Made by a program: the position numbers and the translations under genes. 38,232 bases of DNA from the NCBI GenBank assembly GCA_003022365.1, contig PXOU01000017.1:1-38232 (forward strand), given 5' to 3'. Below the pieces are notes generated by a model, which was given only the letters and a program-made list of their open reading frames with translations, ran no database searches and had not been told where the DNA came from. Below, in pieces: positions 1 to 38,232 of this stretch (its first letter is position 1; each line of letters starts with the position of its first letter). The DNA comes from Candidatus Saccharibacteria bacterium QS_5_54_17. GTDB lineage: Bacteria; Patescibacteriota; Saccharimonadia; QS-5-54-17.

Positions 1-104
1 CCCCTTTCATGTCTTAAGTTTGTATAGCTAGAGACAAGTATACGGGTGTCGCCCTATATATTTAAACGACGTGTCGCATCGTTAGTGAGAATTATGCGCA
101 GGTA

Positions 105-400
105 CGTATAGTTTCCCGGCAGCGGGAATAGGAAGTAAGCAGCAAGAAGTAAGAAGTAAGCGGATCTTAAAAGGGATAGCGAAAAAATGTCATCCTGAAC
201 TTGTTTCAGGATCTGTTTCAGGCTCAGTTTCATAACCATATCGGGTTAATGGATTCGGGGCTCGGGGGCCGGAATGACAAAGAGGGTGACGAAAAATTGT
301 TGTCATCCCGGACCCCGATCCGGGATCGTTTTCCTGTTGCAGAATGAGATTCCGAACCAAGTTCGGAATGACGAAGAGGGGAGGCAGGAATAACACACTT
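105..400. repeat. Intergenic mosaic: head box, heptads, linker, REP-like palindromes
   Basis: CGTATAGTTTCCCGGCAGCGGGAATAGGAAGTAAGCAGCAAG..., TGTCATCCTGAACTTGTTTCAGGATC, TCATCCCGGACCCCGATCCGGGATC, GATTCCGAACCAAGTTCGGAATGAC. Confidence 0.85.
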
Positions 401-442
401 TTATTGGCATTTCTGAAGACCTCATCCGCCTCGTCTCTGAGG

Positions 443-1003
443 TTATTGCTTCCGCAATACCATGCTCAGCTGTTTGCCGCTTATTTCGGGGGGTTGGTCG
501 ACGGTGGCGATGTCGCTGACGCTGTCGGCCACTCGTTGCAGCAGGTCATGTCCCAGCTCTTCGTGGGTGATTTCCCGGCCGCGGAACCGGACGGTTAGTT
601 TCACCTTGTGGCCTTTTTCCAGAAATTGCCGGAGGTGTTTTTGTTTAACTTCCAGGTCGTGCTGGCCGATCTTTAAGCCCAGTCTGATCTGTTTCATCTC
701 GCGGGCTTTGTTTTTCTGGCGTTCCAATTGCTCTTGCTTGGTCTTTTCGTATTGGTACTTACCCCAATTGACCATTTTGACGACCGGCGGTTCGGCTTGG
801 GGTGCCATTTCGACCAGATCGTACCCGTCTTCTTCGGCCCGGTCGCGGGCTTCTTGGAGGCTCATGACATCCACCTGATTGCCATCGACATCGACCAGTC
901 GCACCCGGGATGCTTTAATCTCCTGGTTGACACGCGGGTTTTTGATTGTCACTCCTCTCTTTTTGCTTGCCTGCATAGTAGCAAGGCGAACAACGGTGGT
1001 CAA
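443..1003 (-). CDS. infC: Translation initiation factor IF-3
   Basis: 186-aa ORF with IF-3 features: NPRVNQEIKASRVRLVDVDGNQ, REMKQIRLGLKIGQHDLEVKQKHLRQFLEKGHKVKLTVRFRGREITH. The true start may be internal (MQASKKRGV...). Confidence 0.96.
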   Translation of the reverse strand: MTTVVRLATMQASKKRGVTIKNPRVNQEIKASRVRLVDVDGNQVDVMSLQEARDRAEEDGYDLVEMAPQAEPPVVKMVNWGKYQYEKTKQEQLERQKNKAREMKQIRLGLKIGQHDLEVKQKHLRQFLEKGHKVKLTVRFRGREITHEELGHDLLQRVADSVSDIATVDQPPEISGKQLSMVLRKQ

Positions 1004-1056
1004 TCGGCCGGGATGAGCTTACATCGTCTTAGCAATAACAGTCAGGCCAGTGCTGC

Positions 1057-1839
1057 TTAACCCCGGTCGAACTCCTCATCGCGGGCGGCGGTGATGAGCC
1101 GGATGGGCGTTTGGGAAAGGCGGATCCGGAAGCGGCTATCGTGTAAGGTCCGGCCGTCGATGGTCGCGGTCTGTTGACTGGCGAATTCCAGGATGGCAAC
1201 CCGAGCGTGCAGTTGGGTGGGTAAAGTTCTGGGCGGCTGTTTACTCATGAAACGTCGCCACCACGAGGGGCGGTCCGCCACCGGCCAGAATCGCAGCAAT
1301 AGTTCATTGGGCAGATGCGGGTTGTGTATTTTCTGGTTGGCCACGGTGGTAGCGAGAATGTCGCCGCGGAGTTTGTAGCTGCCGTCGATTTCGGCCAATA
1401 CCGGATCGGCGGACTCGTTATGCCGCGGCGCGATATGGCAGGAGTGGATGAAACTGTGGTCGTTGACGTGGACCAGGTTATAAGACTGGAGTCGCCGGGC
1501 TGCTAGAAGGCGACAGGCCTGCTGCCAATCTTCTATGCCCAAAAATCGGGCCAGCGTATTCTGCCTGCCGATCGGGATAATGCCCACTGCCACGGATCGG
1601 GCGCCACTTTCGTGGACGGCGGTAATGACTTCGTTGACCGTGGTGTCGCCGCCTACGACCACGATGGTTTGAAAGCCGCGTTCCACGGCCGCGCGGGTGA
1701 TTTTGCGGGCGTCATGTTTCTTCAGCGTCTTGGCGAACTCGCCGTCAATATTGAAATCGCGTAAGGTGCGCTTGAGCTTGTGCTGCATATCAGCGAAGGC
1801 GTCGTTGCCGGCGCTGGGGTTCACAATATAGTAATGCAT
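1057..1839 (-). CDS. Diacylglycerol kinase / lipid kinase family protein
   Basis: YIVNPSAG start and VVVGGDTTVNEVITAV (GGDGT-like) followed by GIIPIGRQNTLAR, typical of the DAGK catalytic domain. Confidence 0.85.
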   Translation of the reverse strand: MHYYIVNPSAGNDAFADMQHKLKRTLRDFNIDGEFAKTLKKHDARKITRAAVERGFQTIVVVGGDTTVNEVITAVHESGARSVAVGIIPIGRQNTLARFLGIEDWQQACRLLAARRLQSYNLVHVNDHSFIHSCHIAPRHNESADPVLAEIDGSYKLRGDILATTVANQKIHNPHLPNELLLRFWPVADRPSWWRRFMSKQPPRTLPTQLHARVAILEFASQQTATIDGRTLHDSRFRIRLSQTPIRLITAARDEEFDRG

Positions 1840-1845
1840 GGGAAG

Positions 1846-2232
1846 CTACTCCTCGTCGGCGTCTTCTCCGGTTGCTCGGTCCCGGTGGGAACCGGCTACC
1901 ACCGTACCCCGGATGCTGGCGCCGTTCTCCACACTCAAGTCGGCCGTGTGGAGGTCGCCGTCGATGACGGCGGTTACCCCGCAGGTGAGGGATTCCCCGG
2001 CCTGGACATTGCCGGTAATCCGGCCGTTGATACGGATCTGGCGGGCGCTGACATCACCTTCGACTCGGGCGTTCTGTTCCAGGGTCAGCCAGCCGGAAGT
2101 GGTAACGTGACCCTCTATATGGCCGTCTACCCACATGTCAGTGTCACTGGTGATATCCCCCTTGATGTGCATACCGGGGGAAATGGTGGTTTCCGCCGCG
2201 GGAGGGGTGTGTTGGTTGCCTCGTCTGCTCAC
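1846..2232 (-). CDS. Bactofilin (polymer-forming cytoskeletal protein)
   Basis: ISPGMHIKGDITSDTDMWVDGHIEGHV...ARVEGDVSARQIRINGRITGNVQAGESLTCGVTAVIDGDLHTADLSVENGASIRG has the bactofilin beta-helix pattern. Confidence 0.9.
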   Translation of the reverse strand: MSRRGNQHTPPAAETTISPGMHIKGDITSDTDMWVDGHIEGHVTTSGWLTLEQNARVEGDVSARQIRINGRITGNVQAGESLTCGVTAVIDGDLHTADLSVENGASIRGTVVAGSHRDRATGEDADEE

Positions 2233-2720
2233 GTGGATGCTCCTTGTTTGTCGCCGCTTCTGGCAGTGGTCAGCGCCGACTGTTCTTCTTTGGATAGGGT
2301 GTGGTCACTGGCGCCGTACTGGACCGGTTTGATGTACACCCGGGTACCTTCACGGGAGTGGATGCTGGTTAAAATCAGGCCGTTGTCGTGATTGTCCAAC
2401 AGCGCCAGCACGAAACTCTGGTCACCGCCGGTAGTTTGGAAGGGATTGAATCTGATGATGGCGGTTTTCTGGATGCTGGCGGCGGCGATGCTGGAGAGAC
2501 GTTCGTAGTTTTTCCGGATAGTGCCTAACTCAGCCTCGATATTTTTGACGCTGGAGAAGTAGTGTTCCACCGTTTCGCCGAGGTTGCCCGCCCCCTCAAG
2601 CCCGGCCAGTAAGCGGTTGACCCGGGAATTCGCGCGAATACCGTAATAGATGGCCACAACCGCCACGACCACGGCGACAAAAGCGACCGCGCTGCTTCCC
2701 AATATCATCATTTGCTGCAT
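2229..2720 (-). CDS. DUF4446 family membrane protein
   Basis: N-terminal TM helix, then IIRFNPFQTTGGDQSFVLALLDNHDNGLILTSIHSREGTRVYIKPV, the DUF4446 signature. Overlaps the bactofilin start by 4 nt. Confidence 0.85.
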   Translation of the reverse strand: MQQMMILGSSAVAFVAVVVAVVAIYYGIRANSRVNRLLAGLEGAGNLGETVEHYFSSVKNIEAELGTIRKNYERLSSIAAASIQKTAIIRFNPFQTTGGDQSFVLALLDNHDNGLILTSIHSREGTRVYIKPVQYGASDHTLSKEEQSALTTARSGDKQGAST

Positions 2721-2769
2721 ACCGGCAGTATAGCGTATGCCGGCGCAGCCAGCATAGGGCGGCTTTTAA

Positions 2770-3430
2770 GAAGCAGGGAGTAGGAAGTAAGAAGTAAGAA
2801 GTAAGAAGTAAGGAGTAAGAAGTAAGCGGATCTTAAGAGGGGTGGCGAAAATGTCATTCTGAATTTATTTCAGGAATGACATCTTCGGAATGACAAAAAG
2901 AGAGAAAACCCTCCTTTTGCAAGGACCGTCCTTGCAACGGGGGTTTTTGTGAGTTTCGGGTGGTGAACGGAAAAATTCCGAACCGGAATACAGGGAATCG
3001 TAATATTGTCATCCTGAACTTGTTTCAGGATCTGTTTCAGGACCCTTCACAAGAACCACGGAAAGCCACTACACGTTGTAACAGAATAGCCTAACTTATT
3101 ACAAAAACTGACGATCGTCAGCAAATGTAATAGCTCAGCGGATGCGTGGGGAGTAGGGAGCAAGAAGCAAGTAGCAGGAAGCAGGAAGCAGGAAGCAAGC
3201 AGGAGACAGTAGACAGGAGTGAGAAGTAACAAGCTCTGAACCTGTCATCCTGAACCTGCCTGCCGGCAGGCAGGTTTGTTTCAGGATCTATTTCAGAATC
3301 ATATCGGATCAATGGATTCGGGGCTCGGCGGCCGGAATGGCAAAGAGGGGATTCAGAGAGTAGACGGTAGAAAGCAGACAGTAGACGGTAGATAGGGAAC
3401 AAGGAACAGAGAGTAAGAAGCAGGAAGCAG
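2770..3430. repeat. Intergenic repeat mosaic
   Basis: Heptads (aagtaagaagtaag), REP-like TGTCATCCTGAAC..., TTGCAAGGACCGTCCTTGCAA, ACGATCGT-centred palindrome, nested CTGCCTGCCGGCAGGCAGG. Confidence 0.85.
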
Positions 3431-3436
3431 GGTCGG

Positions 3437-3772
3437 CTACATGGTGCTCAGGGAAAGCACGCCGGAGTAGTCCAAGCCCCACAAAATAAGCTGCAATCCT
3501 GCCAACACGGCGAATACCAGAATGCTGATTTTCATGAGCCGGATGCGTTCCGCGTGCCGGGCACGGGCCCCGGCAGCCGTATCCTGTTCGGCCATTGCCG
3601 TGGCCGTTGCCGTTTCCCGGCTGTTTTCCGCTGCTAAAGCCGCCCGCGCCTCTGCCGGCGACTCGTCAGCAGCTGGCGACTCGCGGTGGGTCCGAGCCGG
3701 CATCTGCTCATCCCGGCGCCGGGCGGCGCGTTCTTTCTGCTTCCGGGTTTTCCGCTTCTTGTTGCTGGACAT
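3437..3772 (-). CDS. Small basic protein with a C-terminal TM helix, unknown function
   Basis: 111-aa ORF with Lys/Arg-rich N-terminus and C-terminal hydrophobic ISILVFAVLAGLQLILWGL. Confidence 0.55.
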   Translation of the reverse strand: MSSNKKRKTRKQKERAARRRDEQMPARTHRESPAADESPAEARAALAAENSRETATATAMAEQDTAAGARARHAERIRLMKISILVFAVLAGLQLILWGLDYSGVLSLSTM

Positions 3773-3918
3773 ATTACGGGTATGGTAGCAAACCGGCCCG
3801 CCATAGGGGAACCGCCTGCGTTCCCCGAGCTACCCCCGTTATTTTATTCACACTTCACGATCGTGAATTTTGTATAAAAGATTACTTGTAACGCCAAACA
3901 AGCGAGCTTTTTCGATGG

Positions 3919-5427
3919 TTAATATTGCTGCCCGAGCGTTTCCCGGTACTGCAAGGCTTCGCTGATGTGGTCGGTGTTCAGCCGATCGGCTGCTTCCAAA
4001 TCGGCAATGGTCCGGGCGGTTTTCAGCACCCGCATGTACCCCCGCGCCGACAGATCCAGGGTCCGCATGGCCTTTTCCATAAAGGCGGCGGTATCCTCGT
4101 CCAAGTGGGCGAACTGCTTAATGTCCCGATTGGAAAGGCTGGCGTTGGGGTAACCGGCCCGCTCCTGTTGGCGCGCCCGGGCAGCCGCCACCCGCTCGGC
4201 AATGGCTTGGCTGGATTCGCTGCCGGTGTGATGGATTAATTTGTCGTGTTCCACGCGTTGGAGCGGGACGATCATGTCGATCCGGTCCAGCAACGGGCCG
4301 GATATTTTCTTTCGGTATCGCTCAATGGCCGCCAGGCTGCAACTGCACTCCCGCTGCTCATCATCGAGGTATCCGCACGGGCAGGGATTCCGGGTGGCCA
4401 CCAGCATAAAGTCGGCAGGGTAAACGGAGGAATGGCTGGCTCGGCTAACCGTGATGCTGTTATCTTCCAGCGGCTGCCGCATGACTTCCAACACGTTGCG
4501 ATTAAACTCCGGCAATTCGTCCAGAAACAAAATGCCGTGATGAGCCAGGGAAATTTCGCCGGGTTTGGCCTGCTGGCCGCCGCCGATGAGGGCGATGTCG
4601 CTGGTGGTGTGGTGCGGATCGCGGAAGGGACGCTCGGTGATGATGTCATACCCGTGCTGTCCCCGGAGGGAGTGCATTTTGGTAATGGCGATGGTCTCTT
4701 CCCGGGTGGGAGGTGGTAAAATTGACAACATACTTTTGGCTAACATGGTCTTGCCCGAACCGGGCGGTCCGCTGAGAAGTACGTTGTGCCCGCCGGCGGC
4801 CGCGATTTCCAAAGCCCGCTTGGCGGTGTGTTGCCCGTAGACGTGGGCAAAATCCGACATCTCATAGACGCCGGAAGCAGGCAGACTCCCCAAGGCGGGC
4901 GAGGCCGGCAGCGGCACTTCACCGGTTAAATGCCGGTATACGTCGCGGATGTGGGTGACCGGATAAATGGATATCCCGTCTATGAGCCGGGCTTCTTTGG
5001 CGCATGCTTGGGGCACGAACACGGAAGTAAATCCATGGGTTTTGGCGGTTTCCACGTAACCGAGCACGCCCGCTACTGGCCGGATGCTCCCATCCAGCGC
5101 CAGTTCGCCCACGAACATACTTTCCCCGGTGTTACCGACGTCGATTTGTTCACTGGCCAGCAGAATAGCCACGGCCATGGCCACGTCATAGGCGGTTCCG
5201 TCCTTGGGCAGATCGGCCGGTGCCAGATTGAGCGTGATCCGCTTGGAAGGCAGGGTAAGGCGGGTATTCCGCAGGGCGCTCCGGACCCGCTCTTTGGCTT
5301 CGTCGATCGCTTTGTTGGGCAGGCCGACGATGGTAATACCGGGAAGTCCGCCGGTAATGTCGCACTCGATTTCCACCAGTCGGCCGTCAAACCCGGTATT
5401 GGCCGCCGAAAAGACTCTAGACAGCAT
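3919..5427 (-). CDS. YifB/ComM family Mg-chelatase-like AAA+ ATPase
   Basis: VEIECDITGGLPGITIVGLPNKAIDEAKERVRSALRN N-terminus; Walker A GPPGSGKTMLAKS; FLDELPEFNRNVLEVMRQPLED; C4 element NPCPCGYLDDEQRECSC. Confidence 0.96.
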   Translation of the reverse strand: MLSRVFSAANTGFDGRLVEIECDITGGLPGITIVGLPNKAIDEAKERVRSALRNTRLTLPSKRITLNLAPADLPKDGTAYDVAMAVAILLASEQIDVGNTGESMFVGELALDGSIRPVAGVLGYVETAKTHGFTSVFVPQACAKEARLIDGISIYPVTHIRDVYRHLTGEVPLPASPALGSLPASGVYEMSDFAHVYGQHTAKRALEIAAAGGHNVLLSGPPGSGKTMLAKSMLSILPPPTREETIAITKMHSLRGQHGYDIITERPFRDPHHTTSDIALIGGGQQAKPGEISLAHHGILFLDELPEFNRNVLEVMRQPLEDNSITVSRASHSSVYPADFMLVATRNPCPCGYLDDEQRECSCSLAAIERYRKKISGPLLDRIDMIVPLQRVEHDKLIHHTGSESSQAIAERVAAARARQQERAGYPNASLSNRDIKQFAHLDEDTAAFMEKAMRTLDLSARGYMRVLKTARTIADLEAADRLNTDHISEALQYRETLGQQY

Positions 5428-6361
5428 ACGGCGCTTGGATGTGCCTTCGATACCAGTCAGTGGCGAATTCCGGCGAAACGGGGTTAACGGGAATGCCGGT
5501 ATTCAGCTCGAAACCTCCGCGCGGCTCCAGCCGCGGGGTGACCTTCAGGTAAAAATGGTTGCAGCTGTCGGGCACACTTTCCATGAGGTGATAGTTAAAA
5601 TCGATGTTGCTGCTGCCCAGGGCAACGGTGACGCCCTTCAGGTGATCGGCGACCGAGTGGATTTCTTCGGCGGAGAGGTCGGTGATGGAGTGGCACTGCC
5701 GATGCGGGATAATCCATGCTTCCAGGGGAAATTGGCTGGCGTAGGGGCAAATGGTGGTGGTGTGCCGGGTGGGGATAATAATTCGCTGATCCCAGGTCAT
5801 TTCGTGGCGGATGATGTCACAGAGGGCGGAGGTGCCGTGAGCGTGCTGGTACCGGGTCAAGGCGATCCGGTCGGCGGCCGGTCCGGGCGGAATTACATCC
5901 ATGCCCACGATGTAGGAGTGGGTATGTGCCAGCCTGGCCCCAGCCGGAGCCCCGTGGTTTTTGAAGACGCTGACGTAAGCGTGATCCCCGCTCAGGGTGG
6001 CAACCCGGTGTTGGTAAGACGTCAACACCTGCTCAATTTCGGCGACCGAAAGCTGGTGGAACGGTCTGCCCAGCCGGGGCGTTTCCAGGACTACTTCTTG
6101 GCTGACGCCGGCCTCCTGGCTTGGGGCGAAGGCGGGAGACGGACTGGGGACGACTTTGACCTGCCAGTCGCCGCTATCCCCGTCGGGTATTTCCAGCAGC
6201 GCGGGCGAATCTTCTATGGGATGATGCAGGCTGGGCTTTCGGTCGGCACCCGCGCTTTGGCTCGCCTCTCTTGGCCGCCGCACCCGGCGGGGGGCGATGA
6301 CCGCGTATTGGTCGCTATAGTAGTGCTTGCGGACTTGGGAGGTGGGTTGGGAGCTCCTCAT
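5417..6361 (-). CDS. Galactose-1-phosphate uridylyltransferase-like (HIT superfamily) protein
   Basis: VFKNHGAPAGARLAHTHSYIVG and FPLEAWIIPHRQCHSITDLSAEE, then FNYHLMESVP...FYLKVTPRLEPRGGFELNTG, as in GalT-type HIT proteins. Confidence 0.8.
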   Translation of the reverse strand: MRSSQPTSQVRKHYYSDQYAVIAPRRVRRPREASQSAGADRKPSLHHPIEDSPALLEIPDGDSGDWQVKVVPSPSPAFAPSQEAGVSQEVVLETPRLGRPFHQLSVAEIEQVLTSYQHRVATLSGDHAYVSVFKNHGAPAGARLAHTHSYIVGMDVIPPGPAADRIALTRYQHAHGTSALCDIIRHEMTWDQRIIIPTRHTTTICPYASQFPLEAWIIPHRQCHSITDLSAEEIHSVADHLKGVTVALGSSNIDFNYHLMESVPDSCNHFYLKVTPRLEPRGGFELNTGIPVNPVSPEFATDWYRRHIQAPYAV

Positions 6362-6494
6362 CTGGCGAATGGTTGTCTCTTCTCGCTTAGGTTTATGGTA
6401 ATGGTTATGCCTATTGTAGCAGATATTCCTGATGCGCCAGCGTCGTGGGTGATGTTGGCAAACTTAATGTGACAAAAACTTATTGAACACCTCT

Positions 6495-6735
6495 TTGTCA
6501 CTGCGAAAACGTCATCCCGGATCCCGACCTAATTGTCATCCCGGACCCCGATCCGGGATCGGTTTCGGAATCCGGGATGACACCCCTCTTTGTCATTCCG
6601 AATTTAGTTCGGAATCGTTTCTGCAACAGATCCTGAAAACGATCCTGAAACAAGTTCAGGATGACATTTTTCGCCATCTCTCTTAAGATTCGCTTACTGC
6701 TTGCTTCTTGTTCCCGCTGTCGGGAGACTATAGGC
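6495..6735. repeat. Intergenic repeat mosaic ending in a head box
   Basis: REP-like palindromes, linker, pyrimidine-strand heptads, CCCGCTGTCGGGAGACTATAGG. Confidence 0.8.
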
Positions 6736-6824
6736 TCAAATCGAGTAATGGCAGCGGATAGTGGTATAGTGCCGGTAAGATACTTTTGGGTAGTGGTTCC
6801 GTAATTTCCCAGTAGGGTTTCCTG

Positions 6825-8054
6825 ATGGCAGAAAGGCTGGACCGGATAGCCGAAACAGAGGGGAGTAGTATGTATACTGAGTTAGCATCAGATAAATACA
6901 CCCTGCGGCGACAAGGCAAGGTAGAGCAACTAGAGGTCGAGCGAGACACCTACCGCGCCGGGGCCTGGGAGCCGCCGGCTCTGGCGGAAGCCGGCGAAAC
7001 TTCCGAGTATACCCGCTCGCGTCTGGAGCAGTTCGATTGGGAAATGCGGTGCGGCGTGCTGCCGGTTCGAGACGGCATCACCGGCTCAGTCTATGATGTG
7101 GTCTGCTTGAACCGGGATTTCCGGGAGTATCCGGGGTGGGGCGAGCACAACGCCATATTCGTCTCCATGCCGTTTACCTCTTCCTTTTCCACCGAACAGG
7201 GAACCGGTGCCTTGTGGCAGATCAGCCAGCGCTTCCCCCGCAATTTGGTCATCGCGGTGGGTAATGAAGGGACTTCGGATGTCCGCGTCCACCCCGATTG
7301 GCTCCACAACAGCGATCTGTTTACCTTGACCAGCATCCGACATCAATGCCTGCACGAAGCACTCCGTGAACATGGCGGACTGGATGAACACGGTATGCCG
7401 GTGATGGGTATTGATGTCATCGGCCAATCCATGGGGGCAATGTTTTCCAGCGAATTAGCCAAATATCTGCAGCAGAATCACATCTACGGAACTCCCGTGG
7501 AGCGGGCCGTTCTGACCGCGCCGCCTATCAATTACTCCGGCACTTTGAAGATGGCCCACGATTTGCTCAAACAGGAGGCCGGGTCACTGTGGCGGAGTTC
7601 GCCCCAGGAGCGGGCCCGAGTAACCAATCACATGAGCAGGCACGTGCTACCCCAAATCCTGGGCAAGGAAGCTGCCCGCAAAATGTTGGGGAAGCAGGAA
7701 GTGCACAACGCACGGGTACTGCATCGGTTGGCCGAGATCAGCGCCCGGGCGCACATCCGGGCCGAGGATTTGGACGGAACCGGGGTGCAGACCACCTTCA
7801 TTACCGGCAGCGAGGACGTGTTGTCTCCTCCCCGGGATTTCCTGGCTTCCAAGCGAGCCACGCCGGCTGATTCGCCGGCGTCACCCGGCCTGCGGGCCAT
7901 CATCGCCTCCGGTGAGAAGCACAGCAATTGGCTGCTGGACGAAGTGCTGTGCGGAAGAGTCATCGAAACCGCTTTGAGGTGGGAGGACATGGTGTCGGTG
8001 GGAAAAGACCGGGAGCCGGTGCCGGAAAGCCTTAATGTGACAGAAACTTATTAA
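6825..8054 (+). CDS. Alpha/beta hydrolase-like protein
   Basis: Nucleophile-elbow-like GQSMGA, followed by TTFITGSEDVLSP (Asp region) and a late GEKHSNWLLD His. The start codon could be 6870. Confidence 0.6.
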   Translation: MAERLDRIAETEGSSMYTELASDKYTLRRQGKVEQLEVERDTYRAGAWEPPALAEAGETSEYTRSRLEQFDWEMRCGVLPVRDGITGSVYDVVCLNRDFREYPGWGEHNAIFVSMPFTSSFSTEQGTGALWQISQRFPRNLVIAVGNEGTSDVRVHPDWLHNSDLFTLTSIRHQCLHEALREHGGLDEHGMPVMGIDVIGQSMGAMFSSELAKYLQQNHIYGTPVERAVLTAPPINYSGTLKMAHDLLKQEAGSLWRSSPQERARVTNHMSRHVLPQILGKEAARKMLGKQEVHNARVLHRLAEISARAHIRAEDLDGTGVQTTFITGSEDVLSPPRDFLASKRATPADSPASPGLRAIIASGEKHSNWLLDEVLCGRVIETALRWEDMVSVGKDREPVPESLNVTETY

Positions 8055-8360
8055 ACACCTCCTTGTCATTCCGAATTTAGTTCGGAATCGTTTGGATCCT
8101 GAACAAGTTCAGGATGACATTTTCCGTTACCCCCTCTTTGTCATTCCGAACTTGTTTCGGAATCTCTCTTCCAGTGTAAAATGGTGGTGGGACATCTCGA
8201 ACACTCCTTGGTTGTTTGATTAGTTGTTACACAAGCCTTATTTAACCAAATGAGCGGGAGAGATGTCCTGCTTTGTTATCTGGACTGGAAACTTTGGAGC
8301 GGAGATGTGGGGAAAAGCTTGCCCGATTAAGTTTAAAATGCTATAGTTTTAGATTGGTAT

Positions 8361-8784
8361 GGGGCTGACAAGCTTCGACGTAAGGACTTTGACACGCTAC
8401 TTGGCACGCCGGGTTGATCTACACGTCAGATGGATCACCACAATACGTGCAAACGTACGAGATAAGGTAGCTGGCGTTGCGGCCAGTGTTGCGAATACGT
8501 TCGCGCCGGCCCAACCGGCTGCCGTTACCGTCGCGGCTTAACTACCGCGACCATCGGTTCCGTGACGCCCAGTAGCGGTTCACCGGTGGCATATCACTGG
8601 GTGTAGGCAAACGTGACGCCGGGAATGCTTGCTGAATCCAATTCCGGCTCGCCGGATGCATGACCGGGGCGTCAAACCCCAAGCCGTGCATCCGCGTTAA
8701 ACCTTCAGGCTGAATTTGACTACGCGTGTAGAAAAGTAGCGGGTTAACTTGCGGACCGGGGTGCAAATCCCCGCAGCTCCACCA
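8361..8784 (+). ncRNA. ssrA: Transfer-messenger RNA (tmRNA)
   Basis: 5' GGGGCTGACAAGCTTCGACG pairs with 3' CAGCTCC-A-CCA. Tag ORF GCG AAT ACG TTC GCG CCG GCC CAA CCG GCT GCC GTT ACC GTC GCG GCT TAA (ANTFAPAQPAAVTVAA*) at 8491-8541, T-arm near the 3' end, encoded CCA. Promoter-like TTGCCC-N17-TATAGT at 8319-8347. Confidence 0.95.
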
Positions 8785-8948
8785 TTCGACGCGCTGCGCT
8801 TGCTCATCTTTCGACTGTGAGCTCTCATTCGAGTCTGAGCCTGAGGGCTCATCCCTCAGAGTCGAAGACAAGATTGTCGAACAGTGGCAAAGCCAGTAAG
8901 GAGAATGACCCTGAGCCTGTCTAAGGGTTATTTATCCGCCATAAGAAA

Positions 8949-8970
8949 ACCACGTCCGTAAGGGCGTGGT
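8949..8970 (+). terminator. Candidate terminator downstream of ssrA
   Basis: ACCACGTCC-GTAA-GGGCGTGGT stem-loop flanked by AAAA and AGTTTATTTA. Confidence 0.55.
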
Positions 8971-9107
8971 AGTTTATTTAAAACCGTTATTAAAAGCAAT
9001 GGTTCCTGTATTGTTGGACAGGAACGTTAATCCGGAAGGCCTGACCCGGTAATGTAATTTTCCAATATTACTTTTTTACGCGTTATAATCTACGCATAAA
9101 TTAATAA

Positions 9108-10829
9108 ATGGGGGAGGGAATGCCGACCAAGCAGCATCTGATGGACCAGCTCCAGCGCATCGACGGCAAAGGCTACGGGGCGTACAAGGATTTAGGGGGC
9201 AAAACCTATGAGTTTGATGAGTTCACGCTCACCGTCGACCACGTCCAGGGCGACCCCTTCGCCGCTCCCAGCCGATTGCGGGTGCGGGTGCCGCAGGAAA
9301 CAGCCGGGTTCCCTGGAGAAACGTTTCAATCCGAAAGCCGGCGAATCGCCCTCCAGGACTACCTGATCCGGCAATTCGCCCGGGCTGCCGGCCAGGAAAA
9401 TACCGCCCGGGGCAGCGGCAAAAGTGGCAGTATTGGCATTGATCGGCCGGGTCAGCAAGTGCTGTGGCGGACGGCGGTCTCGGTGACGGAAACTTACGTG
9501 GAAGCCCGGTTCACGGTCGGGCTCCCTGCTCAGGGGCGGCGGGTGCTGGGCAAGCAGGCGGCCGTCATGCTGGGCGAGTCACTGCCCCGAATCGTCACCA
9601 GTGCCTTACGTTATGACGCTTTAGATAGGGAAGAACTTACCCAGCATATAGAAACCGTCGAGGACAGCCAATCCCTCCGTGATCAGTTGCGGGATCGTGG
9701 CTTGACCGCCTTCGTGGCTGATGAGGCCATTTTGCCCCGGCGCAGCGGGGTAGACGAACGGCCCATGCACCCCGGCGCCCAACCTTTCCGGTCGCCGGAA
9801 TCGCTGCGGGTCACCCTGCACCGGCCCAACGCCGGCGACATTACCGGTATGGGCGTGCCGACTGGGGTGACACTAATCGTCGGCGGCGGCTATCACGGTA
9901 AATCGACACTGCTGAAAGCACTGGAACAGGGCGTATACGATCATATTCCCGGTGATGGCCGGGAATGGGTGGTGGCCGACCCGGCAGCCGTTAAAATCCG
10001 GGCCGAGGACGGCCGGAGTGTCAGCGGCGTGGACATTTCGCCGTTTATCGATGATCTGCCCGGCGGCGCTGCCACGCGTCATTTCAGCAGCGAAAACGCC
10101 TCGGGCAGCACCTCCCAGGCGGCCAACATCATGGAGATGCTGGAAGCCGGCGCCCGGACGTTTTTGATCGATGAAGATACCTCGGCGACTAATTTCATGA
10201 TACGCGACCACCGGATGCAGGAGTTAATCGGCAAAGATAAAGAGCCCATCACCCCGTTCGTGGATAAAATCCGCCAGTTATATGCCGATCACGGTGTTTC
10301 CACGGTGCTGGTTATGGGCGGCAGCGGTGATTATTTCGAGCACGCCGATACGGTGATCGCCATGGAGGAGTTCGAGCCATATGACGTCACCGAGCGGGCG
10401 GGAGAGATCGCTGAGACGTATAAGGCCGAGCGAAGCGCCGAGGGCGGCGATTATTTCGGATCTATCGCCGACCGGGTGCCCCGTGGTGCCTCCATTGATC
10501 CCGCCAAGGGCAAGAAGCCGGTCGATGTCAAAACCCGGGGGCGGAAACAGGTCCAGTTCGGCATCGGTGACATCGACCTGGCTGGTCTGGAGCAACTGGT
10601 GGATGAAAGCCAAACCAGAGCCATCGCCCAAGGTTTGGTGTATATGAAACAACAGGTATTGACTGATAGCCGGGCGCTCACGGAAGCGCTGGATCGGGTG
10701 GAAGCGGATATCGCCGAGCAAGGGCTTGATGTCCTGGCACTCGGTCATCCCGGCGATCTGGCTGCTCCTCGTCGGTTCGAGCTGGCGGCGGCGCTCAACC
10801 GCTTACGCACGCTGGAAATACACGGATGA
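9108..10829 (+). CDS. ABC-class predicted ATPase (ABC_ATPase / COG3044-like)
   Basis: Family-typical Walker A TLIVGGGYHGKSTLLKALEQGVYDHIPGDGRE; FSSENASGSTSQAANIMEMLEAGARTFLIDEDTSATNFMIRD; VLVMGGSGDYFEHADTVI. The likely start is the ATG at 9120. Confidence 0.9.
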   Translation: MGEGMPTKQHLMDQLQRIDGKGYGAYKDLGGKTYEFDEFTLTVDHVQGDPFAAPSRLRVRVPQETAGFPGETFQSESRRIALQDYLIRQFARAAGQENTARGSGKSGSIGIDRPGQQVLWRTAVSVTETYVEARFTVGLPAQGRRVLGKQAAVMLGESLPRIVTSALRYDALDREELTQHIETVEDSQSLRDQLRDRGLTAFVADEAILPRRSGVDERPMHPGAQPFRSPESLRVTLHRPNAGDITGMGVPTGVTLIVGGGYHGKSTLLKALEQGVYDHIPGDGREWVVADPAAVKIRAEDGRSVSGVDISPFIDDLPGGAATRHFSSENASGSTSQAANIMEMLEAGARTFLIDEDTSATNFMIRDHRMQELIGKDKEPITPFVDKIRQLYADHGVSTVLVMGGSGDYFEHADTVIAMEEFEPYDVTERAGEIAETYKAERSAEGGDYFGSIADRVPRGASIDPAKGKKPVDVKTRGRKQVQFGIGDIDLAGLEQLVDESQTRAIAQGLVYMKQQVLTDSRALTEALDRVEADIAEQGLDVLALGHPGDLAAPRRFELAAALNRLRTLEIHG

Positions 10830-10849
10830 ACCGCTTCCTTCATTAAAAA

Positions 10850-11130
10850 CAGGAAGCAGGAAGCAAGGAGCAAGAAGCAAGTGGCAAGTGGCAACAAAAA
10901 GAGTGTTATTTGGTTTTCCCTCTTTGTCATTCCGAATTTAGTTCGGAATCGGTTCTGAGACCGGTCTTGAAACAGATCCTGAAATAAATTCAGGATGACA
11001 TTTTTCGCCACCCCTCTTAAGATCCACTTGCTTCTTACTTCTTACTGCTTACTTCTTACTTCCTGTTTTTTGCTCCCTGTCTGCCGTCTACTGTCTGCTG
11101 TCTGCGTGCTGCTGCCGGGAGACTATACGA
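10850..11130. repeat. Intergenic repeat mosaic ending in a head box
   Basis: aggaagcaaggagcaagaagcaag...REP-like...ttgcttcttacttcttactgcttac...GCTGCCGGGAGACTATACG. Confidence 0.8.
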
Positions 11131-11136
11131 CGGTCT

Positions 11137-11166
11137 TGACGCCTCATGAAAACTGGAGTATAAGAG
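11137..11166 (+). promoter_or_regulatory. Candidate sigma70-type promoter
   Basis: TTGACG-N17-TATAAG (ttgacgcctcatgaaaactggagtataag) upstream of the ORF at 11199; coordinates approximate. Confidence 0.5.
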
Positions 11167-11198
11167 AAGGCGTGCATTAAAAGACCTCAGCGACCGAT

Positions 11199-11753
11199 AT
11201 GGAAAAAAGTCCATCACCTGGTTACCAATCCCGGCGGGGGCCGGAAATCGAAACAGTGCCCTTTGAGGAGGGGAAAGTGATGCAGGCCGGTTACCTCGAC
11301 CCCCAAGACATCGCTTCAGTCAAACCCGATTTTACACCGGAACGGGAAAACGGCAAGAAGATGCCGCTTGCTGGCCTCCAGCCGGGTGATCTGCTGCACA
11401 TGCTGTTTGATAAAAGATGGGATGGGGAAAACCGGCGTGATTACTACAGGCGGGTGTTGTGCGGCCGAGTCGCTCCCGGCGACGGCCAACCAAGCCTCCT
11501 GGAGACGGGCCCGGCCGTGCAGTTGCGGCGTCCGCTGGAATTACCCGGCGGTGACGGGATTCCCGAAGGCGAAATCGTCAATTTAGGCGGCACGTTATAC
11601 CGCCCACAAGCATCCCAGATTGAACTACGGACGGGGATCGTCCAAGGAGGGGAGCGGTTTTGCGTCTCACACCGGGACGCGCTTATAGACGCGGGAGCGG
11701 TGTCGGCCATACGGGTCAATACCGCCACGGCCTATGATGATAGTCATTGGTAA
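11199..11753 (+). CDS. Hypothetical protein
   Basis: 184-aa ORF with CDS-like composition, downstream of a promoter-like sequence; no family recognised. Confidence 0.6.
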   Translation: MEKSPSPGYQSRRGPEIETVPFEEGKVMQAGYLDPQDIASVKPDFTPERENGKKMPLAGLQPGDLLHMLFDKRWDGENRRDYYRRVLCGRVAPGDGQPSLLETGPAVQLRRPLELPGGDGIPEGEIVNLGGTLYRPQASQIELRTGIVQGGERFCVSHRDALIDAGAVSAIRVNTATAYDDSHW

Positions 11754-11962
11754 TCACCTGCCGCTGCTCCCCGGGAGATCAACAGCATCCACGTCCCGAT
11801 CTCAAAGCGCAGGTGAGGTGCCCAGACCCTCCCAATTTTTGCGAATATGGCCAAAATATGTCATAAAGTATGTAATAGGAAAACCGAGGAGTTCCGCTAG
11901 TTCCCCGTCTCCAGACAGGCGTCCTACAAAAAACCCAATAACACACCACCGAGGTAATATTT

Positions 11963-12622
11963 ATGAGTAACAACCAGGAAAATCCTAGGGGTGACAACCC
12001 GGAAATTCCACCCAAACGGCTCGACGACATCTATCCCGAGCGGCTCGACGAGACCTACGAGATCTATTCGGACCCGCATACCTCGGGCGAAACGGACGAA
12101 GCCGTCCAACAATCACCCGAGACCCCCAACAGTCGCTACCAACGGGTGAGCACCTATCTCGGCTCGCTGATGGAACGGGTCGGCCTAGGAGGTGACTCGG
12201 AAGAGCGTCGCCAGGAATACGACCAGGCCGCCGAGGACATGAACCGGCTCACCGACATTGAAAACCGGGTCCGGTGGGAAGGACAGGAAATGACCGCCCA
12301 AGATGTCTATTTCCTGCGTCAGTACAAGGGCAAAGCCCCTCGGATAAGCGCACTACTCCAAGACCGGGACCCGGAAACGGATCTGAACATGATGCTGCAA
12401 GAATTTAACCAGACCCAACTGGTCCGGGGTATGGTCGAATCCGGTTACATTCGCCAAAACATCCTCGTCGACGATCTGGATAAGTTTCTCCAATCCGAGG
12501 CTATCGACCCGGCCCAATTGGCTCGGTATCTGATGGACGAAGGCATAGGGGATGTTGTTGTCCGCAACCTGTACAAGTTTCAGGAGGTACCTGATGATGT
12601 CTGGGAAAGGTTGCCCCGGTAG
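11963..12622 (+). CDS. Short paralogue of the downstream repeat protein
   Basis: N-terminus (MSNN...QRVSTYLGSLMERVGLGGDSEERRQ), AAEDMNRLTDIENRV...TAQDVYFLRQY and DLDKFLQSEAID...NLYKFQEVPDDVWERLPR all match parts of the 12888 ORF and its downstream extension. Confidence 0.8.
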   Translation: MSNNQENPRGDNPEIPPKRLDDIYPERLDETYEIYSDPHTSGETDEAVQQSPETPNSRYQRVSTYLGSLMERVGLGGDSEERRQEYDQAAEDMNRLTDIENRVRWEGQEMTAQDVYFLRQYKGKAPRISALLQDRDPETDLNMMLQEFNQTQLVRGMVESGYIRQNILVDDLDKFLQSEAIDPAQLARYLMDEGIGDVVVRNLYKFQEVPDDVWERLPR

Positions 12623-12887
12623 GGGAGTGCCTAAATTCTCCCAACCATTGCAAACACGTCAAAAATATGTCATAAAGTAGGTATTGGCACGGGAAACGTA
12701 GTCCCGCGTGTCCACGGGAACGGGATCCTCCGGGTCCACGGGAAACCCAAGGAATCCCCCCCGGGTGCACAGGAAACCCAGGAGAGTCCCGGCGGTTTTT
12801 TGTCCCCAAATAAAACCAACACATTTATTCCCAAAAACATCCCAAGACGTCATAAACAACACCTCATAACACACGGAGCCACTACTC

Positions 12888-15257
12888 ATGAGTAACAACC
12901 CGGAAGCCTCACCAGGACAGGCAACCTCAGCCGGACTACTCCCGGATACCTATCAGGACTTGCACAATTCCGATGAGGTGAACTGGGCCGTCCAACGATC
13001 ATATGAGCACGTACCCAACGATCCCCACCAACGGGTAGCCACCTATCTGGGCTCACTGGTAGGCCGGCACGGTCTGCTGGGCGGCTCAGAAGAACGCCGC
13101 CAGGCCCAGGTCGCCCATCACGTCATGGACCCCGAGGACATCCCCGAAAGCTACTTCGACCGGCAACGGGAGATCGCCCGCCAACAGGGACAGGGCGACA
13201 TAGAGATTACCGAAGATATGAAGCAACAACACACCGAAGCCCTGATTGCTGACCAAACAGCCAGTCTCAACGCCTGGGCCGAATACCTCAACGACCCGGA
13301 GGCCGACTACCCGGCCTGGTTCCGCTACTACACCATGCGTAATGTGCTCAAACTGGCCGACTACGACAAAGAAAAAGAAAGATTCAGAAAGCGCAGCCAA
13401 ACCACTACCGCACCCTACCCGGAACTCAACCGAGAAGCTCTGGCATACGTCTACGAACGGCTAAACCGACGGCTAGAAGACCAAAACCAGGACAACGAGC
13501 AACTCCAACAACTGGCAGACCAGGCCAACTTCAACAAACTCTATTCCCACGCTCTGGCCGAATCCGTCCCATCCGATCAAGAACAACTGCAAACTACGGC
13601 CGGGGAATGGACCAAATACGACCAACTCAAGCCCTGGGAAAAATCAGATCGGGCCCACCAGCTAGCCCAGTCGCTGCAAGGATATGGCACTGGCTGGTGC
13701 ACCGCCGGCAAAAAGACAGCCGAGTGGCAACTCGAAGCGGGCGACTTCCACGTTTACTACTCTTATGATGAGGAAGGCCAACCGATCGTCCCCCGGGTAG
13801 CAGTGCGGATGCAAAAAGGCCGGGTAGCCGAAGTCCGGGGTATCGACGCCGACCAGAACCTGGAACCAGCCATCACCGACATCGCCATGGAGCGTATTCA
13901 AGACTTACCCGGCGGCGAGGAATACCTCCAGGCCGCCGAGGACATGAACCGAGTCACCGACATCGAAAACCGTGTTCGCCAGGGAGAGGAACTGACCGCC
14001 CAAGACATTTATTTCCTACGTGAGTACGGCGGCCCAATCCAAAGTTTCGGCTACGGCAAGGACCCCCGGATAGATGAACTACTCCGAGACCGAGATCTGT
14101 CGGCGGATATGGACATGATGTTGGAAAACTTCGACCACGCTGAACTAGCCCAGGACCTGATGGACAGTGGCGAAGAGGGTATGGACACCCTCGCCCAAAA
14201 CCTGGACAAGTTCCACCCCGATGCTCTCGACCAGGCTGAATTTGCTCGAGATCTGATGAACAGGGGCTTGGAGTATATCCTCGCTGCCAACCTGGACAAA
14301 TTCCCAGAAGGCGCTGTCGATCATGCCAAATTTGCTCGGGATCTGATGGAGAGGAAATTGGTGGGTGGGGAAATCCTCGCCGCCAACCTGGATAAGTTCC
14401 CAGATGGCGCTGTCGACCCTGCCCGACTGGCCCGTCGTCTGGTGGTCGAGGGCAGGGGGCATATTGTCGCCCAGAACCTGGAAAAATTCCCAGATGGCGC
14501 TGTCGACCATGCCCAAGTGGCCCGGCATCTGCTCGAATCCGGTGAAGGCGGCCCAAACATCCTCGTCCAAAACCTGGACAAGTTCCCAGATGGTGCGGTC
14601 AATCGGGTCCAACTGGCCCGCGATCTGATAGACAGGGGTAGAACAGGTATGGTCATTCTCGCCAACAACCTGGACAAATTCCCAGAAGGGGCTGTCGACC
14701 AGGTCGAATTGGCTCATGGTCTGCTCGAATCCGGTCCACGCGGCCAACACCATCTCGTCGAAAACCTGGAAAAATTCCCACCCGAGGCCGTCGACCCGAA
14801 CCAAATAGCCCGGCACCTGATGAACGAGGCCGGGGAGCACATCTTCGCTGAAAACCTGGACAAGTTCCTCCAATCCGAGGCTATCGACCAGTTCCAATTG
14901 GTCCGGGATATGATGGACAGTGGTGTGGCTGGTGCGCAAATCCTCGCCGACAATCTGGACAAGTTCCAACCTAAGGCCGTAGATCAGGCCGAATTGGTCC
15001 GAAATTTGCTCAAGTCCAGCCCAAGTGGCCAAAAAGTCCTCGCTGAAAACCTGGACAAGTTCCTCCAATCCGAGGCTATCGACCAGTTCCAATTGGCTCA
15101 GGAGCTGATAGACAGTGGTGGGGATGGTATGAAAATCCTTGCCAACAACCTGGACAAATTCCCAGAAGGCGCCGTTGATCCTGATCAACTGACCCAGGAT
15201 ATGCTCGAATCCGGTGAAAACGGCCAAAGCACCCTCGCCGAGGACAAGTTCCTCTAA
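12888..15257 (+). CDS. Large repeat protein: central WCTAG/GDFHVYYS domain plus about 12 repeats of 30-33 aa
   Basis: GTGWCTAGKKTAEWQLEAGDFHVYYSYDEEGQPIVPRVAVRMQKGRVAEVRGID, then tandem units such as AQVARHLLESGEGGPNILVQNLDKFPDGAVNR. The frame continues past TAA 15255-15257 to TAG 15390-15392. Confidence 0.85.
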   Translation: MSNNPEASPGQATSAGLLPDTYQDLHNSDEVNWAVQRSYEHVPNDPHQRVATYLGSLVGRHGLLGGSEERRQAQVAHHVMDPEDIPESYFDRQREIARQQGQGDIEITEDMKQQHTEALIADQTASLNAWAEYLNDPEADYPAWFRYYTMRNVLKLADYDKEKERFRKRSQTTTAPYPELNREALAYVYERLNRRLEDQNQDNEQLQQLADQANFNKLYSHALAESVPSDQEQLQTTAGEWTKYDQLKPWEKSDRAHQLAQSLQGYGTGWCTAGKKTAEWQLEAGDFHVYYSYDEEGQPIVPRVAVRMQKGRVAEVRGIDADQNLEPAITDIAMERIQDLPGGEEYLQAAEDMNRVTDIENRVRQGEELTAQDIYFLREYGGPIQSFGYGKDPRIDELLRDRDLSADMDMMLENFDHAELAQDLMDSGEEGMDTLAQNLDKFHPDALDQAEFARDLMNRGLEYILAANLDKFPEGAVDHAKFARDLMERKLVGGEILAANLDKFPDGAVDPARLARRLVVEGRGHIVAQNLEKFPDGAVDHAQVARHLLESGEGGPNILVQNLDKFPDGAVNRVQLARDLIDRGRTGMVILANNLDKFPEGAVDQVELAHGLLESGPRGQHHLVENLEKFPPEAVDPNQIARHLMNEAGEHIFAENLDKFLQSEAIDQFQLVRDMMDSGVAGAQILADNLDKFQPKAVDQAELVRNLLKSSPSGQKVLAENLDKFLQSEAIDQFQLAQELIDSGGDGMKILANNLDKFPEGAVDPDQLTQDMLESGENGQSTLAEDKFL

Positions 15258-15392
15258 TCTGAGGCCGTCGATTACTCCGAATTAGCTTGGGGGATGATTG
15301 ACAATGGTAGGGAAGATGTTCTCATCGACAACCTACACAAGTTCCGGAAGGTGCCTGATGATGTCCGGGACCGATTGCCGATCGCGGCATAG
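15258..15392 (+). pseudogene. In-frame C-terminal extension of the repeat protein, separated by a stop codon
   Basis: Same frame after the TAA: SEAVDYSELAWGMIDNGREDVLIDNLHKFRKVPDDVRDRLPIAA*. Matches the intact C-terminus of the 11963 ORF (SEAIDPAQLARYLMDEGIGDVVVRNLYKFQEVPDDVWERLPR*). Confidence 0.75.
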
Positions 15393-15899
15393 GGGAGTGT
15401 GGATTCCGGCTCACCCCTGTCCTGATGACAGCCATTACCGACCTGATACGCCGCTTAACAATTAAAAACTCCCACGCCGCCCATCACCAAAAAAACCCGC
15501 CCATCCCGTGAAGCAGGGGAGGTGACCGGGTGGTGAAGAAGAAGCAAGGAGTAAGAAGTAAGGAGCAAGTGGAAAAATGTAAAGCCTTTTTGTCATTCCG
15601 AATTTAGTTCGGAATCGGCTTTGAAATAGATCCTGAAATAAATTCAGGATGACAATAGGGGAAGATCCTGAAACAAGCCTGCCTGCCGGCAGGCAGGTTC
15701 AGGATGACATATTAAGGAATGGCATTCAGTCCGGTTTTTGTTGCAGGGTTTTGATAATGATTCCGAGTTCTACGCCCGTAACACCCACCTCGTTGTTTAC
15801 TGCATCTGAGGTATTCAATAAGCCGGGAGACTATACGGCTGGCTTTACCTCCGTGGACCATAAGCGCTATAGTATGGCCCAACCTGACCCGAGCGAGGT

Positions 15900-17168
15900 A
15901 TGAGCCAACCCACCAAACGACAACACCCCAAAACCAAAACCGGTGACATAGCCATGGCGCCGCCCCGGATCGAAGGGTCCGATATAGAGCGGGCGCTGGG
16001 CTACATCGAGGCGACGTGGGGCGAGCTGGAGCGTCACCGGCCCCAGGATTCGGAAACCTTGCTGGGGCTGCCGTATCCGTATTTCGTCCCGGGCAGCTGT
16101 CCCCAGCAAGGGTTCATCCATAACGAACTTTATTACTGGGACACCTATTTCATCGCCCTGGGCTTGCTGGATACCACGCGGCACCACCAAGCCTTCGAGC
16201 AGGCCGACAATCTGTTGCACTTGCTGCAACGCTTCGGTTTCGTGCCCTCGGGCAACCGGATATACCTAACCGCCCGGTCGCAACCGCCGCTGCTGTCATC
16301 CTTGCTTTTGGATCTGTATGACCGCGGCGGAAGCAAAGAGTGGCTGGCTCCGCGGATGGAATTGGTCAAAAAAGAATACGAACTGGTTTGGCGCGGCACG
16401 CTACAGCCCCACTGGCGGCAGGTATTCGACGGACTGAGTCGGAATTATGAAATTAACCTCATCGACGAGCTGGCCGAAGCCGAGAGCGGCTGGGATTATA
16501 CCACCCGGTTTTATGGCAGCGCCCTGCAGTATATACCCATCGATCTGAACGCCTTGCTATATAAGTACGAAGTCGACTTTGAGCGCACCTCATTAATCAT
16601 GGGTAAGCCGCGTGAGGCTGAGCAGTGGCAGCAGCGAGCCAAAGAACGCCGACAGCAGGTTGACGCCTACCTATGGAACCAAGACGGGGGGTTTTATTTC
16701 GACTACAACTACCAGACGGGCAAGCAATCCCGGGTGTGGTCGCTGGCGGGCTATTATCCGTTGTGGGCGGGTATGGCCAGCAAAGAACAGGCAGCATCTT
16801 TAGCCAACAATCTGGAAAGATTCGAAGCCGCTGGTGGACTAACCGCCACTTTGTCCCATCCGCACGTCAAAGAGCACCACGCCGCCCAGTGGGTATACCC
16901 CAACGGGTGGGCGCCGCTTCATCTGCTGATTATCCGCGGCCTGGCCGATTACGGGTATGAAATGCTGGCCCAGCGGTTGGCCCGGCGCTGGCTGTACACT
17001 AATTTGCACAGTTTCAACCGGCACGGTGCCTTTTTTGAGAAATACAACGTGGTAGACCTGGACGCCCCGCCCAAGGACGGCGTCTACCCCTCCCAGACCG
17101 GCTTCGGCTGGACCAACGCCGTCTTTGCCGTCCTGGCCCGGGATTACGCCCACACGCTGGGGCCTTAG
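15900..17168 (+). CDS. Trehalase-like glycoside hydrolase (GH37-like)
   Basis: PYPYFVPGSCPQQGFIHNELYYWDTYFIALGL, ESGWDYTTRF, QWVYPNGWAPLHLLIIRGL and FFEKYNVVD resemble trehalase signatures. Confidence 0.88.
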   Translation: MSQPTKRQHPKTKTGDIAMAPPRIEGSDIERALGYIEATWGELERHRPQDSETLLGLPYPYFVPGSCPQQGFIHNELYYWDTYFIALGLLDTTRHHQAFEQADNLLHLLQRFGFVPSGNRIYLTARSQPPLLSSLLLDLYDRGGSKEWLAPRMELVKKEYELVWRGTLQPHWRQVFDGLSRNYEINLIDELAEAESGWDYTTRFYGSALQYIPIDLNALLYKYEVDFERTSLIMGKPREAEQWQQRAKERRQQVDAYLWNQDGGFYFDYNYQTGKQSRVWSLAGYYPLWAGMASKEQAASLANNLERFEAAGGLTATLSHPHVKEHHAAQWVYPNGWAPLHLLIIRGLADYGYEMLAQRLARRWLYTNLHSFNRHGAFFEKYNVVDLDAPPKDGVYPSQTGFGWTNAVFAVLARDYAHTLGP

Positions 17169-17169
17169 T

Positions 17170-17660
17170 GTGACAGGAACAAGAAGCAGGGAGTAAGAAG
17201 CAAGAAGCAAGTGGAAAAATGCAAATCCTCTCTGTCATTCCGAATTTAGTTCGGAATCCAATTCTGCACAACCGTCACAACCACCAACTACCAATGAAAC
17301 ACTAGCTATAACCTCTAGTGACGATCGTCAGCAGAGGTTAGAGGTTTGGCTATCCATCCAGGTTGACAAAAAGAGGAGGATCCTGAAACAAGTTCAGGAT
17401 GACACCCTCTCTCCGTCATTCCGAACTTGGTTCGGAATCCATTAGGCCGATAGGAACCTGAAACAGATCCTGAAACAAGCCTGCCTGCCAGCAGGCAGGT
17501 TCAGGATGACATCTTCAGGATGACAATAGGAGAAGATCCTGAAATAAATTCAGAGCCTGTCCTGAACTTGGTTCAGGAATGACAAATGCAGAGTTTGTGG
17601 CTTTTTACTCCCTGTCTACCGTCTACTGTCTGCCGTCTACTATTACCTGCTTACTTCCCG
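17170..17660. repeat. Intergenic repeat mosaic
   Basis: Heptads, several REP-like palindromes, TAACCTCTAGTGACGATCGTCAGCAGAGGTTA, nested palindrome with one variant base. Confidence 0.8.
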
Positions 17661-17685
17661 TTCTTTTTCCGGCGCCTGGCCGGGC

Positions 17686-17988
17686 TCAGGCACAGTTATA
17701 GACGGCTTTGTATTCATCCACCTCACGGATAAGTATTTTGCCGTCTTGGACCTTATGTTCTATGTCGTGTTCATCCAGACACTCTACCGACGACCCACTC
17801 TTACGTGTGCTGCTCCATTCAAAGAAAGAACTTGATTGGCGCATATCCTCAATCTTCTCGGTAAAATACAGGTAGCCGGCGACATTCGTCATCAACAAGG
17901 CGACATTCCCGAGCAATAATACCAAGATAATAAGACCGAGTATGATACGCCGCCCGTTACTTTGGCTGCTCTGGCTTCTTGCTTCCAT
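17686..17988 (-). CDS. Small single-pass membrane protein
   Basis: 100-aa ORF with one TM helix (IILGLIILVLLLGNVALLMTNVAGYLYF) and two C-terminal cysteines. Confidence 0.5.
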   Translation of the reverse strand: MEARSQSSQSNGRRIILGLIILVLLLGNVALLMTNVAGYLYFTEKIEDMRQSSSFFEWSSTRKSGSSVECLDEHDIEHKVQDGKILIREVDEYKAVYNCA

Positions 17989-18009
17989 GACTTTAGGGTA
18001 TACCCGTGT

Positions 18010-19695
18010 CTATCGCAATTCAACTGCTCTGAGTATTTCTTCCATCGAGGTGTGGCCGGCCAGCGCTTTGCGGACGCCGTCCTGGAGCATGGTCGTCATG
18101 CCTTCGCCTATGGCCAGTTCCTGGAAATGATCGGAAGAACCCTGGGGATTGGTGGTGATTTCCCGGGAGATGGACTCAGTGACCTGGAATTGCTCTAATA
18201 CCATCATCCGTCCCAGGTAGCCGATGTGGTGGCATTCCTTGCACCCGACAGCTTTGTACAAGGTCAATTCTTCGGGCTGCTCCCCGGTTCCTTGCAATGC
18301 CCGGGCGATGATGCTGGCTATCTCCTCATCCGGGGTATAAGACTGTTTGCAATGAGGGCACAGCTGCCGGACTAACCGCTGCGAGGTGATCAGCCGGAAG
18401 GCGGAGGCCAGCAACGGGTTATAGTCGATCAAATCCAGCATACGGGTAACCGCCGCCGCGGCCGAGTTGGCATGGAAGGTTGAGAGCACCAAATGGCCGG
18501 TCAGCGACGCCTGCAAAGCAGTCCGGGCAGTTTCCTCATCCCGGATTTCGCCGACCATGATGATGTCGGGGTCTTCCCGCAAAACGGCCCGTAATTTATT
18601 GGAAAAGGTTTCCGTGTTGTCGGTATCGACCGGTATCTGGGTAATGCCTCTGATTTCATACTCGATGGGGTCTTCCAGGGTAATGATTTTTACTTCCGGG
18701 GTATTGAGTTTATTGAGGATGGCGTAAAGGGTAGAACTTTTGCCGGATCCGGTGGGGCCGACCATCAGCGCCATGCCGTGCGGCCGGGCGATGAGTTGGT
18801 CGACCGGTTTGCGCTGCTCCTCACTTAGGCCGATGTTGTCCAGATGCAGGAAGGCTTCCTCCATGTTGAATATACGGATGACCGCGTCGCTGCCGTGCAG
18901 GGTGGGGACCGTCTCGATCCGCATGTTGACCTCGACGTTTTCCTTATCCTGGTTGATGAGTGTTTCGGTGGTGCTCCCCGTCTGAGGGTAGTCGGCGTTC
19001 CACCGGATGCGTGAGCGCATTTGCAGGCTATTAAGCAGCACCGTGTAGCGATCCTGCTCCAATCGGCCGACTATGTGGAGCCGGCCGTCGATCCGAAAAC
19101 GCACCCGCGCCCCGCCCTGGTCTTTTTCCGGTTCCAAGTGAATGTCGGAAGCGCTCAATAAATATGCTTGCTGGGCCAGGAACTCGAAAAGTTCAATCTG
19201 CCCGGTTTTGGCAAATTTTTCATCAAAGAGGTTTAGTTCTTCCTGCTCGGAGATCTGTTCATTGACTTCCAGTATTTTGTCCGCCAGCTGCTCGGCGATC
19301 TCCTGGGGAGTGGGTTCGGGCGGATCGTCCTTATGGGCGTAATCGTAATACTGCTGATATAGTTCCTGGAATCCGTCCTTGGAAATCAGGGTAAAGGTCA
19401 CGTTGTACTGGGGATAGTTGTCTTCGACCCCGTGCATGCTGGTTTGCGGGGTATCCAGCGTGAAGCCCAACAAGAGCTGGTTGACGGTGGCGTTGACCGG
19501 CACCATGTGTAATTTGTCGATGGTTTCCATTGACATCATGTCGGGGAGAAACCGGGTGGCATCCTCTTCGCGCGTGTCGGTGTAGTGCACGCGCAGCAAT
19601 TCCGCCCGGTTTTTGGTCACCTCTTCCTGTTTTTGCCGCTCTTCCTCGGCCGTCTTCTCCAGCATACCGGCGAAACCCTTATGATTGGCCTGCAT
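18010..19695 (-). CDS. Type IV pilus assembly / type II secretion ATPase (PilB/GspE family)
   Basis: GPTGSGKSSTLYAILN, ITLEDPIEYEIRGITQIPVD, DPDIIMVGEIRDEETARTALQASLTGHLVLSTFHAN, CPHCK...CKECHHIGYLGR. The ORF-track extension to 19812 reads through repeat DNA; the likely start is MQANHKGF at 19695. Confidence 0.95.
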   Translation of the reverse strand: MQANHKGFAGMLEKTAEEERQKQEEVTKNRAELLRVHYTDTREEDATRFLPDMMSMETIDKLHMVPVNATVNQLLLGFTLDTPQTSMHGVEDNYPQYNVTFTLISKDGFQELYQQYYDYAHKDDPPEPTPQEIAEQLADKILEVNEQISEQEELNLFDEKFAKTGQIELFEFLAQQAYLLSASDIHLEPEKDQGGARVRFRIDGRLHIVGRLEQDRYTVLLNSLQMRSRIRWNADYPQTGSTTETLINQDKENVEVNMRIETVPTLHGSDAVIRIFNMEEAFLHLDNIGLSEEQRKPVDQLIARPHGMALMVGPTGSGKSSTLYAILNKLNTPEVKIITLEDPIEYEIRGITQIPVDTDNTETFSNKLRAVLREDPDIIMVGEIRDEETARTALQASLTGHLVLSTFHANSAAAAVTRMLDLIDYNPLLASAFRLITSQRLVRQLCPHCKQSYTPDEEIASIIARALQGTGEQPEELTLYKAVGCKECHHIGYLGRMMVLEQFQVTESISREITTNPQGSSDHFQELAIGEGMTTMLQDGVRKALAGHTSMEEILRAVELR

Positions 19696-19729
19696 TGTAG
19701 CACGCGCCACTATATACGTCAGCGGCTGA

Positions 19730-20163
19730 CAGGAAGTAGACAAGGAACAGGGAACAGGGAACAAGGAAACAGGAAGCAAGGAACAAGAAGTAACAGACTC
19801 TGAAGATGTCATCCTGAACTTGTTTCAGGATCTGTTTCAGAACTATATCGGGTTATTGGATTCCGGCTCGGCGGCTGGAATGACAGAGTGGGTAGTCTCG
19901 CAATAACGAACTCTCTCTTGTCATCCTGAATTTATTTCAGGATCTATTTTAGAACCGGATTCCGAAACAAGTTCGGAATGACAAAGAGGGGAGGCAGGAA
20001 TAACGCTCTTTTATTTCCACTTGCTTCTTACTTCTAGCTTCTTGTTCCTGTCATCCTGAACTTGTTTCAGGATCCTTTATGAGAACCATGGAGAGCTACT
20101 ACACGCCGGAGCAGAGCAGCCTAACTTATTACAAAAACTGACGATCGTCAGTAAATGTAATAG
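19730..20163. repeat. Intergenic repeat mosaic
   Basis: Heptads, REP-like palindromes, ATTACAAAAACTGACGATCGTCAGTAAATGTAAT. Confidence 0.8.
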
Positions 20164-20247
20164 CTACGTGAGAGAGTGCGCGAAAGGTGGGGTGTAGGTA
20201 AGTAGCATGTCGTTATATGCGCTGCTGCGGCGCGCTCCACGACTACG

Positions 20248-20279
20248 AAAAAGCCCCGCTGTTCTGGCGGGGCTTTTTC
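20248..20279. terminator. Bidirectional-type terminator downstream of smpB
   Basis: AAAAAGCCCCGC-TGTTCTG-GCGGGGCTTTTT: GC-rich stem with an A run and a T run. Confidence 0.8.
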
Positions 20280-20535
20280 GAGGTTTTATGTTTTGGTGTG
20301 AGTTTGGAGATGTGGTGTTTTTTGTTAAGTAACGGCTCTCCAGAGCCGTTACTTAAGGGAGCTTTATTTTACGTTTTTGTTTTTGAGCACTTTTGTTATT
20401 CAAAAGTGCTTACCCCTAATGTATACAAGCGCGCCCGGCCTGTCAACGCGTAAGCGGGGAAAAAGTCATGGTTTTTTAGCCGGCAAGCTGGCGGGCGGGT
20501 GTCGGCGGGATGTATGCGGGATTGATTGCCGGGTT

Positions 20536-20970
20536 TCATCGTTTCATTTTCCGGGCGATTTCCCGTTCCATTTCCCGCTGCTTGATATGCTGGCGTTTGT
20601 CGTGTTTTTTGCGCGAGGCGCCGATGCCGATCTCCAGCTTGATCAATCCACGTTCCGTGCCGGCCCGCAATGGCAAAATGTGCCGCCCGTTTTGCCGGGC
20701 GGCCGCCAACCGCGCCACTTCCGACTTGTGCAGCAGTAGTTTGCGGTCTCCAAGCGGATCATGCTGAATGTGAGCCGGTTTATATGGGGAAATCCGGGCT
20801 TTGGAAAGCATTGGTTCGCCGCTTTGAAACCGCACGTAACTCCCTTTGAGGCTGATGTGCCCTTGTTTGACGCTTTTGACCTCGCTGCCGCTCAAGACTA
20901 ACCCGGCCACCATGGTTTCGGTAATGTCAAAATCAAAGCTGGCTCGTTTGTTTTTGGCAATGGTCCGCAT
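20536..20970 (-). CDS. smpB: SsrA-binding protein SmpB
   Basis: NKRASFDFDITETMVAGLVLSGSEVKSVKQGHISLKGSYV...ISPYKPAHIQHDPLGDRKLLLHKSEV. Confidence 0.96.
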   Translation of the reverse strand: MRTIAKNKRASFDFDITETMVAGLVLSGSEVKSVKQGHISLKGSYVRFQSGEPMLSKARISPYKPAHIQHDPLGDRKLLLHKSEVARLAAARQNGRHILPLRAGTERGLIKLEIGIGASRKKHDKRQHIKQREMEREIARKMKR

Positions 20971-21059
20971 ATGTCCAGAATACCCTACTCCCGGAAAAAC
21001 TTCGAAATGAAAAACTCACCAAGCAAAAACTCGAGGCAACAGCCGGCCGAGTTGGGCCA

Positions 21060-21435
21060 GCCCCCTTAATGTGACAGAAACTTACTGAACAGCTCCTTGC
21101 TGTTTACTGTAGGGGAGGCAGTTAGTAGACAGTGACGGCAGACAGGGAGTGAGAAGCAATAGGCTCTGAAACTGTCATCCTGAAGATGTCATCCTGAACT
21201 TGTTTCAGGATCTGTGGCAGGATCCGTTTCAGAGCTGGTTCCGAACTAAATTGGCAGTGACCTCCGAAAATTGATCTCGGATCGGGGTCCGGGATCGTTT
21301 CCCTGTTGCAGAATGAGATTCCGAAACAAGTTCGGAATGACAAAGAGAGGAGGCAGGAATAACACACTTTTATTCCCACTTACTTCTTACTTCTTACTGC
21401 TTGCTTCCTATTCCCGCTACCGGAGACTATACGAG
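21060..21435. repeat. Intergenic repeat mosaic ending in a head box
   Basis: REP-like palindromes, aggcaggaataacacacttttatt linker, heptads, GCTACCGGAGACTATACG. Confidence 0.8.
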
Positions 21436-21477
21436 CCCCTACAACCCTGCTTACCCAGTAAGGTATAATGAATCCCG

Positions 21478-23121
21478 ATGCCGAGTGACAAGCAGACCAC
21501 AGACGCCCAAACGCCCCAGCAGTATGCCGCTCAGCTGGTAACCGATGCCTGCGCCCGGGCACTGAATATGTCTCCCGCCGCCGAAGTGACTCGGGCGGAT
21601 CCCCAGTTCGGCGATTTTGCCAGCAATGTCGCCATGCAGCTGAAGGACCAGTTGTCGCAACCGCCGCGGGAGATAGCAGGGGAGGTAGCCGCCCAACTGA
21701 CACAATCGGATGATATACACGTCGCCGAAGCCGCCGGGCCGGGATTCATCAATATCACCTTCACCGACCAATACTGGCTGTCGGTGACGGAACAGTTGCC
21801 AGTCTTCACCCGACCGCAACCGAAAACCAAAGACAAAGTACAGGTGGAATTTATCTCGGCCAATCCCACCGGACCCCTGACCTTGGGCAACGCCCGGGGC
21901 GGCTTCGTCGGCGACGTCTTAAGCAACGTGCTGGAGACCCGGGGGCATCACGTCATCCGGGAGTACTACTTTAACGACGCCGGTACCCAGATAGATACAT
22001 TAATCCGGTCAGTTCAGCATTATGCCGGTGAAGTCGAGGAGGAACCCCAATACCGGGGTGAGTACGTCAAAGAGCTGGCCGAGCATTACGGGCAATGGCA
22101 AGCGGGGCAAGAGCCGGGCGAACGTGTTGATTGGGGCAGTCTGCTGACCAGCCACGTTTTTGAAAAGTATATATCCCCGGCATTAGACAAAATGGGCATC
22201 CCATCCGGCGGCAACCAGCATAACGGAGGCGGCCAAACCCTTGCCTATACCAATGAAAGCCAGCTGGAGGAGGAGTACGATTTGGCCATCACGGAATTTG
22301 GCCAGGAGCTAATTTACCAGCAGGATGGGGCAACCTGGTTGCGGCTGAGCATGCTGGAGGCGGATGAGCGCGATCGGGTGTTAATGAAATCCAATGGAGA
22401 CCGGACCTATTTGGCCAACGATATTGCCTACCACTACGATATTTTCCGGAATCGGGGCTTTGACCGAGCTATCAAAATTTGGGGAGCTGACCACGCCGGG
22501 CAAGTCCCCTCCTTGCGGTTGGTGGCTAATCATCTGTTTCCCCAGAAGCAACTGGAGTTTGTCATCATCCAATGGGTTCGGCTTATCAAAGAGGGAGAGG
22601 AAGTTAAGCTCAGTAAACGGGCGGGTACCTACGTGACCGTGGAGGAGCTGATAGACCGGGTGGGAGCTGACGTGGCCCGGTGGTTCATGCTTACCCGCAG
22701 CAACGACACCCACATGGACTTCGATCTGGATTTGGCCGAAGAAGAAAGCCGGAAAAACCCCTATTGGTACGTCATGTACGCCTATGTCCGTGCCCGGGCC
22801 ATCCAACGCCAGGCAGCTGAACGCGGCATTGTCGCCGCGGGCGAGCTGACGGCCTTGAACCCGGGCGAACGGGCCATCGTCCAGAAATTAAGCCGCCTGC
22901 CCGAATTGCTGCACCAAATCGAACACAGTTATGAAGTACATCACCTGACCTTTTACGGACATGAATTGGCCAAGTTGTTCCACGACTGGTACGAAACCGT
23001 GCCGGTCCTGGACTCCCCGGCAGAAGAAGCCGCCCAAAAACTGCTGTTCTTGCAGCGATTCACCGCCGTCATGGAATTTTATTTTGCTATCTTAGGCATC
23101 CAACCCCAGGAGCAGATGTAG
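21478..23121 (+). CDS. argS: Arginine-tRNA ligase
   Basis: VQVEFISANPTGPLTLGNARGGFVGDVLSNVLETRGHHVIREYYFNDAGTQI; KIWGADHAGQVPSL; EVKLSKRAGTYVTVEELIDRVGADVARWFMLTRS. Confidence 0.96.
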   Translation: MPSDKQTTDAQTPQQYAAQLVTDACARALNMSPAAEVTRADPQFGDFASNVAMQLKDQLSQPPREIAGEVAAQLTQSDDIHVAEAAGPGFINITFTDQYWLSVTEQLPVFTRPQPKTKDKVQVEFISANPTGPLTLGNARGGFVGDVLSNVLETRGHHVIREYYFNDAGTQIDTLIRSVQHYAGEVEEEPQYRGEYVKELAEHYGQWQAGQEPGERVDWGSLLTSHVFEKYISPALDKMGIPSGGNQHNGGGQTLAYTNESQLEEEYDLAITEFGQELIYQQDGATWLRLSMLEADERDRVLMKSNGDRTYLANDIAYHYDIFRNRGFDRAIKIWGADHAGQVPSLRLVANHLFPQKQLEFVIIQWVRLIKEGEEVKLSKRAGTYVTVEELIDRVGADVARWFMLTRSNDTHMDFDLDLAEEESRKNPYWYVMYAYVRARAIQRQAAERGIVAAGELTALNPGERAIVQKLSRLPELLHQIEHSYEVHHLTFYGHELAKLFHDWYETVPVLDSPAEEAAQKLLFLQRFTAVMEFYFAILGIQPQEQM

Positions 23122-23451
23122 CAGTAGCAGGGAGCAAGGAGCAAGTAGCAGGGAGCAAGAAGTAAGAAGTAAGTAAAAACAGGTAACAGGAAGCAGGAAG
23201 TTAAAAAGCAAGTGGAGACATGCAAACCTTATTTGTCATCCTGAACCTGCCTGCCGGCAGGCAGGCTTGGTTCAGAATCTTCCCACCTTAACCTGTAATC
23301 CTGAACTTGTTTCAGGATCTCTTTCAGGACCCCCCCCCGAGTGCTTCCACAATACTATTGACGTTTAATACTATCAATGGTATCATAACGTTAATTTGAG
23401 GGGTCTGAACTTCTCAAAGTACGTTAATAGTTCTCTGTTGGTGCTATGGAT

Positions 23452-23510
23452 GCTTACAACCAGGAATAGGTGTATTGGCCGAACAGTATGCGCTATTCCT
23501 GGTTGTAAGC
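23452..23510. repeat. 18-bp perfect inverted repeat upstream of the 23549 ORF
   Basis: GCTTACAACCAGGAATAG (23452-23469) and CTATTCCTGGTTGTAAGC (23493-23510). Confidence 0.9.
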
Positions 23511-23548
23511 GAGCCTATCCCCGTGGATAGGGTAAGGAGCAGGTAAAA

Positions 23549-23953
23549 ATGACCGACACTGCCATCTTCCGGGTCATCGAGACGACAAAGGTTGGGTTCG
23601 TTGACGGACACAGCATCGAAGAGGTGATTTGGGTCGGCACGAGCCCTGGAGAGTTAAGTGAGAAGTACCCGCCCTCCAAAATTGACGACCCATTGGGTGA
23701 CGATTTGTCAGGCGGCTTTGTCCGCGTCCACTACCGCTTCGAGCAGTGGAGCGGGAACGGATGGAAGCCGATTGCGGACCCACGTCGTCGAGTGACGCCG
23801 CTGAGCCAGCGCGAGCGCGCTGAGCACCGCCGGAATTTCCCCGGCGATTACGGCGACGTTACGTGGCCGTTGGTGGACGCTGGGACTGTATCATGTCCTA
23901 GCTGCGGTTGCTCACTTATCCTCGCACCCTCAAGCGAGGAAGACAAGCACTAG
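23549..23953 (+). CDS. Small protein with a C-terminal CPSCGC motif, unknown function
   Basis: 134-aa ORF preceded by aaggagcaggtaaaa; VSCPSCGCSLILAP near the C-terminus. Confidence 0.6.
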   Translation: MTDTAIFRVIETTKVGFVDGHSIEEVIWVGTSPGELSEKYPPSKIDDPLGDDLSGGFVRVHYRFEQWSGNGWKPIADPRRRVTPLSQRERAEHRRNFPGDYGDVTWPLVDAGTVSCPSCGCSLILAPSSEEDKH

Positions 23954-23958
23954 CAGAG

Positions 23959-24051
23959 AGCTCCGGGAGGAGGTGAGAGATAGATTGATTGCGCAATTGG
24001 CGCAATGGCGCAATCATCAACAATTCTCAAGACCCTCCTCCCGGCAGTTTT
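23959..24051 (+). terminator. Compound nested hairpin followed by a T run
   Basis: Outer CCGGGAGGAGG/CCTCCTCCCGG, inner TGAGA/TCTCA and GATTGCGC/GCGCAATC, then cagttttt. Confidence 0.65.
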
Positions 24052-24241
24052 TCAAGCTAATTCTCAAAAGACGGATTATTTCAGAATCTATTTCATAGCC
24101 GATTCCGAAACAAGTTCGGAATTACAAAGAGGATTTGCATTTTCCACTTGCTTCTTGATCCTTACTCCTTACTTCCTGTTCCTGTCATCCTGAACCTGCC
24201 TGCCGGCAGGCAGGCTTGTTTCAGGATCCTCCCGCAAACGC

Positions 24242-24733
24242 GTGTACATCCGTTGCATTGACGCTATATACTACTTAGGTATGCGCGATCAAGCCTGGCT
24301 CCAGCAGCAATTGGGGGAGATATGGCGGCTGCATTTCCCTGATGTCCAAGAGCGGAATCCGGTGCGCATCATGTTCGGGCGCCGGGCCTACCGTCGGCTT
24401 GGCTCCATCAGTACTGACCCCCAAGACCCGGAACAAACCATCATCCGGGTGACCGGATGGTTTCAATATCCCCAGATTCCAGTCGAGATCGTTCGTTCGG
24501 TGATCGTCCATGAGATGTGCCACTACGCCCACGGATTCCATTCCGGAGGAGCGCAACAACATACCTATCCGCACGCCGGCGGCGTGATACGTCGGGAGTT
24601 CGCCGAACGCGACTTGGAAGAACTGTATGATAGACAGCAGGAATGGCTGCGTGAGGAATGGCCCAAGTTCTTACGAAAGCACTATAAGGGGAACTATATA
24701 AAAAATCCCAACAAGAAGGGTAATAAACAATAG
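24242..24733 (+). CDS. SprT-like zinc metalloprotease-family protein
   Basis: SVIVHEMCHYAHGFHSGG (HExxH) with an upstream YPQIPVEIVRSV context. The likely start is the ATG at 24281. Confidence 0.75.
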   Translation: MYIRCIDAIYYLGMRDQAWLQQQLGEIWRLHFPDVQERNPVRIMFGRRAYRRLGSISTDPQDPEQTIIRVTGWFQYPQIPVEIVRSVIVHEMCHYAHGFHSGGAQQHTYPHAGGVIRREFAERDLEELYDRQQEWLREEWPKFLRKHYKGNYIKNPNKKGNKQ

Positions 24734-24900
24734 CATTTGGTGGGTAGTGTAGTGCCAATTACGACAAAATAATAGCTGTTTTTCGAGCACAAAATTGGTG
24801 CAACACGGGTGCTCCGGGCTTTGTGGACAGCGGTTTGTTTTCAGCATTCGGTACCTATTATAATGCCTGGGCACCGGGGCAATAGAGGTGAGGCTCTGGG

Positions 24901-24977
24901 CGGGGATTGGCGCAGCCAGGTAGCGCGCATCGTTCGGGACGATGAGGTCGCCGGTTCAAATCCGGCATCCCCGACCA
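24901..24977 (+). tRNA. tRNA-Pro (CGG), CCA encoded
   Basis: Acceptor cggggat/atccccg, D-stem gcgc/gcgc, anticodon stem catcg/cgatg with loop ttCGGga, T-arm gccgg-ttcaaat-ccggc, acca. Confidence 0.95.
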
Positions 24978-25402
24978 GGAAGTTTACGACTGCCGACAGG
25001 TGGTCGTGAACTTCCTGAATCAGCGGCAGCTGACATTTGAACCGGCTATCCGCCGTAGGCGGGTCGGTTCAGGCGTTAAGGAATATACTCTCTTTTTGTC
25101 ATTCCGAACTTGTTTCGGAATCCAATTTTGGAATAGATCCTGAAACAAGTTCAGGATGACAAGAGAAAGTTCGTTATTACGAGGCTACCCTCTCTGTCAT
25201 TCCGGCCCCCGAGCCGGAATCCATTAACCCGATATGGTTTTGAAACAGATCCTGGAACAGATCCTGAAACAAGCCTGCCTACCGGCAGGCAGGTTCAGGA
25301 TGACATTTCAGGTGGGATGATCCTGAAATAAATTCAGGATGACAGGTTCAGCAGTGACAAGATGGCGAATCGGTTAATATAATCACCCGTAATCGCTGAT
25401 CG

Positions 25403-26044
25403 GTGAGGCTTTCGGTGCGCATTACCAAGTATGTCCATTCCTGTCTTCTGGTCGAAAAAAACTCCCGGGCGGTATTGTTTGATCCGGGAGATTACAGCCG
25501 CGCATACGGCATGCTGGACGTCGATGCGCTTGGGGAACTGGAGGCGATACTCATTACCCACGGACATTTCGACCACTGCAACGTGGACTTATTAAAGTCG
25601 ATCAGACAGCGATCGCCGGAGGTGTCGATCGTCTCCAACCCGGAAGTGGTGGAGCAACTGGAAGCCGAAAACATCCAGGCAACCACCCAAGCGCCCGAGG
25701 GCATCGCCTGCCGGGAAGCCAGGCATCAGCCGCTGCCGTGGCGGACGCCGGTGCCTGACAACTGGAGTTTTACCGTATTCGATCGATTGACGCATCCGGG
25801 AGATTCCTTGCAAATTTCACAATCCGCGCCGGTATTAGCTTTACCCATGCAGGGGCCGTGGGGCTCGCTACGTGAAGCGCTTGATTTAGCACTCCAGCTC
25901 CGGCCGGAAAAGATCATCCCCATCCACGACTGGCACTTACGTGATGAAGCGCGGCAGGCGTTGTATAACGGGGCCCAGGATTTTCTGGGGCAATACGGTA
26001 TCGACTTCCTGCCAGTCAAAAACGGCCGGCCGATTGAGGTGTAA
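25403..26044 (+). CDS. MBL-fold (UlaG-like) metal-dependent hydrolase
   Basis: RITKYVHSCLLVEKNSRAVLFDPGDY and LITHGHFDHCN (HxHxDH). The start may be the GTG at 25415. Confidence 0.88.
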   Translation: MRLSVRITKYVHSCLLVEKNSRAVLFDPGDYSRAYGMLDVDALGELEAILITHGHFDHCNVDLLKSIRQRSPEVSIVSNPEVVEQLEAENIQATTQAPEGIACREARHQPLPWRTPVPDNWSFTVFDRLTHPGDSLQISQSAPVLALPMQGPWGSLREALDLALQLRPEKIIPIHDWHLRDEARQALYNGAQDFLGQYGIDFLPVKNGRPIEV

Positions 26045-26088
26045 GATGTAGGAAGTAAGGAGCAAGAAGTAAGCGGAAGACAGCGCAA

Positions 26089-26168
26089 TTGCAAGGAACG
26101 TCCTTGCAATTTTGCGTCAAGTAGCGCTTTTGGTAGCGATTTTAATATTGCAAGGACGTTCCTTGCAA
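26089..26168. mobile_element. MITE-like element, copy 1
   Basis: TTGCAAGGAACGTCCTTGCAA and TTGCAAGGACGTTCCTTGCAA form perfect 21-bp terminal inverted repeats around TTTTGCGTCAAGTAGCGCTTTTGGTAGCGATTTTAATA. Confidence 0.7.
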
Positions 26169-26342
26169 ACGACATGATCCTGAAATAAATTCAGAGCCTG
26201 TCCTGAACTTGTTTCAGGAATGACAGGTTTAGAGCCTGTTGCTTCTTGCTCCCCGTCTGCTGCCTACTGCCTACTGCCTACCCTCTTTCGTCCGTGCTAT
26301 AGTCAGTCACAGTCATCATTATAAAAATATAAACATCGAACC

Positions 26343-28088
26343 ATGCGTGTACATGCGCTCCGTTTTGCCTCCCATTTTGCCTCCCACTCCTGGACGCCGT
26401 CGCTCACCTGGGTGGTAGGTATCGGTATTACCATATTGATCGCCGGAGCGGTCTGGTCGCTGAGCGTGGTGGCGATGTGGGCCTACCCGTCGGGGCGGTT
26501 GGCGCCGATGGCGAGCGTTAATGGAACACATCTGGGCGTGGATGACTCCTCCCGGGCGATTTCCAAGCTGGACTCCCAGCAATTATCAGATCATCAGATG
26601 ACCCTGGTCATAGGGGAGGAAACCCATCAAACCACACTTAAGAACGCAGGCTTCCGGGTTGAAGTGGAGGCGACGGTCGATAAGTTGTTATCTGCTCAGC
26701 AGCAGGCAAAAAGTAATCTGCGGCCTTGGAAATTCTGGCGTCCGCGTTCAGCTGCTTTGGTGGTCAATGTCGATGATAAGACGTTCCAGGAATTTTATAA
26801 CTCGGAGTTAGCCCGATACCACAAAAAACCGGTGGATGCCGGGTTAGAGGTAAAACAAGGCAACGTGCATATACGACCAGGAGAGACCACCTGGCGGATA
26901 GATAAGGAGGCGCTGAAGCGCGACATGCGCCGGGCGGCCGCGGCGCTGGATAAACAGGTGCCCGTGGCGGCCCAGCAGCGAAAACCCGGCGTCAGGGCAG
27001 CGGGGCTGGAACCGCTGCGGGCCGAGGCGCAGCAATGGCTTAACAGGGGATTCGCGTTAACACACGCGGGGGAAAGGTATCCGATACCCACCTCAAAACT
27101 GGCCGCCTCAATTATGGTCTCCAAAAAAGAAAAAGCGCCCCAGTTAGCCATTAACCGGAAGCCGATCCACCAATTTATCAAAAAAATAGCCAAAAAAGAC
27201 ATCAATACCGACCCGACACCCGGCCGCCGCATATTGGAAGACGGCCAAGTCACCCGGCGTGAAGAAGGGGAACCGGGGAAGGAAGTCAAGCTGTCCAAAA
27301 CCGTGGAAGCGGTCGCAACTGGGCTTAAGGAAGGAAAAACCAGCGCCGGGTTGCGAGTGCGCAAAATCAAACCCGGCACTCAGACCACCCGTACCTACAC
27401 GGCCACAAGTGACGGATTGCGGGCGCTGCTGGTGAATTTCGCGGCTTCTCATGGCGGGGAGTACGGCCTGGAGTTACGGACATTGAACGGGGATATCCAC
27501 GCCACCTACAACGCCGATAAACGCTTCGTAGCCGCCAGCACCTACAAAATGTATTTAGCCTACGCGGCCTATAAAGAAATCGAGAACGGCAATCTTGCCA
27601 TGGACAAAGACACGGAAGAAGGCACCGTCCGTTTCTGCCTGAGGAAGATGATCCTGTACTCTACCAACCCATGCGCCCACGCCTTAGGCAGGGCGGTCGG
27701 CTGGAAACGGGTCGATTCTTTGCTGAACGAAGCCGGATTCGGCGCGACCACCCTGAACAATCACCGCTCGGACCGGGTGAATAAATACACCACCGCTTCG
27801 GATGCGGCCAGGTTCATGCGGCGGCTGCGGGCCGGAGCATTATTGAACGGGAAGCATACCCGCCAATTACTGGACCGCTTACGTAGTCAAATCTTCCGCA
27901 GCGGCATACCGGCCGGCTCCTCGGGCACGGTCGCCAATAAGGTCGGGTTTTTCCAGGGATACCTCCATGACGTAGGGGTCGTAGAGGGTCCGGGGCGTAA
28001 TTACGTGCTGGCCATATATTCCTCCGGCGGCCAGTGGTGGGAATACCGGCAACTTGCCCAGAAAGTCGAGAACGTACTCGGGCGCTGA
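26343..28088 (+). CDS. Membrane-anchored serine beta-lactamase-like / PBP-like hydrolase
   Basis: N-terminal TM helix, extended VanW/PG-binding-4-like region, then AASTYKMYLAYAAYKE (SxxK), YSTNPCAHALG (SxN-like), VANKVGFFQG (KTG-like position). Confidence 0.8.
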   Translation: MRVHALRFASHFASHSWTPSLTWVVGIGITILIAGAVWSLSVVAMWAYPSGRLAPMASVNGTHLGVDDSSRAISKLDSQQLSDHQMTLVIGEETHQTTLKNAGFRVEVEATVDKLLSAQQQAKSNLRPWKFWRPRSAALVVNVDDKTFQEFYNSELARYHKKPVDAGLEVKQGNVHIRPGETTWRIDKEALKRDMRRAAAALDKQVPVAAQQRKPGVRAAGLEPLRAEAQQWLNRGFALTHAGERYPIPTSKLAASIMVSKKEKAPQLAINRKPIHQFIKKIAKKDINTDPTPGRRILEDGQVTRREEGEPGKEVKLSKTVEAVATGLKEGKTSAGLRVRKIKPGTQTTRTYTATSDGLRALLVNFAASHGGEYGLELRTLNGDIHATYNADKRFVAASTYKMYLAYAAYKEIENGNLAMDKDTEEGTVRFCLRKMILYSTNPCAHALGRAVGWKRVDSLLNEAGFGATTLNNHRSDRVNKYTTASDAARFMRRLRAGALLNGKHTRQLLDRLRSQIFRSGIPAGSSGTVANKVGFFQGYLHDVGVVEGPGRNYVLAIYSSGGQWWEYRQLAQKVENVLGR

Positions 28089-28312
28089 ATAGGAAGCAGC
28101 AAGCAGTAAGCAGTAAGAAGCAAGCAAGAAAACAAGGAACAGGGAACAGGTAACAGGGAACAGGTAACAGGGAACAGGTAACAGGGAGCAAGTAGCAGGA
28201 AGCAAGGAACAAGTGGGGAACGGGAAGCAAGGAGCAAGTAGCAGGTAACAGTAGGCGGTAGACGGCAGACAGTAGACAGGGAATGGGGGACAAGGAGCAA
28301 GTGGGAAAATGC
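28088..28312. repeat. Longest heptanucleotide tandem array in the window
   Basis: Successive 7-mers such as aacaggg aacaggt aacaggg aacaggt aacaggg agcaagt agcagga agcaagg aacaagt. Confidence 0.85.
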
Positions 28313-28369
28313 AAATTCTCTCTGTCATTCCGAACTTGTTTCAGAATCTAATTCTGCAACGAAAAAGTC

Positions 28370-29437
28370 TAAGTTCTATTTGTGATCCGAACACCCTGCC
28401 GGAAAGGGTAGACTCGGATCATGAAGCAACATCACACCAAACTCACCACCCACGACAGAGACAATCTCGCTCGTTGGCAGGCTCAGGGCATCTCTATGAG
28501 AGAGATGGCCAGACGGCTCGGGCGTTCAGTCTCAACTATTAGCGATGAATTCAAGAAAGGAGGTAAAGCCGGCGGCGAATACGCCGGGATCAGAGCGCAA
28601 CGTCTAAGCAACCTGCGAAAGGCCAAAAGCTATGTTCGACCGCCACTGAAGAACGACTGGCTCTACGCCTACGTCCACGCCAGATTGGGGGATGGGTGGA
28701 GTCCAGAGCAGATCAGCGGCCGCCTGAAGCGGGACTACCCCGGCGAGAAGACCCGGCATATCAACCACGAAACCATCTACCGGTTCATCTATGCCGAGGA
28801 GAACCGGGAATTGCAACTGTGGGAGTATCTGCCCCGGAAGCAGAAGAGGCGGTGCAAGCAGCACGGTCGCAAGGCCTCTCGCAGCTGTATCCCAAACCGG
28901 GTATCCATTCACCAGCGGCCGGTGACGGTTGCAGAGCGGGCGGAGTTCGGGCATTTCGAGGGCGACAGTATCGAAGGCCGGCGCGTCCACAAAGATGGTA
29001 TTCACACCGAGGTAGAAAGAAAGAGCCGTAAGACGTTTGCCCGTAAAGTTAATCGGATTGCCTCGGCGGAAACCCTCTCCGCCCAGCTGGCTATATTCGA
29101 ACGTGTGCCGGCCCCGGCCCGCCGCTCCACTACCTTGGATAACGGCAAGGAGCACTCCCTACACGAGCAACTGACCACCGATCTTGGTACGAACGTCTAT
29201 TTTGCCGATCCCTATTCCTCCTGGCAGCGGGGCAGCAACGAATACCATAACGGCCTGCTCAGGCGCTATCTGCCAAAACGAACGGACTTTAGCACTCTGA
29301 CCCAGGACGAACTGGACGATATCGTCGAAGAGATTAACAACCGGCCCAGGAAATGCCTGGACTACGCCACGCCCAACGAGGTATTCTCGGAAGAGTTAAC
29401 CAAGGCGGGTGTTCGGATCGAAAGTCGAATGTAGGAA
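28370..29437 (+). mobile_element. IS30-family insertion sequence (approximate ends)
   Basis: Contains the transposase; 13-bp inverted repeat GATCCGAACACCC (28384-28396) / GGGTGTTCGGATC (29407-29419) with a weaker outward extension. Confidence 0.7.
28421..29434 (+). CDS. IS30-family transposase
   Basis: N-terminal HTH (ISMREMARRLGRSVSTIS); DDE residues in FEGDSIEG, TTLDNGKEH and SNEYHNGLLRRYLPK. Confidence 0.95.
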   Translation: MKQHHTKLTTHDRDNLARWQAQGISMREMARRLGRSVSTISDEFKKGGKAGGEYAGIRAQRLSNLRKAKSYVRPPLKNDWLYAYVHARLGDGWSPEQISGRLKRDYPGEKTRHINHETIYRFIYAEENRELQLWEYLPRKQKRRCKQHGRKASRSCIPNRVSIHQRPVTVAERAEFGHFEGDSIEGRRVHKDGIHTEVERKSRKTFARKVNRIASAETLSAQLAIFERVPAPARRSTTLDNGKEHSLHEQLTTDLGTNVYFADPYSSWQRGSNEYHNGLLRRYLPKRTDFSTLTQDELDDIVEEINNRPRKCLDYATPNEVFSEELTKAGVRIESRM

Positions 29438-29688
29438 GCGGGCGTACATATTTTATTCACAGTTCACGATCGTGAACTGTGAATAAAAGATTTTACCCGT
29501 TACAGCCCAAACCTCCCCTAGAGGGATAACAAGAGGGATAACAAGGACGGTCCTTGCAATGAGGCCCGGACCTATAACCTCTGGTGACGATCGTTAGCAG
29601 AGGTTAGAGCTTGTGTGGGGCGGTTGTGTTGGCCGTATTCCTTCGCTCGGCGTTTATTTTTATAATCAGAGAGGAGAGGGAGGATGTC

Positions 29689-30294
29689 ATGGAGCATTTA
29701 GTCGAAAGCATGCAAGCCAACGGCGCCTTGCGGACGCCGGAGCTGATCTCGGCCTTCCGCGACGTCGACCGGACGGACTTTTTACCCCAGGATCAAATAC
29801 CTTTGGCCGGGCGGGACCGCCCGTTACCTATCGGCCAAGGACAGACCAACTCCCAGCCATCGACCGTCGCTTTTACGCTTGAGATGTTACAGCCCCAAGC
29901 CGGCGACCGCATATTGGATGTGGGGTCCGGTTCCGGGTGGACGACGGCCTTATTGGCGCATGTGGTGGGAGAAGCAGGCTATGTGTACGGCGTGGAACGG
30001 GTGGATGGATTGGTCGAATTCGGCCGCCGGAACCTGGACGCGTATAACTTTGCCAACGCCGAAATCACCAGCGCCGGCGACAGCTTCGGGTTACTCCGTA
30101 AAGCTCCTTTCGATAAAATTTTGGTTTCCGCCTCGGCCGAGACAATACCCGGGGAACTGGTAGACCAAATCGCACCAGGCGGCCGTATGGTCATCTCGGT
30201 GGGGAATTCGCTGATGTGTGTAGAAAAGTCGGCAACCGGGGAGATAGATACCCGGGAATATCCCGGCTTCGTGTTCGTGCCGCTGAAGCGCTAG
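29689..30294 (+). CDS. Protein-L-isoaspartate O-methyltransferase-like protein
   Basis: RTDFLPQ...GQGQTNSQPSTVAFTLEMLQPQAGDRILDVGSGSGWTTALLAHVVG...VYGVERV...FDKILVSASAETIPGELVDQIAPGGRMVISVG. RBS gaggagagggagg before the ATG at 29689. Confidence 0.92.
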   Translation: MEHLVESMQANGALRTPELISAFRDVDRTDFLPQDQIPLAGRDRPLPIGQGQTNSQPSTVAFTLEMLQPQAGDRILDVGSGSGWTTALLAHVVGEAGYVYGVERVDGLVEFGRRNLDAYNFANAEITSAGDSFGLLRKAPFDKILVSASAETIPGELVDQIAPGGRMVISVGNSLMCVEKSATGEIDTREYPGFVFVPLKR

Positions 30295-30329
30295 CAGGGA
30301 AGGGTCTCTTACTCTGAACCCTTGTGGTT

Positions 30330-30950
30330 TAGGGGTTTGGCCCGGCAGCGGGAATAGGAAGCAAGCAGTAAGAAGTAAGAAGCAAGTAAAAACAGACAGC
30401 AGACAGGGAGTGAGAAGCAACAGGCTCTAAACCTGTCATCCTGAACCTGTCTGCCGACAGGCAGGCTTGTTTCAGGATCAGTCTCAGGGTCATGTCGGCT
30501 TGATGGATTCCGGATCACTTCGACTTTGCTCAGTGCGAGCGGGGTCCGGAATGACAAAAGAGAGGAAGCTCTTTTTTTGCAAGGACCGTCCTTGCAATTT
30601 TGCGCCAATTAGCGCTTTTGGTAGCGATTTTTAATCTTGCAAGGAACGTCCTTGCAATGATTGTCATCCTGAATTTATTTCAGGATCTATTTCTGACTCA
30701 CATCGGGTTAATAGATTCCGGATCGGGGTCCGGAATGACAAAGAGGGTGAGGAAAAAGAAGTATCCTCCTGAACCTGTCATCCTGAACTTGTTTCAGGAT
30801 CTATTGCAGACTCACATCGGGTTAAAGGATTCTGAACCAAGTTCAGAATGACAAATAAGGTTTGCATGTTTCCACTTGCTACTTGCTCCCTGTTCCCTGT
30901 TCCCCGTCTACTGTCTGCTGACTACCGTCCACTCCCTGCTTGCTGTGCTA
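30330..30950. repeat. Intergenic repeat mosaic
   Basis: Partial head box ggcccggcagcgggaataggaag, heptads, REP-like copies, MITE-like copy 2, second nested insertion. Confidence 0.8.
30577..30657. mobile_element. MITE-like element, copy 2
   Basis: TTGCAAGGACCGTCCTTGCAA...TTGCAAGGAACGTCCTTGCAA around TTTTGCGCCAATTAGCGCTTTTGGTAGCGATTTTTAATC; clearly homologous to 26089-26168. Confidence 0.7.
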
Positions 30951-30960
30951 GAATATCGGT

Positions 30961-31338
30961 ATGTTGATCCTGACGCTGTGGCAGTGGTGGTATCGGTATG
31001 GCTGGCAGGCCGCCGGGCGCGCCTTGCTGGGGTTTTTGAGTAGCACGGTGCATAATTTTTCCGTCCCCATCCTGGTCCGGACACTACTGGCTCCCTGGAA
31101 ACGGACCGTTAATGTGGCCGGTCCCAATACGCCGTTACAGGTACGGCTGCAGTGGTGGGTCGGCAACCAGGTTTCCCGGTTCATCGGTGCCTTCGTCCGG
31201 ATCGCGGCACTGGTTACCGCCGCTATCATCCTGACCATTACGGCCCTTGCCGGGGGAATTCTGTTGCTGCTGTGGCCACTGGTGCCGGTGGCAGTCGTCG
31301 GCGGGGTAATCATAGCGGGGGTGCGGCTATGGATGTAA
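30961..31338 (+). CDS. Small multi-pass membrane protein, coupled to the downstream AAA ATPase
   Basis: 125-aa hydrophobic ORF with NFSVPILVRTLLAPWKRT; its end overlaps the ATPase start (ATGGATGTAA). Confidence 0.8.
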   Translation: MLILTLWQWWYRYGWQAAGRALLGFLSSTVHNFSVPILVRTLLAPWKRTVNVAGPNTPLQVRLQWWVGNQVSRFIGAFVRIAALVTAAIILTITALAGGILLLLWPLVPVAVVGGVIIAGVRLWM

Positions 31339-33722
31339 CGTCTCTGGATGCCCGGGCGTTCCGGATGCGCGCCGCCCGGTATCGCCACCTGCTGGAAGGG
31401 AAGCGGATCTGGATATGGCGCGGACTGCTGGTGCTGGGAATAGCGGCCGCCTCCGTTTCCTGGTTCGCCGGGTGGCACGTCAGCATTACCTACCTCATCG
31501 GTGCTATGACTATATTGCTACTCCAATTGCTGCTGTGGTGGCGGCTGTATCTGCGCACCATACCCGCAAGCGCCCCACTGGAGGGGGAAACCATCGACCC
31601 CAACACCCAAGCCGACTTCCGGCTTTTGCGGGGAGCTTATAAGGTTGAAACCCCGGCCCAGCTCTGGGATAAGCTGGCAATGACCTGGCCGGCTCAGTTT
31701 ATCGTCAACCGCCTTTTGCTGGGCTTTGATGAAATTGCGCCGCGGATGAGCCAATCGGCGGAAGACTTGTCAGAACTATGGCAGCACGCCTATCGCTTAA
31801 GCCGGGATGCGGGCGCCGAATCCATCACCACCGGCGCGATGGTGACGGCGCTTATCGTCTCGGGGGAAGATAGCCAGCAGTGGCTCAGGCAACAAAAACT
31901 CCAGACCCAGGATGTGATTAATGTATTTGATTGGCAGCACAGGACAGATGTAATATTGCAAAAATTAGAACAAAGTAGATCGTTCGGCGGCTTTGCTCGG
32001 GATTGGGCAGCCGGGTATACGCCGCTGCTTAACCGGTTCGGCCACGACATCAGTACCGATGTCGAGCGCGGGGCTTACCAACACGTCTATCTCCAAACCC
32101 ACGCCCAAGACTTGGACTGGATGCTGGAAACCATGGCCCAAAAGTCACAAAATTCCCTCGCCCTTATCGGCAAAACGGGAGCCGGCAAGACCTCACTGGT
32201 TTATGCGCTGGCCGAGCGGATGCTGGACCCCCGCAATCACGCGTTGCGTTGGCACAAGGTGTTTTCACTGGACTCCACCGCCATCGTCTCGGAAGCCAAC
32301 CGGAGTGGTAATTTGGAGCAACTGCTACTTAAGATCATCGGCGAGGCGCGCCAAGCGGGCAATATCATCCTGTTTTTCGACGACGCCCGAAGTTTTCTGA
32401 CCCAGGATTCCGGTGCCAAAGATATGACCAATATCTTAAGCCAAGTAGTTGCCAACAATGCGGCTCGGGTGCTTCTGGCGCTGCGGCCTGAGGATTGGCA
32501 ACAGTTGACTACGGTGGCACCGGATATTGCCACTCATATACAGCAGCTGCCCGTCCGGGAACCAGACCGCGCCCTCACCCTCCGGGTTTTAGAAGACCAG
32601 GCGCTGGCCGTGGAAGCTGACAAGGGCGTCAATATCAGCTATCCGGCCATTATCGAAGCCTATACCCTGGCCGAACGCTACCTGCCGGATCAGGCGTTCC
32701 CCGGCAAAGCTATTTCATTACTCCATAGCGCCGCGCCCCAGGCCACCATGGGGTGGGTGTTGCCGGAGACGGTGCAGCAGACGGTTGAATCCATGACCGG
32801 AGCCAAAGTGACCGCGGCCACCGACGACGAACAGGACGTATTATTAAATCTGGAAGATCACCTGCGCCAACGTATGGTCAACCAATCGTCGGCCGTCCAA
32901 GTGGTTTCCGACGCGCTTCGGCGGGCCCGGGCCGGGGTGCGTGATCAGGAGCGGCCGGTCGGCAGTTTCCTGTTCCTGGGGCCGACCGGAGTTGGCAAAA
33001 CCGAATTAAGCAAGTCCTTGGCGGCCCTGTATTTCGGCGGTGAGGACCGCATGATCCGGGTGGACATGAGCGAGTACAATCAACCCGAGAGCACCCAGCG
33101 GCTATTGGCACCTGCCGGGCAAGAACCCGGCTTGCTGACCGCCATACGTATGCAGCCATTCAGCGTGGTATTACTGGACGAAGTTGAGAAAGCTTCTGAT
33201 GATGTGTTGAATTTACTTCTACAAATGTTGGACGAAGGCCAGTTGACCGATGTCAACGGCAAGACCGTATCCTTTCGGGACGCCATCGTCATCACCACCT
33301 CCAACGCCGGCGCGGATACCATCCGGTCCTTCATCGAGGAAGGGTATGATCTGGGAGACTTCAGCCAGGAATTTATCGACCAGCTGATCAGTGACCAACA
33401 GTTCAAACCCGAGCTGATCAACCGCTTCGACGAAGTGGTGCTGTTCCGGCCGCTGACCAAGGACGAATTGCTGGGGGTAGTGGATAGGCTGGTGGGGGAT
33501 GTCAATCAGAACCTGGCCGACCGGCAAGTCGGCGTGACGCTGACCGAGGCCGCCGCCCGGGCTATCGTGGACGCCGGCTACGATCCGCGGCTGGGCGCTC
33601 GTCCCATGCGCCGGGTTATGCAGCGCACGGTGGAAAATGTGGTATCCAAGCAATTGCTAAGCGGCGACTTGCAGCCGGGCGATAATATCACCCTGGACGC
33701 GGCCGATCTGGACCTGGAGTAG
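31329..33722 (+). CDS. Membrane-anchored Clp-like ATPase with two AAA modules
   Basis: N-terminal TM helices; D1 LIGKTGAGKTSLVYAL; D2 FLFLGPTGVGKTELSKSLAALYF, VDMSEYNQPES, VVLLDEVEKASDDVLNLLLQMLDEGQLTDVNGKTVSFRDAIVITTSNAGA, DPRLGARPMRRVMQ. The ORF-track start at 31152 is probably spurious. Confidence 0.92.
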   Translation: MDVTSLDARAFRMRAARYRHLLEGKRIWIWRGLLVLGIAAASVSWFAGWHVSITYLIGAMTILLLQLLLWWRLYLRTIPASAPLEGETIDPNTQADFRLLRGAYKVETPAQLWDKLAMTWPAQFIVNRLLLGFDEIAPRMSQSAEDLSELWQHAYRLSRDAGAESITTGAMVTALIVSGEDSQQWLRQQKLQTQDVINVFDWQHRTDVILQKLEQSRSFGGFARDWAAGYTPLLNRFGHDISTDVERGAYQHVYLQTHAQDLDWMLETMAQKSQNSLALIGKTGAGKTSLVYALAERMLDPRNHALRWHKVFSLDSTAIVSEANRSGNLEQLLLKIIGEARQAGNIILFFDDARSFLTQDSGAKDMTNILSQVVANNAARVLLALRPEDWQQLTTVAPDIATHIQQLPVREPDRALTLRVLEDQALAVEADKGVNISYPAIIEAYTLAERYLPDQAFPGKAISLLHSAAPQATMGWVLPETVQQTVESMTGAKVTAATDDEQDVLLNLEDHLRQRMVNQSSAVQVVSDALRRARAGVRDQERPVGSFLFLGPTGVGKTELSKSLAALYFGGEDRMIRVDMSEYNQPESTQRLLAPAGQEPGLLTAIRMQPFSVVLLDEVEKASDDVLNLLLQMLDEGQLTDVNGKTVSFRDAIVITTSNAGADTIRSFIEEGYDLGDFSQEFIDQLISDQQFKPELINRFDEVVLFRPLTKDELLGVVDRLVGDVNQNLADRQVGVTLTEAAARAIVDAGYDPRLGARPMRRVMQRTVENVVSKQLLSGDLQPGDNITLDAADLDLE

Positions 33723-33744
33723 GACACCACTTCTTGAGTGGCCG

Positions 33745-34075
33745 GTCAGGTAACAGGAAACAGGAAGTTAGGAAGCAAGTGGAAACATGCAAACCTTATT
33801 TGTCATCCTGAACTTGTTTCAGGATCTTCCTCTCTTGTCATCCTGAATTTATTTCAGGATCTATTCCAGGATCTGTTGCAGAAACGATTCCGAACTAAAT
33901 TCGCAGTGACAAATAGGGGTGTCATTCTAAACTGTCATCCTGAACTTGTTTCAGGATCTATTTTAGGACCGGATTCCGAAACAAGTTCGGAATGACGGAG
34001 GAAGCTCGGAATGACAAAGAGGGTAGGCAGGAATAGCACTCTTTTATTTCCACTTACTGCTTACTTCCCGTTCTA
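33745..34075. repeat. Intergenic repeat mosaic
   Basis: Heptads and several TGTCATCCTGAAC...CAGGATC / GATTCCGAA...TTCGGAATGAC units. Confidence 0.8.
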
Positions 34076-34138
34076 CGGGCGCCTGCCAGCGCCGGATGTG
34101 TATGTTACGCTGGAAAAAGTCAAACGGGAGTATAATCC

Positions 34139-35218
34139 ATGCCGATCGAATACCTGATCCTGCTGGGGGCGGGCATCATCGTCGGGGTATTGATAGCAAT
34201 ATTCGGAATCCGGAGAACCTCAAGCTCGGACAATGAAAGCTTGCGCTTACTCCAGGAGCAGATGAGTCAGCTCCAAACCCGGCTGAACGATCAGCTGCAA
34301 TCGAACCAATCGAATCAGACGTCGATGCAGGAGGCCATCCAGAAACAGATGACAGACGCCCAGAGCGTCATCAGCGACGTCCGGGATCGCTTGGGCAAGC
34401 TGCATGAAACCAATCAGCAAGTAGTCGGGGTGACCGACCAACTTCAGAGTTTGGAGGACATCCTCAAAAACCCCAAACAGCGCGGCGTACTGGGCGAGTA
34501 TTATCTGGAAACGGTTTTAAAGAACGTGCTGCCCCCGGAACGGTTCCGGTTGCAGTATACCCTGGGGGAGGACAAACAGGAGAATAAACTGGTCCCCGAC
34601 GCGGCCGTTTTCCTGGAAGAAGGCAAAACGCTGCCCGTCGACTCCAAATTTAGTTTGGAAAATTATAACCGCTTAGTCCAGGAGCACGATGACGCCAAGC
34701 GCGAGGCTTTACAGAAAGAATTCAAAACGGATCTGAAAAACCGCATTGATGAGACGGCCAAATACATCCAGCCGGATCTGGGCACCATGGAATTCGCCTT
34801 TATGTTCATCCCCTCCGAAGGAGTCTATTACGATCTGCTCATCAATAACGTGGGTTCCAGCAATACCACCGCCCGGGATTTGATCGAATACGCCTTCCAG
34901 GAAAAGCGGGTCATTATCGTCTCCCCGACGTCGTTCATGGCCTATCTGCAGACGGTCATCCAGGGGCTGCGCAGCTTGGAGATCGAAGAAAACGTGCGGG
35001 AAATCCAAAAGCGCGTAGGGGAGCTGCATCGGCACATCGCCACCCACGAGGAGCTTATGCAGAAGCTGGGCAAAAGCCTGGGCACCACGGTTAATCACTT
35101 TAACACCGCCCACAAGGAGCTGGGTAAAATAGACAAAGACGTGGTCCGTATCGCCGACACCGAACGGGTGGTGGAACCGGCCGCGCTGGATCAACCACGG
35201 AAAGGGGATGATGACTAA
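34139..35218 (+). CDS. rmuC: DNA recombination protein RmuC
   Basis: N-terminal TM, coiled coil, GVLGEYYLETVLKNVLPPERFRLQYTL, LPVDSKFSLENYNRL, FMFIPSEGVYYDLL, RVIIVSPTSFMAYLQTV. Confidence 0.93.
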   Translation: MPIEYLILLGAGIIVGVLIAIFGIRRTSSSDNESLRLLQEQMSQLQTRLNDQLQSNQSNQTSMQEAIQKQMTDAQSVISDVRDRLGKLHETNQQVVGVTDQLQSLEDILKNPKQRGVLGEYYLETVLKNVLPPERFRLQYTLGEDKQENKLVPDAAVFLEEGKTLPVDSKFSLENYNRLVQEHDDAKREALQKEFKTDLKNRIDETAKYIQPDLGTMEFAFMFIPSEGVYYDLLINNVGSSNTTARDLIEYAFQEKRVIIVSPTSFMAYLQTVIQGLRSLEIEENVREIQKRVGELHRHIATHEELMQKLGKSLGTTVNHFNTAHKELGKIDKDVVRIADTERVVEPAALDQPRKGDDD

Positions 35219-36230
35219 ACCCGTCATTTTAACCGGCATCAGAGCCAATAACGATCTGCACTTGGGCAATTACGCCGGTGCCATGCTTCCCATGGTGGAT
35301 ATGGCCGGCAAACAGGCCGGAGACTATCAGTTCAATTTCTTCGTGCCGGATTTGCACAGTTTCACCACGCCCATCGATCACGACAGCTTATACGGGCAGA
35401 CGCTGGCCACCGTGCGGATGTACGCGGCCGCCGGGCTGCCGATGGATCACGGCGATGTGCATGTCTATCGCCAGAGCCGCGTCCCCGCCCACAGTGAGCT
35501 GACCTGGATTTTAAGCTGCTTTACCTACTTCGGGGAAATGAGCCGGATGACCCAGTTTAAAGATAAGTCCCAAAAAACCGGGGGCGACAACGCCTCGGTC
35601 GGCCTATTTGCCTACCCCATCCTGATGGCAGCCGACATCCTGCTCTACGGGGCGGAATATGTACCGGTCGGGGATGATCAAACCCAGCACTTGGAATTCA
35701 CCCGTGATATTGCCGATCGGATGAATAACCAATTCGGCCAGCTGTTTACCTTGCCCAAGCCGGTCAAAGAACAGCATCAGTTCTTTGGTACCGAGCAGGG
35801 CCTCCGCATCCGGAATTTGATAGACCCCACCCGGAAGATGGACAAAAGTGATGAGACCGGCAAAGGAGTGATTTTCCTGAGCGATCCGCCGGAAACCGCC
35901 CGGAAGAAGATCACCGGTGCCACCACCGACAGTCTGGGTGAGATAGGCTATGACTACTCCCGACGCCCCGGCATCAGTAATTTGTTGGACTTACTCTGGT
36001 TGTTCGGCGGCGATCCGGAGGAGTTCAAAGGCGCTACCCAGTACGGTCCGCTCAAGCAAGCGGTGGGCGAAAAAGTGGCCGACTTCTTGGCGGATTTCCA
36101 AAGCCGCTTGGAACAGACCGACGATGAGACCATCAAGAACGTATTGGCCGACAGTGAAGCAGCCGCCGATGAGACGGCCCGGCAGCGATTGCACCAGGTC
36201 CAGCAGGCGGTCGGATTACGAGATAACTAA
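35208..36230 (+). CDS. trpS: Tryptophan-tRNA ligase
   Basis: TGIRANNDLHLGNYAGAM (HxGN), YPILMAADILLYGAEYVPVGDDQTQHLEFTRDIADRMN, RKMDKSDETGKGVIFL (KMSKS-like). Confidence 0.95.
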   Translation: MMTKPVILTGIRANNDLHLGNYAGAMLPMVDMAGKQAGDYQFNFFVPDLHSFTTPIDHDSLYGQTLATVRMYAAAGLPMDHGDVHVYRQSRVPAHSELTWILSCFTYFGEMSRMTQFKDKSQKTGGDNASVGLFAYPILMAADILLYGAEYVPVGDDQTQHLEFTRDIADRMNNQFGQLFTLPKPVKEQHQFFGTEQGLRIRNLIDPTRKMDKSDETGKGVIFLSDPPETARKKITGATTDSLGEIGYDYSRRPGISNLLDLLWLFGGDPEEFKGATQYGPLKQAVGEKVADFLADFQSRLEQTDDETIKNVLADSEAAADETARQRLHQVQQAVGLRDN

Positions 36231-36521
36231 AGAAGCAAGCAGCAGGAAGTAAGGAGTAAGCGGAAAAACACAACCCCCCTGTCATTCCGAGCCCTCTCCG
36301 TCATTCCGAACTTGTTTCGGAATCCAGTTCTGCAATAAGGAAACGATCCCGGATCGGAATCCGGGAGGACAGGAAGTAAGAAGTAGGAAGTAAGAGTCTG
36401 GTAAATCCGCTTTTTTCATACCGGACACCCGTTTCTTGTCATTCTGAACCTGCCTGCCGGCAGGCAGGCTTGTTTCAGGATCCGTTTCGGGTAGTGGGCG
36501 AAAAAAGGAGTGGTGGACTGG

Positions 36522-36833
36522 CTAGTACACCGGGGTTGGTTGGTCGACGGAACAGTTGTTTTTCACCCATTCCACGTCCATGTCCTGGTACTCCACCCGC
36601 TCACCGTCGATGACAAAGTACTGCCGCTGGGTGCCGGTTTCTGGTTGCTCGCCTTCAGGGGTAGCTTGGGGCATGCGGTTGGCGTACCACCGGTCGGGGC
36701 ATTCACGGCGCCCGTCGCTGGCCATATGCTGCTGCCACATCCAGCCGGTCCCCGCCAATATGAGCAGGATTCCCACGACCACCAGCAGCATCACGGTTTT
36801 GTTGCTCCGGAGCCGTTTCAGGAGCTGTTTCAT
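36522..36833 (-). CDS. Small single-pass membrane protein
   Basis: Likely starts at MKQLLKRLRSNKTVMLLVVVGILLILAGTGWMW; the longer ORF runs into repeat DNA. Confidence 0.5.
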   Translation of the reverse strand: MKQLLKRLRSNKTVMLLVVVGILLILAGTGWMWQQHMASDGRRECPDRWYANRMPQATPEGEQPETGTQRQYFVIDGERVEYQDMDVEWVKNNCSVDQPTPVY

Positions 36834-36889
36834 AGCCTCGAGTATACCCGATGCACCATAAGAAAGTCGAGGCGGGATGGGGAGGAGAC

Positions 36890-37145
36890 GGTAGACAGGG
36901 AACGGGGAAGAAGGATTAAGCAGCAAGAAGTAAGAAGTAAGTGGAAATAAAAGAGAGTTATTCCTGTTTTCCCTCTCCGTCATTCCGAAGACGTCATCCC
37001 GGACCCCGATCCGGGATCAGTTTCGGAATCCAATTCTGCAACAGGGAACTGATCCCGGATCACTTCGACCTTGCTCAGTGCGGGCGGGGTCCGGGATGAC
37101 AATTGAATCGGAGTCAAAGCCTGTCCTGAATCTATTTCAGCTTAC
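36890..37145. repeat. Intergenic repeat mosaic
   Basis: gcagcaagaagtaagaagtaagtggaaataaaagagagttattcctg..., REP-like copies, ATCACTTCGACCTTGCTCAGTGCGGGCGGGGTCC insertion. Confidence 0.8.
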
Positions 37146-37192
37146 ACCTGTATTGTACAAAAAAATACTACAAAAATATATGTGTAAAACTA

Positions 37193-37222
37193 TTGACACA
37201 AGCAAATTGCTCGTGCTAGATT
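37193..37222 (+). promoter_or_regulatory. Strong promoter-like sequence with extended -10
   Basis: TTGACA (37193-37198), 18-nt spacer containing AGCAAATTGCT, TGC-TAGATT (37217-37222). Confidence 0.6.
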
Positions 37223-37225
37223 AAA

Positions 37226-37590
37226 AATAAGCTTTTAATAGCTCCGGAATTACCCGGTAAAAACACACATCACACTGGCAAAAACAAAACTATTAAAAGC
37301 TGCTCCTTCACACCACGTCTATCTGCGGCGAGCGGATGGATGTTTACCTCCTTTCCTTGGTTGCCACCCGGGGTAGGGCCGATGTGGATATCCGGAGATG
37401 GTGTCCAGATCGGCCTTACCGGAAACGGGTAGGGCAGCTGACAACGCCCCCGCGGCATCAGCTTGCTGGAGGGCGACTCCAGCTGGCGCGTAACAGTTTT
37501 GTTGCATAGCCGCCAGTCTGGGGACAGACGGGGCGGCAAGCGCTCATAAATTATCATAGGCAGCGGATTTGCCGCCTCGTTCTTACACTT
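37226..37590 (+). ncRNA. Candidate structured non-coding RNA
   Basis: Downstream of the promoter-like sequence: AGCTTTTAATAG/CTATTAAAAGCT; CCGGGGTAGGGCCGAT/ATCGGCCTTACCGG; AGCTGA/TCAGCT; CTGGAG-GGCGA-CTCCAG; GCCGCC-a-GTCTG-GGGA-CAGAC-gg-GGCGGC; terminator-like AGGCAGC...GCCGCCT then tcgttctt. No convincing ORF. Confidence 0.45.
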
Positions 37591-37624
37591 ACATTTATAA
37601 CCACCGATACGCCAATTAATTGTC

Positions 37625-38232
37625 GCAAGCAGGAAACAGTAGACAGTAGGCGGGAGACAGTAGACAGGGAGTAAGAAACAACGGGCTCTAAACCCGTCAT
37701 CCTGAACCTGCCTGCCGGCAGGCAGGCTTGTTTCAGGATCTATTTCAAAGTTGATTCCGCAACTGATCCCGGATCACTTCGACCTTGCTCAGTGCGGGCG
37801 GGGTCCAGGATGACATCTTCGGAATGACAGAAGGGAAGCCCCTCCTTGCTACCTTGCAACTGATGCGCTTATCTTTTATGTATAATTCACGATCGTGAGT
37901 TTTGTACAAAAAGTGCTTTTCGGGATTATGTCGGCTTAATGGATTCCGGCTCGGGGGCCGGAATGACAGAGAGGGAAAACAGGAATAACGCTCTTTTATT
38001 TGCCACTTGCTTCTTACTCCTTACTGCTTGCTTCTTGTTCCTGTCATCCTGAATTTATTTCAGGATCTGTTTTAGACCCCACTCGTCATCTCGGACTCGT
38101 TTCCTGTCATCCTGAACTTGTTTCAGGATCTATTTCAGAACTGGATTCCGAAACAAGTTCGGAATGACGGAGGGGGCTCGGAATGACAGAGGGGGTTCGG
38201 AATGACAGAGCGGGTTTGCATTTTTCCGCTTG
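37625..38232. repeat. Intergenic repeat mosaic running off the window
   Basis: cagtagacagtaggcgggagacagtagacagg array, REP-like copies, nested palindrome, ACGATCGT-centred palindrome. Confidence 0.8.

Follow-up and report, generated by a model that had tools for sequence, protein, structure and literature searches.

The locus raises the question of what a large repeat protein and an adjacent, partly matching smaller one are for. It lies in the window, a 38,232-nt stretch of Candidatus Saccharibacteria bacterium QS_5_54_17 (contig PXOU01000017.1), where a 219-aa ORF without the central core (11963–12622, +) stands directly upstream of a 789-aa ORF (12888–15257, +).

Tandem ORFs with and without a central core

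Both ORFs have in common an N-terminus, a linker and ARM/HEAT-like repeats; a centre of ~275 aa (residues ~74–349 of the long ORF) is absent from the short one. The short ORF begins MSNNQENP... and runs from the N-terminal block directly into AAEDMNRLTDIENRV, ~2 repeat units and a cap. In the long ORF the same N-terminal block is followed by the ~275-aa centre, a linker (AAEDMNRVTDIENRV...) and ~12 units of 30–33 aa. Comparison of the long protein with the short one gave E-values of 4.9e-29 (linker/repeats) and 1.1e-9 (N-terminus), a similarity far beyond chance. The earlier note had proposed full-length and core-less paralogues in tandem, related as by an internal deletion, and this was borne out: both ORFs lie at the positions it gave, their blocks match, and the short form is the N-terminal block joined straight to the linker. 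The features are as follows.

11963..12622, +: short ORF without the core, 219 aa, made up of N-terminal block, linker, ~2 ARM-like units and cap
12227..12367, +: linker in the short ORF (AAEDMNRLTDIENRV...), following the N-terminal block without a break
12368..12619, +: end of the short ORF, with two repeat units and the C-terminal cap (FQEVPDDVWERLPR)
12866..12887, +: 5' leader with GGAG, common to the genome's copies
12888..15257, +: long paralogue, 789 aa
12888..13106, +: N-terminal block, residues 1–73; modelled as disordered over its first ~21 residues
13107..13934, +: conserved core, residues ~74–349, absent from the short form
13602..13856, +: WCT subdomain, residues ~239–323, also in phage polyvalent proteins
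13935..14096, +: core-to-solenoid linker, also in core-less forms
14097..15236, +: ARM/HEAT-like alpha-solenoid, ~12 units of 30–33 aa (putative recognition module)
15255..15257, +: TAA stop within a repeat unit
15258..15392, +: untranslated remnant, one unit and cap still encoded (..FRKVPDDVRDRLPIAA)

The pair itself stands, but the earlier description needed refinement, since the genome has six copies and not two. Three are long (contig C17, which is the window, C18:54753 and C21:25841) and three are core-less (one in the window, and C18:4251 and C18:5697 in tandem). All three core-less frames are open and end in caps (219, 419 and 618 aa); because two of them reach 419 and 618 aa, 'short' really means 'without the core'. 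A 5' leader (...TCATAACACACGGAG...ATG) is common to all six copies and is less exact in the window's short copy.

The solenoid and its interruption

The repeats had previously been described as solenoid-like units. The AlphaFold model of the long ORF has regular helix pairs over residues 404–783, with a spacing of 30–33 aa and pLDDT mostly 85–98, and the region matches the ARM-like Pfam family GUN4_N (25.4 bits against a cut-off of 24.3). A Foldseek search with the solenoid returned engineered helical repeats. Thus the Pfam match, the repeat units, the model and Foldseek all place this region among ARM-like repeats, that is, tandem helical units forming a solenoid. What sets it apart from known ARM/HEAT-type alpha-solenoids is a unit consensus, NLDKFP.GAVDHAQLARDLM..G...ILA, peculiar to the window family. 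Units differ from one another at only a few positions, and the scaffold around these is invariant. Sub-threshold Pfam matches within the repeats (AAA_3, Glutaredoxin2_C, BET and similar) were treated as chance.

The long ORF meets its TAA inside a repeat unit, so that the protein is without its last unit and its cap; past the stop, the in-frame sequence still encodes one unit and a cap, as present in other copies. In the sibling copies the corresponding units are uninterrupted, and TAA is a standard stop codon. The window's long copy, truncated in this way, may be decaying.

A conserved core with relatives in phages

The core is the conserved part of the family. One genome scan yielded 266 relatives, mostly from Patescibacteria, of which 80 were kept for analysis; distribution is sporadic (25 of 380 Patescibacteria genomes, 6.6% of those sampled). 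The core corresponds to no family in Pfam, NCBIfam, PHROGs or PADLOC and matches no PDB sequence; tblastn with the core found no match among phage or plasmid records, and a single-sequence scan of genome contigs gave none either. The PDB fold search gave acetyltransferase-like matches that were only weak (probability at most 0.28), and this assignment was rejected. Among the three long copies the dN/dS of the core is 0.09–0.12; purifying selection acts on this conserved region. No membrane or signal segment was found in 78 of the 80 members. When recurring partner genes were sought around the core relatives, only DGR components recurred, the rest being housekeeping genes. No dedicated partner gene recurs beside family members, and the neighbourhood names no function.

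Within the core, the WCT subdomain is marked by the motifs GEWTKYDQ...GTGWCTAG...GDFHVYY...PRVAVRM...AEVRGI..DQ. Residues W270 C271 T272, G285 D286 F287, P302, A305, R307, E315, R317 G318 and Q323 are invariant in 65/65 bacterial and 43/43 phage sequences, although the invariance of WCT and GDF is partly ascertained, as these two motifs also served as search seeds (the other residues did not). The window's long protein carries all of them. The phage sequences are polyvalent proteins of ~850–3350 aa, with two scanned giants of 3000 aa carrying LPD38 (hhalign 99.7% for the shared subdomain); unlike them, the bacterial members consist only of the core and one binding module, and the window protein has no LPD domain match in Pfam.

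The hint that the centre resembles PcfJ stands as a lead. When Foldseek was run with the modelled core against BFVD, the best viral neighbours with an annotation were PcfJ-like phage proteins (probability 0.84–0.91, E 3e-3), with low TM-scores (0.22–0.31). The motifs of PcfJ-like proteins (PF14284) stand in register with those of the core (WC/HC, AIR/TIE, EVRG/QxKG), and phage PcfJ proteins also have tandem repeats after them. However, neither the window protein nor its core matches the Pfam profile, and the in-register hhalign comparison of core and PcfJ was not significant (score 18.6 against 17.5 for the best of 40 shuffles, probability 1.5%); membership in PcfJ is therefore not claimed. 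The predicted fold of the core is nearest to PcfJ-like proteins, which is suggestive, not proven.

Exchange of C-terminal modules and association with DGRs

The same core carries different C-terminal modules: helical repeats (as in the window), leucine-rich repeats, DUF4116 repeats or a DGR-diversified variable domain. Placed on the core tree, these labels require at least 16 changes against a minimum of 5, and ARM modules have at least four origins on well-supported branches. The three cores of the window genome belong to one supported set with eight DGR-type members. One binding module has thus repeatedly replaced another, whether leucine-rich repeats, ARM-like solenoids or variable domains diversified by a DGR. 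Neither the swappable modules nor the link to DGR hypermutation figured in the earlier note.

Fourteen relatives carry a template copy of the gene's 3' end, and the mismatches between the two lie almost exclusively on adenines (264 of 269 at template adenines, 13 loci). A scan blind to the base likewise found adenine bias in 14 loci, whereas LRR and ARM loci had no base bias. Reverse transcriptase (RVT_1) and bAvd-like genes adjoin several relatives. The relatives accordingly resemble DGR variable proteins of the CPR type, with a C-terminal variable repeat, a downstream template repeat with adenine-specific mismatches, a bAvd-like gene and a reverse transcriptase. They also resemble the reported CPR clade-2 targets in having no membrane segment; such targets typically lack a recognisable transmembrane or other conserved domain (Roux et al. 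2021, PMC8144416). Their variable domains have no sequence match in Pfam or PDB, and none to known C-type lectins. The window copies differ in ending in helical repeats: the C18 and C21 long paralogues, the two long copies that the scan covered, have ordinary repeats without base bias and no TR/VR pair, and no RVT_1 match was found in the window's genome (90% complete). Diversification there is consequently only inferred, from repeat comparison. A literature search found no paper linking PcfJ with DGRs; its scope did not extend to the principal survey of CPR DGRs (Paul et al. 2017), which may describe part of this.

Core-less copies: partner or leftover

A conserved short/long pair, in which the short ORF is a dedicated inhibitor, decoy or subunit of the long one, now looks improbable. 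It is true that the ORFs are adjacent on one strand with a similar leader and N-terminal block, and that the linker of the core-less copies keeps a dN/dS of ~0.2–0.4 against most other copies. Against this, core-less (linker-only) matches occur only in the window genome and in none of the 379 other Patescibacteria genomes; no core-less paralogue lies in the flanks (up to 8 kb) of ~80 relative loci, so no homologues with the paired architecture were found, the outcome named beforehand as counting against such a pair. Even in the window genome only one of the three core-less copies has a long copy as its neighbour. Outside that genome, the only candidates listed in the flanks of relatives were core genes (broken, truncated or overlooked by the motif filter) and one divergent second copy (L117). 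The N-terminal dN/dS is 0.65–1.27 among core-less copies and 0.07–0.16 among long ones (the estimates come from ~50 codons): N-terminal constraint is relaxed in the core-less copies.

The relaxed constraint, the confinement to one genome and the stop inside the long copy would suit non-functional leftovers of duplication and deletion beside a long copy starting to decay, a serious contender to which we give somewhat less than even chances. The three open frames with caps speak against it, but little in either direction, because divergence among the core-less copies is low (dS 0.12–0.26) and few stops would be expected. The core-less ORFs would stem from a single core loss followed by copying within the window genome, and their products could retain binding while being unable to act. 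In all likelihood the core-less ORFs are by-products, at best passive competitors, and not a conserved subunit.

Function of the long protein

We think it somewhat probable that the long ORF, with its solenoid, belongs to a Patescibacteria family of modular recognition proteins that combine a constant ~320-aa core plus linker with an exchangeable binding module. The best reading of the product is a soluble recognition protein with a constant core and a variable binding end. The module would bind a changing target inside the cell (a phage, mobile-element or host-cell protein), and the core would execute a response or anchor the protein. In DGR-bearing relatives mutagenic retrohoming would rewrite the binding surface; in the window genome this surface would vary as the six paralogues gain, lose and exchange repeat units. 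NLR-like/STAND sensors (PMC10907252) likewise combine a constant part with a variable recognition end, sometimes DGR-diversified, but the window family has no NTPase or known effector domain (Pfam, NCBIfam, PADLOC); for NACHT/NB-ARC, the window protein had nothing above the Pfam cut-off and nothing in PADLOC. More speculative is a bacterial receptor with an antibody-like division of labour, in which a constant WCT/PcfJ-like effector core is joined either to a domain hypermutated on demand by a retroelement or to LRR/ARM solenoids that recombine. It would act inside the cell as a diversifiable sensor, directed against phages or used in host contact. This version places the constant core across Patescibacteria and some other phyla.

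Patescibacteria are episymbionts with bacterial hosts, a lifestyle that would suit exported effectors or adhesins touching or manipulating the host, with modules varying to match its surface proteins. In characterised cells DGR targets are indeed surface-displayed (PMC8144416), but nearly all members lack a signal- or TM-like segment (78 of 80; a non-Sec route may exist) and CPR clade-2 targets have no recognisable transmembrane domains (Roux et al., PMC8144416), so we regard export as rather unlikely. A similarly low probability is given to the core being a PcfJ-like mobile-element domain for DNA transfer or takeover, and the genes domesticated or resident pieces of phages or conjugative elements. 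The WCT subdomain inside LPD38 phage giants, the PcfJ-like Foldseek neighbours and the tandem repeats of phage PcfJ proteins, which include an ITSLP-type repeat found on WCT-core proteins, point that way; the unmatched Pfam profile and the profile-profile result do not, and the bacterial genes sit among housekeeping genes with no other phage genes.

For the proposed recognition-protein family, the comparison gives a definable core domain preceding the DGR-variable part in the 14 examined targets, whereas CPR clade-2 targets are typically without one (PMC8144416). Other genomes join this core to LRR or ARM repeats, and phage polyvalent proteins contain the core's WCT subdomain. The constant part is now concrete enough to be expressed, solved and mutated, and retroelement hypermutation and repeat recombination can be posed, as a testable question, as alternative ways of diversifying one recognition protein.

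Two paralogues and six copies in the genome

The two ORFs had been taken in the earlier note for tandem paralogues, one of them without the central domain, and this description holds: both are present, and N-terminal block, linker (AAEDMNR..TDIENRV...) and helical repeats are common to them, with ~275 extra residues (the core) between N-terminal block and linker in the long ORF. The window is the complete contig C17 of a genome of 816 kb (90% complete), in which six copies of the paralogue were found, three with and three without the core:

11963-12622, + strand: short ORF, 219 aa, core-less paralogue of the long ORF
12888-15257, + strand: long ORF, 789 aa, core-bearing paralogue of the short ORF (the C17 copy)
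15255-15392, + strand: stop codon inside a long-ORF repeat, then an in-frame remnant (unit, cap)
C18:54753 and C21:25841: the other core-bearing copies
C18:4251 and C18:5697: the other core-less copies, a tandem pair (419 and 618 aa)

The long ORF is terminated by TAA within a repeat unit; one further unit and a cap, the latter being the end of the other copies, follow 3' in frame, and the stop possibly reflects early decay or a sequencing error. A 5' leader (...TCATAACACACGGAG...ATG) is common to all six copies and altered in the window short copy, and repeats number from 1 to 14 per copy (single-pattern count).

Synonymous divergence (dS) of the N-terminal block is 0.12–0.26 between core-less copies and 0.5–0.8 between core-less and long copies. 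Since their N-terminal blocks are nearer to each other than to those of long copies, the core-less copies form one class, copied later. For this block dN/dS is 0.07–0.16 among long copies and 0.65–1.27 among core-less copies, and for the linker of core-less copies about 0.2–0.6, all rough values because each segment has ~50 codons; for the core it is 0.09–0.12 (271 codons).

The repeats had been called solenoid-like, and the full-length model indeed shows a regular alpha-solenoid over residues 404–783. Pfam assigns the region as ARM-like, and the closest structures are helical-repeat proteins, engineered and natural. Forty-one repeat units share a fixed scaffold (NLDKF, VD, LA..L, G) and vary at alignment positions 8, 20, 24, 26, 27, 30, 31 and 35.

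Elsewhere in the window, the tag peptide predicted for a tmRNA (8301-8784) is unusually long, at 28 residues (VRDKVAGVAASVANTFAPAQPAAVTVAA), and an ORF at 28421-29434 resembles, by eye, an IS30-type transposase. Similar low-complexity intergenic stretches (~10745-11180, 17014-17271, 27814-28328, 30091-30420 and 36522-36983), in whose spurious ORFs LLPASCFLLP is abundant, occur repeatedly here and on other contigs of the genome, and look like a dispersed purine-rich repeat.

A core family with exchangeable C-terminal modules

Scanning 84 980 species genomes with two motifs gave 266 relatives, of which 80 were kept and read; searches were motif-seeded, and several relatives' loci stop at contig edges. 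Relatives are mainly from Patescibacteria (CPR), with a minority labelled Bacilli/Firmicutes, Melainabacteria or Deltaproteobacteria, and some of these labels may be wrong since the genomes are metagenome bins. In an even sample of the phylum the core is present in 25 of 380 genomes, mostly as a single copy. No family in Pfam, PHROGs, NCBIfam or PADLOC, nor any PDB sequence, matched it.

Thirteen residues are invariant in 65 bacterial and 43 phage sequences (long-ORF numbering: W270, C271, T272, G285, D286, F287, P302, A305, R307, E315, R317, G318 and Q323); invariance of WCT and GDF is partly built in because both motifs seeded the search, the remaining residues not being seeds. Judged from sequence, the constant C, T, D, R, E, R, Q set looks like an active site. 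One core protein with a Deltaproteobacteria label (L105, 5094-9875) carries roughly 870 additional N-terminal residues, for which Pfam gives no match over cut-off, and at another locus (L117, 5286-7370) a divergent second core-like protein (36% over 126 residues) adjoins the core gene.

After core and linker come modules of several types (labels assigned by pattern and by eye): 22-aa leucine-rich-type repeats (LTSAEGLxLPESIGGxLxL) in some relatives, ARM-like units of the window's kind, DUF4116 repeats (Pfam E 1e-58) and variable domains of two kinds. On the maximum-likelihood core tree these labels change at least 16 times (minimum 5, shuffled mean 34.8); well-supported branches require four or more origins of ARM modules, and six exchanges are between variable domain and repeat. 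Modules are thus swapped on a persistent core.

Linkage to diversity-generating retroelements

Beyond housekeeping genes, the recurrent neighbours of core genes are reverse transcriptases and small accessory proteins. Reverse transcriptases with the SQ motif typical of diversity-generating retroelements (DGRs; RVT_1 E 1e-16 to 1e-26) adjoin core genes bearing variable domains, as do genes resembling bAvd (PF22296, E 5e-14 and 4e-7). In 13 loci the core gene has its 3' end copied downstream, and 264 of 269 mismatches fall at adenines of the downstream copy; a second, base-neutral scan again gave this pattern in 14 loci, leucine-rich and ARM loci being without base bias. Mismatches so confined are the signature of mutagenic retrohoming. 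In the window genome (90% complete) RVT_1 was not matched, and its two other long copies (C18, C21) lack a template/variable pair. Variable domains of DGR targets are expected to have a C-type-lectin fold (PMC8144416), for which sequence searches with the relatives' domains gave no support. Core-bearing proteins possibly overlap with CPR DGR targets already described.

An IMG/VR contig filed as viral (L128, 5716-9589) carries the gene of a full-length core protein that shares 53% identity with the core in the window, together with a DGR with 26/27 mismatches at template adenines; this is a CPR virus or else a CPR contig that was filed wrongly.

Possible relation of the core to PcfJ, and a subdomain shared with polyvalent phage proteins

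The core model (AlphaFold, pLDDT 85) has no reliable match among PDB structures. Among predicted viral proteins its top match (E 1.7e-6) is a phage protein of 1494 aa that is uncharacterised, and the next are mostly PcfJ-like (E 3e-3 to 4e-2, probability 0.41–0.91). In profile comparison with PcfJ the expected motifs are in register over 72 columns, at a score of 18.6 (best of 40 shuffles, 17.5) and a probability of 1.5%. The PcfJ resemblance guessed at earlier stands as a lead. The lead is strengthened by two likenesses: PcfJ proteins of phages also have tandem repeats at the C-terminal end, including the ITSLP type found on core proteins, and the WCT subdomain (residues ~239–323) lies within polyvalent phage giants with LPD38 (hhalign 99.7%). 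Polyvalent proteins are thought to enter by injection together with the parasite DNA (PMC5512222). C-terminal tandem repeats were seen in phage and CPR PcfJ-like proteins (L191-L202 and L173; for example SSGDYSQLA-type, ITSLPDNMSVGGYLDL-type in L200 and GKLTTIGGSADFSESQITDL-type in L201), and the ITSLP type on the WCT-core proteins L108 and L119.

Possible function of the family and of core-less forms

No obligate partner gene of core genes was found. A membrane or signal segment is absent in 78 of the 80 members; a counter-view is that the proteins are exported towards the host bacterium. The reading that we propose is intracellular: the module end would recognise a changing target, and the core would act on or report this recognition. 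The short/long pairing suggested earlier, as inhibitor, decoy or subunit, is not borne out, core-less forms being seen, among 380 Patescibacteria genomes, in this genome only and not regularly beside a long copy. For these reasons, and because constraint on their N-terminal block is relaxed, we judge them to be by-products first and competitors second, forms in which binding would be kept and action lost.
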